Below, one piece after another: positions 1 through 64,000 of a DNA stretch of 64,000 bases. The notes beneath the pieces are model-generated. The model did no database searches and was not told the DNA's origin. It worked only from the letters and a program-made list of their open reading frames with translations. The translations under genes and the position numbers were made by a program. Positions within the stretch are counted from its first letter, which is position 1; each line of letters begins with the position of its first letter. Origin of the DNA: Myxococcales bacterium (GTDB lineage Bacteria; Myxococcota_A; Polyangia; Polyangiales; JAFGIB01); assembly GCA_029880325.1 (NCBI GenBank), contig JAOUOP010000013.1:62001-126000 (forward strand), in the 5' to 3' direction.

Positions 1-314
1 ACGCCACCACCAAAATTGGCCAAGTCGGCCTCACTCGATCGCTGGCGGTCGAGTGGGGCCAACACGGCATCCGCGTCAACGCGTTGCTTCCGGGAAATAC
101 CGAGGAAGGCATGACCGAGTTCTTCAAGGACCGCGAGGGCCCGCTGTACCAGGGTTTCGGGGCGCCGCTGGTGAAGCTGGTGCCGTCGGGTCGGCTCGGG
201 ACGGGTGATGACTTCAAGGGCGCGGCGGTCTTTCTCGCCTCCGACGCCAGCGCCTACGTCAATGGGGCGATGCTCGTCGTCGACGGTGGCTTCACCATCA
301 ACGCAGGGGTTTGA
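1..314 (+). CDS. SDR-family oxidoreductase, C-terminal part (5' end outside window)
   Basis: The reading frame is open from base 3, and only the last ~103 codons are present. It begins at ATTK just after where the catalytic Tyr of the YxxxK motif should lie, so the Lys is visible but the Tyr is not. It continues with SLAVEWGQHGIRVNALLPG and ends with the classical SDR C-terminal block, FLASDASAYVNGAMLVVDGG. Known family role: NAD(P)-dependent oxidation/reduction of alcohols or ketones in the cytosol. Substrate cannot be told. It is followed by ~110 bp with no clear terminator. Confidence 0.9.
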   Translation, partial: ATTKIGQVGLTRSLAVEWGQHGIRVNALLPGNTEEGMTEFFKDREGPLYQGFGAPLVKLVPSGRLGTGDDFKGAAVFLASDASAYVNGAMLVVDGGFTINAGV

Positions 315-425
315 ACGTCCGCCGATACCCGATGTCGCCCAGAACCCTCACCCTCCCATAATTCGACTTGCGACTGCGCCCGGATCATGGCTCGATTGGG
401 TGACCTCAGGCTTGGACGGAGCGTG

Positions 426-960
426 ATGCCGAGACACACGGGGACGGCCGCACTGCTGCTTTTCGCAAGTCGGATGCATGGGGGGATGACACGACCCCCG
501 CAATGGATGCCGCCGCTGACGCCGCGCAGGCTGAGCCCACGCCGCTACCGGGCGTCCGCTCACCCACGTCGAGCAGCGACGCCAGTGCCAAGAACGCGCC
601 GAGTACCGATGCGATGGACGCTGGCCCGGCCACCTCCCCCGGGTCAGCCACCACCTGCGCCAGCGACAAGGATTGCCAAGCCGAGGGCCTGCTCTGCAAC
701 CCCCTACGGAGTCCTGCATGGGCTGCGTCTACGACACCGACTGCGGCGATGGAAACCGCTGCTCGGCCGGCGAATGTCTGCAGCTTATCTCCGTCGGAAC
801 GGCCCCCTGCCCCTGCACGTCCACCCACGCCGCGCGCCCCTGCATCAATAGCGACGACTGGGGCGGCATCATGAGCACCTGCAACGCCACGGGCTCGCAC
901 CGCATCGACGTGCTCTGCGAAGGGGAGAGCCGCCCGCCACGTGTTCAAACGCGTGGTTGA
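426..960 (+). pseudogene. Frameshifted Cys-rich secreted protein
   Basis: Three reading frames each hold one part of what looks like a single protein. A start with a hydrophobic signal-like stretch (MPRHTGTAALLLFAS) lies in one frame. An Ala/Asp-rich linker and the block CASDKDCQAEGLLCN lie in a second, about 470-700. The third, about 700-958, holds CMGCVYDTDCGDGNRC and more Cys pairs. The CxxDxDC...GxxC pattern is typical of secreted Cys-rich proteins of Myxococcota and crosses the second frameshift smoothly. Either the gene is decaying or the assembly has two indels. Function unknown. Confidence 0.5.
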
Positions 961-974
961 AGCCAAAGCCGTGC

Positions 975-989
975 TTTAATCGCGCCGTG
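975..989 (+). promoter_or_regulatory. -10 hexamer and GTG start, likely leaderless
   Basis: TTTAAT (975-980) is separated by exactly 6 nt from the GTG at 987, so transcription would begin at the start codon. The same geometry recurs upstream of 17588, 21054 and 26570. No convincing -35 box. Confidence 0.4.
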
Positions 990-1820
990 ACGCAGCCGCC
1001 AACACAGTCCCACGCACTACCCGAGCGCTGCGACATCCTGGGCGTGGGTGTCAGCGTGACGGACTACGCCGAGGTCGTGCAAAGCGTGGTGCAAGCGGCG
1101 CGAGCACGACAACCGTTGCTGCTGGCGGCGGCCGACGTGCACCTGATCATGCAGGCCCAGCGCGACCGGGCCTACGCCGCTGCGCTCAATGCCTTCGACA
1201 TCGTCACCCCCGACGGTCAGCCGGTGCGCTGGGGCCTGGGCCTGACCGCGCAGACTTGGCTCGACGACCGCGTCTACGGACCGACGCTGATGCTGCAGGT
1301 CTGCCAAGCGGCGGCCGCAGCTTCACTACCGATCTTCCTCTACGGCAGCCGGGAGCAAACCCTGAAGCGGCTCGGCGAGGCCCTACGTCAACGCTTCCCG
1401 ACGCTGAAGATCGCCGGCTCGCGTGCCGGCCGCTTTCGCAGCCTGTCAGCCGATGAACAACGAGCCGACGCCGAGGAAATCAATGCCTCGGGCGCCGCGA
1501 TCACCTTCGTGGGCATGGGCTGCCCGCGACAGGAGTGGTGGATCTTCCACATGCGCGAGCGCCTCTCGATGCCGCTTCTGGCCGTCGGCGCCGGCTTCGA
1601 CTTCCACTCCGGGCAGGTGGCCCAGGCCCCGCCCTGGATGCAGCGGCGTGGCCTCGAGTGGTTGTTTCGGCTGTCGCGCGAGCCCCGGAGGCTGTGGCGC
1701 CGTTACCTCCTGCTGACCCCCCAGTACGTTCCCCTGATCGCCGCCCAGGCCCTGGGCCTCAGGCGCTTTGCGCACCACGTCGACCTGAGCGAAGCGCTCG
1801 GCCGGGACTGCCCCGGCTGA
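987..1820 (+). CDS. WecG/TagA/CpsF family glycosyltransferase
   Basis: A 277-residue protein of normal length for the family. It transfers an N-acetylhexosamine-type sugar (ManNAc or ManNAcA in characterised members) from a UDP donor to a lipid-linked acceptor at the inner face of the membrane during surface polysaccharide or teichoic-acid-like synthesis. Seen: TPDGQPVRWG (the conserved Asp region), FVGMGCPRQEWW and AVGAGFDFHSGQ, followed by the C-terminal QRRGLEWLFRL and EPRRLWRRYL membrane-association helix. GTG at 987 is preferred over the ATG at 957 because a -10-like TTTAAT ends 6 nt before it and the extra residues are not family-like. The gene precedes ddl, which suggests envelope work. 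Acceptor unknown. Confidence 0.88.
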   Translation: MTQPPTQSHALPERCDILGVGVSVTDYAEVVQSVVQAARARQPLLLAAADVHLIMQAQRDRAYAAALNAFDIVTPDGQPVRWGLGLTAQTWLDDRVYGPTLMLQVCQAAAAASLPIFLYGSREQTLKRLGEALRQRFPTLKIAGSRAGRFRSLSADEQRADAEEINASGAAITFVGMGCPRQEWWIFHMRERLSMPLLAVGAGFDFHSGQVAQAPPWMQRRGLEWLFRLSREPRRLWRRYLLLTPQYVPLIAAQALGLRRFAHHVDLSEALGRDCPG

Positions 1821-1879
1821 GCTGAGCCGCCGGCGAGCCCGCTTGCTGCGACCGGGGATCCGGTGCAGCTTACCCAGCC

Positions 1880-2923
1880 ATGCCGGAGCCCCGTCCCGAG
1901 TCCGTCTTGCTCTTCGGTTCGCCCAGCGTCGAACGGCGGGTCTCGGTGGCCTCGGCCCAGTTCATCACCGGCTTTCTGGATGCACGCCTGTGGTTCTGGA
2001 CGCCCGATGGCGCGGTCATCGAGGTTTCGAAGCCCGAGCTCGAAGCCCACGCCGACGCCTTCATCGTCGACTTCGAACCCCGCGGCATCGCGCGCTGGGC
2101 CTCGCTCGGAACCGCGCTCGACACCCTCGCGCCGGAAAAGACCGTGGTCGTGATCGGCGCCCACGGTGGCGACGGAGAAGACGGCACCCTGCAAGCGCTA
2201 CTCGAAGCGCGTCATCTGGCCTTCACCGGCTCCGGCAGCCGGGCGTCGGCGCGGGCCTTCGACAAGTCCCAGGCCATCGCGGTGGCGCGTCAACAGGGCG
2301 TGCGCGTACCCGACGCCCGTGCCATCGAGGGCTGCCCAGCGGAGCAGGCCCGGGCCGCGGTCTCGAGGGCCTTCGAAGAGCTCGGCCCGCTGGTGCTCAA
2401 AGCCCAGGCGGGCGGCTCGAGCCTGCTCCTCGAGTTCGTGCGCACGCCCGCGGATTTCACCAAAGCCATCGAGTTACTCGCAACACACGGGGGCATCAGC
2501 TTCCGCGCCGAGCAGATCATCGTCGGCCGCGAATTCACCGTGGGTGTGATCGACCGCGGCGGCTCCCCGGTGGCGCTACCCTGCTCGGAAGTCGTGATGC
2601 ACGGCGACCGCGACTTCGACTACGACGGCAAGTACCTGGGCGCCGGCTCCGAGGAGATCACACCGGCCCAGATCGCGCCCGAGCTGCACGCCCAGCTGCA
2701 CGAGCTGGCCCTGCGCCTGCACGGGGCCCTGGGCTGCGAGGGCTACTCGCGCAGCGACTTCATCGTCGACGCGCGCGGACCGTGCTTCCTGGAACTCAAC
2801 ACCCTACCCGGCCTGAGCGGGCAGTCCTTCATCCCCCAACAGCTGCAGGCGGCCGAGATCGACTTCGATCGATTCCTCGACGAGCAGATCGTGCTTGCGA
2901 TGGGCAAGCGGGTCCGCGGCTAG
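1880..2923 (+). CDS. ddl: D-alanine--D-alanine ligase
   Basis: 347 residues, ATP-grasp fold. It joins two D-Ala for peptidoglycan precursor synthesis in the cytosol. Seen: the P-loop-like HGGDGEDG starting at His95 (the family's HGxxGEDG), FTGSGS, a Lys and AGGSS region in the ATP-grasp domain, GYSRSDFI, and the C-terminal metal/D-Ala site LELNTLPGLS followed by SFIPQQ. The N-terminal part diverges from the textbook sequence, but all ATP-grasp anchors are present. It follows the WecG-type gene by 59 bp on the same strand. Its TAG stop lies inside the left arm of a perfect inverted repeat (2920-2940). No strong Shine-Dalgarno before the ATG. Confidence 0.93.
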   Translation: MPEPRPESVLLFGSPSVERRVSVASAQFITGFLDARLWFWTPDGAVIEVSKPELEAHADAFIVDFEPRGIARWASLGTALDTLAPEKTVVVIGAHGGDGEDGTLQALLEARHLAFTGSGSRASARAFDKSQAIAVARQQGVRVPDARAIEGCPAEQARAAVSRAFEELGPLVLKAQAGGSSLLLEFVRTPADFTKAIELLATHGGISFRAEQIIVGREFTVGVIDRGGSPVALPCSEVVMHGDRDFDYDGKYLGAGSEEITPAQIAPELHAQLHELALRLHGALGCEGYSRSDFIVDARGPCFLELNTLPGLSGQSFIPQQLQAAEIDFDRFLDEQIVLAMGKRVRG

Positions 2924-3087
2924 ATGTGCTCGGCGGGAGTGCTGAGCCGATGATCGGGGTCGATACGATGGCAGATGCAAGGACGGCCTGCGCCGGAATA
3001 CTCCGTGTATTTCAAGGGGGCCGGACGCCGCAGCTGGCGCCGTAGCGGACCCGAGAGCGGATCATGACTCCCGCCGAGCACATCTAG
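2920..3087. repeat. Perfect 21-bp inverted repeat enclosing a convergent intergenic region
   Basis: The left arm (2920-2940) begins CTAGATGTGCTCGG and the right arm (3067-3087) is its exact reverse complement, with 126 bp between them. The TAG stop of ddl (2921-2923) and the TAG stop of the copper chaperone gene (complement of 3084-3086) each sit in one arm. The interior has no ORF of note. It could be a miniature inverted-repeat element whose target CTAG is part of the arms, or a bidirectional transcript-end structure. No copy was spotted elsewhere in the window. Confidence 0.85.
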
Positions 3088-3296
3088 TCGCCCGCAACGT
3101 CGAAGCCCGCGTCTTCGATCGCCGCTCTGACGGCCGCCGCGTCGAGCTGGACTTCGGCCGGGCCGCTGACGCGAACAAGCTTGCCATCGAGGTCGACGTC
3201 GACCGTCACCCGGGCATCGACACCTTGAATGGCACGCGTGACCGCCGCGGCGCAGCCGCCGCAGGTCATGCCATCGACTCGAAAGTTCTGCTCCAT
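3084..3296 (-). CDS. copZ: CopZ-like heavy-metal-associated (HMA) copper chaperone
   Basis: 70 residues, a complete single HMA domain. It has the metal-binding GMTCGGC motif (Cys12 and Cys15) after the first beta strand and the expected beta-alpha-beta-beta-alpha-beta length, ending in EDAGFDVAGD. Known role: binds Cu(I) and hands it to the N-terminal domains of the CopA exporter. It lies 9 bp downstream of copA on the same strand, so the two are very probably co-transcribed. No copper regulator gene is seen nearby. The stop codon is inside the inverted repeat at 3067-3087. Confidence 0.9.
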   Translation of the reverse strand: MEQNFRVDGMTCGGCAAAVTRAIQGVDARVTVDVDLDGKLVRVSGPAEVQLDAAAVRAAIEDAGFDVAGD

Positions 3297-3305
3297 CGAA
3301 CGCTC

Positions 3306-5804
<2,499 letters not shown>

Positions 5805-5896
5805 GTGGCCCACTCTACCCGCAGCCGGCCCGGGGAAAAACGGGCAGGCCACGGCGGGCGGGGGGCCTGGCGCCCCGCCCGCTGGGAGCGGCCACC

Positions 5897-8557
5897 TCAG
5901 CCGCCGTCGCAGAAGGCCCCGCCGGGCACCGAGCCATCGCTGCAGAGGTATTGGTCGTGCACCCGGACGCAGTAGCCGGCGCCTCCATCGGGCGCCCAGC
6001 AGTCGGTGCCCTCCATGTAGAGCACACAGGGCTGGCCCGCGGTCTTTTGCGGCTTGCACAGGCCGGCACTCTCACCGTAGGCGTGATCGCAGTAGGAGTC
6101 GGGCAGGCAGCGGTCGGGAAAACCGTCGCCGCCGAAATCACAGGCCCCACCATCGGCCACCCGCGCGGTGCAGAGGCCGTCGCGACACCAGGCGCTCTGA
6201 CACTGGCCATCGCCTTCACAGTAGCTGCCGTCGGCAGCCGCATCATCCGGATAGCAACGGCTGACCGCCGCCGGGTTCGGAAAGCACGAAAGCCCGGGCT
6301 CGCAGGGCAGCGGCGCAGCATATTGGCAGGCCATGCCCGCGGTTCCTGGCGCCTGACACTCGTCGGTGCCCTCCACGTTGCAGCCCAGACCCTCGTCGCA
6401 GGCGGGCACGCTTCCAAGGGCGGTGGCGGTGGCGGCGACGCAGGCGTCGCCGACCCCTAACCGGGCCTGGCAGGTGTTGGTGGTCGAGCTGCAGTACAGC
6501 CCCTCGCCGCACTCGACGACGAAGCCTCCGTAGACGCAGGCAGCGCCGACGCTATCGCCCATGGGTTTGCACTGGAAGACATACTCCCCCGTGTGGGCGC
6601 AGCGGAAGCCCTCCTGGCACTGGGCGTCCTCGCCGTAGGTCGGGGTCACCTTGTTATAACGATCGCCACAATCGCCATCGAGCCCGAGACGATCGGTACA
6701 GGTGGCTACGGTGTCGGGCTTGCAGAACTGGGTGTCGGGGCACTGCGCGTCGGCCATGGTCGGGCACGACCCGCCGGCAGCGGCCACATCAAGGCAGGTG
6801 CCATAAAAGCAGAAGCCGCTCTGGCAGGTTGGATCCTGCACTTCGTCGACGTTCCAATCGCAGGCCAGATCACTGGCAATGGTCGGCAAACAGGCGTGAA
6901 CCGACTGATCTTCGTCGATCAGCGGCCAAATCTCGGTCATGCCGCAGTAGTGGTCGGCCGGGCACTGGATCAGACTTTCGTAGCGCGCGAGGTCGTAGTT
7001 GTACTCGCGCACGCAGTGCTCGGCACAGGTATTGTCGGAACCGCAGAACAGGCCCTCGCACTGCCACGCACCCATGGAGTTGACGCTGGCGGTGACGTTG
7101 GCGCAGGCTGCGCCAGCGGGTAGAGCCGGAGCGCACTTGGGATCGATGGGCTCGGTGCTGGGATCGTCCATGCAGCGCCCACTCTCGCACTCGGAAGGTC
7201 CGTGGAGGTTGTTCTCGAACGCGTTCTGCACGCGGCAGGGCTGTAGATTGGCGATCGGATCGGTACAGACACCGGCCCCCTCCGTGCGCTGGGTGAAGTC
7301 GGGGTTCATCGTGCGATTGCAGACCTTGTCCTCAGGGCAGTCGTCATTCACGTAACAGAGCGCCCCCTCGCTGCAGTTCTGGGCGCACTTAAGGGTATTG
7401 GGATCGCAGCTGAAGCCGAGCGAGCACTGCTCGACCAGCGCGCGGCTCTGGTCGCCACCATCGAAGAATTCGTCGACGGCATCGATGTCGAGAAAAGTCG
7501 GATCGATGTAGGCACAGTCGTCGCCTGCCTGGCCGCGCTTACGGCAGCGATTGGTGGGTGCGTGGCAGTAGAGGTCCTCGCCACTGTCGCAGTGGTAATC
7601 CTCGATGCATGCCTCGCCCGGCTGCGCCGGCGGCACGCACAGCCCCACCTGGACCTCGCCATCGACCAACTCGCCGGGCGCGCGGCAAACCAGTCCCTCT
7701 CCGCAGTCGTCCACTGTGCCGATGGCAAAGCCCGCCGTGCGACTACAGACCTCTCCCTCCGAACGCAGCCCGCGCAGCATGCCCTCCCCTCCGCATGGAC
7801 CCGCTGCCCCGTAATCGCGCGGCGTGCAGCGCCTGCCTTCGCCGACAGCGTCCGCAACACAGTTCCGCAAGGACAGCTCGTCAACACAGGCCGCGATGGC
7901 ATCGGCATCGAGCTCGACGCGGATGTCGGTACTATTGAGCAGCTGGACCAACGCCACCGCGTAGCGCACAGCCATCAGGCCCTCGCCATCGAGGAACCCG
8001 GGGCTATAGCCATTCTCGACCATGTCGACAAATGCGGCTTTACACTCGCCGACCGTGGTGATGCCACCGCCGAACTTCAGCCGCAGCTCGTCGGCATCGC
8101 AGCAGCCCACCTCGATGCGACAGGCCTCGGTCACCAACTCGTCCAGACCGGTCTCGACCAAGTCGATGCCATCGGGAATGCAGCCGGGGCTCGGATCCAG
8201 CGAGCAGGACGTGGGTTGCCCCGGCTCCAGGTCCGAGAGACGGGACTCGATGTCACCCAGTACGTCGTCGATCGTCGCCACGTCGGCCTGCAGATCCCCG
8301 AGCCCATCGCTGAGCCCGGAGGTGTCGGTGCCCTGCTGCATACCGACCGTGTCGCTCAGGGCATTCAGATCGTCGCCCACGCCATCGAGCTGCCCCTGCA
8401 GATCATCGAGCGCCATGCGCAGCGCCTCGAGTTCGCCCTCGCCGACGCCCGCATCACCGAGTCCATCACCGCGACCGCCACTGTCGTCACCACACCCGTA
8501 GGCGCTGAAAACAAGCGCCAATAGCGCCCACGAAATCCGATTGCTACGTGATGACAT
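5897..8557 (-). CDS. Large Cys-rich lipoprotein (Dickkopf-like Cys-rich repeats)
   Basis: 886 residues. The start at 8557 gives a signal peptide ending in FSAYGC, a plausible lipobox. An A/G-rich Shine-Dalgarno (AAGGGAAGGGG) precedes it. Residues ~35-120 are predicted helical/coiled-coil (heptad-like [16 protein letters not shown]). The rest is a long array of Cys-rich modules of the type C-x(4-8)-GxxC-x(3)-(T/N)xxC with CxxGLYC and CDxGLGC variants, resembling the Dickkopf N-terminal Cys-rich repeats found in many myxobacterial surface proteins. It is probably disulfide-bonded and outside the cytoplasm. Function unknown. It is preceded by its own promoter at 8631-8660. Confidence 0.75.
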
Positions 8558-8630
8558 CGAAGAACCCCTTCCCTTGGATCGCTCCGGAAATCGACCGCGG
8601 AGTGCCTGATCGCCCCGCGATTTTGGGGGC

Positions 8631-8660
8631 AGCATAGGCGCGACCCATGAAGGCGAACAA
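8631..8660 (-). promoter_or_regulatory. Sigma-70-like promoter of the Cys-rich lipoprotein gene
   Basis: On the minus strand, TTGTTC (8655-8660), an 18-bp spacer and TATGCT (8631-8636) lie ~75 bp upstream of the start at 8557. Recognised by eye only. Confidence 0.4.
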
Positions 8661-8718
8661 TGTACGCCTTTGGCCCCCAGGTGGGATATCTCCCCTGCCT
8701 GGATTGCACTGGCCCACC

Positions 8719-10137
8719 TCAGCCGGCTGGCGAAAATAGCTCCAAATGGCCAGCAAAGTCGGCCGCATCACCGAAGCGCTCGGATAGGCCGAAAGCGGCA
8801 GCCACCGTGCTGTAGAGGTCCACGTCGCTGCGCCCGGGCAGATCGTGAACACCGCTCTGCAACAGGCCCGAGGCGCCCGCCAGCAAATAGCTCATGGAGT
8901 CGGCGTAGTGCTGTCCATCGCCGCCGGTGCCGAGCTCGGTGCCGATCAACACCAGCGTGTTGTCGAGCACGCTGCGACCGTCGGGATCGGGCCACAGGGG
9001 ATCGTCGAGGACCTCAAGAAAGTGGGCCACCTTCTGCATCAGCCAGTGCACGCAGAGACCAAAACCATTGTCGGCGCTACGGCTCCAGCCGTGCGCCAGC
9101 GTATGGGCGCTGTCGTCGACGCCCAGCGTCTGCAACTCCGGGATTGGATAACGATCGCCGCTACCGCTGCAGCCGACGGTGCCAAAGCGCGTACTGCCGC
9201 ATCGCAGTGCCACGGCATACAGCTCACAGAAGAGTGGCCAAACTTCATTCCAATTGGCCAGCGACTGTTCCGCGTAGAGATGTGCCACGTCTTCGGGACA
9301 CAGGCTCTCGGTGCAAAATTGGGTGGGCACCAGATCCTCGGGCGGCGGCTCGGGCGGCGCCTGGTCACACACGGCGAGGGCCCCTGTGAGCCCGGCACCG
9401 GAGAGTTCCAGCGACTGCCGTTCCAGCGAGCGCACCAGGTCGAGATGGTCCGACAGCAGCGCTCGAACGCCCGCGCTGTAACCCGAACGCTCGGAGCTGA
9501 GTTCGCGGTACTGCTCGACAACGCTATCGAGCACGCTATTTCGATAGCGGATGGCGCGCTTGTCGGAGGCCGTCAACTCCAGGCTCATCTGCGGCGTCAA
9601 GAAGGTTCCGAAGATGGCATCGAAGACCTGGATCGGCGTCTCGCGCTCGGGATTGGGAAGACCGGGGCGCTGCCAGCTGTGGTACCAACGGGTCGCGGGA
9701 TTGCCCTGGGAGCGCCCATGCATGTTGACGTTGAGCAGGGAGGTACCCTGGCCAAAAGCGCGATAGAGGGCATCGTCCAGGCTTTGACCGGCAGCTGAAT
9801 TTTCGTTTTGGGGCGTGATGCCGACCCCGAAACGCCCCGTGCCCTGCCAGTGCATCTGAGCGGCGCCGCCGCTGATGGGAAGCGACAGCCCGCGCAGCAA
9901 CGCCAGCTTGTCCGAAAGCGAAAAAAACGGCGCCATCACGCCGTCGAAGCCGAGTTCGACAAACTTCGCGGGCAGTCCATTGCCAAAATAAAAAGAGAGA
10001 TAACGCGGCGGCACGCCGGGGCTCGGCATCGGCGCTGCGCGTGCGCTCCGCTGCAACGCAAGCGACAGCGGCAAACCGATGCAGACGCTGCCGGCCCCGC
10101 GCAGAAACGCCCTGCGGCCCAGGGGTCGCGCGTTCAT
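8719..10137 (-). CDS. DUF1552 domain protein with Tat signal
   Basis: 472 residues. The N-terminus (RRAFLRGAG, then a hydrophobic stretch ending SARAAP) is a twin-arginine export signal. The mature part has the PRYLSFYFGNG opening and the DUF1552 layout, including HWQGTGRFG, a region near SLDDALYR and a C-terminal ELGTGGDGQHYADSMSYLLAG block. DUF1552 proteins belong to an alkaline-phosphatase-like (sulfatase-like) group and are nearly always encoded next to DUF1592 proteins in Planctomycetes and Myxococcota. Biochemical role is not established. Its ATG overlaps the stop of the upstream DUF1592 gene by 4 bp (ATGA), indicating translational coupling. Confidence 0.85.
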   Translation of the reverse strand: MNARPLGRRAFLRGAGSVCIGLPLSLALQRSARAAPMPSPGVPPRYLSFYFGNGLPAKFVELGFDGVMAPFFSLSDKLALLRGLSLPISGGAAQMHWQGTGRFGVGITPQNENSAAGQSLDDALYRAFGQGTSLLNVNMHGRSQGNPATRWYHSWQRPGLPNPERETPIQVFDAIFGTFLTPQMSLELTASDKRAIRYRNSVLDSVVEQYRELSSERSGYSAGVRALLSDHLDLVRSLERQSLELSGAGLTGALAVCDQAPPEPPPEDLVPTQFCTESLCPEDVAHLYAEQSLANWNEVWPLFCELYAVALRCGSTRFGTVGCSGSGDRYPIPELQTLGVDDSAHTLAHGWSRSADNGFGLCVHWLMQKVAHFLEVLDDPLWPDPDGRSVLDNTLVLIGTELGTGGDGQHYADSMSYLLAGASGLLQSGVHDLPGRSDVDLYSTVAAAFGLSERFGDAADFAGHLELFSPAG

Positions 10138-11876
10138 GGCGCCACCTCGACCTGGGCGAAGCTCGGCTGTAGCGCGATCGCCAACAGCAGCTCCCGGTAA
10201 CGTCGCCCGGAGGCTTCGAAGTCCCCGTAGGCGCGCGCCAACAGGTCCTGCTCGGCGGCTCCCAGGGCGCGCCCATAGGCGTGCTGCAGACTCTTTCCGA
10301 CCACGCAGCGGGCCACCACCTCGCTATCGGCCAGCAACCGAGCAAAGCCCGCAAAGTCGTCGAACTGCCCCGAAAGCCCGGCGCCGTCGATCGCGCCTGC
10401 CGCGGTCATCGCATTGCCGTAGACATCCTCGGTGATGTGTTCACCAAGAGCCCCGAAGATCTCGAACGGCTCGCCCAGGGGGTCGAAGAGTCCGTGGCAG
10501 CCCGCGCACAGCGGATCTTCGCGTTGGGCGGCGAAGCGCTCGCGCTGGGACAGACCGCTCTGCTCGTCGACCGCCCCTTGCTCGATGGCTGCGCGCAGGG
10601 CCTCACCTTCGGGCTGGGCCACCGCACCGCAGAGCAGATCCTGCAGCATGAAGAGCCCGCGATCGATCATCGAAGTCGATGGATTGACGGTATGGGCCAG
10701 AATCACCCCGGCGTGGCTGAGAAAACCCACACGCTCGGGATGCCCCGAAAGATCATAGCTGGCGAACCCGTCGGTCAGCGGCCCAAGGCCGTAGAACTCG
10801 GCCAGCGGCCTTTCGACCGTCGTTCGCTGGGCGGTCAGCACCTCGAGCAGGTCGGCTTCACGCTCGAAGACCACCCACTCGAAGAGCCGGAAGGTCTCTT
10901 CGCGATAGGCGTCGGCCAGCATCAGCGCCTCCGGGATCGACCCCAGGTGCAGCCACTGCTCGACGTACTGCCGTAGCGCCCGGCGCGCGCGCCAATGGCC
11001 ATAGAGGCGCTCGAACTCGGCCTGCAAATTCGCCCGCAGTTCAGAGCGCGCGGCCAGCTCCAGCAGACGCGTGTCCGGCCCGGCATTCCACACCAGGAAC
11101 GAAAGCCGCGTCGCCAACTCATAGTCATCGACCGCCCGCAGCGTGCCCTCGCCATCCTCGACAGGGCTCTGATACTCGAGCCGGTAGATGAAGCGCGGCG
11201 ACTGCAGCATCGCGCGCACCACCAGACGCGCACCAGCCTCGAAGTCTTCGGCTTCGGCGATGGCCAACTCGATCAGACGCGCATAGGCGCGGGCCTCGGC
11301 GTCGCCGATGGGCCGACGCAGGACGCGCGGCGCGAGACTGTGCACGAAGGGCAGAGTGCACTCATCGCGGGCCAGCAGACAGGGCGCGTGCGTGCCGGTC
11401 AGCTCGGCGCCGTCGATCAGGGCGGAGACCACCTCCGACGCCATGTCATAGCCGACGGTGTGGTCGGCGGTCAGCAACATGTCCGGCGCCGAGTTTCGGA
11501 AGCCCCCGGGTACGCGAGGGTCGAGCGGAATGGCATGGGCGCGTGGATCGAGCTCGACCCCCAACGCGACCTCGACGCTGTTGAAGTACTCCTCGCGCGT
11601 GAGGCGCCGGCCCACCGCCGGCCCGGCGCTCACGGCTCGCAGCTGGCGACTGTCGTCCACGTTTTGCGCGGCTTCCGGAACCTCGGACGCCAGCTCGATG
11701 TCGGCGGGCCCGGTGTCGGCCTGGTGGAAGCCCTCGGCCTCGTGGACGTTGCCATCCGAAACCCCGGCATCGCCACCCCCCCCCTCCCCAGCCGCGAAGC
11801 CATCGCGGTGGTCGGACGGCGAACAAGCGACGCCAGCGCCGAGCAGCAACAGGACGATGGGTATGACGGGAAGCAT
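10134..11876 (-). CDS. DUF1592/DUF1588/DUF1585 multidomain lipoprotein
   Basis: 580 residues with lipoprotein signal GAGVAC (Cys18). Domain order: a DUF1587-like block RRLTREEYFNSVEVALG near residue 90, a middle DUF1592 region including SFLVWNAGPDTRLLELA, a DUF1588 region with a CAGCHG haem-type motif and FDPLGEPFEIFGALGE, and a C-terminal DUF1585 block (VARCVVGKSLQHAYGR). The CxxCH suggests covalent haem. This gene set is the planctomycete-cytochrome-like export module and is paired here with DUF1552. A di-haem peroxidase gene diverges ~290 bp away, so a shared periplasmic redox role is possible but only inferred. Confidence 0.85.
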   Translation of the reverse strand: MLPVIPIVLLLLGAGVACSPSDHRDGFAAGEGGGGDAGVSDGNVHEAEGFHQADTGPADIELASEVPEAAQNVDDSRQLRAVSAGPAVGRRLTREEYFNSVEVALGVELDPRAHAIPLDPRVPGGFRNSAPDMLLTADHTVGYDMASEVVSALIDGAELTGTHAPCLLARDECTLPFVHSLAPRVLRRPIGDAEARAYARLIELAIAEAEDFEAGARLVVRAMLQSPRFIYRLEYQSPVEDGEGTLRAVDDYELATRLSFLVWNAGPDTRLLELAARSELRANLQAEFERLYGHWRARRALRQYVEQWLHLGSIPEALMLADAYREETFRLFEWVVFEREADLLEVLTAQRTTVERPLAEFYGLGPLTDGFASYDLSGHPERVGFLSHAGVILAHTVNPSTSMIDRGLFMLQDLLCGAVAQPEGEALRAAIEQGAVDEQSGLSQRERFAAQREDPLCAGCHGLFDPLGEPFEIFGALGEHITEDVYGNAMTAAGAIDGAGLSGQFDDFAGFARLLADSEVVARCVVGKSLQHAYGRALGAAEQDLLARAYGDFEASGRRYRELLLAIALQPSFAQVEVAP

Positions 11877-11926
11877 TCGCGGCCCGCGAGTATCTCAGAA
11901 GGTTCACGCTCTCCGAAAGCCACAGC

Positions 11927-12150
11927 TCAACCCTCAGGTATCACCTCACCACAGGCAGGATCGGCCCGGCCTGCCCACGAAAGCCCCAGGGCATCCAGCT
12001 CCCCACACCCACCCACATCAAACCGCCAACGCTGGCTGAGTGGGGACTTCGCTCCATTGATCTCGGCCACGCTGACCACGGCGCAGCTGGCCTCAACGTT
12101 GACATGCACCGGCCGCTGCAATACCCCGGGGTCCCGAAAACCACGTCGGA
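11927..12150 (-). other. Possible remnant of a small coding sequence
   Basis: One minus-strand frame reads like real protein for ~65 codons. It has no codon-bias artefact look, two Cys pairs, and stretches such as AEINGAKSPLSQRWRF and GELDALGLSWAGRADPACG, then stops at 11927. No convincing start or ribosome site is present. Upstream it runs into the start of the peroxidase gene. It may be the decayed 3' end of a gene preceding the DUF1592 gene. Family not recognised. Confidence 0.25.
12099..12127 (+). promoter_or_regulatory. Promoter-like sequence of the peroxidase gene
   Basis: A perfect TTGACA (12099-12104), a 17-bp spacer and TACCCC (12122-12127, a weak -10) lie 35 bp before the ATG at 12163. 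The -35 is good and the -10 poor. Confidence 0.3.
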
Positions 12151-12162
12151 GGACCTCGACCG

Positions 12163-13275
12163 ATGCAGACCCCTCGCCTATTGCTTGCAGCCGCCGCATG
12201 GCTGCCGATCGCGACAGCCGCTTGCAGCAAGCCGGCCGAACCGCCCCCACCCACCGAGCCGGCCCAGCCCGAAGCCCCCGCCGAGCCGGGTGTCGCTGCG
12301 GAACCTGAAAAGCCGGCGCGCCACCCCGCCCTCGGCGCCTTCCAGCCCTTGCCCGAGGAAATGGGTTCACCGGACAACCCGGTCACGCCCGAAAAAATCA
12401 CCCTGGGGCGCATGCTCTACTTCGACGCGCGTCTATCGAAGAACCACGACGTCTCCTGCAACAGCTGCCACGGCCTCGACACCTACGGCGTCGACAGCAA
12501 GCCCACCTCCAGCGGTCACAAGGGCCAGCTCGGCGGTCGCAATGCGCCCACCGTCTACAACGCCGGTGGCCATCTTTCGCAGTTCTGGGACGGTCGCGCC
12601 AAGGACCTGGAAGAGCAGGCCAAGGGGCCGCCGCTCAATCCCATCGAGATGGCCATGGCCGACGCCGCCGCCGTCGAAAAGGTACTGACCTCGATCCCGG
12701 GCTACGAACCGCTCTTCAAGGCCGCCTTCCCGGGCGAAGAAAAGCCCATCACCTTCGACAACATGGCCAAGGCCATCGGCGCCTTCGAACGCAAGCTGCT
12801 GACACCGTCGAAGTGGGATGACTACCTGAAGGGCAACGACGACGCGCTCAACGACGCCGAAAAGGCCGGCTTCGCCGCCTTCATCGACGCCGGCTGCCAG
12901 GCCTGCCACTCCGGCCCCTACGTGGGCGGCGGGCTCTACCAGAAGCTCGGCCTGATCAAGCCCTGGCCCAACCAAAAGGATCAGGGCCGCTTCGACGTGA
13001 CCAAGAACGAGGGCGAGAAGATGATGTTCAAGGTCTCCTCGCTGCGAAACATCGAAAAGACCGCGCCCTATTTCCACGACGGCAGCGAGGCTTCGCTGGA
13101 CAACGCGATCAAGATGATGGCCAGCCACCAGAGCGGCAAGGAACTGGACGCGGCCGCCATCGCCTCGATCAAGACTTTCCTGGCGACGCTCACGGGCCCA
13201 CTACCCGAGGACTACATCAAGCAGCCGGCGCTGCCCGAAAGCGGCCCCGACACGCCCAAGCCCGATCCCAGCTGA
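12163..13275 (+). CDS. Di-haem cytochrome-c peroxidase (MauG/CCP family) lipoprotein
   Basis: 370 residues. The signal peptide ends ATAAC (lipidated Cys21), then a Pro/Glu-rich linker to ~residue 60. Two haem c motifs are seen: CNSCH (Cys99, Cys102, His103) and CQACH (Cys245, Cys248, His249). Family blocks GGRNAPTVYNA, FWDGRAKDLEEQA, GPPLNPIEMAM and FKVSSLRNIEKTAPYFHDG are also present. Known role: reduction of H2O2 to water in the periplasm with electrons from cytochrome c. Lipid anchoring through a long linker would tether it to a membrane. A GAGGAC ribosome site lies 9 bp before the ATG. It ends just before the poly-G tract. Confidence 0.92.
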   Translation: MQTPRLLLAAAAWLPIATAACSKPAEPPPPTEPAQPEAPAEPGVAAEPEKPARHPALGAFQPLPEEMGSPDNPVTPEKITLGRMLYFDARLSKNHDVSCNSCHGLDTYGVDSKPTSSGHKGQLGGRNAPTVYNAGGHLSQFWDGRAKDLEEQAKGPPLNPIEMAMADAAAVEKVLTSIPGYEPLFKAAFPGEEKPITFDNMAKAIGAFERKLLTPSKWDDYLKGNDDALNDAEKAGFAAFIDAGCQACHSGPYVGGGLYQKLGLIKPWPNQKDQGRFDVTKNEGEKMMFKVSSLRNIEKTAPYFHDGSEASLDNAIKMMASHQSGKELDAAAIASIKTFLATLTGPLPEDYIKQPALPESGPDTPKPDPS

Positions 13276-13336
13276 TCGCGGCGGCGCTGCCGCTGTCCAT
13301 GGGCGAGCGATCGTCATGGATGGCGGCGGCGGGCGA

Positions 13337-13387
<51 letters not shown>

Positions 13388-13404
13388 AGAAGTGCGGGGG
13401 ACTT

Positions 13405-14301
13405 TCAGAACTCGAAGGCCGTAGCTTCTTCGAGCCGGTAGTCGCCGTCGCGATAGCCACCGGCGGTCGCGCGCACGCGCTCGGCCTCCACGTCGAAGAG
13501 CCAGAAGCCCTCGCGGCCTTCGCAGGTGGTGGAGCCGGCGCAGAAAAGGTGGGCCGGAGCACTCGGCGGACTGAGCCGAAAGCGATCGTGGATGTGGCCG
13601 TGGAGGATGGCCAGCCGCGGCGCCGGGGCGCAGGCGGCCAGCAGTTCGTCGGCGTTTTCGAGCCCGTGGCTGTAGCGATCGGGACTGCCGTCGCTGCGGC
13701 GGGGCGCGTAGTGGGTGATCAGGAAGAGATTGCGGCGTTGCAGCTCGGGCTCGCCGAGCAGCCGGCCCAGTTCACGGATCTGCGCCTCGGGGATGCGCCC
13801 GCTTGAACGCCAGGGCTGGGGGTTCGGACGCGCGCTGTTGACCGCGATCACCGCCAGCGAGTCGCCGAAGAGCCGCACCGCCGGCCAGACGCCGGGCTCG
13901 GTCCCTGCCAGCCCATTCTGGCCCGTGAGCAGCGGCCCGAAGACGCGCTCGACGCGGCGATCGGCGACCGCGTCGGGCATGTAGACATCGTGATTGCCCG
14001 GCACCGTGAACAGCCCCAGGGGACGGCGGGTCAGGGGCGCGATGGCCTCGCGCGCCGCCCGCAGCTCCGGCTCGGTGCCCAGGGTCGTGTAGTCCCCGGT
14101 ACCCAGCACCAGGTCCACCTCCTGGGCCGCGGCGAAGTCGGCCAGTTGGGCGAGCTTGGTGCGAGCCTCAATGAAATGCTGGCGCCGCCTGAGGGCCAGG
14201 TTGGCCCCGCCGAGCAGACGCTTGTTCAGCATCTGGCGCCAGGGCATGGCGCGCAGGGGGAAATCGACGTGTACGTCGCTGAAGTGCAGCACGCGCAGCA
14301 T
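13405..14301 (-). CDS. Calcineurin-like metallophosphoesterase
   Basis: 298 residues with all motifs of the fold in order: FSDVHVD (DxH) at the N-terminus, LGTGDYT (GD), VPGNHDVY (GNHD), LITHYAPRR and LHGHIHDRF (GHxH). These residues bind two metals and hydrolyse phosphoesters. No signal peptide, so cytosolic. Substrate cannot be deduced (phosphodiesters such as cAMP, nucleotides or UDP-sugars are all possible). It reads toward the poly-G tract and ends with a non-conserved tail EEATAFEF. The upstream neighbour is the rplM-rpsI operon with ~80 bp between. Confidence 0.88.
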   Translation of the reverse strand: MLRVLHFSDVHVDFPLRAMPWRQMLNKRLLGGANLALRRRQHFIEARTKLAQLADFAAAQEVDLVLGTGDYTTLGTEPELRAAREAIAPLTRRPLGLFTVPGNHDVYMPDAVADRRVERVFGPLLTGQNGLAGTEPGVWPAVRLFGDSLAVIAVNSARPNPQPWRSSGRIPEAQIRELGRLLGEPELQRRNLFLITHYAPRRSDGSPDRYSHGLENADELLAACAPAPRLAILHGHIHDRFRLSPPSAPAHLFCAGSTTCEGREGFWLFDVEAERVRATAGGYRDGDYRLEEATAFEF

Positions 14302-14379
14302 GACGGCCGCGATCCTACCGAGAAGGCCCGCTGCAAAGCCAGCGGCTGCGAAGCCAGCAGCCCCAAAAGAGGCTGCGAC

Positions 14380-14778
14380 TCAGCGCTTGCTGTACTGGTA
14401 CTTCTTGCGCGCGCCGGGCTGACCGGGCTTCTTGCGCTCTTTCTTGCGCGCGTCGCGGGTCAAAAAGCCCGCCTTCTTCAGCGCGCCGCGCAGCTCGGCG
14501 TCGTACTCGAGCAGGGCGCGCGAGATGCCGTGGCGAACCGCGCCAGCCTGGCCCGACTCGCCGCCACCGCAAACGTTGACGCTCACGTCCAGCTGCTCGT
14601 CGCGCTCCACCAGCTCGAGCGCCTGGCGCGCGATCATCTGGGAGGTCTTGCGCGAGAAAAATTGGTCCAGGGGACGGCCGTTGACCGAAATCTGCCCCGT
14701 GCCCGGTTGGAGGAAAACGCGGGCGATGGCGTTCTTGCGCTTGCCCGTGCCGTAGGCCTTGCCGTGAATCGTGGTCAT
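14380..14778 (-). CDS. rpsI: 30S ribosomal protein S9
   Basis: 132 residues, typical uS9. It opens with [18 protein letters not shown] and ends with the conserved basic tail [17 protein letters not shown], whose last Lys-Arg reaches the P-site t[15 protein letters not shown] and [10 protein letters not shown] are also present. It lies 9 bp after rplM on the same strand, the usual bacterial rplM-rpsI operon, driven by the promoter at 15270-15298. Confidence 0.98.
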
Positions 14779-14787
14779 GCGCTGCTC

Positions 14788-15222
14788 TTACAGACGGATG
14801 GTCAATGCTTCGGGCTGCTGCGCCGAGTGGGGATGGGTCGCGCCGGTGTAGACCTTCAACTTGGTCGCCAGCTTGCGCCCCAGGCGGTTCTTGGGGAGCA
14901 TCCCTCGCACGGCCTTCTGGACAGCCAGCTCAGGGCGGTTGTCCATGATCCAAGCGTAGGGGCGCTCTTTAAAGCCGCCGGGAGCACCGGAGTGGCTGCG
15001 GTACAGCTTCTTTTGCAGCTTGTCGCCGGTGAGCTTGACGCGCTCGGCGTTGACGACGATGACGAAGTCACCGGCATCCATGTGGGGGGTGAAGCTCGGC
15101 TTGTGCTTGCCGCGCAAGACCGATGCAATATTCGAAGCCAGCCGACCGAGGGGCTGATCGGTGGCATCCACCACCCACCATTTGCGGTCCACCTCGCTGG
15201 CCTTGGCGCTACGGGTCGTCAT
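14788..15222 (-). CDS. rplM: 50S ribosomal protein L13
   Basis: 144 residues, typical uL13: [17 protein letters not shown] at the start, [32 protein letters not shown], and the C-terminal [21 protein letters not shown] and THPHSAQQP. It is the first gene of the rplM-rpsI operon. Confidence 0.98.
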
Positions 15223-15269
15223 GGGTAAAAACCGTGTCGATTCGGCCTCTGGGGCCGAGCGGGTGCGGT

Positions 15270-15298
15270 GTAGTAGCCGCGAGCCCCGGCACTGTCAA
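15270..15298 (-). promoter_or_regulatory. rplM-rpsI promoter
   Basis: On the minus strand, a perfect -35 TTGACA (15293-15298), a 17-bp spacer and TACTAC (15270-15275), giving a ~40-nt leader before the rplM ATG at 15222. It lies in the divergent gap with the gene at 15448. Confidence 0.55.
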
Positions 15299-15447
15299 GC
15301 AAGCATCGGCAGACGACTTGCCTTCGGGCCGGCCCACCCGCACGATCGGGGGTGCGTCGACGGTGGCCGCCGCCGGCTCGTGGCGGGGCGGCGGTGAATC
15401 GGGTGACGCCGCCAGCCGTCCCACTCCAGACCCAACCAGGAGTTCCC

Positions 15448-15990
15448 ATGACCTCCATCGCCCGCGACCCCCGGCCCCTGGCCCTATTGCTGCCTCTGCT
15501 CTTCAGCAGCGCGGGCGGCGCCCAGGGCAGCGCCAAGCTGAATTGCAAAATCACGGAAAACGGGGAAAGCGCGACGGGCACGGTGGTGCTGCTGGCCGGC
15601 GATCGCGAGGTGGCCCGCGGCAGCTGTGGCAGGGTGCTTTCGGCCGCGCCGGGCGAATATACGGCCGTCTTGGGCCTGGACGGGGCCCTCGACAGCCCGG
15701 AGCAACGCCACAAGGTCGAGCTCCAGTCCTCGGGGCCGGCCGAGGTGGCGGCGGACTTCTCCACCGGCGAGCTTTCGGTCAACATCATGCGCCAGCAGAA
15801 GCGGGCTGCCGGCATGGCGGTGATCCGCCGGGGCGGCAAGCAGGTCGGCACCCTGGGCAGCGGTGTTTCGGCGCACCTGAGCGCGGGGCGCTACGAGGTC
15901 GTGGCCCGCTACCGCAGCGCCGAAAAGCGCTTCGAGGCGGTGCAAATCGAGCGCGGCAAGAAGATCGTGCTCGACGCCGACTTCGAGTGA
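15448..15990 (+). CDS. Secreted protein with two beta-sandwich-like halves, function unknown
   Basis: 180 residues with an N-terminal signal peptide (hydrophobic PLALLLPLLFSSAG, cleavage near GGAQG). The mature part reads as two similar beta-rich segments. One ends APGEYTAVLGLDG and the other SAGRYEVVARYRSAEKRF, the latter resembling PEGA or carboxypeptidase-regulatory domains, in which small ligands or partners are presented at the envelope. The ATG at 15448 has a good AGGAG site 6 bp upstream. It is followed after 45 bp by another envelope gene on the same strand. No family assigned. Confidence 0.7.
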   Translation: MTSIARDPRPLALLLPLLFSSAGGAQGSAKLNCKITENGESATGTVVLLAGDREVARGSCGRVLSAAPGEYTAVLGLDGALDSPEQRHKVELQSSGPAEVAADFSTGELSVNIMRQQKRAAGMAVIRRGGKQVGTLGSGVSAHLSAGRYEVVARYRSAEKRFEAVQIERGKKIVLDADFE

Positions 15991-16035
15991 TCGAGCCGTT
16001 GTCAGCGCGCGCGGGGCGGTGTCACGCTGCGCGCC

Positions 16036-16587
16036 GTGTACGCCCTTGCCCAAGCGAGTCGGGCTGGCTCGCGTAATGCACTTGCCCCGAACCGCCTCGC
16101 CATCGTGGCCGTGCTCGTGGCGATGGCCCTGGGCGGCTGCGCCCACGACGCGCCCGCGCACCGGCGCCTCGAGCCCCCCGTCGAGCTGACCCTGATCGAC
16201 ACCGACGGCGGCGCGCGCTCGCTCGGCGCCATGCGCGGGCGCCCGCTGCTGCTCTTCGTCTTCGCCACCTATGACGACGCCTCGCAGCTGGCGCTGGCGC
16301 CGCTGACGAGCTTCGTACGGCGCCATCCGGAGATCCCGGTGCTCGGCATCGCGGCCCAGCCCGATCCCGAGCGCCTGCTGAAGCTCTTCGGCGAGGCCCT
16401 GGACCTACCCTTCCCCCTTGCCTACGAGCCGCAAAACCGCGTGGTGAGTGGTGAGAGCCAGCTGGGCGAGATCCCTGCGGTGCCCAGCTACCTGCTGCTC
16501 GACGCCGAAGGACGCATCATCGACCGTGCCGTGGGCGCCCTGGACGGCGAGGGGCTCGAGAACTTCGTCACGCCCGTCTCGGAATAA
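16036..16587 (+). CDS. Thioredoxin-fold lipoprotein lacking the CxxC motif
   Basis: 183 residues from a GTG start. The signal peptide ends ALGGC (lipobox). The rest resembles AhpC/TSA or TlpA: PPVELTLIDTDG, an RPLLLFVFATYDDAS segment exactly where WCxxC would be, VPSYLLLDAEGRI and a final helix. The active-site cysteines are absent, so a normal thiol-disulfide reaction is not possible. The fold may serve binding. It converges with rapZ, with only 18 bp between stops. Confidence 0.7.
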   Translation: MYALAQASRAGSRNALAPNRLAIVAVLVAMALGGCAHDAPAHRRLEPPVELTLIDTDGGARSLGAMRGRPLLLFVFATYDDASQLALAPLTSFVRRHPEIPVLGIAAQPDPERLLKLFGEALDLPFPLAYEPQNRVVSGESQLGEIPAVPSYLLLDAEGRIIDRAVGALDGEGLENFVTPVSE

Positions 16588-16605
16588 AGGTCCGCGAAAG
16601 AGGCG

Positions 16606-17472
16606 TCACTCGGTCACGATGCCCACGTCGCGATGCTCGACGCGCACGCCGCCGGCCTCCACCAGACAGCTGCCGAGGGCCTCGGCCATGGCCACCGAGC
16701 GGTGGCGGCCGCCGGTGCAGCCCACGGCGATGGTCAAGTAGCTCTTGCCCTCGCGCGCGTAGCGCGGCAGCAATTTGCGCAGCAGCGCGCAGAGATCGTC
16801 GAGCAGCTCCACGGCCTCGGGGGCGCCCATCACGAAGTCGGCCACCTCGGACTCGAGGCCGGTGTGGGGCCGCAGCTCGGGCACGAAGTGGGGGTTGGGC
16901 AGGTAGCGAAGATCGAACACCAGATCGGCGTCCACCGGAATGCCGTACTTGAAGCCAAAGGACAGCACGCGGGTGACCATCGGCGAGCTGCGACCGCCGT
17001 GGGCCACGTAGTCCACCAGTGTCCGCCTGAGGTCGTGCACCGACAGCCCCGTGGTATCGATGATCAGGCGCGCCCGGCTGCGCAGCACCGCCACGCGCTC
17101 GCGCTCATCTCGGATCGCCTGCAATAGGTTACCCCCGGGCGCTAGCGGATGGACGCGGCGGGTCTCGCTGAAGCGGCGCACCAGCTCCTCGTCCTGGCTC
17201 TCGAGGAATATCAACTCGACCTCGGAGCCCTCCTGGGTGAGGGCGTCGAGCAATTCGCCGGCGCCCTCCAGGAGCAGTCCCGCGCGCACGTCGATGCCGA
17301 CGGCCACGCGCATGGAACCGCCCTTGCCGGCGAGCAGGGTGAGCAAGTCGGGCACCAGCGCCGGAGGCAGGTTGTCGACGCAGAAAAAACCCAGGTCCTC
17401 GAGCGCCCTGAGGGCACTGCTGCGGCCTGCGCCACTCATGCCCGTGATCACCACCAGATGCAGCGGGTTCAC
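16606..17472 (-). CDS. rapZ: RapZ family nucleotide-binding / RNase adapter protein
   Basis: 288 residues. N-terminal P-loop ITGMSGAGRSSALRALED (Walker A) with FFCVDNLPP, and the C-terminal RapZ domain with FGFKYG, FDLRYLPNPH, TGLESEV and IAVGCTGGRHRSVAMAE. In E. coli RapZ guides RNase E to the small RNA that controls glucosamine-6-phosphate synthase. Homologues in other phyla bind UDP-GlcNAc-related signals and NTPs. Here no phosphotransferase genes are adjacent, so the physiological role is uncertain. The assignment to the family is firm. Confidence 0.93.
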   Translation of the reverse strand: MNPLHLVVITGMSGAGRSSALRALEDLGFFCVDNLPPALVPDLLTLLAGKGGSMRVAVGIDVRAGLLLEGAGELLDALTQEGSEVELIFLESQDEELVRRFSETRRVHPLAPGGNLLQAIRDERERVAVLRSRARLIIDTTGLSVHDLRRTLVDYVAHGGRSSPMVTRVLSFGFKYGIPVDADLVFDLRYLPNPHFVPELRPHTGLESEVADFVMGAPEAVELLDDLCALLRKLLPRYAREGKSYLTIAVGCTGGRHRSVAMAEALGSCLVEAGGVRVEHRDVGIVTE

Positions 17473-17575
17473 GGCCGCGAGGGTAACCGCTCTATCGGCG
17501 CCTGTCGCGCCAGTGATTTGACGGTGGGCGCGGGTCGGCGAGCAGCTGCGATCTCTTGCGGCGGCGGACTCGGGC

Positions 17576-17590
17576 TACAGTGCGGCTGTG
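17576..17590 (+). promoter_or_regulatory. -10 hexamer at 6 nt from a GTG start, likely leaderless
   Basis: TACAGT (17576-17581), then 6 nt, then GTG (17588). Same geometry as at 975, 21042 and 26558. No clear -35. Confidence 0.4.
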
Positions 17591-18817
17591 ACGACGCTGC
17601 GACGTAGGAGTTGGGTCGGGCTGGAGCTGCGCGCCGATGGGCGCGGGCTGGTCGTCGAAGGCGTCGACGCGAACGGACCGGCCATGGACGTGCGCACAGG
17701 GGATCGCCTGTTGGCGATCGATGGCGAGCCGGTGAACGGTCTCGACCAGGTGCGACGGCGCATCGCCGCCCTACCCCGCTCGCGGCCGAGTGCGTTGGGC
17801 CTATTGCGGGACGACCGCGAGCTGACGCTGGAGCTGACGGCGCAGCCGGCACCGCTGGAGACGCTCTCAAGGGGCCGCATCGAGCTGGACGAAGCCCACT
17901 GGCGAAGTCACCGCCTGCGGCTGATCTGGAGCTGGCCGGCGGTGCCGCCGCCCTACCGCCTGATTTGGCTGGTGCCGGGCGCGACCTGGCTCTCCGAGGA
18001 ACACTTCGACGCGCCCTGGCATCCGCTGCACAAGTTGGTGCAGCAGCTGACCGCTGGCGGCTTGGCCACCTTGCGCGTGGAGCGCAGCGGCCTGGGCGAC
18101 AGCGAGGGGCCGGCCTGTACGGAGCTGGGCCTCGACGCGGAGCTTCAAGGCCTGCTGGCTGCGCGGGCACGCATCGAGCGCCGGCCGGAGTTGCGCGCAG
18201 GCGCCACCCTGCTCTTCGGGCGCAGCCTCGGCGGCATGGTGGTGGCATTGCTGCAGGCGCAGGTGAAGCCGGCGGGTTGCGCCATCTGGGGCAGCTCGGC
18301 GCGGCCTTGGCCCTCGGCGACGCTGGACTCGACCCTGCAGCAATACCGCCTCAGCGGCCTCGGAGCAGAAGCCCTGGAGCGCAAACGCGTGGACCTGGAG
18401 CACCTGCACCAATTGGTCTACGCGCGCGGCCTGACGCCTCGGGAAGCCTTTGAAGCACAGCCGCAGTTGCAGCACCTGGAGCAGGCTGGCTACCGGGGCA
18501 CGCAGATCTTCGGGCGCACGGCGCGCTTTTTTCAGCAGCTGTCGCGCGAGGATGTGGCGGCGGCCTTCGCCAGCTCGCGTGCGCCGCTGCTGTCGCTGCA
18601 CGGCAGCTGCGATTGGTTGAGCTCCCGCACCGACGCCGAGCACATCGCCGCCCTGTGCGCGCCGCACTCGCGTTTCGAGAGCCTGGCAGGCCTCGACCAT
18701 CACGTGCAACTGCGCGAGAGCCTCGAAGGCGCCTACGCGGAGCCCTGGGGCGGCCACTACAGCCCGTTGCTGGGCAAAGCGCTCTTGCGCTTCGCCGACG
18801 ACGTGATGGGCCCGTGA
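17588..18817 (+). CDS. PDZ domain fused to an alpha/beta-hydrolase
   Basis: 409 residues, no signal peptide. Residues ~8-85 form a PDZ-like domain (RTGDRLLAIDGEPVNGLDQV). The rest is an alpha/beta-hydrolase: LVPGATW as oxyanion-side strand, LRVERSGLGDSEG, the nucleophile elbow FGRSLGGMV (Ser), a late Asp in HGSCDWLSS and the final His in LAGLDHHVQ, so the Ser-Asp-His triad looks complete. It is likely a cytosolic esterase or acyl-transfer enzyme whose partner or substrate peptide binds the PDZ domain (inference). GTG start supported by the -10 at 17576. It converges with the gene ending at 18836, with a small hairpin (ACGCC/GGCGT) between the stops. Confidence 0.75.
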   Translation: MTTLRRRSWVGLELRADGRGLVVEGVDANGPAMDVRTGDRLLAIDGEPVNGLDQVRRRIAALPRSRPSALGLLRDDRELTLELTAQPAPLETLSRGRIELDEAHWRSHRLRLIWSWPAVPPPYRLIWLVPGATWLSEEHFDAPWHPLHKLVQQLTAGGLATLRVERSGLGDSEGPACTELGLDAELQGLLAARARIERRPELRAGATLLFGRSLGGMVVALLQAQVKPAGCAIWGSSARPWPSATLDSTLQQYRLSGLGAEALERKRVDLEHLHQLVYARGLTPREAFEAQPQLQHLEQAGYRGTQIFGRTARFFQQLSREDVAAAFASSRAPLLSLHGSCDWLSSRTDAEHIAALCAPHSRFESLAGLDHHVQLRESLEGAYAEPWGGHYSPLLGKALLRFADDVMGP

Positions 18818-18835
18818 ACGACGCCTGTGGGGCGT

Positions 18836-19300
18836 TCAGACCCGGGCGCGCGTCTTGGGGTCGGGAAATACGCCGCCGTAGATCGCCACCACGACAAAAC
18901 CCGCGTCGTCGTCCTCGGCTGGCGCGGCGGCGTCGGCCTGCGCGCTGGCGTCCTCAGTGTTCACCGCTTCACTCGAGCCGGAGTCTTGCAGCGCGGGGCT
19001 GGCGTCGACGCTCGCGTCCGATACCGGCTCGCTGCCGCCGGCGTCGACGGCCTGGGCGTCCGGCGCCTCGGTGCTCTCATTCGAGGTGCAGGCTGCGCCC
19101 GCAGTCGAAGCCAGGATGGCCGCGCGCAGGGCATAGCTGGCCGCCCTCGAACGGGGAATGTGCTTGCCGCCGGGGGCGGACATCTTCAGCTGCTGAATTT
19201 CACTCACACTCAACTGGGCATCACAGAAGGGGCAGCGAGTCTCATTCGTATAGACGTGGCGCTGGCAGCCGCCGCACGGAATCAAGGCGTTTTGGGGCAT
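18836..19300 (-). CDS. Small zinc-ribbon protein with C-terminal AIYGG motif; candidate SPASM-maturase substrate
   Basis: 154 residues. N-terminal zinc ribbon: CGGC (Cys9, Cys12) and CPFC (Cys23, Cys26). Then a Ser/Ala/Leu hydrophobic segment (~55-70) ending AGAAC, which could be a membrane anchor or lipobox. An Asp/Ala/Ser-rich linker (~75-133) follows, then a short distinct tail VVVAIYGGVFPDPKT. It overlaps the upstream radical SAM/SPASM gene by 19 bp, so it is translationally coupled to it. The leader-linker-short-conserved-tail design next to a SPASM enzyme suggests it is the modified substrate, with the tail as the site. This is inference; the function is unknown. Confidence 0.7.
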   Translation of the reverse strand: MPQNALIPCGGCQRHVYTNETRCPFCDAQLSVSEIQQLKMSAPGGKHIPRSRAASYALRAAILASTAGAACTSNESTEAPDAQAVDAGGSEPVSDASVDASPALQDSGSSEAVNTEDASAQADAAAPAEDDDAGFVVVAIYGGVFPDPKTRARV

Positions 19301-20478
19301 GTCGACTCCTGACTCTCGGTCATCTCTTCCACAACCAGCTCCCAGCGGCCGTGGTCGAAAGCTTGTCCGGGCGCGCGCTCGCGTAACAAAAGCCGCTCGC
19401 GCAGACCGCGACGGGCGAGCTCCAGCACCCGATGGTGGCAGTAGGGATTGTTTCCCGGGCGCCCGAAGAGGCTGGTGGCGGTCCAGCTACAGCCGCCGTG
19501 GCAGGCCTCGGCATAGTAGCAACTGCGGCAAAAGCCCCACAGTCGCTCCACGCTGCGATCGCGCATGAAGCGCAGGGCGTCGCTCCGTTCCCAGATCGCC
19601 TGCAGCCGGTGGTCGCGGATGTTGGCGCCGGCGTAACCACGCGTGGGCAGCGACGGGCAGCCCTTGATGTCGCCGCTCGACTCGATGCCGAGGGTGCTGC
19701 GTCCGGCGCGGCAAGAGATGTCGCAGCTATCACGCAACTGCCGCCTCAAACGGGACTCGAGCGGCCCGAAGTAGCCGATGTTGTTACCGGGCAAGAACTT
19801 GACGCCCGCCTCGGCGCAGCGCCCGGCGATGCGTTCCAGGGCCGAAAAGAGCGGGACCATGTCGCCGGGCTGGAGCGGCAACTGTGCGTCGTCTGCGGCC
19901 TGGCCGGCCGGAACCGTCATCATCAACTGCCAGCCATGACATCCCTCGACCAGTAGCAGATCGCAGAGTGCATCGAGCTGGGCCAGGTTTTCGCGGTTGA
20001 CCTGGGTGTTGAGGGCGACGGGAAGACCGACCGTCCGGCAGTTTTCCAGGGCGGCCCGCGCCGCACGGTAAGCGCCGTCGACGCCGCGAAGAGCGTCGTG
20101 GGTGGCTTCGAGTCCGTCGATGGACACCGACACGCTCTGCACGCCGGCCTCCCGGGCCTGGCGAGCAACCGAGGGTGAAAGCCCTCGTCCTCCGCTGACC
20201 ATGGCGCAGCTGATGCCTCGGGCGGCGATGGCTCGGGCCACCTGGCGCCAGCCGCGGTAGAGGTAGACCTCGCCGCCGATCAGGGTCACCTCCTGCACGC
20301 CGAAGTCCGCGAGCTGCTCGACCAGGTCGAGGGCCTCGCCTAGCGAAAGCTCGTCAGGTCGGGCGCGCCCAGCCCGCGAGCCGCAGTGACGGCAGCGCAG
20401 GTCGCAGGCCAGGGTCAACTCCCAGACAGCATGCACGGGACGACATGCGCGGTCGATGGGGCGTGGCTCTTGGCCCAA
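19282..20478 (-). CDS. Radical SAM/SPASM domain enzyme
   Basis: About 398 residues if translated from the TTG at 20478; an ATG at 20577 in frame is the outer limit. The radical SAM cluster motif is CDLRCRHC (CxxxCxxC) in VWELTLACDLRCRHCGSRAG. TLIGGEVYLYRGW and a SAM-binding VSVSIDGLEATHDALRG follow. The C-terminal SPASM region has CDISCRAG, DIKGCPSL and CRSCYYAEACHGGC, enough Cys for two auxiliary 4Fe-4S clusters. Such enzymes modify peptides or proteins by radical chemistry. The start codon of the next gene (zinc-ribbon protein) lies inside this gene, so they form one transcript. No transporter or protease is adjacent. Confidence 0.88.
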   Translation of the reverse strand: MGQEPRPIDRACRPVHAVWELTLACDLRCRHCGSRAGRARPDELSLGEALDLVEQLADFGVQEVTLIGGEVYLYRGWRQVARAIAARGISCAMVSGGRGLSPSVARQAREAGVQSVSVSIDGLEATHDALRGVDGAYRAARAALENCRTVGLPVALNTQVNRENLAQLDALCDLLLVEGCHGWQLMMTVPAGQAADDAQLPLQPGDMVPLFSALERIAGRCAEAGVKFLPGNNIGYFGPLESRLRRQLRDSCDISCRAGRSTLGIESSGDIKGCPSLPTRGYAGANIRDHRLQAIWERSDALRFMRDRSVERLWGFCRSCYYAEACHGGCSWTATSLFGRPGNNPYCHHRVLELARRGLRERLLLRERAPGQAFDHGRWELVVEEMTESQESTCPKTP

Positions 20479-20629
20479 CTGGACCCCGCGAACCTGTGAG
20501 CGAGTGCTCGAGTGTAGGGGCAAGCGTCGGGCGGGTCGTTTCTGTGCTCCCCGAACCCCGGCTGCCCGCTGCTGCACGGGGGCAGTGTAGCCTCCGCGGG
20601 TGCGAAGTGCGAGTCACCGGGGTCGCCCG

Positions 20630-20835
20630 CCTCGCGCAGGCTCCCGCACCGGGCCGGGCAAAGCCGTCGAGTTCGGGCATATTCACATCACTGATCACGA
20701 GGTCCGGGCGCCGCTCGCGGCCAACCCCGCGCGACCGTCGCGCGCGGTCTGCACCTCGAAGCCCGCGTCCTCACAGACCACCGCCAGCACGTCGAGCACG
20801 GCCTCGTCGTCATCGATGAGCAGCACCAGGGGCAC
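20630..20835 (-). pseudogene. Broken response-regulator receiver domain
   Basis: From GTG at 20835 the frame reads VPLVLLIDDDEAVLDVLAVV and EDAGFEVQTARDGRAGLAA, the start of a CheY-like receiver, then stops. The next strand, with the phosphoacceptor Asp, DLVISDVNMPELDGF, continues in another frame at about 20657-20705. A third frame then gives LREAGDP-like sequence. At least two indels and no C-terminal half. It lies directly upstream of the SPASM gene. Either decay or assembly error. Confidence 0.6.
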
Positions 20836-21041
20836 GGCGAAGTCGACCGCGAATCCGTCTGGGGCGAACTTCAGGCGTCGCCGCGGCGCGCAGCATGGAC
20901 GTGCGGCAGCCAAGCTCGCCCAAACGCCGGAGCGCAAGCCTTGCGCTTCGGGCTTCGCAACGAGCACGAACGCGGTCCCGTGGCGAACGCAGATCAGCGT
21001 GGCGCGGCCGCCCCCCTGCCCCCTTTTCTGCAGCTTCGCGC

Positions 21042-21056
21042 TACACTCGCTTCATG
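21042..21056 (+). promoter_or_regulatory. -10 hexamer at 6 nt from ATG, likely leaderless
   Basis: TACACT (21042-21047), 6 nt, ATG (21054). The 218 bp upstream contain no gene. Confidence 0.4.
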
Positions 21057-21824
21057 CCACCGAAACCGCTCGTCGGTTTGGCCTTTGCAGGCATGCTCGC
21101 GACCATCCTCTGGCTCGGCGGCCAACTCGTCGATCAACGCGACCAGCTTTCGCGCATCGAAAAGCGCGTGACGAACTTGGAGACCGAGATCGAAGGCGTC
21201 TGGGACTCGCCCGCCCCAGCCCCTGCGGCGTTCCTGCCTCGAACAGCGCGCGCGGCGGCGCCGGCCACCGCTCCCATTGCCGAAGACGCGAGGCAACAAG
21301 ACGCTGCTTCCACTTTTGGCAGGCGCACGCCAGGCGCCGCTCTCGATGACCAGGCCCCTGGAGGCTCGGTGCACCTGGTCCGCGAGGCTCTTGTCGAGGT
21401 GCTCTCCACCGAGGATCCCGAGTTGCGCGAGGGTTTTCGCCAGCTGTTGCGCGAGGAGCAGGCCGTGATGCGCGATGAACGGCGCGAGCGGCGACAGACC
21501 CGCTGGGAGCAGCGCACCAGCGAACGGCTGGCTAACTTCGGCAGCGAGCACGGCTTGAGCCAAGGCCAGCAAGATGCGCTCTTCGCCCTGCTCACCGCCA
21601 CCCGCGACCGCGCAGGCGAAGCCTTCCGCCAGGCGCGCGAGGGCGACCAGCCGCCATCGCGCGGGCAGCTGCGCGCGCAGATGCAGACCCTGCGCCGCGA
21701 GGCCGACGACGAGGCTCGCGGGCTGCTCGACGACAAGCAATTCGAGGCCTACCAGCAGATGGTCCAGGAAGAGCGCTTGCTCGGCCCCGGCGGCGGCGGC
21801 AGGCGCGGCCCGCCCGGCGAGTGA
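21054..21824 (+). CDS. Membrane-anchored helical protein, unknown
   Basis: 256 residues. One N-terminal membrane segment (LVGLAFAGMLATILWLGG), then a short coiled coil (QLSRIEKRVTNLETEIEG), an Ala/Pro-rich linker, and a helical Arg/Glu/Gln-rich domain from ~100 (REEQAVMRDERRERRQTRWE ... ALFALLTATRDRAGEAFRQ). It ends in a Gly-rich tail. The helical part is reminiscent of Spy/CpxP-type or Heavy-metal-resistance periplasmic proteins, but the LTxxQ motifs are only vaguely present (SQGQQDALFALL, DDKQFEAYQQM). The topology places it outside the inner membrane. The ATG at 21054 is chosen over the frame's earlier ATGs because of the -10 at 21042 and the fitting membrane anchor. Confidence 0.7.
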   Translation: MPPKPLVGLAFAGMLATILWLGGQLVDQRDQLSRIEKRVTNLETEIEGVWDSPAPAPAAFLPRTARAAAPATAPIAEDARQQDAASTFGRRTPGAALDDQAPGGSVHLVREALVEVLSTEDPELREGFRQLLREEQAVMRDERRERRQTRWEQRTSERLANFGSEHGLSQGQQDALFALLTATRDRAGEAFRQAREGDQPPSRGQLRAQMQTLRREADDEARGLLDDKQFEAYQQMVQEERLLGPGGGGRRGPPGE

Positions 21825-21877
21825 CAGCCGGTGGTGCCCTGGACGGCACCAGGCGTGAAGCATAACCTCGCCCATCC

Positions 21878-22342
21878 ATGGTAGCCCTACGCATCAACGG
21901 TCAATCCCGGCAGCTCGATGTCCCTGCCGACACGCCTCTACTCCACATACTTCGCGATGTGCTGGGCCTGACAGCCACCAAGTTGGGCTGCTCGCTGGAG
22001 CAGTGCGGCGCGTGCACGGTGCTGGTCGACGGCGAGGCCCGAATGGCCTGCCGATTGCCGGTGGGCGCACTCGCCGATAGCGAAATCATTACGCTGGAAG
22101 GCCTGGGCACGCCCGATGCGCCCCACCCGCTGCAGCGGGCCTTCATCGAGGAAAACGCCGCCCAGTGCGGCTATTGCACCTCGGGCATCCTGATGCGCGC
22201 CGCAGCGCTGCTCGAGCGCTCCTCGGCGCCGGACGAGGCCGAGATCCGCACGGCCCTGCGCGACAACCTGTGCCGCTGCGGTGCGCACAACCGCGTGGTA
22301 CGCGCGGTTCGACGCGCCGCGCGCGAAGGAGGTGCGCGATGA
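21878..22342 (+). CDS. (2Fe-2S) subunit of a xanthine-dehydrogenase-family hydroxylase
   Basis: 154 residues. It carries two 2Fe-2S clusters. The plant-ferredoxin-type cluster ligands are Cys38, Cys43, Cys46 and Cys58 (GCSLEQCGACTV). The alpha-helical-domain ligands are Cys97, Cys100, Cys132 and Cys134 (QCGYCTSG, LCRCG). It passes electrons from the molybdenum centre of the partner subunit. It overlaps the partner by 4 bp (ATGA). The two-gene form without an FAD subunit fits the isoquinoline 1-oxidoreductase (IorAB) / nicotinate-hydroxylase subgroup, whose acceptor is often a cytochrome. Confidence 0.92.
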   Translation: MVALRINGQSRQLDVPADTPLLHILRDVLGLTATKLGCSLEQCGACTVLVDGEARMACRLPVGALADSEIITLEGLGTPDAPHPLQRAFIEENAAQCGYCTSGILMRAAALLERSSAPDEAEIRTALRDNLCRCGAHNRVVRAVRRAAREGGAR

Positions 22343-24534
22343 GCGATGCGCCAAAGTTACCTGGTAGTTTGCGCCAAAACCCGCGACTCGATGACTGGAT
22401 TCGCATCGATGCCGCCGACACCATCACCATCCGCACGGGCAAGGTCGAACTCGGCCAGGGCATCCTCACGGCGCTGGTGTCGATCGCAGCGGAAGAACTC
22501 GACGTCGCCCCCGGGCGCATCCGCGTCGAGAGCGCCGACTCGGCGCGCGCCCCCAACGAGTTCATGACCGTGGGCAGCATGTCGATCGAGCAGAGCGGCT
22601 CGGCGCTGCGCCAGGCCGCCGCCGACGCCCGGCGCCGCCTGCTGCTGCGCGCCGCCGACAAGCTCGGCCTCGATGCCGATGCGCTGAGCGTTGAAGACGG
22701 CATCGTGCGCACGGCCGCCGGCGCCGAGGTCAGCTACTGGGAACTCGCCGGTGGCCGCCCCTTCGAAGCCGAGGTCAGCGCCGAGGCCAGCCCGAAGGCG
22801 GCGAGCGCCCATCGTCTGATCGGAGCGCGCGCCCAACGCATCGACCTGCCCGCCAAGGTCTTCGGCCAGGCCCGCTTCGTGCAAGACCTTTGCTTCGAGG
22901 ACATGCTGCACGCGCGCGTGGTGCGGCCGCCCACGCGCGACGCCAAGCTTGTCCGCTGCGACGCGAGCAGCGTCGAAACCATGGCGGGCGTGGTCGCAGT
23001 CGTGCGCGACGGCAACTTTCTGGCCGTCGTGGCCGAGCGCGAGCACCAGGCCAGCGCCGCCGCCGAACGCCTGCGCGAGCACAGCGGCTTCGAGCGCGAG
23101 CAGCCGCTGGGCCAAGAGAGCGGCCTGCACCAGCGCCTGACGGAAAACCTCAAAGGTAGCTATCCGCTGGTCGACGGCGTGCCGACGGAGCAGCCGGTGC
23201 CACCGCTCGTAGCTCCGGAAAGCGCGCTGCACACGCTACGCGCCAGCTACACGCGCCCCTATCTCATGCACGGCTCCATCGGCCCCTCGGCCGCGGTGGC
23301 GCGCTGCGACGTCGGTGACGATGGCGATGGTGGCGAACGTGTCACGATCTGGAGCTCGACCCAGGGGCCGTCCATGCTGGCGCCGTCGATCGCCCTGGTG
23401 CTGCAGCTCGAGCCCCAACGGGTTCGCGTAATCCACGTGGAAGGCCCCGGCTGCTACGGACACAACGGCAGCGACGACGCCGCCCTCGACGCCGCCCTGT
23501 GCGCCCGCGCGCTCCCCGGCCGACACGTGCGCCTCATCTGGTCGCGCCAGGACGAGCACGCCCACGAGCCCTACGGCCCCGCCATGCGCATCGACATGCA
23601 GGCGAGCCTCGACACCCAAGGTCGCATCGTCGCCTGGAACCACGACGTCTACAGCACCAGCCACATCGGTCGCGCGATGCCCTTCGGCAACCGCTCCTCG
23701 CTGCTGGCCGCCCAGGAAAAAGCCGAGGCCATGCGCCGCCCCAGCCCGCGCCCCGCCCTCGCCCCCCAGGCCGGTCTGCACCGCAACGCCGATCCCTACT
23801 ACGACTTCGACGGCGTGCGCGTGGTCAAGCACCTCTCCCTCGAAGCGCCCCTGCGCGCCTCATCACTGCGCAGCCTGGGCGCCAACGGCAATGTCTTCGC
23901 CGCCGAGTCCATGCTCGACGAGCTCGCCGCGGCCGCAGACATCGACCCGGTGCAGCTGCGGCTGCGGCATCTCAAAGACCCGCGGGCGAAGGCCGTCATC
24001 GAGGCCTGCATCGAGCGCGCAGGAGCGCACCCGGGGCGCGGCGACGACCCGCAGCGTCCCCGAGGCCGCGGCTTCGCCTTCTCGCGCTACGAAAACTACA
24101 AGTGCTACGCGGCGGTGTTGGTGGAGTTGGAGGTGGACCTGGCGAGCCACAACATTCACCTCTTGCGCGCGGTGATCGCGGCTGACGCCGGTCAGATCAT
24201 CGACCCCGATGGCCTCGAAAATCAGCTCGAAGGAGGCTTCATTCAAGCGGCCAGCTGGGCGCTGAAGGAGCAGGTGCGCTTCGACGACACGGGCATCCAG
24301 AGCCTCGACTGGGAGAGCTATCCGATTTTGCGCTTCGACGAGGTGCCGCCCGTGGTCACGGTGCTGCTGGACCAACCCGACGAGCCCTCGGTGGGCGCTG
24401 GCGAGGGCACCAGCGGTCCCACGCCCGCTGCCATCGCCAACGCCGTCTTCGACGCCACCGGCGTGCGCCTGCGCGACACGCCCTTTAGTCCCGCACGCCT
24501 GCGCGCGGCGCTCTTCGACGACGCGCCGGCGTAG
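22339..24534 (+). CDS. Molybdopterin-binding subunit, IorB-like aldehyde/N-heterocycle hydroxylase
   Basis: 731 residues. GKVELGQGILTALVSIAAEE at the N-terminus, GSMSIEQSG, then the MPT-binding repeats (DVYSTSHIGRAMPFGN and LRSLGANGNVFAAESMLDEL), and near the C-terminus the conserved VGAGEGTSGPTPAAIANAV carrying the catalytic Glu. It hydroxylates an aldehyde or N-heterocycle with water at a Mo-pterin centre. The exact substrate is unknown. The ATG at 22339 has an AAGGAGGTG ribosome site and overlaps the small subunit stop. No Tat signal seen, so probably cytosolic. The last codons and stop are part of a tandem repeat. Confidence 0.9.
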   Translation: MSDAPKLPGSLRQNPRLDDWIRIDAADTITIRTGKVELGQGILTALVSIAAEELDVAPGRIRVESADSARAPNEFMTVGSMSIEQSGSALRQAAADARRRLLLRAADKLGLDADALSVEDGIVRTAAGAEVSYWELAGGRPFEAEVSAEASPKAASAHRLIGARAQRIDLPAKVFGQARFVQDLCFEDMLHARVVRPPTRDAKLVRCDASSVETMAGVVAVVRDGNFLAVVAEREHQASAAAERLREHSGFEREQPLGQESGLHQRLTENLKGSYPLVDGVPTEQPVPPLVAPESALHTLRASYTRPYLMHGSIGPSAAVARCDVGDDGDGGERVTIWSSTQGPSMLAPSIALVLQLEPQRVRVIHVEGPGCYGHNGSDDAALDAALCARALPGRHVRLIWSRQDEHAHEPYGPAMRIDMQASLDTQGRIVAWNHDVYSTSHIGRAMPFGNRSSLLAAQEKAEAMRRPSPRPALAPQAGLHRNADPYYDFDGVRVVKHLSLEAPLRASSLRSLGANGNVFAAESMLDELAAAADIDPVQLRLRHLKDPRAKAVIEACIERAGAHPGRGDDPQRPRGRGFAFSRYENYKCYAAVLVELEVDLASHNIHLLRAVIAADAGQIIDPDGLENQLEGGFIQAASWALKEQVRFDDTGIQSLDWESYPILRFDEVPPVVTVLLDQPDEPSVGAGEGTSGPTPAAIANAVFDATGVRLRDTPFSPARLRAALFDDAPA

Positions 24535-24576
24535 GGCGGCGCTCTTCGACGACGCGCCGGCGTAGGGCGGCGCTCT
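24505..24576. repeat. 31-bp tandem duplication at a gene end
   Basis: Period 31: the copies start at 24505, 24536 and 24567, with the third only ~10 bp long. The unit (beginning GCGGCGCTCTTCGACG) contains the last codons and TAG stop of the molybdopterin subunit, so the stop context is duplicated downstream of the gene. Confidence 0.9.
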
Positions 24577-24577
24577 G

Positions 24578-25723
24578 CTACATATTCATCATGTGCGCGA
24601 AGTTCTTCGAGTAGAAAAGCTCGCGCGCGTCGTCGTCCAGGTCCTTGAAGGTGCGCTCGAAACGACCTACCGGATCGTCGGTGCCCTCGGGGTGCGGGTA
24701 GTCGCTGGAGAATAGGAAGAGTTCGGGACCGGCGTCGGCGATCATGCGGCCCACGTCCTCGCCCGGGAAGGGCGTGAAGCGAACCTGGCGGCGGATGTAC
24801 TCGGAGGCGCGCAGCGGCAACGCCTTCACCGCGGCATCGGTGCGCTTGAAGATCTTCTGGCTGATGTCGAGCGTGCGCAGAAACTCCGGCACCCAGCCTG
24901 CACCCAGCTCGATCACGCCGCCGCGCAGCTCGGGGAAACGCTCGAGCACGCCATCGAAGACCAGCGCCGTGAGGTAGAGCTGGGGCGCAAAGGACAGCGC
25001 CATGAAGTCGCGTATGCGCAGGTTCTCGCCGCCGCCGACGATATCCGGCGCCAGCGGCTGGCCGTTGTTGAGCCAGGCCTTGGAGACAAGGTTCTTGGTG
25101 GCACCCACGTGCAACATGAAGGGCACGCCATGGTCGCAAAAGGCTTTCCAGATCGGGTCGAAGTCGGGGTGGCCCGGCGCCTTGTCGCCCACGGGTGCGC
25201 CTGGAATCCAGAAGGCGCCGCAGCCCATCTTCACACCCTCTTCGATCTCCCGAACTGCGCGCTCGGGATCTTGAAAGGAGAGTTGGCCCACGGCGATCAG
25301 GCGCTTGTCGTGACTACAAAACGTGGCCATGGCCCGGTTGTGGGCACGGATGCCGCCATAGCGCACGTCCATTTCGGCGTGGCTGAGGTATTGGGTGGCG
25401 GAAAACGTGGAGAAGACCAGCTGGGCGCCGAAGCCCAGATCGTCCATGGCGCGCGAACGCTCGGCGGCGTCGAACGCGCCCGGCGCATGCCAGCCCTTGA
25501 TGCCGCGAACCACGTTTTCGACGGGCGCCCCCGAATCGCGGCGCTCGCGCACCTTGCCGACCGCGTCCTCGATCAACCTGTAGGTAGTCCCTCCGGCCTT
25601 GCCCAGGCCCAGCGGGGGCAGACGGTCGCGAATGCCCGGATCGGCGTGCTGCTCGATCCAGTCCGGGGTCTCCATGATGTGGCTGTCGGCGTCGTACATC
25701 GCCCGGGTGCTCGCGTAGGTCAT
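24578..25723 (-). CDS. Amidohydrolase-2 family metal-dependent hydrolase
   Basis: 381 residues, TIM-barrel of the ACMSD / PF04909 type. Motifs: DADSHIMETPDW at the N-terminus (the family usually has DxHxH; here DSH and only one His), PFMLHVGATK, and near the C-terminus FSSDYPHPEGT with the metal-binding Asp. These enzymes decarboxylate or hydrolyse aromatic or amido acids with a divalent metal. It is coupled to the TetR regulator gene upstream by a 4-bp overlap, so it is probably expressed only when the TetR ligand is present. Substrate unknown. It faces a hydroxylase operon, which makes an aromatic-degradation context conceivable. Confidence 0.87.
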   Translation of the reverse strand: MTYASTRAMYDADSHIMETPDWIEQHADPGIRDRLPPLGLGKAGGTTYRLIEDAVGKVRERRDSGAPVENVVRGIKGWHAPGAFDAAERSRAMDDLGFGAQLVFSTFSATQYLSHAEMDVRYGGIRAHNRAMATFCSHDKRLIAVGQLSFQDPERAVREIEEGVKMGCGAFWIPGAPVGDKAPGHPDFDPIWKAFCDHGVPFMLHVGATKNLVSKAWLNNGQPLAPDIVGGGENLRIRDFMALSFAPQLYLTALVFDGVLERFPELRGGVIELGAGWVPEFLRTLDISQKIFKRTDAAVKALPLRASEYIRRQVRFTPFPGEDVGRMIADAGPELFLFSSDYPHPEGTDDPVGRFERTFKDLDDDARELFYSKNFAHMMNM

Positions 25724-26379
25724 TTCGCCTGCTCCTCTTCCGTTTCCATTTCCGTTTCGGCTTTCATCACATCGCTCAAGGAACGCAGCTGCCCGCGGCG
25801 GTCCATGGCACCGGCGGCCCAGATCGCCACCGCCGAACGCATCGCCTCGTGGCGCGAGATGTGCAGCCGTTCGGCAAACTGCGCGTCCATGGCCTGGTCG
25901 AGCAGCATCTTGAGAATCGCAAAGGCCACGCGCTCGTCGATGTCCTTGCGCAACGCCGGCCTGAGCATCATGGCGCCGTAGAGCTGGCGCTCGCGGATCA
26001 CCTCGCGATAGCGCGCAAAGGCCTGCGGATAGTCGCTGCGCAGGTCGCGCAGAAAAGCCGGCGACAGCGCGGCGTTGGCGTCGGCCCAGGCGCCGACCCA
26101 GCGCATGAAGCCGTCAAATGACGCTTTTCCTCCAGGCCGCGCGGGCAGCGCCGCTTCCGAAGCCGCCACCTCCATGGCCCAGCGCTCCACGCAGGCCGTC
26201 GTCAGCGCTTCCTTGGAGCGGTAATGCTTGTAGAGGGTCGAGGCGCTCATGCGCAGCTCGCGGGCGAGCTCCCCCATGGCCACCGCACGGATGCCCTCGC
26301 GTTTGGCGCGGCGTGAAAATGCCTCGAGGATGCGCTCGCCGGCATCGGACTCGGGATGGCGGGCAGTGCTGGACGACAC
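25720..26379 (-). CDS. TetR/AcrR family transcriptional regulator
   Basis: 219 residues from GTG at 26379. N-terminal helix-turn-helix: GERILEAFSRRAKREGIRAV, MGELARELRMSASTLYKHYRSKEAL. The C-terminal ligand domain is all-helical and ends in a Glu-rich tail. The open frame extends to 26553, but that extension would cross the promoter and palindrome, so the GTG is chosen. It is the first gene of a two-gene operon with the amidohydrolase. The operator at 26382-26413 suggests autorepression. Confidence 0.9.
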   Translation of the reverse strand: MSSSTARHPESDAGERILEAFSRRAKREGIRAVAMGELARELRMSASTLYKHYRSKEALTTACVERWAMEVAASEAALPARPGGKASFDGFMRWVGAWADANAALSPAFLRDLRSDYPQAFARYREVIRERQLYGAMMLRPALRKDIDERVAFAILKMLLDQAMDAQFAERLHISRHEAMRSAVAIWAAGAMDRRGQLRSLSDVMKAETEMETEEEQAK

Positions 26380-26381
26380 AG

Positions 26382-26415
26382 GACAGTAATTATAGAACGG
26401 AATTATTACTGTCAA
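26382..26415 (-). promoter_or_regulatory. TetR operator overlapping a sigma-70-like promoter
   Basis: A 32-bp dyad (26382-26413) has 9-bp perfect arms GACAGTAAT/ATTACTGTC and is strikingly AT-rich for this genome. On the minus strand it contains -35 TTGACA (26410-26415) and -10 TATAAT (26389-26394) with a 15-bp spacer. The GTG start follows the -10 by 9 nt, so the leader is absent or nearly so. The placement is typical of an autorepressing TetR. Confidence 0.7.
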
Positions 26416-26557
26416 TACCCGGGCTCGCGCCCCACCACCTACGGCGCGCCAAGCCATCGAAATCAAACGCGTTTCGGCAACAAAGCTGGCGCCGCCCACG
26501 GGGCCGAGCTGTGCCGAGCGCGGGCCAGACATGGAGCGCCGGGACCCCTGCATCCGC

Positions 26558-26572
26558 TATGATCGGAGCGTG
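26558..26572 (+). promoter_or_regulatory. -10 hexamer at 6 nt from a GTG start
   Basis: TATGAT (26558-26563), 6 nt, GTG (26570). It points to 26570 rather than the ATG at 26531 as the start of the ATPase gene. Confidence 0.45.
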
Positions 26573-27610
26573 GACGAGGCGACATTTCACCAGCTGCTCA
26601 CGCGGGGCTCCCGCTACAACGCCAGCGATGCGCTCTTCAAAGTGGGGCAGCCGCCCGCCTTTCGCGTGGCCGGCGCACTGCACTACCTGCAGGGCGAGAA
26701 ACTGCGGCCCGAGCACACCCAGGTGCTGACCGAAATCGTGCTGCGGCAGAGCCGCTACCGCGGCGAGCTGCGGGACCTGATGGAGTACGACACGGCCTAC
26801 GGAGTCGCGGGCATCGGCCGCTATCGCGTCAACGTCTACCGCCAGCGCGGCACCCTGGCCCTGGCGCTGCGCTCGATACCGCTGCAGATCCCGGGCTTCG
26901 ATCAGCTGGGCATCCCCCCCATCGGACGCACCCTGGCCGAGCTCGAGCGCGGCCTGGTGCTGGTCGTGGGCGCGGCAGGCAACGGCAAGTCCTCGACGCT
27001 GGCAGCCATGATCGGCCACATCAACCAGACCCGGCGCATGCACGTGGTCACCATCGAAGATCCCATCGAATTCCTGCACCAGGACGCCCTGGCCACCATC
27101 TCCCAACGGGAAGTTGGACTCGACACCGAAGGCTTTGCGACGGCCCTGCGCGCGGCGCTGCGACAGGATCCGGACGTCATCCTGGTCGGCGAAATCCGGG
27201 ACGAGGAGACCATGGACATCGCGCTCAAGGCTGCCGAGACCGGACACCTGGTGCTATCGACGCTGCACACGCCGGACGTGGCGCGCACCGTCGGCCGCGT
27301 GGTCTCGCTAGTGCATGGAGTGGATCCGAGTGAAGTGCGCGAGCGCCTCAGCGACAACCTGCGCGGCGTGCTGGCCCAACGCCTATTGCCCGCGGCCAAC
27401 GGCCAGGGCCAGGTGCTGGCCTGCGAAGCGCTCTACATGACGGGGACCGCACGCGAATCGATCCGCAATCCGGGCAGCACCATCCCACTCAAAGAAGTCA
27501 TGGAAGGCGGCGTGCACCCCCACGGCATGCAGACCTTCGAGATGCACCTGCGCCAACTCGTGGGCGAGGGCCGCGTCACGGTGGACGCCGCCCGCGCAGC
27601 GCTCGGTTGA
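26570..27610 (+). CDS. PilT/PilU-like twitching-motility ATPase
   Basis: 346 residues, near the usual ~340-370. GspE/PilT secretion ATPase: N-terminal PilT domain (SDALFKVGQPPAFRVAG, LMEYDTAYGVAG), Walker A VGAAGNGKSST, Asp box IEDPIEFLH, Walker B QDPDVILVGEIRDEET, and the His box ETGHLVLSTLHT. The C-terminus has RGVLAQRLLPA. PilT powers type IV pilus retraction. Walker A is GAAGNGKS rather than the common GPTGSGKS but keeps the essential residues. No pilin or other pil genes are in the window, so it is an orphan. Start is GTG, see the promoter entry. Confidence 0.88.
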   Translation: MDEATFHQLLTRGSRYNASDALFKVGQPPAFRVAGALHYLQGEKLRPEHTQVLTEIVLRQSRYRGELRDLMEYDTAYGVAGIGRYRVNVYRQRGTLALALRSIPLQIPGFDQLGIPPIGRTLAELERGLVLVVGAAGNGKSSTLAAMIGHINQTRRMHVVTIEDPIEFLHQDALATISQREVGLDTEGFATALRAALRQDPDVILVGEIRDEETMDIALKAAETGHLVLSTLHTPDVARTVGRVVSLVHGVDPSEVRERLSDNLRGVLAQRLLPAANGQGQVLACEALYMTGTARESIRNPGSTIPLKEVMEGGVHPHGMQTFEMHLRQLVGEGRVTVDAARAALG

Positions 27611-27622
27611 GACGCGCAACTT

Positions 27623-27713
27623 GGCCCAGTGACCGCGAATCCGTGATTTTCGGCCATCTTGAAGTGGGGGCGGGACTCTCTGATCAGCTGGGCGCGCCGG
27701 CGGTCACTGGGCC
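27623..27713. repeat. Perfect 14-bp inverted repeat between convergent genes
   Basis: The left arm GGCCCAGTGACCGC (27623-27636) and the right arm, its exact reverse complement (27700-27713), are 63 bp apart. The left arm is 12 bp after the PilT-like stop. The right arm covers the stop codon of the PBP gene (27704-27706). The layout is the same as at 2920-3087, but the sequences differ. Confidence 0.8.
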
Positions 27714-28984
27714 GACTTGCCCGGGGCTTTCGATGCGGCCCCCGTGCGCTTGCCCGCGATCAAGTAGTGTCGCAGCGCTTCGCGCGCCACGTAGCTCGCC
27801 TTGATGCGCCACTTGGGCGTGTTGACCACCAGTGCGGCTACCGCGATCTGCGGTTTGTCGCGGGGAGCGAAGCCGACCCACCAGCTGTAGGCGCGGTAGG
27901 GGCGCTCCGAGCTGAGCGAGCCGGTCTTGCCGGCAACCTCCACGCCCGGCAAGAAGGGACGGCCTGCCGGATCGTAGAAGGCACTGCGCGAGGTGCCATG
28001 GGTGACCGTGCGCGACATCATGCGACCGACGGCCTGGGCCGTGCCGCGCGGCAAGACGCTGCGAAAGGACTTGGGGGCTTGGGGCAAGCGATAACGCTCG
28101 GCGCCGTCCTCGCCGACCACGCGCTCGACGATCGAGGCGCGCGGCATGGCGCCGTCGTTGGCGATGGTGGCGGCGATCAGCGCTCCGTGCAGGGGCGACA
28201 TGTGCATGTGCCAGAAGCCGGCAGCCGTGCGCGCGAACTCCAGGCGCTCCTCGGGAACTTCTGCCCGACTGACCCGCGTGGCAGCATCGAAGGGTAGGTG
28301 GTGGCCAAAGCCGAAGGCCTCGGCGTAGCGTTCCACGGTGGGTTGATCGAGGTGCCTGTCGGCGAGCTTGGCGAAGACCGTGTTGATCGAGCCGCCCATG
28401 GCTTCCGAGAGCGTGGCGCAGCTCTTGTCGCGCTTGGGATCGTCGTTCAAGTCCCTCAGCTGCAGGCGCCGGAAACCGCCGCTATAACAAACCCGACTGC
28501 CGGGGGTGACGCCCGCATCGACCAGGGCCGAGGCGGTGATTACTTTGAAGACCGAAGCCGAGGGCGGACTCGGGTCGCGCACAAGATCCCCGGCCTTCGG
28601 ATTGGCGCTCGAGTGACTTACGTAGGCCAGCACGCGGCCGCTGTGGGGCTCGAGCGCGACGGCGGCGCCGTAGGGAACTTCGTAGCGCCGGTAGAGTTCG
28701 GTCAGATGCTGCTGCAGGCTCGCATCCAGCGTGAGTTCGGCGCGGCTGCCGTCGTCTAGGTCGGCCACCCGCAGCTCGCCCTCGGCGCGGTGCGCGAGCG
28801 GGTCGAGAGCGAAGCGCCGGGCGGTCGAGCGCGGGCGAGTGGTCGACAGCGCCGGCACGGCCGAACCGGATCCCGAGGCGCGCGCGCGCTGCGGGCCGTC
28901 GGAGAGCCACAGCGACGTCGACGCGAGCGCGAGTACGCCCGCGCTCAGCACGCCGGTCAGCGTGCGTCCAGGCACGACGGACAT
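27704..28984 (-). CDS. Transpeptidase-only penicillin-binding protein
   Basis: 426 residues. An N-terminal membrane anchor/signal (LTGVLSAGVLALASTSLWL), then a short linker and a class-B-like transpeptidase domain: nucleophile SVFK (Ser144, Lys147), SIN (Ser199-Asn201) and GKTGS near residue 369. The preceding LTLDASLQQHLTELYRRYEV and YGAAVALEPHSGRVLAYVS match FtsI/PBP2 transpeptidase domains, but the usual dimerisation domain is missing. It crosslinks peptidoglycan or acts as a D,D-peptidase in the periplasm. Divergent from pgi, with ~108 bp between. Confidence 0.88.
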   Translation of the reverse strand: MSVVPGRTLTGVLSAGVLALASTSLWLSDGPQRARASGSGSAVPALSTTRPRSTARRFALDPLAHRAEGELRVADLDDGSRAELTLDASLQQHLTELYRRYEVPYGAAVALEPHSGRVLAYVSHSSANPKAGDLVRDPSPPSASVFKVITASALVDAGVTPGSRVCYSGGFRRLQLRDLNDDPKRDKSCATLSEAMGGSINTVFAKLADRHLDQPTVERYAEAFGFGHHLPFDAATRVSRAEVPEERLEFARTAAGFWHMHMSPLHGALIAATIANDGAMPRASIVERVVGEDGAERYRLPQAPKSFRSVLPRGTAQAVGRMMSRTVTHGTSRSAFYDPAGRPFLPGVEVAGKTGSLSSERPYRAYSWWVGFAPRDKPQIAVAALVVNTPKWRIKASYVAREALRHYLIAGKRTGAASKAPGKSAQ

Positions 28985-29092
28985 GGGTCGAAGCTACGGG
29001 CCGCGATCGAGGCGGTCAAAAAATCGGGCCACGCGCCGGCCTCGGCGTCCGGCGCCTTTCACCCCGGCGCGCCATGGGGCACGCTCGGGGCC

Positions 29093-30490
29093 ATGGTCGG
29101 CAATGACTTGAGCCTCGACTACAGCCTCTGCATGGGCGCCGCCATCGGCGACCGTGGAGGCCTCACAGAAGATGACCTCGCGACCATCGCAGACCGCGCC
29201 ACAGCAGCAGCCGACGCGGTGGCCGAGCGCGTGAACCATGGTGAGCTCGGCTTCTGGCAGCTACCGGGCGATGCCGCCGGGATCGAGGCGGTCGAAGCCG
29301 TGGTGCACGCACTGCCCGAGGCGGCTCGCGAGGTTCTGGTGCTCGGCATCGGCGGCTCGTCACTGGGAGCCCAGGCGCTGCTCGAGGCGCTCTTGCCGCC
29401 GCGCTTCGAGACAGCGCCGGCGGCGAGTCCGCGACGCCTTCACTTCTTCGATAACAGCGACCCTTTTCGCCTGGCCCACGCGCTCGAGGCGCTCGACCCG
29501 CGGCACTGCGCCATGGTGGTGGTCTCGAAGTCCGGCGGCACGGTGGAAACCGCCGCTCAACTACGCGTCGTAAGGCCCTGGATCGAGGCGGCCCTGGGCG
29601 AAGAGGCCGCGACGCGCTGCATCGCGGTCACCGACCCCGAGCACGGCGCCTTGCGAAAGGAGGCGACGAACGCCGGCTGGCAGACGCTGCCGATTCCGAG
29701 CAACGTGGGCGGCCGCTTCTCGGTGCTGGGTGCCGCGGGGCTCTTGCCCGCACGGCTGGCCGAGCTGGACGCCCGCGCCCTCTTGCGCGGCGCCGGGCGC
29801 ATGGCCGAGCGCTGTCGCACAAACGTTCTGCACGAAAACCCGGCCCTGATGCTGGCGGCCCTGTGCCACCTGCACGACCGCGCCAGGGGCCATCACATCG
29901 ACGTGCTGATGCCCTATAGCGATCGACTGCGAGCCTTCAGCGCCTGGTTCGTGCAGCTGTGGGCCGAAAGCCTGGGCAAACGCAAAGACCACCAGGGACA
30001 GACGGTGGAGGTGGGCCCTACCCCGCTGACGGCGGTGGGCGCCACCGACCAGCACGCCCAGATGCAGCTCTTCATGGAGGGGCCGCGCGACAAGTTGCTG
30101 CTCTTTGTCGCGATCGCCGACGCCGAGCGCGACCTGACGATTCCCCACAGCGATGGGCCCGGTGCCTACCTGGGCGGCCACGGCATGGCCGAATTGCTCG
30201 ACGCCGAGCGCAGGGGCACCACCCAGGCCCTGGCCAGCGACGGTCGGCCCAGCCTCACCCTCAGCCTGCCCCGTCTCGACGCCGACGGCCTGGGCCAGCT
30301 CTTCTTCTTCTTCGAAGCGGCCACCGCGTTTGCCGGCGAGCTCTACGGCATCAATGCCTTTGATCAACCTGGAGTTGAACTTGGAAAGCGGCTGGCCTTT
30401 GGACTGCTGGGAAGGCAGGGCTACGAAGAAGCCGGGCGCGAGATCGAAGCGGCCCTTTCGGCGCGGCCCGAGGGCTACCGCATCGATTGA
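29093..30490 (+). CDS. pgi: Glucose-6-phosphate isomerase
   Basis: 465 residues. It converts glucose-6-phosphate and fructose-6-phosphate in the cytosol. Seen: GIGGSSLGAQALLEAL, VVSKSGGTVETAAQL (phosphate-binding SKSGGT), IPSNVGGRFSVLG (catalytic Arg region), the GATDQHAQMQLF block with catalytic His and Gln, and the C-terminal YGINAFDQPGVELGK with the base Lys. The shorter length fits the bacterial/archaeal type rather than the 550-residue E. coli form. The frame is open upstream to 28790 but overlaps the divergent PBP gene; ATG 29093 is chosen. Confidence 0.95.
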   Translation: MVGNDLSLDYSLCMGAAIGDRGGLTEDDLATIADRATAAADAVAERVNHGELGFWQLPGDAAGIEAVEAVVHALPEAAREVLVLGIGGSSLGAQALLEALLPPRFETAPAASPRRLHFFDNSDPFRLAHALEALDPRHCAMVVVSKSGGTVETAAQLRVVRPWIEAALGEEAATRCIAVTDPEHGALRKEATNAGWQTLPIPSNVGGRFSVLGAAGLLPARLAELDARALLRGAGRMAERCRTNVLHENPALMLAALCHLHDRARGHHIDVLMPYSDRLRAFSAWFVQLWAESLGKRKDHQGQTVEVGPTPLTAVGATDQHAQMQLFMEGPRDKLLLFVAIADAERDLTIPHSDGPGAYLGGHGMAELLDAERRGTTQALASDGRPSLTLSLPRLDADGLGQLFFFFEAATAFAGELYGINAFDQPGVELGKRLAFGLLGRQGYEEAGREIEAALSARPEGYRID

Positions 30491-30497
30491 TGAGCCA

Positions 30498-30770
30498 TCA
30501 GCCGATCACGCGCTTGAAGCGTTCAATGGTGGTGCGCTCGAAGAGCCCCGCGCGACTGTAGGGGTCGCCAGCGACGAAAGCGAGCGCGGCCTGGCGATCG
30601 GGCAGCTCGACGACGAGCACTGAGCCGGTCATGTGCTCACCGCTGTCGTCGAGGGTGGGCCCGGCGAGTAGCACCTCGAAGCCCTCGATGTAGCTCAAGT
30701 GCTCTTGCCGCGTCGCCTTGCGGAGTTCCTCGTGGTTGGGCTTGTCCTGGCAGTAGATCAAGAATTGCAT
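30498..30770 (-). CDS. YciI family protein
   Basis: 90 residues, a single ferredoxin-like YciI domain: MQFLIYCQDKPN, RQEHLSYIEG with the conserved His, LAGPTLDDSGEHMTGSVLVVE, and DPYSRAGLFERTTIERF (the family's DPY/GL motif). Members have unclear enzymatic roles; a His/Asp pair suggests small-molecule lyase or binding activity. It converges with pgi (7 bp apart), and the next gene on its strand is the giant lipoprotein 40 bp upstream. Confidence 0.88.
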   Translation of the reverse strand: MQFLIYCQDKPNHEELRKATRQEHLSYIEGFEVLLAGPTLDDSGEHMTGSVLVVELPDRQAALAFVAGDPYSRAGLFERTTIERFKRVIG

Positions 30771-30810
30771 GGCCTGTCCTCGGGCAGCGCGCCGCAAAGC
30801 GCGCCCGAGG

Positions 30811-33800
30811 CTACCACACGATGTACTCGGTCGAAGCCGTCACGTCACCGTCGACGATGGCGCCGCCGCTGTCGGTGGTGATGGTGGTCTGGCCGCCGAC
30901 CAAGAACAGGAAGGCGCTCTGGATCGATCGCCCGGGCACGTAGCGGCTCTCCACCAGCTGAATGCCCTCGTTGTTGAAGCTGGTGGACACCTCGTCGACG
31001 CTGACGATGCGCGCGGAGCTGGCGTCACCCTTGGGCTTGGGGTCGGCGCCGCCGAGCACGAAGAGACGGCCGAAGGCGGCCATGGTCGCAAAGCCCGAGC
31101 GCGAAGGCTCCGAAGCCTGCACGGGGTTGTTGGTGTTGTAGACCAGGTTGCCGTCGACCTGAACCTGAAGGTTTTCGATGGAGCCAACCACGTCGCCGTT
31201 ACCCGGTCCGATGCGACCGCCGCCGACGTAGATGTAGGTCTCGTTTGCGCCCAGATCCGAGAAGACCTGCTGATCGACCGACCAGGCCCCATGCAGGAAG
31301 CGCCCTTCGAGACCGCCGCCGCCATCGCTCTCGGCCCAGGACCCCACCAGATCCTGGCGGTCGTTGGGCAAGACCTCGATGTTCAAGTACTCGAAGTTTG
31401 TCAGCGCCGTGGCCGTGAGTGTATCGGTGGCGCCGCTGTCCATGCCGAGCAGGGCGTAGACGAAGTAGCCGCTGGCGCTGTCGGGATCGCGGGCCACGGC
31501 CGACGCCAGCGCATTGCGCGCGGTGTTGAGGTCGGGCAATACCTGCCAGGCGCTGGTCGAGCCCTGGGGCAGCGGAGAATCGCTACCCAGGCCGGCGCCG
31601 CCGTCGATGAAGTCGAACACATCGGCAGCCACCTCACCGATCAGAAGCTCGTCGGCGGCGGCGATGCCATCGGCCGGCGTGCGGTAGATGCGATAGCCCA
31701 CGATGTCCTCGAGTTCGGTGCCGAGTTTGTCGACCGGTGGATCCCAGAACAGCTGAATCGCGACCCGCCGCGTTTCACCGGCGGCCACGATCTCGGGCAA
31801 ACGTACGATGATCGGATCGGAGGCCAGGGTCTCACCGCCGAGGTTGCGGGAGCTGGCTGCGTCGATGACCGCCGAGATGCGGTAGGCGTACTCGCCGGTC
31901 AATAGTCCGTCGGTGCTGGGCACGCTGCCGAAGCAATCGCTGGCGCCACCGCTCAGACACAGGTCGATGTCGGTGATCACCGGGATCTCGGCCGGCGAAA
32001 GCACCAGCGCGCGCTCGGCGCTCATGAGCGCATCGGTGCCGTCGCTGCCTCCAAAGACGTAGACATAGCGCCCCACGGTCTCGGTGCCGGCAAAGGCGCG
32101 TGCCACGTTCAGCGGCTCGCGATTTTCGACAAAGGGCTGCATGCCGCCGAAGACGCCGACAGGCGCAAACTCCACGGAGGCGAAGGGCGCGTCGGCAACC
32201 GCAGGACCACCGTCGCCACCGATGGCGTAGACGAAGCGCGCTGCAGATGTCGCCTGCACGGCACTCGAACCGCAGGCCCGACGCGCGGTGATCAGGTCCT
32301 CCCCCGGGCTCGGGTTCGAGAGGTTGCGCGAGGGATTGGTCACGCCAACCGCCGAGTAGTCGGCATAGCTGCCGTCGTCGTTGGTGACGCGCACCAGACA
32401 GACATCACCCGGGCTCAGCCCAGAGCCGTCGACCGGCACGGTGATCGTGCAGCCGTCGACATCGCAGGTGGTATCACCGGTGCCGACGCTGGCGGGAGCC
32501 ACCGACATGCCGTCCGGGCTCTCGCAGATGAGTTCGACGGTCGCGGCGGTGAAGTTTTCGCCGAACGCCGTCAGAACCTGATCCACGTTCGAACCGTCCG
32601 GCGCATCGTACTGGTCGGCGTTGACGATCGACTGGGGGAAGACGTTTTCGATCTCCGGCGGCGAGACGTCGATGGCCCTGTAGGCATCGCTCAGCACGCC
32701 CACGTTGCCATCGGCATCGACGACCACCAGGTCGTAATCGCCGAGGTCGACGCCATCGGGCACCACGGCCGTCAGGGTGATGTCGTCGACGTAGGTGACG
32801 CCCACCAGCTGGATCGCGGGCTCGTCGGCGGCGGCGTCCTTCGGGTTCAGGAAGGCCGTGGGCGTCGGAGTGAAGGGTACGTTGTCGACGGCCGAGCCCT
32901 CAGTGCGGAAAATGGTGACGGCGTTCTGCTCGCCGTTGTTGCCGAAGGGTTGCACCACCTTTTCGAGCGCGATGGTGAGGGTATCGGTGACCACCAGGCC
33001 CCCGACCAGCGTCGCGGCACAGCCGGTATCGTCGCTGACCAGGATGTCGTAGGTGCCGGCGGGCGTATCCTTGGGCACCAGCGCCTGCAGCCTGCGGTCG
33101 TTTGCCGGGTCGATGGTCGTGGCCAGCACAATCTCCCCCGAGATTGCCCCGGTGGGCACGATCTTGACCTCAGGTGAAGTGCCGGTGATGGTGGTCATGA
33201 ACAGCTTGATCTGGGTATTGATGCCGTTGTAGGCGACCGGCGGCGCCGAGTAGAAGACGATCGGTCCGGCGATGGCGGCGATCTGCGGGTGCGGCGGCGA
33301 ACTGTCGCAGTCCATGGCGTTGGAGACGATCACGTCACAGGTCTCGTCGGGAACCGCGCCAAAGCCGAAACGCAGGCGCAGGCTGGTGCCATCGGCGCTG
33401 GCTTCGCTGGCCAGCGAGTCGACCACGTGCGTGGTCCCGTCGCCAGCGTCACACAGCACGGTCACGGTGGCCCCCGTGCGGAAACCGCTGCCGGTGATCA
33501 AGAGCTCGCTGCCACCGCTGCAGAGCTGGCCTGGCTCGACCGTATTGACCACGGGCGGCGCGGTGATGGCAAGCGGTGCGCTGTCGGCGGAGCTGCACGA
33601 AGCGGGCGCGGGGTTGGTCACGCTCACGGCGTAGTCACCGAGCACAGCGTCGGCGGGAATCGTGATCACCGCCTCGGTGCACAGGCGCACCTCGGCGCCG
33701 TCGCTCATGGCCAGCACGCCGCCGCAGCCGGCGACCGAGTCGGCCGTGATGTCGATGGTGCCACCGGCAGCGTCGGTCAGGGTCGCGATCGGCAGCGCAT

Positions 33801-35418
33801 CGCCCACCGAAACGAAGGAGGTGCCGACTACGCGAACCTCCTGGCTGGCGCCATCGATGCAGACCGCGTCGGCAATCGCCTCGGTGACCGACGGAGGCTC
33901 GACCACCAGATAGTCCACCGCCTGCGAACTCTCGCAGTCGATGGGCGCCGGATTGCGCACCGTCACCGCATAGCCACCCTGGGCCGTGGTCGCCGGCAGG
34001 GTGAAGACGAGACTCGTGCACAGCTGCACGGACTCGCCGCCCGCAAGACCTCCGGCGTCGCTGCAGCCATCGATCGAGTTGGCGGCGAAGTCGGTGGCCA
34101 TGCCGCCGGCGTCGGTGAAGGTGATCACGGGCAGCGCCGTGCCCACGGTGGCGAAGGAGTTGCCGGTGAGAGTGACCTGCTGGTCGGCGCCGTCGATGCA
34201 ACTGGCGCCCGGATCGATCGAGACGATGGTGGGCGCGTCTACGACCAGCAGCTCGAATGATTCCTGGGTCTCACAGCCGACGGGATCGCGGTTGGTCACG
34301 CTCACGCCGTAGACCCCGGCGCTCATGCTCGGCTCGGCGCTGAAGCTGACGCCATTGCAGATATCGGTCATGAAGTCGGTGGCGGGACTGCTCTGGGGGG
34401 TGCAACCGCTGGCGTTACCGCCGACCTCGGTGCTGCTGCCATCGGCGGCAGTCAGCGTGACCGTAGGTTCGCGCCCCTGCACGCGGGCAAAGGAGTCGCC
34501 GGAGACCTGGACCTGACGGGCGCCGTTCTGAACGCAGGTGGCCGTCGGGTCGAGGGCCGTGATCGAGGGCGGATCGACGATCAGAACGTCCACGGTCTCG
34601 CTGGAGCTGCAGTCCGCCGGCGACGGACTGGTCACGGTGATGCCGTAGATGCCGCCGGGCAAGCTGCCGCCCTGGGGAAGACTGACCAGGAGTTTCTTGC
34701 ATAGCGAGACAGTGCCACCGGCGAAGCTACCGGGAAGCGCCGCGCACTCCTCGGCGACCACGTCGGTACCGCTGATGGTGGCGGCTCCGGCGCTTCCCGC
34801 AAGCTGTACCGTGGGCCCGCGGTCGTCGATGGTCACGAAGCTCGCGCCCGCGATTTCCAGTGTGCGCGGTTCCTGCTCGATGCAAAGCGAGGGCGGCACA
34901 GGGGCCACCGAAGCGATCGACGGCGGGTCGACCACGGCCAACGCCGCTTCCAGCGTGTCGCTGTGGTGCTCGTCGGGATTGGTCAACGTCAGGTCGTAGA
35001 TTCCTGACTCGAGGTTGACCGGCATGGCATTGCCGAAGGTGGTATCCTGAACCACCCGGAAGCGCATGGTGGTGTCGCTATCCCAGACCAGGTTGCCCGA
35101 GTAGTCCTCGTCGGGGTCACCGGGAAAGAGACGCCCACCGCTGCTGACGGCGCCGCCGCTGAGGTCCTGGGTGCGCGTGAGCTCGATGCTGGGCAGGATC
35201 AGCTTCTGGTCGCCGGCCAACACCTTCACCGGTTGCGGCGTAAAACCGCTGCCGGTCACCGTCACGTTCAGATCCGCCTCGCTGCGCTGGCCATTGCAGA
35301 TCAGGTCCGGCTGCACCGCTTCCACGGTGACAGCGGGGCTGTCTACCTTGTGCGAACAACCGACGCCCGCGAACACGAGGGCTGCGACCGCAGAAATCGG
35401 GAGGGGGAACTTGCGCAT
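30811..35418 (-). CDS. Giant TIG/IPT-repeat and Kelch-like surface lipoprotein
   Basis: 1535 residues from ATG 35418, which has an AGGTG ribosome site. The signal peptide ends FAGVGC (lipobox). Residues ~20-750 contain about six ~110-residue modules that each open with a variant of D-P-P-S-(I/V), then a Cys, a VxVxGxSF strand and end in V(T/R)NPxPxxC. These are IPT/TIG immunoglobulin-like repeats with conserved Cys pairs. The middle continues with beta-rich domains. The last third has Kelch-type blades (FVYAIGGDGGP, YVYVFGGSDGT, LFVLGGADPK, LFLVGGQTTI) around a fibronectin-III-like part (EYAYRISAVIDAASS). Likely an exposed adhesion or scaffold protein (inference). The upstream neighbour on the same strand is an outer-membrane barrel. 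Confidence 0.82.
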   Translation of the reverse strand: MRKFPLPISAVAALVFAGVGCSHKVDSPAVTVEAVQPDLICNGQRSEADLNVTVTGSGFTPQPVKVLAGDQKLILPSIELTRTQDLSGGAVSSGGRLFPGDPDEDYSGNLVWDSDTTMRFRVVQDTTFGNAMPVNLESGIYDLTLTNPDEHHSDTLEAALAVVDPPSIASVAPVPPSLCIEQEPRTLEIAGASFVTIDDRGPTVQLAGSAGAATISGTDVVAEECAALPGSFAGGTVSLCKKLLVSLPQGGSLPGGIYGITVTSPSPADCSSSETVDVLIVDPPSITALDPTATCVQNGARQVQVSGDSFARVQGREPTVTLTAADGSSTEVGGNASGCTPQSSPATDFMTDICNGVSFSAEPSMSAGVYGVSVTNRDPVGCETQESFELLVVDAPTIVSIDPGASCIDGADQQVTLTGNSFATVGTALPVITFTDAGGMATDFAANSIDGCSDAGGLAGGESVQLCTSLVFTLPATTAQGGYAVTVRNPAPIDCESSQAVDYLVVEPPSVTEAIADAVCIDGASQEVRVVGTSFVSVGDALPIATLTDAAGGTIDITADSVAGCGGVLAMSDGAEVRLCTEAVITIPADAVLGDYAVSVTNPAPASCSSADSAPLAITAPPVVNTVEPGQLCSGGSELLITGSGFRTGATVTVLCDAGDGTTHVVDSLASEASADGTSLRLRFGFGAVPDETCDVIVSNAMDCDSSPPHPQIAAIAGPIVFYSAPPVAYNGINTQIKLFMTTITGTSPEVKIVPTGAISGEIVLATTIDPANDRRLQALVPKDTPAGTYDILVSDDTGCAATLVGGLVVTDTLTIALEKVVQPFGNNGEQNAVTIFRTEGSAVDNVPFTPTPTAFLNPKDAAADEPAIQLVGVTYVDDITLTAVVPDGVDLGDYDLVVVDADGNVGVLSDAYRAIDVSPPEIENVFPQSIVNADQYDAPDGSNVDQVLTAFGENFTAATVELICESPDGMSVAPASVGTGDTTCDVDGCTITVPVDGSGLSPGDVCLVRVTNDDGSYADYSAVGVTNPSRNLSNPSPGEDLITARRACGSSAVQATSAARFVYAIGGDGGPAVADAPFASVEFAPVGVFGGMQPFVENREPLNVARAFAGTETVGRYVYVFGGSDGTDALMSAERALVLSPAEIPVITDIDLCLSGGASDCFGSVPSTDGLLTGEYAYRISAVIDAASSRNLGGETLASDPIIVRLPEIVAAGETRRVAIQLFWDPPVDKLGTELEDIVGYRIYRTPADGIAAADELLIGEVAADVFDFIDGGAGLGSDSPLPQGSTSAWQVLPDLNTARNALASAVARDPDSASGYFVYALLGMDSGATDTLTATALTNFEYLNIEVLPNDRQDLVGSWAESDGGGGLEGRFLHGAWSVDQQVFSDLGANETYIYVGGGRIGPGNGDVVGSIENLQVQVDGNLVYNTNNPVQASEPSRSGFATMAAFGRLFVLGGADPKPKGDASSARIVSVDEVSTSFNNEGIQLVESRYVPGRSIQSAFLFLVGGQTTITTDSGGAIVDGDVTASTEYIVW

Positions 35419-35512
35419 CTGGCACCTCATATTCGAATTGCTCTTCGACGCCAGCCGCCCCGCGGCCACGAAAGCCGAAGCGGCGCGCCCCGCTGATTTG
35501 CTTGCGGACGGA

Positions 35513-36334
35513 TCAAAGCAGGGCACGGTAACCAACCCAGAGTGTGGCGGAAGCAAGGTGGGTGTTGCCGGTGATGTCGTGCTTCAAGGGCCCCCACTGA
35601 AACAGCAGCTCGGCGATCACGCCGCCGGGACCGAGAGTGACCTCCGCCCCCAGCGGAACGCCGAAGCCAAATTTCGTCGAGACCTCCCGCGAGATCGGGA
35701 AGCTCTCGTCGCCGGCCTTGCCGTCGACCACGGTCTCCAGCAGATACACACGCGGGCCGATGCCCACGTAGGGCACCACGCTCTTGGACAACATCGCCAG
35801 CCGGTAGAGCAGGGTCGGCTGAATCGACAGCTCCTTTTGCCAGGCGTGCCATCCATAGCCTCCGTCGCCCATCGCGCTGACGTCGGTCAGGCGCGTGTCG
35901 AGGTTCTGCCCCTCGGACTGCGGCACGAAGTAGGAGACGTCGATAAGAACTCCCAGGCTGTGACCGGTGCGCGAAAAGAGGTAGCCGATCTCGAGGGCGC
36001 CGGCGATGTCCAGGTCGAGATTGTTGAAGGGCACCCCGCCGCCGACCTTACCGGCGAGCAGGAAGGCGCCACCCGAGGAGTCGTCGTCCACCTCTGGCTC
36101 ACCCACCGGCCCGTCGTCCCGGTAGGGCTCGGCCGAAGGTGGCACCTCCACCTCCTCGACCGGAGCCGGCTCCTCGTGCTCCACCAGCCCCTGCTCCGGG
36201 TCGATGCCAGCCTCGTCTTGCGCCCGCGCCACCGAACCGAGCGAGCCCGCGAGCGCGAGCACCACCACCACCAGCAGCTGCGCGAGCATGGGCGCGGCGC
36301 CCCTGCGTCGTTCCCCAAAGTCGCTGTCGACCAT
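35513..36334 (-). CDS. Outer-membrane beta-barrel protein (OmpA/OmpW-like fold)
   Basis: 273 residues from ATG 36334 (GAGAGG site upstream); ATG 36289 is possible. The signal peptide ends SVARA, followed by an acidic Pro/Glu linker. The remainder is a small barrel of alternating strands (AFLLAGKVGGGVPF, GALEIGYLF, SLGVLIDVSYFVP, YVGIGPRVYLLE, GVPLGAEVTLG), ending in an aromatic/hydrophobic VGYRALL. No catalytic motif. It lies 94 bp upstream of the giant TIG/Kelch lipoprotein on the same strand, so both may act together at the outer membrane. Confidence 0.78.
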   Translation of the reverse strand: MVDSDFGERRRGAAPMLAQLLVVVVLALAGSLGSVARAQDEAGIDPEQGLVEHEEPAPVEEVEVPPSAEPYRDDGPVGEPEVDDDSSGGAFLLAGKVGGGVPFNNLDLDIAGALEIGYLFSRTGHSLGVLIDVSYFVPQSEGQNLDTRLTDVSAMGDGGYGWHAWQKELSIQPTLLYRLAMLSKSVVPYVGIGPRVYLLETVVDGKAGDESFPISREVSTKFGFGVPLGAEVTLGPGGVIAELLFQWGPLKHDITGNTHLASATLWVGYRALL

Positions 36335-36500
36335 CAGCCCATTCCTCTCGTCAAGCCAAGCACTCGGTCCCGTTGAGCCCAGTGGGCTCAGCAAGTCCTC
36401 CGGTTGCAGCAATGCGACACTCGCGATCGTATCGCCCAAGGACGCGCCGTGAAAAGCCTCATGGCGCTGCGCGCTAGCGCGCTGTGCGCTCAAACCCCGT

Positions 36501-36546
36501 GTTGATTACTTCAACCCACACGCTCGGCCCCATTGGATGGTACGCT
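36501..36546 (+). promoter_or_regulatory. Palindrome plus TACGCT element upstream of a membrane-protein gene
   Basis: GTTGA-TTACT-TCAAC (36501-36515), and TACGCT (36541-36546) in the early part of the gene. A close relative (GTTGG-TCACCT-CCAAC, 38538-38553, then TACGCT) lies upstream of the next membrane-protein gene. If TACGCT is a -10, the true start of the first gene is ATG 36564. Confidence 0.3.
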
Positions 36547-38465
36547 TGGCGCGCTCTTACACCATGCTGGCCCTACTCTTCTATCTCGCGTCCACTGCGG
36601 CCGGCACAGCGCTCGCCCTGGCCCTGCGCTTGCCCCTGGGCCCATGGACGCGCCTGGGTCTGGGCGTGGTGCTGGGACAGCTGCTCATGGCCTGGACGCC
36701 GCTGCTATGGGCGCTGGCGCTCGACCTCGACGCCCGCTCCGCGGGCCTTGTCGCAACCGCCACACTTGCAGCGGCCGCTGCCCTCGCCGCGCTCGCTTCG
36801 AAGTCCCTGCGCGCCGCTCTCAACCCCCTTGTTCGCGAGTTGCAGTCGGGGCTGGCGGCGACGCGCAACCGTCCTGCGCTGATGGCGTCGGTTCTCCTGT
36901 TGCCCCTGTTCGCCTGGCTTCACCACAGCCACTACCTGCGCCCCGGCCCAGGCGGTCTGCACTCGGCGGGCGTCACCTGGGGCGACCTGCCGATCCATTT
37001 GGGTCTGGCATCGCGCTTTCTACATGCCGACGGACTGCCCCGCCTGGAGCATCCGCTCTTCCTCGGGGGCGCTCTTCACTATCCGTTTGTGGCTGACTAT
37101 CAGGCCGCCGTCCTTTCATCCCTGGGCCTATCGCTGCGTTGGGCCTTCATCGGCGGGGGCCTGGTGCCGCTGGCTTCGATGCTCCCGCTGATGCACGGCC
37201 TCACGACGCTCTGGCTTGGCCGCTCGCGCCCGGCAGTCACCGCTCTTGCTCTGCTGCTCTTCTTCTGCGCGGGGGGCCTGGGCTTCCTGCTTTTCGCCAT
37301 GCACCTGGCCGACGGAAAGAGCTTTCTTGAACTGCTGGCCACCACCAATGCCACTTACATCGACCCGCACGTATTGAAGTCCGGTCATCTCGGCAATCTC
37401 TTCATCGCGGCACGCACCGCCGCATACGGAATGCCCATGGCCGTGGGCGCGCTGCTTTTGCTCGGTCACGTGGTAGCCGCACCGAAACATCAAGCCCCGG
37501 TCGCCGCGCTCGCCATCGGCGGCCTGATCGTCGGCGCGTTGCCACTCATCCACGGCCACAGCTTCGCGGTGCTCTGTGGTGCCGGCGTCTGCTACGCCTT
37601 TTTGAGTCGCCACCACCTGCGCGCCTGGGCGCTGCACGGACTCGTACTCGCGACGCTCGCCACGCCGCAGCTCCTCTGGCTCTTCGCCACCGAGACCTCG
37701 GGTCCCGGCCCAAGCTGGGCGGGCGGTTTTCTACGGCCGGCGCCAAACGAAAGCGAGTGGCTCTTCGATCTCGTGATGGGAGTCGGAGCGTGGCTCGCGC
37801 TGGTGCCGCTGGCCTTTGCCGCGCTGGCACCGTCGGGCCGGCGCCTGACGCTGCCGTTGCTGCTGCTACTTCCGATCGCCAACCTGATCACCCTGACCCC
37901 GACGGTCTACGACAACGTCAAGCTTCTGGCCTTCTTCGACGTTGCTGCCGCTCCACTGGTGGCAGCCCTGTTGTTCGATTTCGCGAGGCGGCCTGCGGCG
38001 CGCCTGGCTCGAAGCCTGGTGGCAGTGCTGGCGGTGATGCTGGCCACCGCCAGCGGCGTGCTCGCCCTCGGCTTCGAGCTGATCAACGACTCGGTCCTGC
38101 TGAAGCCGCGAGACATCGAGCTCGCCGAGTTGGTGAAGGCGAAGACCCGCCCCGATCAGATCATCGCCACCGCTGCGAGCTACCACGATCCGGTCGCACT
38201 GCTGTCGGGCCGTCGCGTGCTGGCCTGCACCCTGCCCATGCTCGCCACCCACGGCATCGATGCCCGCCAGCGTGCGCTCGAGGTGATGACGCTCTACCGC
38301 GGGGGACCGGCTTCGCGGCGCATCATCGAACACCACCGCGTCACGGCCATCGTGGTGGGAGACCGCGAGCGCAGCGACCTGCCGCAGATCGACGAAGCCT
38401 TCCTCGGCAGCATCGCCCGGAGCGTGCACGGGCGGAACGGACAGCGTTTGTACCTGCTCGAGTGA
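36537..38465 (+). CDS. Polytopic membrane protein, GT-C-like, unknown
   Basis: 642 residues (633 if ATG 36564 is used). About 12-14 hydrophobic helices, then a soluble C-terminal part (~540-642, e.g. ELAELVKAKTRPDQIIATA, RAIVVGD-like tail). An early extracytoplasmic loop holds GVTWGDLPIHLGLASRF, and HYPFVADYQAA follows. The Asp in the first large loop and this overall topology are like GT-C glycosyltransferases that use lipid-phosphate sugars, but no defining family motif is certain. The C-terminal part resembles the soluble domain in such proteins (asking about residues accessible by YHDPVALLSGRRVL). Function not assigned. Confidence 0.65.
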   Translation: MVRLARSYTMLALLFYLASTAAGTALALALRLPLGPWTRLGLGVVLGQLLMAWTPLLWALALDLDARSAGLVATATLAAAAALAALASKSLRAALNPLVRELQSGLAATRNRPALMASVLLLPLFAWLHHSHYLRPGPGGLHSAGVTWGDLPIHLGLASRFLHADGLPRLEHPLFLGGALHYPFVADYQAAVLSSLGLSLRWAFIGGGLVPLASMLPLMHGLTTLWLGRSRPAVTALALLLFFCAGGLGFLLFAMHLADGKSFLELLATTNATYIDPHVLKSGHLGNLFIAARTAAYGMPMAVGALLLLGHVVAAPKHQAPVAALAIGGLIVGALPLIHGHSFAVLCGAGVCYAFLSRHHLRAWALHGLVLATLATPQLLWLFATETSGPGPSWAGGFLRPAPNESEWLFDLVMGVGAWLALVPLAFAALAPSGRRLTLPLLLLLPIANLITLTPTVYDNVKLLAFFDVAAAPLVAALLFDFARRPAARLARSLVAVLAVMLATASGVLALGFELINDSVLLKPRDIELAELVKAKTRPDQIIATAASYHDPVALLSGRRVLACTLPMLATHGIDARQRALEVMTLYRGGPASRRIIEHHRVTAIVVGDRERSDLPQIDEAFLGSIARSVHGRNGQRLYLLE

Positions 38466-38537
38466 GGGGTGGGTCGATGTGCGCGGAGGATTTGTGATGC
38501 GATGACCACCAGCACAGCACGGGCGTTTGGACGCCGT

Positions 38538-38601
38538 GTTGGTCACCTCCAACGATGCTACGCTTGCGAACTACCCGTAGCCCCTCGCAGCAAAGGAAGC
38601 A
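38538..38601 (+). promoter_or_regulatory. Palindrome, -10-like TACGCT and ribosome site
   Basis: GTTGG-TCACCT-CCAAC (38538-38553), TACGCT (38559-38564) and AAGGAAG (about 38595-38601) precede the GTG at 38612. Confidence 0.3.
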
Positions 38602-38611
38602 GACCCCCAAG

Positions 38612-39895
38612 GTGCAGATCCTGCACGAGACCGCTGCCGCCCCCGACGGCGTGAAGCAAACGGGCGAGGCCCCATCGGCCGCTGACGCCCCGGCGACCGC
38701 GTCGGCGTCCGCCTCCCGCGGTTGGACGGCCGCGAGCCTGTGGGTCCAATCGCCGCAATGGGATGTCTTTTGGCTGTTGTCCGGACTGTGGGCGCCGCTG
38801 CTGATTCTATTTCTCTACTGGGGGCTCAGCCACTCAACTACCAACGCAACCGACAGCATCGAGTTCACCGCCACCGTAACCGGCGTCGCCGTGCTCTATT
38901 TCCCGCTGGCGCTGCTGCACCGCATCAGCACCACCTACGCCGTCCTGGGCACTCCGATCCTGAGGGAAGAGCTGCGCAAGGAGCCACGGCACTACCTGCA
39001 CATCCCGCTGCTCATCGTGGTGGGAAGCATCGGCCTGTCGCTGTGCGCGGTATTCGACTCCATGTACGCCTTCATGCCCGGCGACCGGGGCCAGCTGTGG
39101 GCGTTCTTCGTGCTGGCCTACGTCATGATCCTGTGGGAGGCCTGGCACTTCTGCGCCCAGGAATTCGGCGTGCTGTCGATCTATCGCATCCGCGCCGAAC
39201 AATTCGACAAGGCCGACAAGCGCTTCGATCGCACCTTCACGGTCGTTCTGATGCTCGGAGTCAACGGCCTGCTCTACCTTCGCTTCGGCTTCTCCGACCA
39301 CTGCCAGGTGCTGCTCTACGGCACCCCCTTGCAGGGCTGCCAGGCCGGCTTTCTCACCCCCCTGGGTGATCTGGCGTTTGCGGCCGGCACCCTGCTCCTG
39401 GGCTACGCCCTGCTGCGCGAGTGGCGCCATCCCCACCGTTCGTTGCCGAAGCTGGTGTACTACGCGCTGGTCGGGGGCCATTCGATATTTCTGTACTTCC
39501 TGCCCCAGGCGCTCGGCGTGTTCTTTCTCACGAACGTCGTTCACCACTGGATGGTCGCCGTCGCGCTCTTCGGTCGCGTCCTCCATCGCAGCACCACCGG
39601 CGCCCCCCTCGCAACGCGCATCGCCTCCGCGCTCAAACCGCTGGCGTGGCTGGCCCTGGCGACGCTCTTCTACCTCTTCTTCGGCTCGCTCGAAAAAGCC
39701 GGCAACCTGGCCCCGGTACCGCCCCCCAATTGGTTTCAGGGCAGCTCCGTTCCCGCAAAGCTTCTAGCGGGCCTCGTGATCGGCATCTTCTTCTCCCTGA
39801 ACTTCCTCCACTACTACTACGATCGCTGCCTCTACCGCTTCAGTCATCCCGCGATTCGGGCCAAGGTCGGGCCGCTCTTGCTCGAGCGACGGTAA
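38612..39895 (+). CDS. Conserved multi-pass membrane protein with His-containing helices
   Basis: 427 residues from GTG 38612, chosen because AAGGAAG precedes it by ~10 nt and TACGCT lies ~45 nt upstream. An ATG at 38555 is the frame's outer limit. After an Ala/Pro-rich N-terminus there are eight or nine membrane helices. Polar or His residues occur inside or at the ends of helices: LALLHRISTTYAVLG, EAWHFCAQEFGVLSIYR, FLTNVVHHWMVAVALF and LHYYYDRCLYRF. Such His pairs could bind haem or metal, as in membrane oxidases or fatty-acid hydroxylases, but no known motif matches. Function unknown. Same strand as the preceding membrane gene. Confidence 0.65.
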   Translation: MQILHETAAAPDGVKQTGEAPSAADAPATASASASRGWTAASLWVQSPQWDVFWLLSGLWAPLLILFLYWGLSHSTTNATDSIEFTATVTGVAVLYFPLALLHRISTTYAVLGTPILREELRKEPRHYLHIPLLIVVGSIGLSLCAVFDSMYAFMPGDRGQLWAFFVLAYVMILWEAWHFCAQEFGVLSIYRIRAEQFDKADKRFDRTFTVVLMLGVNGLLYLRFGFSDHCQVLLYGTPLQGCQAGFLTPLGDLAFAAGTLLLGYALLREWRHPHRSLPKLVYYALVGGHSIFLYFLPQALGVFFLTNVVHHWMVAVALFGRVLHRSTTGAPLATRIASALKPLAWLALATLFYLFFGSLEKAGNLAPVPPPNWFQGSSVPAKLLAGLVIGIFFSLNFLHYYYDRCLYRFSHPAIRAKVGPLLLERR

Positions 39896-39926
39896 GGGTC
39901 CGCGCAGCCGGAACTCATCCGTATGG

Positions 39927-39952
39927 GGCGCGACAGCGGGTGCGGTCGCGCC
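39927..39952. terminator. GC-rich hairpin between convergent genes
   Basis: GGCGCGAC (39927-39934), 10-nt loop, GTCGCGCC (39945-39952), a perfect 8-bp stem. No T tract, so Rho-independent activity is doubtful. The rest of the 188-bp gap has no gene. Confidence 0.35.
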
Positions 39953-40083
39953 GGCGCCCGGAGAAGAATCCGCAGTCGTACCTCAGGTACATCGAGGAGT
40001 TCTTCGAGGACGCGCGGCGTGAACGCGCGCGCCGGTGCGTGCCGCAGGGGGAAGTTATTCTTTCGCGGAGCCCAAGCTGCCGC

Positions 40084-40737
40084 TCAGCCATCACGCCGGC
40101 TCGAGCGCCGCGAAGCGGGCGCGGGCTCGTCCTGAGGCTCTCGCTCCTCCGCGACCCGCACCTTCGGCCCACCGCCCCGATGCCGACGGTTGTAGTCCTC
40201 GATACGGTCGGCCGCGGCGTGGAGCAATGCCTCGACGCCCTCCTCCACCACGCGCTCGAAGTGCTCACCGGCCGCTCTACCGCGCTCGTGGCGCGCGCGA
40301 CGCTTGCGCTGCTGCCGCGCCTTCTGCCGCTGCCGCTTCTGGATGCGCTTGTCCGCTCGCTGCAGATCCGCCTCCGTGGGCATCAAGTTGCGTATCAAGC
40401 GCGCCCCCAGCATCACCGCGCTGCCGAGCAAGACCCAGTGGTAGAAGGCACCGGGGCCGGTCATCCAGTCGACCGCGGCCACGATCGCGTTCAAGAACGC
40501 GAGGTTGACCGCCTGGCGGCCGAATCCACGGCGATGCTCTCGCACGATGGCCGCCCGCGCCTCATCGGAGTCCCGCTCGTGCTCGAGTTCGCCGGCCGCG
40601 CGCTCCACGGCCTCGCGCTCGACGCCGAGTTCAGCAGCGGCGGCGATCAGGTCCTCGTGGCAGATGCCATCGCCCTCTTCGCGATCGATGGCGCGGCGCA
40701 GGATCTCCTCGGCCTGCTCTCGGCTGTAACGGGCCAC
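40084..40737 (-). CDS. 2TM domain protein with basic C-terminal tail
   Basis: 217 residues from GTG 40737 (GGAG 9 nt upstream). An N-terminal helical module (YSREQAEEILRRAIDREEG, HEDLIAAAAELGVEREAVERA) is followed by a 2TM domain of two closely spaced helices (~75-120: LAFLNAIVAAVDWM, YHWVLLGSAVMLGARLI), then a charged coiled Arg/Lys-rich tail with EDYNRRHRGG. This architecture is widespread in Deltaproteobacteria and Myxococcota; its role is not known. Divergent from the LLM oxidoreductase gene. Confidence 0.72.
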   Translation of the reverse strand: MARYSREQAEEILRRAIDREEGDGICHEDLIAAAAELGVEREAVERAAGELEHERDSDEARAAIVREHRRGFGRQAVNLAFLNAIVAAVDWMTGPGAFYHWVLLGSAVMLGARLIRNLMPTEADLQRADKRIQKRQRQKARQQRKRRARHERGRAAGEHFERVVEEGVEALLHAAADRIEDYNRRHRGGGPKVRVAEEREPQDEPAPASRRSSRRDG

Positions 40738-40847
40738 GGCGAAATGCTCCAGCTCGATTTTTTCACTCCACAGCGGGGGCTGCAAGGCGAACCCAAGCCG
40801 CTGTATGCTGCTGCCGCTCGCGCCGAGCCCAGAGGAAGGCCCACACA

Positions 40848-41711
40848 ATGAAATTCGGGATCATGTTCGCCAACGCCGGCCCCTTCGGGGAGCCCGAGCT
40901 GCTCGCCCACCTGGCGCAGACCGCCGAGGCGGTGGGCGTCGAGTCCATCTTCACCGTGGAACACGTGGCCGTGCCCGTGGGCTACGAGTCGCAGTATCCC
41001 TACAGCAAGAGCGGCAAGATGCCCGGACCGGAGAGTTCACCCATCCCCGATCCGCTGCTGCCCCTGGCCTTCGTCGCTTCCATCACCAAGTCCCTACGGC
41101 TGGGCACCGGCATCCTGATTCTGCCCCAGCGCCATCCCATCTACGTGGCCAAGGAAATCGCCACCCTGGACGTGCTCTCGGGCGGGCGCGTGCTCTTCGG
41201 CATCGGCAGCGGCTGGCTGCAGGAAGAGTTCGAGGCCCTCGGCGTACCCTTCAATCAGCGCGGCCGACGCACCGACGAAGCCATCGAAGCGATTCGCTCG
41301 CTGTGGGCACCGGAACCGAAGGCCTTCGAGGGCAAGTACTACGCCTGGAACGCCGTACACAGTAACCCCAAGCCCGTGCAACAGCCGGGCGTGCCGATCC
41401 TGATCGGCGGCCACTCCGAAGCCGCCGCCCGCCGCGCCGCCCGCCTCGGCGACGGCTTCTTCCCGGCCCGCGGGGACGACGAGACGCTCTTGCCCCTGCT
41501 CGCCGAAATGCGCGCCGAGTGCGAGCGCGTCGGACGTGACCCCTCGGAGATCGAAATCACCACCGGCGTCGGTCAACCCACCATTGACAAGGTGCGCCAC
41601 GCCGAAGAGCTGGGCATTTGCCGCCTGGTGATCAATCCCCCGGGCTTCGACCGGGACGGCCTCACGCGCGGACTCGAAGACTTCGCCGAGCAGGTGATCG
41701 CAAAGCTGTAA
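40848..41711 (+). CDS. LLM class F420-dependent oxidoreductase
   Basis: 287 residues, luciferase-like TIM-barrel. Seen: MKFGIMFANAGPFGEPELLA, ESIFTVEHVAVP, SLRLGTGILILPQRHP, AKEIATLDVLSGGRVLFGIG and GSGWLQEEFEALGVPFNQRG, then VPILIGGHSEAAARRAARLGD. These match the LLM-F420 group (TIGR03619-like). It uses reduced F420 or FMN to oxidise or reduce an unknown substrate in the cytosol. A TATGCT -10-like element and GAGGAAGG ribosome site precede the ATG. It converges with the acyltransferase (5 bp between stops). Confidence 0.9.
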   Translation: MKFGIMFANAGPFGEPELLAHLAQTAEAVGVESIFTVEHVAVPVGYESQYPYSKSGKMPGPESSPIPDPLLPLAFVASITKSLRLGTGILILPQRHPIYVAKEIATLDVLSGGRVLFGIGSGWLQEEFEALGVPFNQRGRRTDEAIEAIRSLWAPEPKAFEGKYYAWNAVHSNPKPVQQPGVPILIGGHSEAAARRAARLGDGFFPARGDDETLLPLLAEMRAECERVGRDPSEIEITTGVGQPTIDKVRHAEELGICRLVINPPGFDRDGLTRGLEDFAEQVIAKL

Positions 41712-41716
41712 AACGC

Positions 41717-43129
41717 CTACACGTAAGCGCCCGGACCGCGATCCCGCAGCGCGCCCTCCAGCAACTGCTGCACCTGATTCCGCACGCGCTCGTTGAGTTC
41801 ATTGACGCGCAGGCTGTGGTTGGCGGTCTCCGCCGGCAGCCCGTCCAGATCCTGCACCGGCGGACCGATGCGGATGCGCCAGCGGCTGGGCAGCGGCAAC
41901 GCGCCGAGGGGTCCGAGCCACGGAAACGTCGGCGTGACGGGAATGAAAGGCACGCCTAGCGCGCGCGAAAAGGCGCGCACCCGGTAGAGCAGCGGATAGC
42001 TCTCTTCGGCCCCCACGATCGCCACCGGCAACATCGGCACGCCGAGACGCAGCGCAAGTTTGACGTGCCCGCCACGCCCAAAGCGCTGCAGCTGGTAGCG
42101 CTCGGAATAGAGCTTTTCGACGCCCTTGACGCCCTCGGGAAAGACCGCCAGCAGCTCCCCACGGGCCAGGAGGCGCTCGGCGTTCTCGGGACAGGCGCGC
42201 ACGGCGCCGGCGCGGTTGAGGGTGGCGCCGAGGAAGGGGGCGTGGAACGCGAAGTCCTCGACCAGCCAACGCAGCTCGCGGGCGCCGCCGCGGTGGCGTC
42301 CGATGGCCGTCTTGAGCATCACCCCATCCCAGGGCAGCGCTCCGCCACGATTGCAGACCAGGAGAGCCGCGCCCTGCTCGGGCAGGTGCTCCAGACCATC
42401 GACTTCGACGCGGAAGTAATGATCGTAGAGGAAATCCAGCAGCGGTTTGATGCGCGCCTCGTAGGCGCGGTCCAGGCCGAAATCGTCGACGCGCTCGGAG
42501 CGCCCGCGCATGGCGATGCGGGTCCAGCGCCGCACGTAATACTCGGTGGAGAGCAGCTGACGCGCGCCGGAGAGCCGGTCGTCGGCTTGGTCGCGACTGG
42601 CCGCGTCGGGATACAGGCGCGCGGCGATGCGTCCGATGGCCTCGGCGGCTCGGCGCCGCGCTTCGCCGTCGGACTCGGCACCACTGACATCCTCGAGCAA
42701 GGTCGAAAGCTCCGGCGGCGGCGGCGGACTCGAGGGTGGCGGCGGCTCCGAGCGCCGGCCCGCGTTGGCCTCCCGCCCCTGCGGTAGCTCCAACACTTGG
42801 CCTGCGGCCTCGACGACCACGCGTGGCTTTTTCTTGGTCGCCTTCTTCTTGCTGGCCTTTTTTTTCGTGGCCTTCTTCTTGCTGGCTTTTTTCTTGGTCG
42901 CCTTCTTCTTGCCGAGCTGCTTTTTCTCCGTCAGCCCGCCATCCTGCCCGGACGCCGCCCCCGATGCGGGCGGCACCGAGGCGCGAGCGGCCGGTCGCGC
43001 GCTGGGACGGGCCCGCGGAAGCGCGGCCTCCGCTGCCACCCCATCCCCGGAGGCCTCGGGCGGGACCTCGCCTCCGGAAGCCATCGCCGGCGCCCGCACC
43101 GAGATGCGCCTGCTGGTGCGCTCATCCAT
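41717..43129 (-). CDS. PlsC-like lysophospholipid acyltransferase with Lys-rich histone-H1-like segment
   Basis: 470 residues; GGAGG 5 nt before ATG 43129. The N-terminal half is low-complexity: Ala/Pro rich, then ~85-115 of alternating KKKAT/KKKAS like eukaryotic or bacterial H1 C-termini, then a Pro-rich linker. From ~210 it is a PlsC acyltransferase: NRGGALPWDGVMLK (motif I, where the usual His of NHxxxxD is Arg), APFLGATLNRAG (motif II), LAVFPEGVKG (motif III) and VPMLPVAIVGAEESYP (motif IV). In relatives this block reads NHSGxLPWD, so the catalytic His seems lost here. The upstream gene on the same strand is the epimerase. Confidence 0.8.
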   Translation of the reverse strand: MDERTSRRISVRAPAMASGGEVPPEASGDGVAAEAALPRARPSARPAARASVPPASGAASGQDGGLTEKKQLGKKKATKKKASKKKATKKKASKKKATKKKPRVVVEAAGQVLELPQGREANAGRRSEPPPPSSPPPPPELSTLLEDVSGAESDGEARRRAAEAIGRIAARLYPDAASRDQADDRLSGARQLLSTEYYVRRWTRIAMRGRSERVDDFGLDRAYEARIKPLLDFLYDHYFRVEVDGLEHLPEQGAALLVCNRGGALPWDGVMLKTAIGRHRGGARELRWLVEDFAFHAPFLGATLNRAGAVRACPENAERLLARGELLAVFPEGVKGVEKLYSERYQLQRFGRGGHVKLALRLGVPMLPVAIVGAEESYPLLYRVRAFSRALGVPFIPVTPTFPWLGPLGALPLPSRWRIRIGPPVQDLDGLPAETANHSLRVNELNERVRNQVQQLLEGALRDRGPGAYV

Positions 43130-43180
43130 GGCAGCCTCCGCCCGCGGGGCCACCCGGCCCGCTCTCCGCCAATACGCGCG

Positions 43181-44230
43181 TCATCCCACCTCCTGCAGCA
43201 AGCGGGCATCGCGCAAGCGCAGCGCCCCCTCGAAATCGAGCACCGCATCGCGGCTGCTGTAGACCGGCTTGAAGCCAAGCCGCTGGTAGGCGCGGCTGCC
43301 GTCGGCCACACACAAATAGCGCAACGCGGCCAAAAACGACGGCGGCGCCTCGCTGAGCTGGGCCACCCACAGAAGCGACGCGAAGCGCCGGAAAATGGGC
43401 GCCGGGATCGGCAAACTCAACCTGCCGACCAACTTGATCACCGTCGAGATCGGCAACACCCCATCACCGACGATATTGAGCGCCCCGCGCGCATCCCGCT
43501 CCAGCGCCAGCTTCAAAGCCGCCACGGCGTCGACCTCATGCAGAAATTGGGTCAGCGGATCGTGCCCCATCAGGCGCGGCACGAAGCGATGGGAGAGCCA
43601 GCGCACCACGTAGTTGTGCACCGTGGGCCCGAGGATCGCCCCCATGCGCAAAACCGTCACGCAGCAGTCGGGGCGCTCCTCGGAAAAACTCCGAACCTGC
43701 TGCTCCACGTCGACCTTGTCCTCGACGAAGTGGGATCCGGGCAGGCCGAGCAGCGGGTGCTCCTCGGTGAGGAAGTTGGGATTGCTGGGATGGGCGCCGT
43801 AGACCAAAACGTTGGAGCGCACCACCAACTTGCGCAGCGCGTGCTTACGACAGGCCGCCAGCAAATGCATGGTGCCGGCGCTCTCAAGCTCGTGGGCCCA
43901 GGCGACCGCCTGGGTCGGGCTGGCCACGAAGGCCAGGTGCACCACCGTGTCGACGGCCTCGGCGTGCAAGATCTCGGCGATCGTGGAATCGACGCCGGGC
44001 GCCGTCAGATCGGTGTCATAAAAGCAGGTTTTGGCCCCGGCGCTGGCCGGATTTTTCACGTCGAGCACGACGATGCGCGCCACCGTAGGATCCTCTTCGA
44101 GCAAGCCCACCAAATTGCGCCCCAGGAAGGTATTGGCCCCGGTGACCGCGACCGAGCGCCCTTCGCGCGGGGCGCGTCGCGTCTCGAGCCCACGGCCGGC
44201 CGTTCCAACGCTGCTGCCAACGCCCATCAT
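43181..44230 (-). CDS. SDR NAD-dependent epimerase/dehydratase-like protein
   Basis: 349 residues, extended SDR. NAD motif VTGANTFLGRNLVGLL (GxxxFxG), D of VVLDVKNP, DTVVHLAFVASP, SNVLVYGAHP, then HFVEDKVDVEQQ where the usual catalytic YxxxK has Phe for Tyr, but keeps Lys. VLRMGAILGP and QFLHEVDAVAAL follow. It may bind a nucleotide-sugar or lipid-linked substrate with altered chemistry. It precedes the acyltransferase by 51 bp, probably in the same operon. It is divergent from lon, with ~290 bp between. Confidence 0.8.
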   Translation of the reverse strand: MMGVGSSVGTAGRGLETRRAPREGRSVAVTGANTFLGRNLVGLLEEDPTVARIVVLDVKNPASAGAKTCFYDTDLTAPGVDSTIAEILHAEAVDTVVHLAFVASPTQAVAWAHELESAGTMHLLAACRKHALRKLVVRSNVLVYGAHPSNPNFLTEEHPLLGLPGSHFVEDKVDVEQQVRSFSEERPDCCVTVLRMGAILGPTVHNYVVRWLSHRFVPRLMGHDPLTQFLHEVDAVAALKLALERDARGALNIVGDGVLPISTVIKLVGRLSLPIPAPIFRRFASLLWVAQLSEAPPSFLAALRYLCVADGSRAYQRLGFKPVYSSRDAVLDFEGALRLRDARLLQEVG

Positions 44231-44464
44231 CGTCTGCTGTCTTCGCTTTCCACCCTCTGAGAGAGCGACCGCCTCGCGGACGCCCCGTTTTGAGGACGCG
44301 TAGGGTAACGGGCCGCTCGCAAAAGGTCACCATTGTGCCACCCGCCGCCAGCAGCCGCCCGCCCCATCAAATGACGCCGGAACACGGGTGGCATGTAGGT
44401 TTACACAACACATCACCTACACAGGCGTGCACTCCTACGCGCGCTTGCGTGCCCCGAATCGCGT

Positions 44465-44470
44465 TACTAT
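44465..44470 (+). promoter_or_regulatory. Possible lon -10 hexamer
   Basis: TACTAT at 44465-44470 lies ~52 bp before the lon ATG. A TTGCGT element 14 bp further upstream is badly spaced, so only the -10 is suggested. No CIRCE-type repeat is visible. Confidence 0.25.
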
Positions 44471-44522
44471 TGTGACCTGGAGCATTCGCAGCGAGCCCCG
44501 AGTGGGGCTGGAACCAGGCGAC

Positions 44523-46991
44523 ATGGAAGACGACGACCGCAAGATTTTCGAGGATCCGGAGAGCGAGGAACTCGAGCTCGAAGACGAGCTCCCCCTGCTG
44601 CCGATCCGCAACCACGTGCTCTTCCCCGGAGCGGTCGCGCCGTTTGACGTCGGCCGGGACAAATCCGTAGCCCTGGTGGAGGACCTGGAAGGCGAGAGCC
44701 AACCGGTCATCGTGATCTTCACCCAGAAGGACCCCACCACCGACGATCCGGGCCAGGACGATCTCTATCCCATCGGCGTCGCCGCCCGGGTGCTCAAGGC
44801 ACTGCGCCACGCCACCGGCAACTACAGCCTGATCCTGCAGGGGCTGGCGCGGGTGCGGCTGGAGCGGCTGACCCAGCAGCATCCCTACCTGATGGCCCAC
44901 GCCAGCAAGCTCGACGAGCCGCGTCAGGACGACGTGGAGTGCGAGGCGCTGGCCATGAGCCTGCGCGACACGGCCAAGCAGGTCATCCAGCTGATGCCCG
45001 AGCTGCCGCGCGAAGCCGGCTCGCTGATCGACTCCATCAACGAACCCGGCCAGCTCGCCGACCTGGTCGCCGCCAACCTCGACGCCCCCGCCGACGACAA
45101 GGCCGAGTTGCTCGAGGCCATCGACATCAAGGAGCGCATTCGCAAGGTGCTGCGCCTGCTCACGCGCCAGCTCGAAGTGCTGAAGATGCGCGAGCGCATC
45201 AACTCCCAGATCAAGGAGGAGATGGGCAAAAACCAGCGCGAGTACGTGCTGCGCCAGCAGCTCAAGGCCATCAAGGAAGAGCTGGGCGAAGAGGACGGCG
45301 ACCAAAGCGATCTCGACCTGCTCGACGAGCGCCTGGCGAAGGCCGACCTCAGCAAGGAAGCCGAAAGTGTCTGCCGCAAGCAGCTCAAGCGGCTGCGCTC
45401 GATGCAGGTCGGTTCCGCCGAATACACCGTCGTGCGCACCTACATCGACTGGATCCTCGACCTTCCCTGGTCCAAGTCCACCACCGACATGATGGACATC
45501 CCGGAGGTGCGCCGGGTGCTGGACGAGGACCACTCGGGCCTCGAAAAGATCAAAAAGCGCATCGTCGAATACCTGGCCGTGCGCAAACTCAAGCCGGACA
45601 AGAAGGGCCCCATCCTGTGCCTGATCGGCCCGCCCGGCGTCGGCAAAACCTCCCTCGGCCGCTCCGTGGCGCGGGCCCTGGGTCGCAAATTCGTCCGCAT
45701 CTCGCTGGGCGGCGTGCACGACGAGGCGGCCATCCGCGGCCATCGGCGCACCTACGTGGGCGCCCTACCCGGCCAGATCATCCAGGGCATGAAGAAGTCC
45801 GGAACCGTCAATCCGGTCTTCATGCTCGACGAGATCGACAAGATCGGCCACGACTTCCGCGGCGATCCGGCCGCAGCGCTACTCGAGGTGCTCGACCCGG
45901 AGCAAAACGACACCTTCTCCGATCACTACCTGGAGATCCCCTACGACCTCTCCAAGGTCATGTTCATCGCCACCGCGAACGTCTCGGACACGATTCCGGC
46001 GCCCCTGCGCGATCGCATGGAGATCATCGAGATCCCCGGCTACACGCGCCGCGAGAAGGGCGCCATCGCCCGTGACCACCTGGTGCCCAAGCAGCTCGAG
46101 GAGCACGGCCTCAACGACGAGTTGCTCTCCATCACCAACGTCGCCGTCGACGCCATCATCGACAGCTACACCAAGGAAGCCGGCGTGCGAAACCTGGAGC
46201 GGCAGATCGCGGCGGTGATCCGCAGCGTGGCCGTCAAGGTCGCCGAGGGCGAGACGGGCCCCTTTGCGGTCCAGGACATCGACGGCGTGCGGCCGTCGCT
46301 GGGCCCGCCCCGCTTCACCTCGGATCTGGCCGAGCGCATGGACGAGCCGGGCATCGCCACGGGCCTGGCCTGGACCTCGGTGGGCGGCGAGATCCTCTTC
46401 ATCGAAGCCACGCGCATGCACGGCAAGGGCAAGCTTCAGCTCACCGGCCAGCTGGGCGAAGTGATGAAGGAGTCGGCCCAGGCCGCCATGAGCTACGTGC
46501 GGACGCGGGCCAAGGAGCTGCACGTCGCCGAGGACTTCCTCGAAAAGCACGATATCCACATCCACATCCCCACCGGCGGTGTGCCCAAGGACGGCCCCAG
46601 CGCCGGCGTGACCATGATGACCGCCCTGGTCTCGTTGCTCACCGGCATCCGCGTGCGCCACGACGTGGCCATGACCGGCGAGATCACGCTTCGCGGCAAG
46701 GTGCTGCCCGTGGGCGGCATCAAGGAAAAGGTGCTCGCAGCCCATCGCGCAGGCATCAAGCGCGTGATCCTGCCCGAGCGCACCGTCGCCGACCTCGAGG
46801 AAGTTCCCCAGGAAGTCCGCGACGAACTCGAATTCGTGCCGGTCAAGAAGATGGACGAAGTCCTCTTGGCGGCCCTCGAGGAACCGGAGAAGCTCGACCT
46901 GCTAAGTGGCGCGTCGACCCCGCCGGAGACCAAGTCCAAACCCCCGAGCAAGGGCCGTTCCCGCGTCACCGAAACCCCCTCGGTTCCGTAG
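44523..46991 (+). CDS. lon: ATP-dependent Lon protease
   Basis: 822 residues. LonA type: substrate-binding N-domain ([19 protein letters not shown]), coiled middle ([19 protein letters not shown]), AAA+ with Walker [12 protein letters not shown] and Walker [11 protein letters not shown], and the protease domain with catalytic dyad Ser693 (PKDGPSAGV) and Lys736 ([10 protein letters not shown]), 43 residues apart as in E. coli. It degrades misfolded and regulatory proteins in the cytosol. The frame is open upstream to 44388, but ATG 44523 opens the conserved [14 protein letters not shown] start. It is followed by gpsA after 63 bp. Confidence 0.97.
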
Positions 46992-47054
46992 CGCCCGCCC
47001 TGTCGGCGACGCCCACGGCCCGATTCCCCGAAGCAAGAACCGTCTGAGGAATGG

Positions 47055-48059
47055 ATGACCCACCTGGCCATACTCGGAGCGGGCTCCTGGGGCACCGCGA
47101 TCGCCCATCACCTGGCTAGCAAAGGCCAGGCCGTGCGTCTCTGGTCCCGCGGCGAAGACCTGAGTCGCGAGATCTGCGAGAGCCGCGAAAACGCCCGCTA
47201 CCTACCGGGCATCAAGCTACCGCAGGCCCTGGAGCCCACCTCCGACCTCGAATACGCCCTCACGGACGCTGCGGCGGTCTTCTTCGTGGTGCCCTCCCAC
47301 GGACTGCGCGAGCTCGCCAACACCTGCGCCCAACTGCTGCCTCCCCTGGTGCCCCTGGTCAGCGCCACCAAGGGTATCGAAAACACCACCCTGATGCTGA
47401 TGACCGACGTGCTCGCCCAGGAGTTGGGCGAGCACGCGGCGGCGCGCCTGTGCGCCATCGGTGGTCCCAGCTTCGCGCGCGAGGTGGCCAGCGGAATGCC
47501 CACCGCGATCTGCGTGGCGGGCCACGACCACGACACCGCCAAGGCCGTCCAGCGGGTGCTGGCCGGCACCCGGCTGCGCGTCTACTCCACCGAGGATTTG
47601 GTCGGTCTCGAACTCGGCGGCGCGCTCAAGAACGTGATCGCGCTGGCCGCTGGCGCCGCCGACGGACTGGGCTTCGGGCACAACGCGCGGGCGGGACTGA
47701 TCACGCGCGGCGTGGCGGAGATCTCACGCCTGGCCACCCACCTGGGCGCCAACCCGCAGACCCTGGCCGGACTCAGCGGCATGGGCGACCTGGTCCTGAC
47801 CTGCACCGGCGACCTCTCGCGCAACCGCCAGGTCGGCCTTGAGCTGGGGCGCGGGCGCTCGCTCGAGGAGGTGCTCGGCGAGATGACGATGGTGGCCGAG
47901 GGCGTGCGCACCGCCAAGAGCGCCTACCACCTGGCCCTGCGCGAGCGCGTGGACATGCCCATCACCACCGAGGTCTACCTGGCCCTCTACGAGGGCAAGA
48001 GCCCGGCCGCGGCGGTTGAATCCCTGCTCTCCCGGGCGCTTCGACCCGAACGGGACTGA
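47055..48059 (+). CDS. gpsA: Glycerol-3-phosphate dehydrogenase [NAD(P)+]
   Basis: 334 residues. Nucleotide motif AILGAGSWGTAIAHHLA, SATKGIE, IGGPSFAREVASGMPTA, the substrate/catalytic LGGALKNVIALAAGAADG (with Lys) and LTCTGDLSRNR. It reduces dihydroxyacetone phosphate to sn-glycerol-3-phosphate for phospholipid synthesis. A TGAGGA ribosome site precedes the ATG. It lies 15 bp upstream of a histidine kinase gene on the same strand. Confidence 0.96.
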   Translation: MTHLAILGAGSWGTAIAHHLASKGQAVRLWSRGEDLSREICESRENARYLPGIKLPQALEPTSDLEYALTDAAAVFFVVPSHGLRELANTCAQLLPPLVPLVSATKGIENTTLMLMTDVLAQELGEHAAARLCAIGGPSFAREVASGMPTAICVAGHDHDTAKAVQRVLAGTRLRVYSTEDLVGLELGGALKNVIALAAGAADGLGFGHNARAGLITRGVAEISRLATHLGANPQTLAGLSGMGDLVLTCTGDLSRNRQVGLELGRGRSLEEVLGEMTMVAEGVRTAKSAYHLALRERVDMPITTEVYLALYEGKSPAAAVESLLSRALRPERD

Positions 48060-48074
48060 GGGAAAAGCCTCGCG

Positions 48075-49706
48075 ATGACGAGCCCGCGCCTGAAGCTTAC
48101 CTACCTGGTCCTGCTGCCCGCGCTCATCATCGCCGCCTGCACTCTCGGTTATTACACCTTCCTGACCGCCGCCCAATTCGAGCGCCTGGGCGAAAAGTCG
48201 ATCGCCGAAAGCAGCCTGCTGCTTTTGCAGGACAAGGTCGACCGCATCGAAACGCAGATCATTGCGGCCGACAACCGCGCCTTCGCCCTGATCGATCTGG
48301 CGGCGCCGGCCTCGGTTCAACACTGGAAGCGCGAGGCTGAGGAGTTGTCGCCGAGCATCCGCTCACTGCTCTTGCTCGACGCCAGCAATCGCATCGTGTC
48401 GCTGGCCACGCGTGCCTCCAAACGCGAAGAACGCAAATTCCGCAGGCTCTTCGTCGCCCGCATCCTGCCCAAGCTCGAACTCGAGGGCCTGGCCGAAAAC
48501 CGCCTCAAGCATCTGCACACGCGCCACGACGGGCGCAATTTCCTGATCTCCTACACCATGCGCTGGCACCGCGGGCAGCGCCATTACCTGGCCGCCCACC
48601 ACGACACCGGCTACCTGGTGCGCGAAGTGCTGCCGGCGGTGGTAGGCGACGAGCCGGGCCAGCCCCGCCACAACGTGCTCGACCAGGACAACCGCCGCGT
48701 CTTCGGGCCCAGCCTCGTCGAAAGCGGCGACTACGTGGTGGGCAAGCGCTTCCCCACCACGCTCTACCAGTGGCGCCTGCAGGTGGCCCCGACCAGCGCA
48801 CCATTGCTCGAAGCCAAGGGCCGGAGCAGCCGCGTCAATCAGGTCGCCCTGATCGCGCTGTCGCTGGTGATCATCTTCCTGGCCATCGGCTTCATCCTGT
48901 ACGCCGCCGACAAAGAACGCCGCGTCGCCAACCTCAAGAGCGAGTTCATCGCCACCGTCTCCCACGAGCTCAAGACCCCGCTGTCGGTGATCCGGATGTT
49001 CGGCGAGATGCTGCTGAGCCGGCGCGTCCGTGATCAGAGCAAGCAGCAGGAATACCTGGAAATCATCTGCAGTGAGACCGAGCGCCTCAGCGGCCTGATC
49101 GAAAACGTGCTGGACTTCGCAGCCCTGGAGCGGGGCAAACGCAGCTTCCAGTTCGAGGACACAGACCTTGCAGCGCTGGCCCGGCGCGCCATCGAGACCA
49201 TGCGCTACCGCTTCGAGCGCGAAGGCGTCAGCGTCACGCTCCACTGCGAAAGCGCGCCCCTGCGCGGCCGCGTCGACGCCCAGGCCCTGAACCTCGTCAT
49301 CATCAACCTGCTCGACAATGCCGTAAAATACGGCGACGGCAGCCCCATCGACGTCAGGCTGTCCTCGGAAGCGGGCGAGATCCGTATCGAAGTCCGCGAT
49401 CGCGGCCCCGGTATCCCAGAGCAGCACAGAAAGCGCGTCTTCGAGCGCTTCTTTCGCTCCACGACTAGCGCCACTACCGGCGCCCGCGGCTCGGGCATCG
49501 GGTTGGCCATCGTCAAGCGCATCGCCGACGAGCACCACGGCCACGTCTGGGCAACCGACGCCGAAGGCGGCGGCGCCGTGGTCGGCCTTGCGATTCCGGC
49601 CTCCGCGAATGCCGACCCGGCGCCGGCGCAGCACGCCCAGGCTGCGAAAGGCGACTCCCAGCCCCCCGCCGAGCTGGCCACCTCCCCCATGGGGCGCCGC
49701 CCATGA
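48075..49706 (+). CDS. Sensor histidine kinase
   Basis: 543 residues. Two membrane segments (~8-30 and ~254-275) flank a ~220-residue extracytoplasmic sensor (TQIIAADNRAFALIDL region), unassigned. HisKA box SHELKTPLSVIRMFGE with His297, then N box NLVIINLLDNAVKYG, G1 RDRGPGIPEQHRKRVFERFF and G2 GSGIGLAIVK. A C-terminal low-complexity tail follows. It autophosphorylates and passes phosphate to the response regulator 38 bp downstream. No HAMP motif was recognised. The signal sensed is unknown. Confidence 0.92.
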   Translation: MTSPRLKLTYLVLLPALIIAACTLGYYTFLTAAQFERLGEKSIAESSLLLLQDKVDRIETQIIAADNRAFALIDLAAPASVQHWKREAEELSPSIRSLLLLDASNRIVSLATRASKREERKFRRLFVARILPKLELEGLAENRLKHLHTRHDGRNFLISYTMRWHRGQRHYLAAHHDTGYLVREVLPAVVGDEPGQPRHNVLDQDNRRVFGPSLVESGDYVVGKRFPTTLYQWRLQVAPTSAPLLEAKGRSSRVNQVALIALSLVIIFLAIGFILYAADKERRVANLKSEFIATVSHELKTPLSVIRMFGEMLLSRRVRDQSKQQEYLEIICSETERLSGLIENVLDFAALERGKRSFQFEDTDLAALARRAIETMRYRFEREGVSVTLHCESAPLRGRVDAQALNLVIINLLDNAVKYGDGSPIDVRLSSEAGEIRIEVRDRGPGIPEQHRKRVFERFFRSTTSATTGARGSGIGLAIVKRIADEHHGHVWATDAEGGGAVVGLAIPASANADPAPAQHAQAAKGDSQPPAELATSPMGRRP

Positions 49707-49744
49707 CAGCGGAGCCCGCATCGCGTAGGTAGCGCAAAGGGCCC

Positions 49745-50443
49745 ATGGACGACACCGCAACAGACCGGACGATTCTGCTGGTCGAAGACGACCCGGCGCT
49801 GGCGCTCGGTCTCAAGGACACGCTGGAGTTCGAGGGCTTTCGCGTACACCACGCCGAAAGCGGCGAAGCGGGACTGTCCCTGCTCGAGCACAATGCTTGC
49901 GACTGCATGATCCTCGACCTGATGCTGCCAGGCATCAACGGCTACGAGGTGTGCAAAGCGATCCGCGCACGCGGCATCGAGCTGCCGATCATCATGCTGA
50001 CCGCGCGCGGCCAGGAAGCCGACAAGATCCGCGGCCTGGACTCGGGTGCTGACGACTACGTGACCAAGCCGTTCTCGGTGGGCGAGCTGGTGGCGCGCGT
50101 GCGCGCCGTGTTGCGGCGCAATCAACGCCATAGCGTCACAAGCACCCTATTGACCATCGGCGCCGTCACCGTCGACCTGGGCACCCAAACCGTACACCGC
50201 GACGGCAGCTCGATGCCCCTGTCATTCTACGAGGTGGAGCTGTTGAAGCTGCTGCACGAGCGACTGGGCGAGCCGGTCTCGCGCGACGAAATCCTCGATC
50301 GCGTCTGGGGACAGAAGGCCAACCCCACCAATCGCACCGTCGACAACTTCGTCGTCAAGCTCAGGCGCAAGCTCGAACCCGACCACGATCGCCCCAAGCA
50401 CATCCTCACGGTCTACGGGCACGGTTACAAATTGGTGCTGTAG
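49745..50443 (+). CDS. OmpR/PhoB-family response regulator
   Basis: 232 residues. Receiver domain ILLVEDDPALALGLKDTL, phosphoacceptor Asp58 (MILDLMLPG), Thr/Ser ITLTAR-like IIMLTARGQ, Lys in YVTKPFSVGE, and a winged-helix DNA-binding domain (YEVELLKLLHER, NRTVDNFVVKLRRKLEPD, YGHGYKLV). It follows the histidine kinase in the same operon. Target genes not known. Confidence 0.95.
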   Translation: MDDTATDRTILLVEDDPALALGLKDTLEFEGFRVHHAESGEAGLSLLEHNACDCMILDLMLPGINGYEVCKAIRARGIELPIIMLTARGQEADKIRGLDSGADDYVTKPFSVGELVARVRAVLRRNQRHSVTSTLLTIGAVTVDLGTQTVHRDGSSMPLSFYEVELLKLLHERLGEPVSRDEILDRVWGQKANPTNRTVDNFVVKLRRKLEPDHDRPKHILTVYGHGYKLVL

Positions 50444-50550
50444 TGGGCGCTGCCGGCGTCCGGACCGCCAATGCCTGGATACGGCAGAAACATCAGCAAC
50501 ATCGGCAAGTTACGTCCCATTGGCCCAGGTACGGGGCGCCCGGGTGCGGC

Positions 50551-50579
50551 TTGACCCGCGGGCGTGGCACCGATACAAC
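50551..50579 (+). promoter_or_regulatory. Promoter of the small membrane protein / helicase unit
   Basis: TTGACC (50551-50556), 17-bp spacer, TACAAC (50574-50579), ending 15 nt before the GTG at 50595. Confidence 0.45.
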
Positions 50580-50594
50580 GCGAGCCTCGATCCC

Positions 50595-51086
50595 GTGAGT
50601 AGCGACGGCGAAATGCCCGGACCCGCGAAGCAGGCATCGGCCGCCGAGCGTATCGGCCGTCGTGTCGGCCTCGTAATTTTCTGGCTGGTGACCGCCTACC
50701 TGGTCGCCATGAGTTGCCTCTCGGTCATCCCCGCCCTGTACTTCCCCTCACTGGCACCGCGGCCAAAACCGCTGCCCACAGCCACCTGCGCGAACGAAAT
50801 CGAAGCGCTCGAAGGTGAATTGGTCGAGGCGGCCCGCCGCCACCTCGAGCAGCGCAGTGTGCGCGGCATGAAGCGCTGGCTCGACGGCTGGGACGCCCGC
50901 TACATGCGCATGGACGGCGGCTGCGGCCCACTGGATGCCAGCCGCCAGGACCTCCAACGCGTGCGCGACGAGTTCGAAGACATGCTCGAGCGCTACGGCC
51001 AGACCCCATCACCGATTCAACAGCGGATCCGCCACCGGCTCGACGAGCTTCGACCGGCCGGCAACGGATCCGAACAGCAGAGCTGA
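50595..51086 (+). CDS. Single-pass membrane protein, unknown
   Basis: 163 residues from GTG 50595. One membrane helix (VGLVIFWLVTAYLVAMSCLSVI), then a short Pro/Thr-rich stretch, a Cys (ATCANEI) and a helical domain (ELVEAARRHLEQRSVRGMKRW ... RVRDEFEDMLERYGQ) with a second Cys in DGGCGPLDAS. The two Cys lie on the likely outside and could pair. It ends 1 bp before the helicase gene and shares its promoter. No family recognised. Confidence 0.65.
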   Translation: MSSDGEMPGPAKQASAAERIGRRVGLVIFWLVTAYLVAMSCLSVIPALYFPSLAPRPKPLPTATCANEIEALEGELVEAARRHLEQRSVRGMKRWLDGWDARYMRMDGGCGPLDASRQDLQRVRDEFEDMLERYGQTPSPIQQRIRHRLDELRPAGNGSEQQS

Positions 51087-51087
51087 T

Positions 51088-52902
51088 ATGGAAACCATGG
51101 AAGAATCAACTGAGGGTGAGCAAAGCCCAACTTTCGACGCCCTCGACCTCTCCGACGAGGTGCGCGAAGCCCTCGACGAGATCGGCTACGTCACACCGAC
51201 CCCGGTCCAGCTGGCGACCTACGGACCGGCGGTGGACGGCCAGGACATCATCGTCCAGGCGCGTACGGGCACCGGCAAGACCGCCGCCTTCACCATCCCG
51301 CTGGTCGACCGCATCGTGCAGAGCGACGGCGGTGTGCAGGCGCTGGTGCTGGCACCGACGCGCGAGCTGGCCCTGCAGAGCAGCCGCGAGCTGGCACGCA
51401 TTGGCAAGCACCGCGGCATTCGCTCCGTGGCCGTCTATGGCGGCGCCCCCATGGGGCGTCAGATCGAGGAACTCGAAAGTGGCGCCCAGATCGTCAGCGG
51501 CACCCCCGGGCGCGTCCTCGATCACCTCGAGCGCGGCACGCTCGACGCATCGAGCCTCAAGGCCCTGGTGCTCGACGAAATGGATGAGATGCTCTCCATG
51601 GGCTTCGCCCGCGAACTCAACGCCATTCTGGAGCGCCTACCCCCGCCCGACCGGCGCCAGACCATGTGCTTTTCGGCCACGGTCGACGACGATGTGCGCG
51701 ACCACGCCGAGCGCCATATGCGCGACCCGCAGATGGTCTCGCTGTCGAGCGACGCGGTGGGCGCCGAAGAGGTCAGCCACTACGTCTACATGGTCAGCGG
51801 TAGCGATCGCGTCGGCGATCTGGTGCGCGTGCTCGAGGTCGAAGACCCCGAAAGCGCCATCATCTTCTGCAATCTGCGCTCCGAGACCGAACGCGTGGCC
51901 TACGCCCTGCAGCGCGCGGGTTTCGACGCCGACTGGCTCAACGGCGACCTACCGCAGTCCGAGCGCGAAAAGGTCATGTCCCGCACCCGCGCCGGCAAGC
52001 TGCGCTACCTGGTTGCGACCGACGTGGCCGCCCGCGGCATCGACGTCTCACACCTGACCCACGTCATCAACTATAGCTTCCCGGAGGCGACGGCGATCTA
52101 CGTACACCGCACCGGTCGCACCGGTCGTGCCGGCCGCACTGGCTGCGCCATCTCCCTGGTCAGTCCTCCGGAACTTGGCCGTCTCTATTACCTGCGGCTG
52201 CAGTACAAGATCTTTCCGGTCGAGCGCAGCCTGCCGACCGAGGGCGAGCTGCAGACGCGGGCCGAGGCCGATCGCATCGCGCTGCTGTCGGCCGCCTTCA
52301 CTGGAGCACAGAGCCCCGACTCTCTGGCCCTGGCGCAGCGACTTTTGACCCATCCGGAGGCCGAGCGCATCGTCGGCGGCCTGGTCGCGGCCTTCTTCGG
52401 CGCCAGCACCCAAGAGGGCGAAGACGCCGACGAACAGGCCGCGGCCGCACGCCGCCGCGGCCCGACCGCGCGCCGTCGCCCCGCAGCCCGCACGGTCGAG
52501 CCGAACGACGAGGACGGCGATGGCGACGGGCCGCAGCGGGGCCGCAACGCAGCGCGCCGCAGCCGCCCGGCCGCGCGCGCACCGAGCAAGCGCCCCCCGG
52601 CCCCCGAAGAGGACATCACCTTCACCGAGACCAACGCGGACGTTCCGCCCGATACCCCGCTGGCCACCCTCTACCTGAAGGTCGGCCGTAAGGACGGCGC
52701 GCGCGTGGGCGAGATCGCCCGGCTGGTGCGCGAGGCCGGCGATCTGCGCCGCGCCGACGTGGGCAAGATCCGCATGCGCGACCACCACACCCTGGTGCAG
52801 ATTCCCGAGGCCCAGCTGGACTCGCTGATCGAGGCCCTGAAGGACCAGCAGCTGCACGAACGGGAGCTGTCGCCCCAGCGCGCCAATCGGGAGCCGGCAT
52901 GA
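51088..52902 (+). CDS. DEAD-box-type ATP-dependent RNA helicase (DEMD variant)
   Basis: 604 residues. Q motif and TPVQLATYG, Walker A ARTGTGKTAAFT, Ia PTRELALQ, Ib SGTPGRVLDHL, motif II LDEMDEML (DEMD instead of DEAD), III FSATVDD, motif V/VI VINYSFPE and HRTGRTGRAGRTG. A linker of Arg/Ala/Pro follows. The C-terminus (~520-600) is a DbpA-like RNA-binding domain, LYLKVGRKDGARVGEIARL. It unwinds RNA; relatives such as CsdA/DeaD act in ribosome assembly and cold response. Start at ATG 51088, nearly adjacent to the preceding gene. It overlaps the next lipoprotein gene by 4 bp. Confidence 0.9.
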   Translation: METMEESTEGEQSPTFDALDLSDEVREALDEIGYVTPTPVQLATYGPAVDGQDIIVQARTGTGKTAAFTIPLVDRIVQSDGGVQALVLAPTRELALQSSRELARIGKHRGIRSVAVYGGAPMGRQIEELESGAQIVSGTPGRVLDHLERGTLDASSLKALVLDEMDEMLSMGFARELNAILERLPPPDRRQTMCFSATVDDDVRDHAERHMRDPQMVSLSSDAVGAEEVSHYVYMVSGSDRVGDLVRVLEVEDPESAIIFCNLRSETERVAYALQRAGFDADWLNGDLPQSEREKVMSRTRAGKLRYLVATDVAARGIDVSHLTHVINYSFPEATAIYVHRTGRTGRAGRTGCAISLVSPPELGRLYYLRLQYKIFPVERSLPTEGELQTRAEADRIALLSAAFTGAQSPDSLALAQRLLTHPEAERIVGGLVAAFFGASTQEGEDADEQAAAARRRGPTARRRPAARTVEPNDEDGDGDGPQRGRNAARRSRPAARAPSKRPPAPEEDITFTETNADVPPDTPLATLYLKVGRKDGARVGEIARLVREAGDLRRADVGKIRMRDHHTLVQIPEAQLDSLIEALKDQQLHERELSPQRANREPA

Positions 52903-53486
52903 ACGGAGCCGGGGGCCCCTGGCGCGCGCTGCCCATGGTCATCCCCGCCTACCTGGCCATGGCCTGTGGCGGTGGCGACGAGCCCCAGCAACCGCCGAGC
53001 CGCGAGCGATCGCGCGGGGTGCCCGAATTTCAGGCACCGATGCCGAACCCGGACGCTCCGGCCGCCGCAGCGGCGCGCCCACCACGTCCCGGCAGCACGG
53101 CACCGGCCAGCCCCAGGCCCAGCACCGACCCGGGCGCCGAAGCCGAAGCTCAAGCCGAAGCCGAAGCCGAAGAGAAGAAGCGCGACTACGCCGCCGAGCT
53201 GAAGGCGGCCTTCGGTAGCCCCCTGGGCTGCATGGGCCAGCGCGAGGCCGGCGAGCAGCTGCCGCCCCGGATCACGCTGCAGCTGCAGGCCCACGTGCTC
53301 GATTCCGGCCGCATCACCCGGGGCTACGTCAGCGCCCCTGGCCTGCAAGCCCAGGAGCTGAGCTGCCTGGAACGCCAGCTGCGAGCCGCCCGCCTGCCCG
53401 GCGCAATCGAAGGCGCACCCCGCCAGATCAGCACCACCGTGGGCATCGAATTCAAAGCCGCCGCGGCGGCCGCCAAAGGCCCTTGA
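52899..53486 (+). CDS. Lipoprotein with AgmX/TonB-like C-terminal domain
   Basis: 195 residues. The signal peptide ends LAMAC (lipobox). Pro/Ala/Glu-rich linker (including AEAQAEAEAEE, in-frame codon repeats), then from ~100 an AgmX/PglI-type domain: a first Cys in FGSPLGCMGQREAG, ITLQLQAHVLDSGRITRGYV and a second Cys in LSCLERQLRAARLPG. The same Cys spacing and strand order occurs in the C-terminal domain of the kinase-like protein downstream. It is probably periplasmic, with the pair disulfide-bonded. It overlaps the helicase gene (ATGA), and a weak hairpin follows. Confidence 0.72.
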   Translation: MNGAGGPWRALPMVIPAYLAMACGGGDEPQQPPSRERSRGVPEFQAPMPNPDAPAAAAARPPRPGSTAPASPRPSTDPGAEAEAQAEAEAEEKKRDYAAELKAAFGSPLGCMGQREAGEQLPPRITLQLQAHVLDSGRITRGYVSAPGLQAQELSCLERQLRAARLPGAIEGAPRQISTTVGIEFKAAAAAAKGP

Positions 53487-53506
53487 CCCCGTAATTGGGG
53501 GGTTTT
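53486..53506 (+). terminator. Weak hairpin with T run
   Basis: ACCCC-GTAATT-GGGGGG-TTTT after the lipoprotein stop: a 4-5 bp stem and four T. Poor but terminator-like. Confidence 0.3.
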
Positions 53507-53534
53507 GGATACCGATGCGGGGGCGCAGTCGGGG

Positions 53535-53564
53535 TTGCTCGGCCCGCGGCGGCTCCGCTATCCT
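53535..53564 (+). promoter_or_regulatory. Promoter-like sequence of the pseudokinase gene
   Basis: TTGCTC (53535-53540), 18-bp spacer, TATCCT (53559-53564), 12 nt before ATG 53577. Confidence 0.4.
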
Positions 53565-53576
53565 GCCGGCACTTCC

Positions 53577-55523
53577 ATGAGCGCTCCGACGCCGGCTACC
53601 GACACCGCAACATCCCCGGCCATCGAGAGCGGAACGCTGCTCGGCGGTCGCTTTCGGGTCGAACGCCCCAGCCACGAGGACGCCCTGGGCGCGACCTTGC
53701 TGGCCCGCGACGAAAAGACCCGCAAGCCGATCGCGATCCGCGTGCTATCGCAGCGCATCGTGACCGACACCGACACCTTCGACGCCATCCGCGGCGAGGT
53801 GAAGGCCGCCGCCAAGCTCAAGCACCGCTCCCTGATGGGCACCTACGGCGTCGGCACCCACGGCGGCAACCATCCCTTCATCGCCACCGAGTGGGTCAAT
53901 GGCGAACCCCTATCGGAGCTGGTCGTAAAGCGGCGGCAAGCGCAGCAACCCCTGAGCGTGCGCGGCGCCTACAACGTCATCGCCCACGTGTGCAAGGCGC
54001 TGGGCACAGTGCACGATAGCAGCTGCCACGGTGCACTGCGCCCGAGCGTGGTGTGGGTCTCGCGCAGCGGTCGCGTCAAGATCGGCGACCTGGGCGTCGG
54101 GCTGGCCCTGGTCGGCTCGGGCAAGTGGGCGCTACTGCCGGCCGAGGAGCAGGCCTACCTCGCTCCGGAGGTCAAAGCCGACGGCACCCCCGACGCGCGC
54201 AGCGACGTCTTCGGCATCGGAGCCCTGCTCTACGTGATGCTGACCGGGCGCTCGCCAATGGACGACTTCGTGCCCCCGTCCCAGGCCCACCCGGATGCCA
54301 CCGAAGAACTCGATGCCATTCTGATGCAGTGCCTGGCGGTGGATCCCACCCAGCGCTACCAGGACGTCAAGGACATCGCCGCGGCCCTGCTGCCGCTGGT
54401 GGCAAGCACCCCGGAACCGGAGGGCAACGAGTTCGGCGTCGACCTGGAACTCGACATCGACATCGCCATGTCGATCGCCCCGCCCGCTCCGGAACCGGCC
54501 CACGACGCCCCCGCGGCGGTGGTCTTCCAGGGCGCCAGCGCACCGGCCGGTGCCATCCCCGCTGTCGCCCCCGCGCCCATGGCGGCGCCCAATCCGCTGG
54601 CCGCGCCCGCACCGATGGCGGCCGAGCCCGCAGCCCCGCGCAAGCGCCTCGAAGACGAACTCGGGGAGTTGACCGACCGCCTCACCCAAAACGACGCCCC
54701 GCGCTGGATGGCGGTCAAGGGAGGCCTAGACCACGGCCCCTTCACGGCGCGCGAGCTGATCAAGCTGATCGTGGAGGGCGAAGTGCTCTCCGAACATGGC
54801 CTGCTGAACATGGACAGCAATGAGCGCAAGCCGCTGGCCGAGTGGGAGGAGTTCCAGGACTTCGTGCAGCAGTACAAGCTGCGCCGTGAGGAGGCCGAGC
54901 ACGCCGCCGCGCTAGAGGCCTCGACCAAGATCGAGCGCCGCGGCAACGTCGCGAAGTTCGCGATCCTGGGCGGCTCGCTGGCCCTGATCCTCTTTGCGGG
55001 CGGCGGCTACTTGCTCAGCCGTCAGGCCGCCGAAAAGCGCGAGGCCGGTGACGACGTGGACCTGGCCGCCATGTTCGAGAGCGGCCAGGTTCAGATCCAG
55101 GGCACCGCCGGCATCCTCAAGGCACCCACGGGCGGCAAGCGGCGCAAGGGCGGCGCCCGCTCGGGTGGCGGCGGAGGAGGCTTCACCTCCTACGAGGACG
55201 CCATGAACACCGCCATGGAGCTCGGCGATGCCACCAAGGGCGGCGGCGAACGCCAGCTGCGCAGCTCCGACGTGGCGGGCGTAATGAATCGCAAGCTCAA
55301 CACCCTCTTCGGCTGCGTCTCCCAGGAACTCCGGCGCGGTGGCCGTCTGGGTAACGTGCGTATCGACCTCGCCATCCTCGGCAGCGGCAAGGTCATGGGC
55401 GCCAGCGTCAACACCGGTAGCGGCGCCTTCAAGAAGTGCATCGCAGCCAAGGTCCGCAGCATCCAGTTCCCGTCCTTCCCGGCGCCGCGCATGGGCGCGC
55501 GCTATTCCTTCGACGTCGATTGA
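53577..55523 (+). CDS. Pseudokinase - GYF_2 - TM - AgmX/TonB-like fusion protein
   Basis: 648 residues. (1) ~20-275: Ser/Thr-kinase-like fold, but the VAIK Lys is Arg55, the catalytic loop reads HGALRPSV instead of HRDLKPxN (Asp to Ala153), and DFG is DLG (171-173). It is predicted inactive. (2) Ala/Pro linker. (3) ~376-432: GYF_2 domain (WMAVKGGLDHGPFT, with the Gly-Pro-Phe core). (4) one membrane helix ~460-480. (5) periplasmic C-terminal AgmX/PglI domain with Cys580 and Cys621 (LFGCVSQELRRGGR, VRIDLAILGSGKVMGA). The layout resembles myxobacterial GltJ/AgmX (zinc finger, GYF, TM, TonB-like domain), with a pseudokinase in place of the zinc finger. Likely an envelope-spanning coupling protein (inference). 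Confidence 0.82.
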   Translation: MSAPTPATDTATSPAIESGTLLGGRFRVERPSHEDALGATLLARDEKTRKPIAIRVLSQRIVTDTDTFDAIRGEVKAAAKLKHRSLMGTYGVGTHGGNHPFIATEWVNGEPLSELVVKRRQAQQPLSVRGAYNVIAHVCKALGTVHDSSCHGALRPSVVWVSRSGRVKIGDLGVGLALVGSGKWALLPAEEQAYLAPEVKADGTPDARSDVFGIGALLYVMLTGRSPMDDFVPPSQAHPDATEELDAILMQCLAVDPTQRYQDVKDIAAALLPLVASTPEPEGNEFGVDLELDIDIAMSIAPPAPEPAHDAPAAVVFQGASAPAGAIPAVAPAPMAAPNPLAAPAPMAAEPAAPRKRLEDELGELTDRLTQNDAPRWMAVKGGLDHGPFTARELIKLIVEGEVLSEHGLLNMDSNERKPLAEWEEFQDFVQQYKLRREEAEHAAALEASTKIERRGNVAKFAILGGSLALILFAGGGYLLSRQAAEKREAGDDVDLAAMFESGQVQIQGTAGILKAPTGGKRRKGGARSGGGGGGFTSYEDAMNTAMELGDATKGGGERQLRSSDVAGVMNRKLNTLFGCVSQELRRGGRLGNVRIDLAILGSGKVMGASVNTGSGAFKKCIAAKVRSIQFPSFPAPRMGARYSFDVD

Positions 55524-55556
55524 CGGCCCGGCCCCGATCGGGCAGGAGCATCGGTC

Positions 55557-56354
55557 ATGGGGCGGCGCACAAAGCGGCAGGCCTGGCTGGCGATGGCCGC
55601 CGCATCTACGGTGACGGCGCTGTCGCTGGCCGGCTGCGAGCAGGTGGTGCGCGGCGGTCTGGATGAGCACCAGGCCAACGCTCTGATTCTCGCGCTCGAC
55701 AACGCCGGCGTGGCGGCGCGCAAGCGCAAGGGCCGGGCCGCAGCCGTCCGGGGCGCCGCTGGCTACGAAATCCTGGTCCAGCGCGACCGCCTGCCCGAGG
55801 CGATACGCATCGCGGACGCAGCTCCCGCGCAAGCGCCCGCTGGCCCGCCACTGGGAGACGAGGACGACCAGGTCGCCGCGCCCCTGGTGCCGACGCCGGG
55901 GCAGCAGCGCCTGGCCGAGGCGCGGGCCATCGCCGCCCGGCTCGAACGCTCCCTCGTGGAACTCGAGGGCATCAGAGCCGCGCGCGTGCACCTGAGCCTG
56001 CCCGACCCCGCCGCCCGACCCCTCGACGAGCCACACGCCACGGCCAGCGCCTCGGTGCTGCTATGGCAGGCGGCGGACGGCACGGGCAGCGCGGAACCAC
56101 CTGACGATGGGGCCCTGCGCCGACTGGTGGCAGGGGCCGTCTCCGGCCTGAGACCCGAGGCCGTGGCGCTTTTGCGCACCGCGGCCCCCACCCATCCGAG
56201 GCCCCCTTCCGGCGCGGCGCGCAGCCACGGAGCCCGGGCCGCGCGCGACTTTCGCGCGGGCCTCGGCGCCAGCTTGGCCCTCAATGCGGTGCTGGCGATC
56301 GCCGTCGCACTGCTGTGGCGGCGCCGCTCGCGACCGGACCTGGCAGGCCGGTAG
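55557..56354 (+). CDS. YscJ/SctJ-like lipoprotein
   Basis: 265 residues. The signal peptide ends LSLAGC (Cys27 lipobox). Then the SctJ ring-building region: LDEHQANALILALDNAGV (as in YscJ, where GLDEREANEI occurs), ARK and YEILVQRDRLPEAIRIA, a second region LEGIRAARVHLSLPDP, and a C-terminal membrane helix (~238-258) before a basic tail. In type III secretion this protein forms the inner-membrane ring. No other T3SS genes lie nearby. An inner-membrane ring of a non-T3SS assembly is one alternative. It is 33 bp after the pseudokinase gene. Confidence 0.72.
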   Translation: MGRRTKRQAWLAMAAASTVTALSLAGCEQVVRGGLDEHQANALILALDNAGVAARKRKGRAAAVRGAAGYEILVQRDRLPEAIRIADAAPAQAPAGPPLGDEDDQVAAPLVPTPGQQRLAEARAIAARLERSLVELEGIRAARVHLSLPDPAARPLDEPHATASASVLLWQAADGTGSAEPPDDGALRRLVAGAVSGLRPEAVALLRTAAPTHPRPPSGAARSHGARAARDFRAGLGASLALNAVLAIAVALLWRRRSRPDLAGR

Positions 56355-56359
56355 CGCCC

Positions 56360-56578
56360 TCAGGCCTCCACGATCGCCAGAACCTGCCCCTCTTCGACCG
56401 CCTCGCCCTCGCTGCAGCGCAGCTCCACCAACGTGCCGGCCTCCGGAGCTTCGACGGGCACCTCCATCTTCATCGACTCGAGGATGACGATGGGCTCGCC
56501 CGCTTCCACGCGATCGCCCGGCCGCTTCTCCAACTTCCAAACCGTACCCGCGATATGTGCTGTGATCTCGAGGCCCAT
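56360..56578 (-). CDS. Stand-alone biotin/lipoyl attachment protein
   Basis: 72 residues. A full biotinyl-carrier domain with the biotinylation motif ESMKMEV (Lys in MKM). GTVWKLEKRPGDRVEAGEPI and AGTLVELRCSEGEAVEEG are typical of the flanking beta turns. The start is at MGLEITAHI. It carries biotin for an acyl-CoA or pyruvate carboxylase whose other subunits are encoded elsewhere. It converges with the SctJ-like gene (5 bp). Confidence 0.85.
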   Translation of the reverse strand: MGLEITAHIAGTVWKLEKRPGDRVEAGEPIVILESMKMEVPVEAPEAGTLVELRCSEGEAVEEGQVLAIVEA

Positions 56579-56757
56579 GATGCCCTCAGCCGAATCCACC
56601 CCGGTGCACCCCGATGCCCCCCGAGGAACCTACGGGGAGCCATCTGAGCAGGAAAAACGCGAAGGGGTGCGTCCACGGCTCCGTATCAAAGCTTTGCGCC
56701 AGATGGCAAGCCGTTGAAATGAAGGGAGAATTCCCTGCGCGGCGAGGGTGGGGCCAT

Positions 56758-56786
56758 TTGACAGGCACGGGGCCCACAGCTAGTCT
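56758..56786 (+). promoter_or_regulatory. Sigma-70-like promoter
   Basis: Perfect TTGACA (56758-56763), 17-bp spacer, TAGTCT (56781-56786), ~100 bp before ATG 56895. It lies in the 316-bp gap 56579-56894, which holds no gene. Confidence 0.5.
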
Positions 56787-56894
56787 CTCCCGTTAGGCGA
56801 GCCATCGGACCGCCCGCCGGAATACCCCCAGAATTCCGCGTCCCGACTCTTGGGTAGCAGAGCTTGAATCGGTAGCCACGGAGAAGCACCCGCG

Positions 56895-57671
56895 ATGACT
56901 GAGCAGAAAGAGTCTTCCGTCCTCTTCAACCTCCGGGAGTTGATGAACCTCGAGGAAGACCGCATCCAGGCCGAGGAAGAAGAGGCGCGGCTGAAGGCCG
57001 AAGAAGAGGCGCGGCGCAGGGCTGAGGAAGAAGCCCGGCTGAAGGCCGAGGAAGAAGCCCGCATTCGCGCCGAGCAAGAAGCCATCGAGGCCGAAGAGCG
57101 CCGGGTTCGCGACGAAGCAGCTCGCAAGGTCCGCGAAAAAGAAGAAGCGGAGCTACGCATCCGGCTGCAGGCGGAGCAGGAGCACCGCGCGCGCGAGGAC
57201 GCCAAGCTGCGCGAGCACGAGCTGAAGATGCGCGAGCTGGAATCCCAGCAGCGCAAGGGCATTCCGCCGATCGCGATGGCCGCGGTGGTATTGCTGGTGG
57301 CCGGTGGCGCGGCCTTTGGTTATCTGGGAGTTTATAAGCCCGCGCAAGAACGGGCCGAGGCCGAAAAGGCCGCCGCCCAGCGCCTGGCCGAACAACAGGC
57401 CAAGGAAAAGCAGCGCATCGCCGACGAGCTCGCTGCCAAGGAAGCCGAAGCCGAGCAGCTCGCTGCCGAGAAGGCAAAGGCCGAAGAAGAGGCCAAGCGC
57501 AAGGCCGAGGAAGCCGCTGCGATCGCCAGCCGTAGCAGCAGCTCCTCGAGCGATTCGGATCGACCCCGCACACGCCGTCCCTCCGCCCGCAAGGCCAAGA
57601 AGAAGAGCAGCGGTGGATCTTCGCGCAGCTCGGGCGAAGACGATCCATTGGCAGGCCTCGACGGCCTCTAA
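56895..57671 (+). CDS. Coiled-coil membrane protein, TolA-like
   Basis: 258 residues. A distinctive N-terminal motif ESSVLFNLRELMNLEEDRI, then ~25-120 of EEARLKAEEEAR-type repeats (long charged helix), a membrane helix (~124-146), then a second coiled segment (~147-215), a Ser/Lys-rich basic region and an acidic GEDDPLAGLDGL tail. The two charged helices lie on opposite sides of the membrane. The layout recalls TolA-like proteins that span the envelope. It comes after the pseudokinase/SctJ genes and has its own promoter. Function unknown. Confidence 0.7.
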   Translation: MTEQKESSVLFNLRELMNLEEDRIQAEEEEARLKAEEEARRRAEEEARLKAEEEARIRAEQEAIEAEERRVRDEAARKVREKEEAELRIRLQAEQEHRAREDAKLREHELKMRELESQQRKGIPPIAMAAVVLLVAGGAAFGYLGVYKPAQERAEAEKAAAQRLAEQQAKEKQRIADELAAKEAEAEQLAAEKAKAEEEAKRKAEEAAAIASRSSSSSSDSDRPRTRRPSARKAKKKSSGGSSRSSGEDDPLAGLDGL

Positions 57672-57701
57672 TCCGTCGGCTTTTCCTCGCATAAGAAAGA
57701 G

Positions 57702-58496
57702 ATGGCGCACCGGCGCGACCTGAGCGATCGCGGTCGGCTGTTGCTCGGCCCCCATGCGGTGCGCGAAGCGCTCACCGTACGCTCGGCCACGGTGGCCGTG
57801 GTCTACGCCGACGCCCGCGAAGGCCGCGCCCTGGGCCCCCTGGAGCGCTTGGCGCGCGAGCGCGGGGTGGCGGTCGAAGGCCGCAGCCGCGACGAACTCG
57901 ACGCGCTCAGCGGCGGCGATCGCCACCAGGGCATCGTCGGCATCGCGGGCGACTACCGCTATTGCGAACTCGAAGACCTGCTCGAGCGGGCCCGGCCCTG
58001 CCCGCTGCTCCTGGCGCTCGACCAGGTCCAGGATCCACACAACTTCGGCGCCATGGTGCGCAGCGCCGTCGCCTTCGGCGTCGACGGCATCCTCACCCTG
58101 CGCCATCGGGCGGCGCCGGTCTCGGCCGCCGTGGTGCGGGTCTCGGCCGGAGCCACCGAGCGGGCGCGCATCGCCCGCGTGGGCAACCTGGCACAGACCC
58201 TGGTCGCCCTGCGCGAACGCGAGCTACAGGTGGTCGGGCTCAGCGGCGACGCCGAGCACGACCTCGACACACTGCCGGCGCCGCCAGCCGGGCGCGTGCT
58301 GGTGGTGGGCTCCGAGGGCCGAGGCCTACGGCGCCTTACGGCCGAGCGCTGCGACCTGCTGGCGCGGCTGCCGTTGGCCTCGGGCTTCGAATCGCTCAAT
58401 GCCTCGGTGGCGGCGGCGCTGGCCATCTACGAGTCCACCCGGGCGCGGCGGGAGACCCTCGCGCACCAGGACGGGAGAGCCGACGATGGGCGATGA
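57702..58496 (+). CDS. 23S rRNA 2'-O-methyltransferase, SpoU/RlmB-like
   Basis: 264 residues. RlmB-like N-terminal substrate domain (LLLGPHAVREAL), then the SPOUT knot: LALDQVQDPHNFGAMVRSAV, LVVGSEGRGLRRL and PLASGFESLNASVAAALA. It transfers methyl from SAM to a guanosine ribose of 23S rRNA in the cytosol (the exact site is not deducible). An AAGAAAGAG ribosome site precedes the ATG. It overlaps pfk by 11 bp. Confidence 0.9.
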   Translation: MAHRRDLSDRGRLLLGPHAVREALTVRSATVAVVYADAREGRALGPLERLARERGVAVEGRSRDELDALSGGDRHQGIVGIAGDYRYCELEDLLERARPCPLLLALDQVQDPHNFGAMVRSAVAFGVDGILTLRHRAAPVSAAVVRVSAGATERARIARVGNLAQTLVALRERELQVVGLSGDAEHDLDTLPAPPAGRVLVVGSEGRGLRRLTAERCDLLARLPLASGFESLNASVAAALAIYESTRARRETLAHQDGRADDGR

Positions 58497-59604
58497 CGCA
58501 GGTTTTCGACGGGTATGCCTTTTGACCGGCGGCGGCGATGCGCCCGGGCTCAACGCCGTGATCCGGGCCTTCGTCAAGACCGCCGAACAACTGGGCATCG
58601 AGGTCTACGGCAGTGAAGACGGCTTCGAGGGCCTGATCCAAAGCGGGCGTCTGGTGCGGCTCAAGAGAAAAAGCGTGCGCGGCATCCTACCCAAGGGCGG
58701 AAGCATCCTCGGGTGTAGCAACCGCGCCAACCCCTTCGCCTACCCGATGGGCGGCGAAGACGGCAGCGCGCAGCCGGTCGACGTCTCCGAGGCGGTGATG
58801 ATGCGCCTGGCGCGTCACGGCATCGAAGCGCTGGTGCTGGCCGGCGGCGACGGCACCATGCACCACGCCCAGGCCTTCATGGGGCTTGGCGTGCCGGTCA
58901 TCGGCGTGCCCAAGACCATCGACAACGACCTCTCCGCCACCGACTACACCTTCGGCTTCGACACCGCCCTGAGCACGGCCACCTGGGCCATCGACGCCCT
59001 GCATTCCACCGCCGAGTCCCACGACCGCGTGATGATCGTGGAGCTGATGGGCCGCTATGCCGGCTGGATCGCGCTATGCGCGGGTATCGCCGGCGGCGCC
59101 GACGTGGTGCTGATCCCCGAGCTGCCCTACGACATCGAGCGCGTCATCGGACACATCCGCGCCCGCTCCGAGCGCGGCGCCAGCTTCAGCATCGTCGTGG
59201 TCGGCGAGGGCGCGCGCCCGATCGCCGGTCCGCGCGCCACCCTCGAGGCCGAGCGCGAGGGGCAGCTCGAACGCCTCGGGGGCGCCGGCCAGGCCCTGGC
59301 CGATGCGCTGCAGGGGCGCATCGGCCACGAGGTTCGTGTCACGGTCCTCGGTCACCTGCAGCGCGGCGGCTCGCCATCGGCTTTTGACCGCCTGCTCGGC
59401 ACGCGCTTCGGGGTCGCCGCCGCCCACTGCTGCAAGCGCGGCCAGAGCGGGCTGATGCTCGCACTCCGAGGCGAGCAGATCGTGGAGGTCCCGCTCGACG
59501 ATGCGGTGCTCGAACCCAAGTTGGTGCCCATTGACGGCGAGTTGATGAGCGCCGCGCGCGGTGTGGGCATCGAGCTGGGCGCAGCGCATGGCGCCGCTGA
59601 ATGA
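58486..59604 (+). CDS. pfkA: 6-phosphofructokinase
   Basis: 372 residues. It phosphorylates fructose-6-phosphate in glycolysis. TGGGDAPGLNAVIR, a GGDGTMHHA loop with Gly (ATP-type) and PKTIDNDLSATDYTFGFD with Lys after the Pro, then ELMGRYAGWIAL and VLGHLQRGGSPSAFDR. Gly in GGDGT together with Lys in PKTIDND is a mixed pattern between ATP- and PPi-type enzymes, so ATP is likely but not proven. It overlaps the preceding rRNA methyltransferase gene. The start ATG 58486 is unambiguous within the shared region. Confidence 0.92.
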   Translation: MGDDAGFRRVCLLTGGGDAPGLNAVIRAFVKTAEQLGIEVYGSEDGFEGLIQSGRLVRLKRKSVRGILPKGGSILGCSNRANPFAYPMGGEDGSAQPVDVSEAVMMRLARHGIEALVLAGGDGTMHHAQAFMGLGVPVIGVPKTIDNDLSATDYTFGFDTALSTATWAIDALHSTAESHDRVMIVELMGRYAGWIALCAGIAGGADVVLIPELPYDIERVIGHIRARSERGASFSIVVVGEGARPIAGPRATLEAEREGQLERLGGAGQALADALQGRIGHEVRVTVLGHLQRGGSPSAFDRLLGTRFGVAAAHCCKRGQSGLMLALRGEQIVEVPLDDAVLEPKLVPIDGELMSAARGVGIELGAAHGAAE

Positions 59605-59633
59605 TCCGAGTCCTTTCCGGCCAGAGAAACACC

Positions 59634-60491
59634 ATGGCGAAATATCCGACGACTCCCATGTGCGACGGCGCGCTACTCGAGGCCTTCGAGCCTAGCGTGC
59701 GCGACAGCGACATCTTCTGCGCCACCGTGCCCAAGTCGGGACAAACTTGGCTGATGGCCCTGATGTTTCATCTCAGAAGCCGCGGCCTCGATCCCGAGAT
59801 GGGCGGCAAGGATCGCATGGAGGTGATGCCGTGGCTCGAACTGCCCTTCGACGTACGCACCCGAACTCCCCACGAACGGAGCGAGCGCCTTTCGCACTTC
59901 GCCACCCTCCCCGACCCTCGCATCTTCAAGATGCATGTCAGCTACGACGAGATCCCTAGACCGGCCGTGTCCCACAGCCGCATCGTGACCATCACCCGCG
60001 ACCCACGCGAACTTCCCTTCTCCATGTACAACCACCTCGATGGCATGGGACGCCTCACGCCCGAGCAGGAAGACTTCAACGTCTATTTCGAGAGCTGGCT
60101 CGAGACCGGCTACTTCTTCGAAGTCGTGCGCTCCTTCTGGCCCCACCGCGAAGAAAACCACCTGCTGTGGCTGCGCTACGAGGATTTGCAGGCCGATCTG
60201 CCGGGCCAGGCCCGACGCCTCTGCGACTTCCTCGGCTGGCCCCTGCACGACGCCGACCTCGAGCGTGTGCTGCCGCTGGTCTCCTTTTCCCACATGCAGG
60301 GAGAGGAAGACCGACGGCGCATGGAGCAACCGGAGCAGTCGATATGGCGCGAGGGCAAACGCTTCTTTCGCGAAGGCGCCGTGGGCAACAACAGCGAGCG
60401 CCTCTCGGAGTCGCAGCGCCGGCGCGTCGTCGAGCGCGCCCGCGAGCTTCTGCATCCCGAGTGCTTCGACTTCGTGATGTCGCTCGATTGA
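59634..60491 (+). CDS. Sulfotransferase-domain protein
   Basis: 285 residues (start ambiguous; ATG 59601 overlaps the pfk stop as ATGA and adds 11 residues). PAPS-binding loop ATVPKSGQTWLMALMFHL, the 3'-phosphate block IVTITRDPRELPFSMYNHL, RYEDLQADL, and FFREGAVGNN near the C-terminus (family RxGxxGxxxN). It uses PAPS to sulfate an alcohol or amine. Soluble. Substrate unknown. Confidence 0.87.
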   Translation: MAKYPTTPMCDGALLEAFEPSVRDSDIFCATVPKSGQTWLMALMFHLRSRGLDPEMGGKDRMEVMPWLELPFDVRTRTPHERSERLSHFATLPDPRIFKMHVSYDEIPRPAVSHSRIVTITRDPRELPFSMYNHLDGMGRLTPEQEDFNVYFESWLETGYFFEVVRSFWPHREENHLLWLRYEDLQADLPGQARRLCDFLGWPLHDADLERVLPLVSFSHMQGEEDRRRMEQPEQSIWREGKRFFREGAVGNNSERLSESQRRRVVERARELLHPECFDFVMSLD

Positions 60492-60670
60492 CCACCCCAA
60501 AGAGCATGGGAAGAGGTCCGTCTCGCATTCACTTCTGAGTTGAAGTACGCTGATGACGTCTTGCGTCGGAGCATCGCGCGACGGATGCCGAGCGCGCCAG
60601 TGATCGCTCACCTGGCTTTCCTCACCAGTGCCCGCAGCAGGACCGCAGGACCCAGCCAGGAGACGTTCGA

Positions 60671-61897
60671 ATGCCGCGCCACACCCTTGCGTTCTCGGCT
60701 CTTGTCGCACTGCTCGCGTCACCGCTGGCCTGTAGCGACGACGATGGCGATGACGCCAGCGGCGCTGGCGCCCACGACGCCTTCGGAAACGCCAATACCG
60801 GCGGCGCGGGTAGCGGCCTCGGCGGGGCCGGCGATGGTAGCGGCAATGGTAGCGGCCTCGGCAGCGGCGGCGGGCTGACGGCGGACACCGCCTGCGGCAT
60901 GGGCAGCGCGTCCGCGCAGCTGACGCCCGTCAACATGCTGGTGATGTTCGACCGCTCGGCCTCCATGGACGACAACGGCAAGTGGCCCAACGCCACCGCG
61001 GCGCTGATTTCGTTCTTCGAGAATCCGGCCTCGGCCGGCCTGCGCGTCGCCTTTCGCTTCTTTCCCGACCGCGACCCCGGCTGCAACCAGGACGGCTGCG
61101 ACCCACAGATCTGCTCCCAGGTGCTGGTGGACATCGACTCGCTAACCGCCGACCCCGCGCCCGCCGACGCCCAGGAGGGGCGCCTGGTCGACGCCATCGT
61201 CAACGCCGGACAGCGAGGCGGCGGCGGCACGCCGATCCACGCCGCACTCGACGGGGCTTTGCGCTGGGCTGGGGCGCACCAGGCTTCCTTTCCCGACGAA
61301 AATACCGTGGTGATCTTCGTAACCGACGGCGAGCCCAACGGCTGCGACGAAAACTTCGACAACATCGCCACGCTGGCGGCCAATGCGCTCTCCAGCTCCG
61401 GCGTGCACACCTACGCCATCGGCCTGGAAGGCTCGAGCGAGGCCCAGATGAATCAGCTGGCGCAGGCGGGCGGCACCGGCGACGGCATCTTCATCGGCAA
61501 CAGCGCCAACGCCGAGCAGGAGTTGCTGGACGCGCTCAACGCCATCCGCGGCGAGACCCTCTCCTGCGACTTCCCGATGCCCCAGCCGACCGATCCCTCC
61601 ATGCCCATCGATCCCGCGCGCGTCAACGTGACGTTCACCGCAGGTGATGGCACCGCCAACACCTTCGCCCAGGTCAACGATGGAGCCTCCTGCGGTAGCA
61701 AGAGCGCCTGGCACTACGACCAGCCGAGCGCGCCCACGCGCATCACCCTCTGCCCCAGCGCCTGCGAGCGCGTGCGCTCCGATCCCAACGCCCAGCTGCA
61801 GATCCTGATCGGCTGCTCGACCTGCGGTATCGATCAGGACTGCGGTAGCGGCGCGCCTCCAGGCAGCAGCGGACTGCCGCCCGTGTTCGTCGACTGA
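60671..61897 (+). CDS. VWA domain lipoprotein
   Basis: 408 residues. The signal peptide ends LASPLAC (Cys21), then an Asp/Gly-rich linker with (G)GSG repeats to ~75. A von Willebrand A domain follows with MIDAS MFDRSASM (Asp94, Ser96, Ser98) and VTDGEPNGC. An extra C-terminal region has four to five Cys pairs (GCSTCGIDQDC). Likely an outer-surface, metal-dependent adhesion or binding protein. It lies 179 bp after the sulfotransferase gene. Confidence 0.8.
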   Translation: MPRHTLAFSALVALLASPLACSDDDGDDASGAGAHDAFGNANTGGAGSGLGGAGDGSGNGSGLGSGGGLTADTACGMGSASAQLTPVNMLVMFDRSASMDDNGKWPNATAALISFFENPASAGLRVAFRFFPDRDPGCNQDGCDPQICSQVLVDIDSLTADPAPADAQEGRLVDAIVNAGQRGGGGTPIHAALDGALRWAGAHQASFPDENTVVIFVTDGEPNGCDENFDNIATLAANALSSSGVHTYAIGLEGSSEAQMNQLAQAGGTGDGIFIGNSANAEQELLDALNAIRGETLSCDFPMPQPTDPSMPIDPARVNVTFTAGDGTANTFAQVNDGASCGSKSAWHYDQPSAPTRITLCPSACERVRSDPNAQLQILIGCSTCGIDQDCGSGAPPGSSGLPPVFVD

Positions 61898-62178
61898 GGT
61901 CAGCGCACTCTCGCCGCGGCCGCTCAGAACGCTCCCGCAACGCCGAAAGCCATGGCGTCGCCCCTAGACCCAGCACGCTGGAACGCAGCCTCAGGCCCGC
62001 CGGGCGCGCCCGCTGGCATGGCGCCTGATCGACCGGCTCGCGCGCAAGCCAGACGGCGTCGCTCAGCGGGATCAGGACTACATGCACCGCAGCCGACCCC
62101 GCCACGAAGCAATCACGAGCCAATACGGAGTGGAGGTGGAGTTCGACCCGATGACGCCATGGCTCGACCGCAGAACCA
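61898..62178. other. Gene-free gap between convergent genes
   Basis: 281 bp of GC-rich sequence with no gene, tRNA or strong promoter. A 12-bp inverted repeat (AGCCATGGCGTC, 61948-61959 and 62153-62164) is present, but its core GCCATGGC is itself palindromic. Confidence 0.6.
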
Positions 62179-62880
62179 TCACCGGCGCCACGTGTTGTAC
62201 TTCACGATGCAGTAAAGGGCGCGCACGCCGTCTCTCCAGCCGACCTTCTTGCCCTCGTCGTAGGTGCGGCCCGAATAGGAGATGCCCACCTCGTAGATGC
62301 GCAGGCCCATCTTCGCGACCTTGGCGGTGATCTCGGGCTCGAAACCGAAACGCTCTTCTTCGATGACCAGCGACTCGATGACCTCGCGCCGGAAGACCTT
62401 GTAGCAAGTCTCCATGTCGGTGAGGTTCAGGTCGGTCAACATATTCGACAGCTCGGTCAGAAAGCGATTGCCCACCGAGTGCCAGTAGTAGAGCACCCGA
62501 TGGGACCGGCCGCCGACGAAGCGCGAGCCGAAGACCACGTCGGCCCGGCCGTCGACGATGGGCTGTATCAAGCGCCCGTATTCGTCCGGGTTGTACTCGA
62601 GGTCAGCGTCCTGGATCAGCACGATGTCACCCGTGGCTCGCGCAAAGCCGGTGGCCACGGCTGCGCCCTTGCCGCGGTTGAATTCGTGAAAGCAGGCCTC
62701 GACGCCGTCGCTGGCAGAAAGCTCGATGAGCTTTTGGCGACAACCGTCGCTGGAGCCGTCGTCGACGAGGATGATTTGCTTGTCGGTTATGAATTCGGAA
62801 GCGGCGCTTTGCACGCGTCGCACCACCTCTTCGATGGTGGAGACTTCATTGTAGACGGGTATGACTACACTGAGCCTCAC
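62179..62880 (-). CDS. GT2-family glycosyltransferase (dolichol-phosphate-mannose-synthase-like)
   Basis: 233 residues, GTG start. [39 protein letters not shown] (DxD-like metal site) and [12 protein letters not shown]. It lacks the C-terminal membrane helices of longer polyprenol-phosphate sugar transferases and ends soon after KYNTWRR. It moves a nucleotide-sugar unit to a polyprenol phosphate or another acceptor at the inner membrane. It is 12 bp downstream of the DUF1707 gene, likely the same transcript. Confidence 0.9.
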
Positions 62881-62892
62881 GCGCCTGCGCCC

Positions 62893-63543
62893 CTACTTGT
62901 GCCGATGGCGCCGTTGCCCACGTCGACGCCCCTCGCCGAACGCCTGCTCGATGCGCCGGGCACCCCGCCCGAGCGCCTGCAGCAACTTGCTCGTTGTCGC
63001 TGGACGCACGCTCACGCCACCCCAGAAGGCGAGCCCACTGATTTCGAGCACGGGTGCCGAAGCGGACTCCGGGTCGGGACAGCGATTGGTGAAGCCTCCC
63101 ATGAGGCCGAGACCGCTCGAGCGCACGCGCACGTTGGGGGGCACGATGACCTCCACGCCGCCCATGACCGCCGTGCAGTGGATGCGATGCAGGCCCGGTC
63201 CGAAGTTGGCCTCGGAGAGGTCGAGCACGGCCCCGCCCCAAAACGCCAGGGCGCTCATCTGCTCGGGGACGGCAAAGCGCCCGCCCTTGCGGTTGCCTCC
63301 GAGCACCGCGACCACCGACTCTTGGGCGTCTACCTCGGCAAGGGCGGCCTGTGGCGAATTCAGCGCGGGCAACCCCTGGGTCGCCCGCTGGATCTGAGCC
63401 GGATTTTCGGCGCTCTCGACCAGGCCGAGCCGGCGTTCGAGTTCGTCCAGCTCGATGAGATCGTCGGCGTATGCGTGACGCAGCAAGGTGCTGACCTCCA
63501 GGCGCTCTTCTTCGAGTTCCTCGGCGCGCCTTCGGTCGACCAT
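62893..63543 (-). CDS. DUF1707 / LiaF-like cell-wall-response protein
   Basis: 216 residues from ATG 63543 (TATCCT lies 9 nt before it; the frame is open further to 63564). N-terminal DUF1707-like helical domain (VSTLLRHAYADDLIELDELERR), then a beta-helix region typical of LiaF/DUF2154: VVAVLGGNRKGGRF, LAFWGGAVLDLSEANF, VMGGVEVIVPPNVRV, GLMGGFTNR and GLAFWGGVSVRPA. LiaF-type proteins modulate envelope-stress two-component systems in Gram-positives. No membrane helix is seen here, so the role may differ. It precedes the GT2 gene. Confidence 0.85.
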   Translation of the reverse strand: MVDRRRAEELEEERLEVSTLLRHAYADDLIELDELERRLGLVESAENPAQIQRATQGLPALNSPQAALAEVDAQESVVAVLGGNRKGGRFAVPEQMSALAFWGGAVLDLSEANFGPGLHRIHCTAVMGGVEVIVPPNVRVRSSGLGLMGGFTNRCPDPESASAPVLEISGLAFWGGVSVRPATTSKLLQALGRGARRIEQAFGEGRRRGQRRHRHK

Positions 63544-63610
63544 CAGAGAACCAGGATAGCGCACTTTGCCCGATGACCGGAGCGCCCCCCGCTCCCGGGC
63601 TCAAGCCGCG

Positions 63611-63639
63611 TTGGCAGCGGGCAGGGGCCGTCGTATCAT
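63611..63639 (+). promoter_or_regulatory. Promoter, near-leaderless
   Basis: TTGGCA (63611-63616), 17-bp spacer, TATCAT (63634-63639), 7 nt, ATG (63647). Confidence 0.5.
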
Positions 63640-63646
63640 CACCGCC

Positions 63647-64000
63647 ATGGCACGCACGGCTGCGGCGCTGGTGATTGGCAACGAGATCCTCAGCGGCAAG
63701 ATCCAGGAAGCCAACCTGGCCTACCTCGGTCAGGAGCTGTTCAAGCTCGGCATCACCTTCGCACGCGCCATCATTTGCCCAGACGACATGGACGTGATCG
63801 GCGCCGACCTCAACGCCCTGCGCGCAGCCCACGACTTCGTCTTCACCAGCGGCGGCGTCGGCCCCACCCACGACGACATTACGCTGGCTGCGGTCGCCCG
63901 CGCGTTCGACGTAAAATTGGTGCGCGCACCCGAGATCGAAACGCTGATCCGGGGCTACCACGGCGAGCGCGTGACCGAGGATCACCTGCGCATGGCCGAT
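63647..64000 (+). CDS. CinA/MoaB-fold molybdopterin-binding domain protein (3' end outside window)
   Basis: The open frame runs off the window after 118 codons. ALVIGNEILSGKIQEANLAYL, VFTSGGVGPTHDDITLAAVA (the MoCF-fold GGxGPT(H/P)DD). It matches the CinA N-terminal / FLAD1-like domain, so a full-length product would be ~250 (FLAD1-type) or ~400 residues (CinA). Role in nicotinamide or FAD metabolism in characterised relatives. A clear promoter precedes it. Confidence 0.9.
   Translation, partial: MARTAAALVIGNEILSGKIQEANLAYLGQELFKLGITFARAIICPDDMDVIGADLNALRAAHDFVFTSGGVGPTHDDITLAAVARAFDVKLVRAPEIETLIRGYHGERVTEDHLRMAD

Follow-up and report, generated by a model that had tools for sequence, protein, structure and literature searches.

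A candidate splicease-like system with a zinc-ribbon X-Tyr-Gly protein and a PDZ-hydrolase in a Myxococcales bacterium

The window analysed here, a stretch of 64,000 nucleotides of a Myxococcales bacterium (contig JAOUOP010000013.1, positions 62,001 to 126,000), contains three neighbouring genes which, on balance, form a splicease-like system of a radical SAM/SPASM enzyme, a zinc-ribbon lipoprotein-type substrate, and a PDZ-α/β-hydrolase. The enzyme (P0002, 431 aa) is encoded on the minus strand at 19282..20577, and the proposed substrate (P0001, 154 aa) on the same strand at 18836..19300. The 19-bp overlap of the two genes described in an earlier note on this DNA is present (19282-19300). The same note had stated that no protease, exporter, or immunity gene is adjacent. 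This was incomplete, as the gene of the PDZ-α/β-hydrolase (P0003, 409 aa; 17588..18817, plus strand) lies 18 bp away in tail-to-tail orientation. The assignment draws on what can be read from the sequence: the homology of the enzyme, its pairing with the small protein, the conservation of the X-Tyr-Gly motif, the lipoprotein-type signal, the ribbon fusions found elsewhere, and the association of the PDZ-hydrolase with a C-terminal Val.

The product of the P0002 gene matches the Pfam families Radical_SAM (E 2e-19) and SPASM (E 3e-6). It carries the radical SAM Cys triad at positions 58/62/65 and seven SPASM Cys at positions 289, 307, 350, 353, 359, 363, and 380; all ten cluster-type Cys are near-invariant among the approximately 127 relatives compared. 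The closest solved folds to its AF2 model (pLDDT 85.6) are SkfB, SuiB, and PqqE. The enzyme end had been placed at 20478, a TTG. The start is probably located further upstream, since the relatives and a second copy of the enzyme conserve the N-terminal RRLPL region, and the GTG at 20577 fits this position. The second copy (L061:8569-9282, contig C111 of the same genome, G000) is truncated: its first 226 aa match at 84% identity, after which it ends early and gives way to unrelated sequence. No zinc-ribbon gene was found beside it, and it is either a pseudogene or an assembly or contamination effect.

The best NCBIfam model for P0002 is TIGR04103 (nif11-class maturase 3) with 443 bits (E 7e-133), which does not reach the cut-off of 725. 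TIGR03913 (GDL-associated maturase) gives 407 bits, below its cut-off of 592 (591.75), and the next family gives 150 bits, so that only these two score near. The fellow members of the P0002 clade score similarly (385-470 bits), while a Nostoc plasmid enzyme lies above the TIGR04103 cut-off with 853 bits and Azospirillum and Acidobacteriota enzymes lie above that of TIGR03913. To judge from these scores, the P0002 clade appears to belong to a third, unnamed set grouped with the nif11-class-3 (PlpX splicease) and GDL maturases. We take IPR026482 to be the same family as TIGR04103, under which PlpX then falls. The PlpX subclass is given as IPR026482, and PlpX excises tyramine from Xaa-Tyr-Gly, leaving an α-keto amide (PMC11002830); 939 PlpX-type systems have been predicted (PMC10533398). 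The position of the enzyme within this named superclade implies that its probable chemistry is already known. The Nostoc TIGR04103 enzyme shares 47% identity with P0002 and has the invariant residues in common with it. At the Nostoc locus, the gene of a Nif11 precursor (end ...GSIALYGLPPELF, ALYGLPPELF) is followed by the enzyme gene and by the gene of a 71-aa small protein. This order matches the published plp layout (PMC11002830) and supports the splicease-like reading of P0002. The enzyme was found in 36 of 57 genomes and, class-wide, in 166 of 318 (E 1e-90). Named relatives include Polyangium, Labilithrix, Plesiocystis pacifica, Enhygromyxa, and Nannocystis, together with MAGs labelled as other phyla.

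The small protein P0001 shows the architecture that had been described: the pairs C9-x2-C12 and C23-x2-C26, a hydrophobic segment from R50 to C71 that ends in Cys, a D/A/S-rich linker, and Tyr141. It has no NCBIfam family. Its zinc ribbon, C9xxC12...C23xxC26 (19223..19276, minus strand), is the proposed recognition leader; in a search with the family HMM, which contains P0001 in its seed, P0001 was the sole match among the 847 ORFs of the window. Relatives form a large, class-wide family, occur in 23 of 57 genomes, and share a layout of zinc ribbon, internal lipoprotein-type signal ending in Cys, and variable linker with one to five X-Tyr-Gly motifs. The enzyme neighbourhoods contain one to four proteins of this type. 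Within 126 such proteins, the tail Tyr is followed by Gly in 269 of 290 cases (93%) compared with a Gly content of 17% in the tails; this enrichment, together with the single ribbon match in the window, is above chance. None of the 276 Tyr-Gly pairs lies upstream of residue 45. Leu, Ala, Pro, Arg, and Met are the usual residues at X, and Pro stands at the second position past the Gly in 208 cases. In P0001 the motif is Ile140-Tyr141-Gly142 (18875..18883, minus strand), the proposed site of tyramine excision. Tyr141 had correctly been located within VVVAIYGGVFPDPKTRARV, but the tail is longer than assumed and runs on to ...KTRARV, the last residue of which is important. Two zinc-ribbon proteins adjoining an enzyme (L144:5901-6362 and L148:2891-4549) have PIYSAAFP and PIYAAAP where the others have Tyr-Gly and represent a natural test of the requirement for Gly.

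The pairing of enzyme and substrate is backed by the comparison with relatives. An ORF with a ribbon and with the Tyr-Gly motif past a variable linker, the pattern that the earlier note had named as supportive, lies within 3.5 kb of 117 of 150 distinct enzymes. Enzymes without such a neighbour exist and are not the majority: about one fifth have no ribbon and Tyr-Gly ORF within this distance, some of them at contig ends. Small proteins without the enzyme are likewise not the rule. The enzyme is present in 22 of the 23 genomes with a small-protein match, and in the remaining genome the match covers the linker only. The recurrence of Tyr-Gly beside the enzymes also speaks for the earlier choice of Tyr141 as the modified site. 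Zinc-ribbon X-Tyr-Gly proteins were seen in L028, L030, L031, L034, L035, L038, L116, and L131, where no enzyme turned up in the sequence retrieved around them, the match in L035 lying at a CPAYGGP motif; such proteins are possibly modified in trans. A separate enzyme clade (L087, L090, L095-L097, L099, L100, L120, L121, L123, and L125-L127) has neighbours whose Tyr-Gly is located at the lipobox Cys, in the motifs LSACYG, LAACYG, and LMACYG. As far as these motifs can tell, X of X-Tyr-Gly would here be the lipid-bearing Cys itself.

The proposal that the zinc ribbon is the recognition part gains support from GDL-type systems, in which the same ribbon is fused to the enzyme. The substrate-ribbon profile matches GDL-type enzymes at their C-terminus (L260, L265, L266, L173, and L175) and a Tropicibacter enzyme at its N-terminus. 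The weak match of P0001 to the end of TIGR03913 is explained by the ribbon that the GDL-type enzymes carry. Over all loci, an enzyme-borne ribbon without a ribbon substrate was counted for six enzymes, and the converse, a ribbon substrate with a ribbon-free enzyme, for 109. At two loci, L211 and L269, a stand-alone small ribbon ORF is encoded beside the enzyme; in L269 it is accompanied by a separate protein with PLYGVFIRD and AMYGVVLRH. The peptides adjoining the GDL-type enzymes are DUF1843 proteins, confirmed by Pfam, that have no ribbon and contain X-Tyr-Gly or X-Tyr-Ala close to the domain start (L260:4706-5032, L265:4381-4653, L266:4650-4943, L173, and L175). These motifs suggest that DUF1843 proteins may likewise be splicease substrates. 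Since the ribbon is fused to those enzymes whose peptides are free of it, it probably serves as a portable module for recognition, and its occurrence on either the enzyme or the substrate constitutes Rosetta-stone evidence for a joint function of ribbon and enzyme. The Tropicibacter enzyme with the N-terminal ribbon is encoded on a Tropicibacter oceani plasmid (L174); its gene cluster also encodes another radical SAM protein along with an M23 peptidase and a trypsin-like protease.

The ribbon of P0001 is followed by an Arg and a hydrophobic segment ending in GAAC71 (19088..19153, minus strand), which resembles a lipoprotein signal. A hydrophobic 16-mer directly precedes the Cys in 125 of 126 family members, and the residue at -1 is Gly, Ala, or Ser in all 125. 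A lipobox-like signal is recognizable in 113 of the 126; the GAAC of the window copy is weak. This conservation backs the earlier suggestion that the product is displayed on a membrane. The ribbon, standing in leader position ahead of the internal signal, would be removed together with it.

The PDZ-hydrolase was first flagged by neighbourhood clustering (reduced ORF BLAST) in four loci, the X-Tyr-Gly proteins of which all end in Val. In P0003 the PDZ domain spans approximately residues 4-85 and the catalytic triad is Ser213/Asp342/His371 (Pfam PDZ_2, 4e-8; Hydrolase_4, 7e-9). Residues R7, G11, G211-S213-G215, D342, and H371 are conserved in 34 relatives. The carboxylate loop R-R-x-x-phi-G-phi is intact, with R7 and G11 invariant. 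The AF2 model has a pLDDT of 93.8, and a structure search returned generic esterase/lipase matches only. No signal peptide was seen in P0003. A C-terminal Val is found in 14 of 17 proteins near a PDZ-hydrolase versus 14 of 109 others (Fisher p 1.4e-8, kinship ignored), and per genome the association has a p of 1.6e-7, again ignoring kinship. The proteins in loci retrieved solely through the PDZ gene (L177, L181, three in L188, L189, and L191) end in LWV, LWV, RVV (all three), TIV, and RLV. RVV is also the end of a protein in L252, a locus found via the enzyme in which a PDZ-hydrolase is present. Proteins of a second system in L138 and L182-L185 end in Asp. In the tree of the radical SAM enzymes, the window falls into a 13-member clade (support 96), of which 11 members have the hydrolase adjacent and the remaining two encode it at another genomic site. 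By this association, the C-terminal Val, in P0001 part of Ala-Arg-Val (18839..18847, minus strand), seems to be a fitting ligand for the PDZ domain of the hydrolase. The link is not general to all systems, being present in a minority. Among the additional genomes with a presumed PDZ-hydrolase, G025 and G055 matched in the hydrolase half only, with no PDZ motif on inspection, and G030 has the motif.

Several other explanations have to be weighed against this system. The enzyme may act on the Tyr-Gly tail by other radical chemistry, such as Tyr crosslinking, epimerisation, or C-H functionalisation, and excise no tyramine. Such chemistry is compatible with the scores of P0002 below both family cut-offs, with the chemical variety of SkfB, SuiB, and PqqE, and with the Y-A or Y-S that replaces Y-G in two relatives. 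Against these points stand the identity of X-Tyr-Gly with the known splicease motif, the occurrence of the ALYGLPP core also in the Nostoc TIGR04103 system, and the invariant residues that P0002 shares with the Nostoc enzyme, and we consider such other chemistry unlikely. A sactipeptide or ranthipeptide was rejected, as P0001 has no Cys past Cys71 and thus none in its tail. The small protein could also be a zinc-ribbon regulator or cofactor-handling partner instead of a substrate, as ribbons occur in enzyme fusions and, at L211 and L269, as proteins by themselves. A regulator would have no need of one to five Tyr-Gly motifs in a variable tail that has little Tyr otherwise, or of diverging copies in tandem next to a single enzyme, which makes this role very improbable.

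The hydrophobic segment, for its part, might be a plain membrane anchor, or Cys71 might stay unlipidated, with the product on the cytosolic side. The weak lipobox of the window copy and the apparently cytosolic hydrolase partner point in this direction; the small residue at -1 of the Cys throughout the 125 relatives and the Arg in the n-region argue for a lipoprotein signal and leave the anchor a doubtful reading. It may further be supposed that enzyme and substrate form a genuine pair, that the PDZ-hydrolase is an unrelated neighbour, and that the Val ends reflect the shared ancestry of a few clades. The minority occurrence of the hydrolase and the disregard of kinship in the association test would agree with this, as would the exceptions L170 and L147, which end in Ala and Met. 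The association is, however, repeated in the separate enzyme clades {L073, L170}, {L160, L188}, and {L177, L181}; in L116 and L191 a PDZ-hydrolase accompanies a Val-ending protein with the enzyme absent from the stretch, and genomes with Val ends and no adjacent hydrolase often encode one elsewhere. A coincidental neighbour is therefore improbable in our view.

The three-gene system is comparable to several known ones. It shares with PlpXY of Pleurocapsa a homologous SPASM enzyme, an X-Tyr-Gly core, and a substrate gene adjoining the enzyme gene (PMC11002830), but instead of a Nif11/NHLP leader it has a zinc-ribbon leader, a lipoprotein-type signal, and a PDZ-hydrolase partner. Pfam gave no Nif11 match in P0001, in which the ribbon takes the place of the leader; the absence of a Nif11 peptide also separates the system from TIGR04103, its best NCBIfam match. 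PlpY is a short RRE-like protein. Neighbourhood clustering found no PlpY-like conserved third gene or RRE partner beside the enzymes, and a Nostoc PlpY-like query gave no matches in the 57 relatives' genomes in a search run without a positive control. As PlpY was not found and a Nif11-type leader is absent, we do not file the system under PlpXY, although it would work like one. The GDL-motif/DUF1843 system (TIGR03913) has a homologous enzyme (46%), an X-Tyr-Gly peptide, and the same type of ribbon; its peptide is short and its ribbon is part of the enzyme, whereas in the window system the substrate carries the ribbon. The neighbour of P0002 is P0001, and Pfam detected no DUF1843 peptide beside the enzyme; a DUF1843 search of the same genome gave no matches, its controls being silent too. 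With bacterial lipoproteins (Lgt/LspA substrates) P0001 shares an Arg-containing n-region, a hydrophobic stretch, and Cys after Gly, Ala, or Ser, but its signal is not N-terminal, being preceded by a zinc-ribbon leader of approximately 45 aa. The PDZ domain of P0003, with its intact loop and a weak match to MamE, resembles the HtrA/MamE type; it is fused to an α/β-hydrolase and not to a trypsin-like protease. Tyramine splicing at X-Tyr-Gly is already known, so that the system is not categorically new. A ribbon leader on a lipoprotein-type substrate, a ribbon moving between enzyme and substrate, and a PDZ-hydrolase partner were not found in any of the open papers searched, which do not include the survey of widespread splicease systems by Scott et al. 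2022 (Chem).

For the chemistry, ribbon recognition, export, and role of the hydrolase we infer the following route. P0002 would bind the zinc ribbon of P0001 and splice tyramine (C8H9NO, about 135 Da) out at I140-Y141-G142. Before export, the cytosolic PDZ-hydrolase would dock on the C-terminal Val and trim or check the modified tail. Alternatively, the hydrolase itself may be held or inhibited by the ketoamide, which PDZ docking would set near its active site. The internal signal would then direct the spliced precursor to export, and lipidation of Cys71 and signal peptidase II would take off the ribbon. The product would be a flexible lipoprotein with an electrophilic, protease-inhibitor-like ketoamide tail. 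As the hydrolase is apparently cytosolic, it must act ahead of export; a cytosolic hydrolase and an exported partner fit together poorly, and the order of steps is the weakest part of the model. We offer only tentatively the wider idea that the ribbon is portable on enzyme, stand-alone protein, or substrate, and that, in the lineage of the window, a PDZ domain presents the ketoamide tail to a serine hydrolase, a dedicated partner that the spliced protein reversibly inhibits or that processes it, ahead of its display as a lipoprotein.

As a short and portable tag, the zinc ribbon would steer splicease chemistry, a useful property given the present use of this chemistry in protein labelling (PMC10533398). 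Through the PDZ-hydrolase link, the biological use of the system becomes open to simple binding and inhibition assays. Spliceotide products are reported as protease inhibitors (PMC11117315, citing Scott et al. 2022), and a part in predation or defence is suggested by this activity. The myxobacteria-wide gene set could yield reactive, protease-inhibitor-like proteins.

Follow-up and report, generated by a model that had tools for sequence, protein, structure and literature searches.

A pseudokinase-GYF-TonB-like membrane protein encoded beside an SctJ-like gene in a Myxococcales bacterium

Introduction

What might a protein do that joins a kinase fold without its catalytic residues to a membrane-anchored TonB-like domain, and which partner would it serve? 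This question is raised by a gene in a 64,000-nucleotide stretch of DNA from a Myxococcales bacterium (the window). The first-pass annotation of its product, here called P0001, pointed to the GltJ (AgmX) protein of the Myxococcus gliding machinery and suggested that a pseudokinase had replaced the zinc finger of GltJ, coupling the cytoplasmic state to envelope motility or transport. To our knowledge, few bacterial Ser/Thr pseudokinases have been described. The one Myxococcus pseudokinase found by title in the literature searched is EcpK, reportedly a tyrosine pseudokinase (PMC12004946). No description of a pseudokinase-GYF-TM-TonB architecture was found in the full-text literature searched, a body of text that excludes most subscription journals. 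The same literature yielded nothing on a GYF domain in Myxococcus GltJ and nothing on a pseudokinase in a type III secretion basal body, and its papers on GYF domains together with pseudokinases concern, by title only, eukaryotic subjects.

Gene and domain organization of P0001

The gene and the parts of its product are as follows (supporting evidence in brackets).

53577..55523, + strand: P0001, a pseudokinase-GYF-TM-TonB/AgmX protein of 648 aa (ORF, domain matches, orthologs)
53634..54404, + strand: two-lobe, catalytically degenerate kinase fold, residues about 20-276 (Pfam, phmmer, model, Foldseek, alignment)
54405..54695, + strand: Ala/Pro-rich linker with an alternating acidic/hydrophobic motif, VDLELDIDI (motif scan; low pLDDT at 287-359)
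54696..54872, + strand: GYF domain, residues about 374-432 (profile comparison, predicted fold, alignment)
54951..55022, + strand: single transmembrane helix, residues about 459-482 (hydropathy)
55254..55520, + strand: TonB/TolA-like (AgmX-type) domain, presumably periplasmic (NCBIfam, structural search, alignment)

An ORF check bore out the reading frame, with an ATG at 53577 and a stop codon ending at 55523, and the GC content by codon position (0.70/0.50/0.88) is coding-like. Full-length orthologs exist in relatives, by which a chance or spurious ORF was ruled out. An earlier start is possible at 53505, where an in-frame TTG lies; the alignment with the closest ortholog begins at the ATG at 53577.

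From the N- to the C-terminus, P0001 consists of a PknB-like kinase fold, a proline-rich linker, a GYF domain, one TM helix, and a TonB/TolA-like (AgmX-type) domain. The only hydrophobic segment, near residues 458-482, agrees with the one TM segment that had been proposed, and the best reading of the topology is that of a bitopic, single-pass inner-membrane protein, predicted to be a non-enzymatic adaptor. The structural model is of moderate confidence (mean pLDDT of 63.7 for the whole protein and 60.0 for the C-terminal half), and the claims about folds made below therefore rest on sequence and structure jointly. The structural searches are limited in the same way, and families absent from their lists are not excluded.

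The linker has low pLDDT values at residues 287-359. A looser form of its motif, picked after the sequences had been viewed, occurs in 43 of 67 sequences as against 7.0 expected from shuffling, while a strict regular expression matched 16 of 75. The motif is missing from four of the five rows of one genus, g8.

The kinase-like part is a pseudokinase

The kinase-like fold read from the sequence was recovered by Pfam (Pkinase, E 3.3e-19), by phmmer (a match to PknB, E 4e-29), and by Foldseek, the top matches of which are Mycobacterium tuberculosis PknA (E 1.8e-18) and PknB (E 7e-18). Structure prediction, one of the checks named in the first-pass annotation, returned a two-lobe kinase fold and a GYF fold. 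P0001 thus has the same fold as the Hanks-type kinases PknB, PknA, and PknI of M. tuberculosis, with 22-29% identity in the Foldseek alignments, but unlike these it has lost the HRD Asp, the VAIK Lys, and the loop Asn. The sites concerned are listed here; all were identified in the sequence and the family alignment.

53739..53741, + strand: Arg55 codon, replacing the VAIK Lys
54027..54035, + strand: His151-Gly152-Ala153, where HRD is expected
54048..54050, + strand: Val158 codon, replacing the catalytic-loop Asn

These are the three substitutions (R55, A153, and V158) that had been noticed at the outset. In the HRD motif, Gly152 stands for Arg and Ala153 for the catalytic Asp. Retention of a usable catalytic Asp or Lys had been named as the observation that would speak against a pseudokinase; P0001 has R55 and A153 at these sites. 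The sequence at the DFG site (D171-L172-G173, or DLG), with its Asp, and the APE motif are retained.

The losses extend to the family. Neither the VAIK Lys nor the HRD Asp occurs in any of 53 two-lobe rows from order and class relatives, a set that includes two over-extended C-lobe-only frames (G013 and G034) and therefore holds 51 true two-lobe rows; G031, classed as "other" by the script, also stems from an over-extended frame. The Pro and Glu of APE are present in 53/53 of these rows, and Asp is found at the DFG site in 29/53. Among eight orthologs from elsewhere in the phylum, six have the VAIK Lys and seven the loop Asn, the DFG Asp is changed to Asn in six, and none has the HRD Asp. As this residue is gone from all eight as well, loss of the catalytic Asp looks old, and further decay would have taken place in the class to which the window belongs.

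Larger parts of the kinase have also disappeared. The N-lobe is gone and the C-lobe left in 12 genomes of families f8 and f12 (with G013, G034, and G031 counted), the proteins of which are about 520 aa long. The whole kinase is gone in G028 (344 aa), G007 (312 aa), and G029 (361 aa); the absent kinase of locus L150, which is cut by a contig end, was left out of this count. GYF, TM, and TonB parts are retained in the 12 orthologs without the N-lobe and in the three without the kinase. The absence of the HRD Asp from every ortholog examined, combined with the loss of a lobe or the whole kinase while GYF-TM-TonB is kept, marks P0001 as an old pseudokinase. The possibility that it is an active Hanks-type Ser/Thr kinase was rejected on the loss of catalytic residues in P0001 and of the HRD Asp family-wide. 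The kinase part is probably a binding or docking module rather than an enzyme, a role that fits better because of the graded loss (full pseudokinase, C-lobe only, none).

The GYF and TonB/TolA-like domains

The GYF_2 domain seen in the first reading of the sequence is not matched in P0001 at the Pfam threshold, yet profile comparison and predicted fold both agree with it. At E<=0.1, Pfam GYF_2 finds 15 of the 29 family members, with 0.0012 as the lowest value, and hhalign gives 96.3% (E 1.5e-9) for the family profile against the GYF_2 domains of the same genome. The predicted fold matches that of GIGYF1 with an rmsd of 1.3 over 50 columns and the GYF domain of Myxococcus xanthus GltJ (7z3c) with Z 5.6 and an rmsd of 5.6 over 72. 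All 29 rows of the alignment made for the C-terminal half share the residues D-H-G-P.

The proposed AgmX/TonB-like domain also found support. The NCBIfam model of the AgmX/PglI domain, NF033768, scores 30.4 bits on P0001 (E 3.2e-7), below its cut-off of 40, and matches 19 of 29 family members at E<=0.001. TonB/TolA C-terminal folds top the structural list, with Z up to 6.7 and an rmsd of 2.4 over 79; with Z under 8, a TonB/TolA fold of this predicted domain has moderate support only. No credible match came from PDB sequences when these were searched with the family profile of the C-terminal part. All 29 rows also have two Cys residues in this domain, which are C580 and C621 of P0001.

Relation to GltJ and GltG

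GltJ/AgmX of the Myxococcus gliding machinery (NF033761; 7z3c) has a cytosolic GYF domain, one TM segment, and a periplasmic TonB-like AgmX domain, as has P0001. It carries a zinc ribbon where P0001 has the pseudokinase, and P0001 adjoins an SctJ-like gene rather than glt genes. In the HMM search suggested for GltJ/AgmX domains, an AgmX-type match was obtained below cut-off, and the GltJ model NF033761 reached 23.3 bits against a cut-off of 450. The match to GltG is 18 bits, and the zinc ribbon TIGR02098 has no match in P0001 at E<=1 in NCBIfam. P0001 was rejected as a GltJ ortholog on the NF033761 cut-off and the missing zinc ribbon.

Four other GYF_2 proteins, L001, L002, L003, and L004, are present in this genome. 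Two of these, L001 and L002, have the order zinc ribbon-GYF-TM-AgmX, with the zinc ribbon TIGR02098 present, and match the GltJ model with E 1e-27 and 1e-25, both under the curated cut-off. The pseudokinase does take the same cytosolic position as the zinc ribbon of L001 and L002, but to say that it replaces the zinc finger is too strong, as the GltJ-like proteins coexist with it. Because the genome carries them in parallel, P0001 is, by its sequence, a parallel, paralogous architecture and not a GltJ with a swapped input.

A second relative is GltG/PglI, in which a cytosolic signalling-type domain is likewise followed by one TM segment and a periplasmic TonB-like domain, the cytosolic domain being FHA in GltG and pseudokinase plus GYF in P0001 (PMC3169522, as far as its text was accessible). 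The FHA-TM-TonB-like order of GltG implies that the cytosolic module varies in this class of proteins, of which P0001 is one more variant.

The SctJ-like gene and the neighbourhood

Two genes flank P0001 on the same strand.

55557..56354, + strand: SctJ-like (YscJ/FliF family) lipoprotein gene, 34 bases downstream of P0001 and likely in the same operon
52899..53486, + strand: small putative lipoprotein, upstream, with an AgmX-like C-terminal part (hhalign 87.4%, E 3.7e-6)

The product of the downstream gene matches PF01514 over cut-off (E 4.6e-13), and its lipobox Cys27 is nearly invariant; against the equivalog model TIGR02544 it scores 68.5 bits and does not reach the cut-off of 162. It is the sole YscJ-family gene found by Pfam in this genome. 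The upstream lipoprotein belongs to a cluster drawn from nine sources, in one of which the gene lies on the opposite strand, and it accompanies P0001 in part of the order. Past the SctJ-like gene, on its downstream side, 56895-57671 encodes a protein rich in Lys and Glu that weakly matches TolA.

The comparison of gene order covered 40 loci besides the window. Of 54 order-level loci, 49 have at least 800 bases beyond the gene, and in 42 of these 49 the SctJ-like gene lies directly downstream of or overlaps the P0001 ortholog on the same strand. L050, with 871 bases, was counted as adjacent, and five loci with less than 500 bases beyond the gene (L040, L067, L069, L144, and L146) were set aside. 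Coordinates also show SctJ adjacency in G006, which stands outside this count. The seven loci without adjacency are three of g8 and four of family f12. In f6 loci the adjacency is still found after all other window neighbours have gone, and it recurs in L148, L149, and L150 (families f20 and f16). The DEAD-box helicase and the response regulator, other neighbours in the window, are conserved in only part of the order. The synteny comparison turned up an SctJ-like gene as the most constant neighbour, and gliding genes were not recognised in any of the neighbourhoods read.

SctJ adjacency is absent from four class-level loci (L151-L154) and from eight phylum-level loci, which suggests that the link between P0001 and SctJ probably arose after the protein family itself. 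Bradymonadia-type genomes have both genes, with SctJ not adjacent to the P0001 ortholog.

In L045, L049, L051, and L074, the P0001-SctJ pair is followed at a short distance by genes that were named by eye as Mla-like transporter components (ATPase, permease, and MCE-type protein). An Mla-like transporter cluster was dropped as an explanation, being present near SctJ in some relatives only. Six Bradymonadia-type loci (L167, L168, L170, L171, L172, and L174) have another constant context, consisting of an upstream small lipoprotein and other conserved upstream genes; a TsaE-like gene lies downstream in five of these six (by-eye names and clusters).

Scattered type III secretion genes

In type III secretion systems (T3SS), SctD has a cytosolic FHA domain, a TM segment, and a periplasmic ring domain. 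The T3SS parts searched for were SctJ, SctN, SctR, SctU, SctV, and SctD. Besides SctJ, four parts were found by Pfam in this genome (G000).

G000 C31:179267-181042: SctV (FHIPEP), single gene
G000 C109:97463-98077: SctR, single gene
G000 C61:128217-129218: SctU, single gene
G000 C37:2223-3479: SctN, the single ATPase over the FliI/YscN cut-off

Each lies on a contig of its own, other than that of P0001, with no neighbours recognised as T3SS genes, and the best-scoring models for SctN, SctR, and SctU are non-flagellar ones. In none of 56 genomes did an SctD match exceed the cut-off; the weak matches cover the N-terminal part of the model.

In M. xanthus, a needleless T3SS* (mxan_2434-2464) is needed for prey lysis (PMC12075869, accessible part). 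This system comprises an export apparatus, an ATPase, and an inner-ring protein, without secretin or needle (accessible text of PMC12075869 and PMC3459982). The export-apparatus genes sctV, sctR, and sctU, the ATPase gene sctN, and sctJ are also found here, each as a single copy; the T3SS* genes form one cluster, whereas those found here are scattered. According to the part of PMC3459982 that could be consulted, the T3SS of myxobacteria is confined to Cystobacterineae. Polyangia genomes carry sctV and sctR according to PMC11509652; in the accessible part of this paper no reference was seen to scattered T3SS genes or to a gene like that of P0001 beside SctJ. The single, scattered SctJ, SctN, SctR, SctU, and SctV suggest that the myxobacterial T3SS or its descendants reach beyond Cystobacterineae.

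The P0001 family is also found where this system is not. Orthologs are kept in 5/5 genomes of the single genus g8 (95-100% complete), and in these five genomes none of SctJ (family profile), SctR, SctU, and SctV was detected. In f12, the ortholog lies apart from SctJ in G019, G054, and G046, and G034 has a FliF-length match only; in f23, G072 and G096 encode a relative of the protein and, again, yield only a FliF-length match. Neither gene is present in G036, by co-loss or by one assembly gap. Orthologs without SctJ or away from it must therefore have some function independent of SctJ, and an older, SctJ-independent role of the family would remain in some lineages.

Discussion

In this lineage, P0001 may be a non-enzymatic bitopic adaptor that works with the SctJ-like ring of a non-flagellar T3SS whose genes are scattered and which probably lacks a needle, a reading that we hold at a little under an even chance. 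It builds on the anatomy of the protein, the family-wide catalytic loss, and the SctJ-like gene directly downstream in most order-level relatives. The pseudokinase would form a docking surface, for which the C-lobe would be enough in some lineages, a few doing without the kinase altogether. The GYF domain would bind either a proline-rich cytosolic partner or the proline-rich linker of P0001 itself, and this state would reach the TonB/TolA-like domain in the periplasm through the TM helix. The output partner in this lineage would be the SctJ-like ring, contacted by P0001, which may then take roughly the position of SctD beside SctJ. Like P0001 as proposed here, SctD (TIGR02500) is a bitopic inner-membrane protein that works with SctJ (PMC3459982, accessible text, for the SctJ-SctD ring). 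P0001 differs from it in lacking an FHA domain and a TIGR02500 match, neither of which is listed for it at E<=1 in Pfam/NCBIfam, and in its TonB/TolA-like periplasmic part, the C-terminal folds of which are unlike the ring domains of SctD. A bolder and rather doubtful extension is that, in Polyangiia, the protein with its pseudokinase, GYF, TM, and TonB parts was recruited from an older envelope adaptor of Myxococcota and takes the place of SctD next to SctJ, in a T3SS that is scattered and needleless.

The main competitor, a serious one to which we give about one chance in three, is that P0001 is a general envelope adaptor or transducer resembling TolA, GltG, or GltJ, which may be driven by a motor of the TolQR type and would serve Myxococcota more broadly; SctJ adjacency would then have been fixed in Polyangiia without functional dependence. 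The TonB/TolA fold accords with this, as do the preservation of P0001 in g8 without the T3SS parts searched, its separation from SctJ in the eight phylum-level loci, and its wide distribution, with matches in 116/144 class and 53/112 phylum genomes at E<=1e-10, some of them partial or AgmX-only. It is harder to reconcile with an adjacency that outlasts the other window neighbours in f6 and recurs in f20 and f16. Membership of the gliding (A-motility) machinery or of a machine for Glt-like transport, in which the pseudokinase would be the input part, is improbable: the GYF-TM-AgmX order is that of GltJ-like proteins and there are weak matches to GltJ and GltG (23 and 18 bits), but the zinc ribbon is absent, the score lies far under the GltJ cut-off, and the genome has separate GltJ-like proteins. 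Coupling of cytosol to envelope by P0001, as had been suggested, is plausible; a part in envelope motility is disfavoured by the 23 bits against 450, by the lack of any recognised gliding gene nearby, and by a most constant neighbour that is SctJ-like. Least probable is an atypical active enzyme, a kinase or another phosphoryl or nucleotidyl transferase with a non-canonical active site. D171 of P0001, the Asp at this site in 29 of 53 rows, and the VAIK Lys and loop Asn of most phylum-level orthologs (6/8 and 7/8) would suit such an enzyme, but the HRD Asp is missing from every ortholog examined, the N-lobe from 12 orthologs, and the kinase from three.

In conclusion, P0001 is a new variant among the bitopic adaptors of the AgmX/GltJ/GltG type, with an unexpected link to a T3SS ring protein. 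Its pseudokinase is conserved in several classes of Myxococcota, the graded loss of this part (full, C-lobe only, none) speaks for a function in binding, and P0001 offers an SctJ ring a concrete candidate as partner. If the bolder reading, with P0001 in the place of SctD, is true, the basal body of a type III secretion system would include a conserved pseudokinase, as a structural or regulatory subunit.
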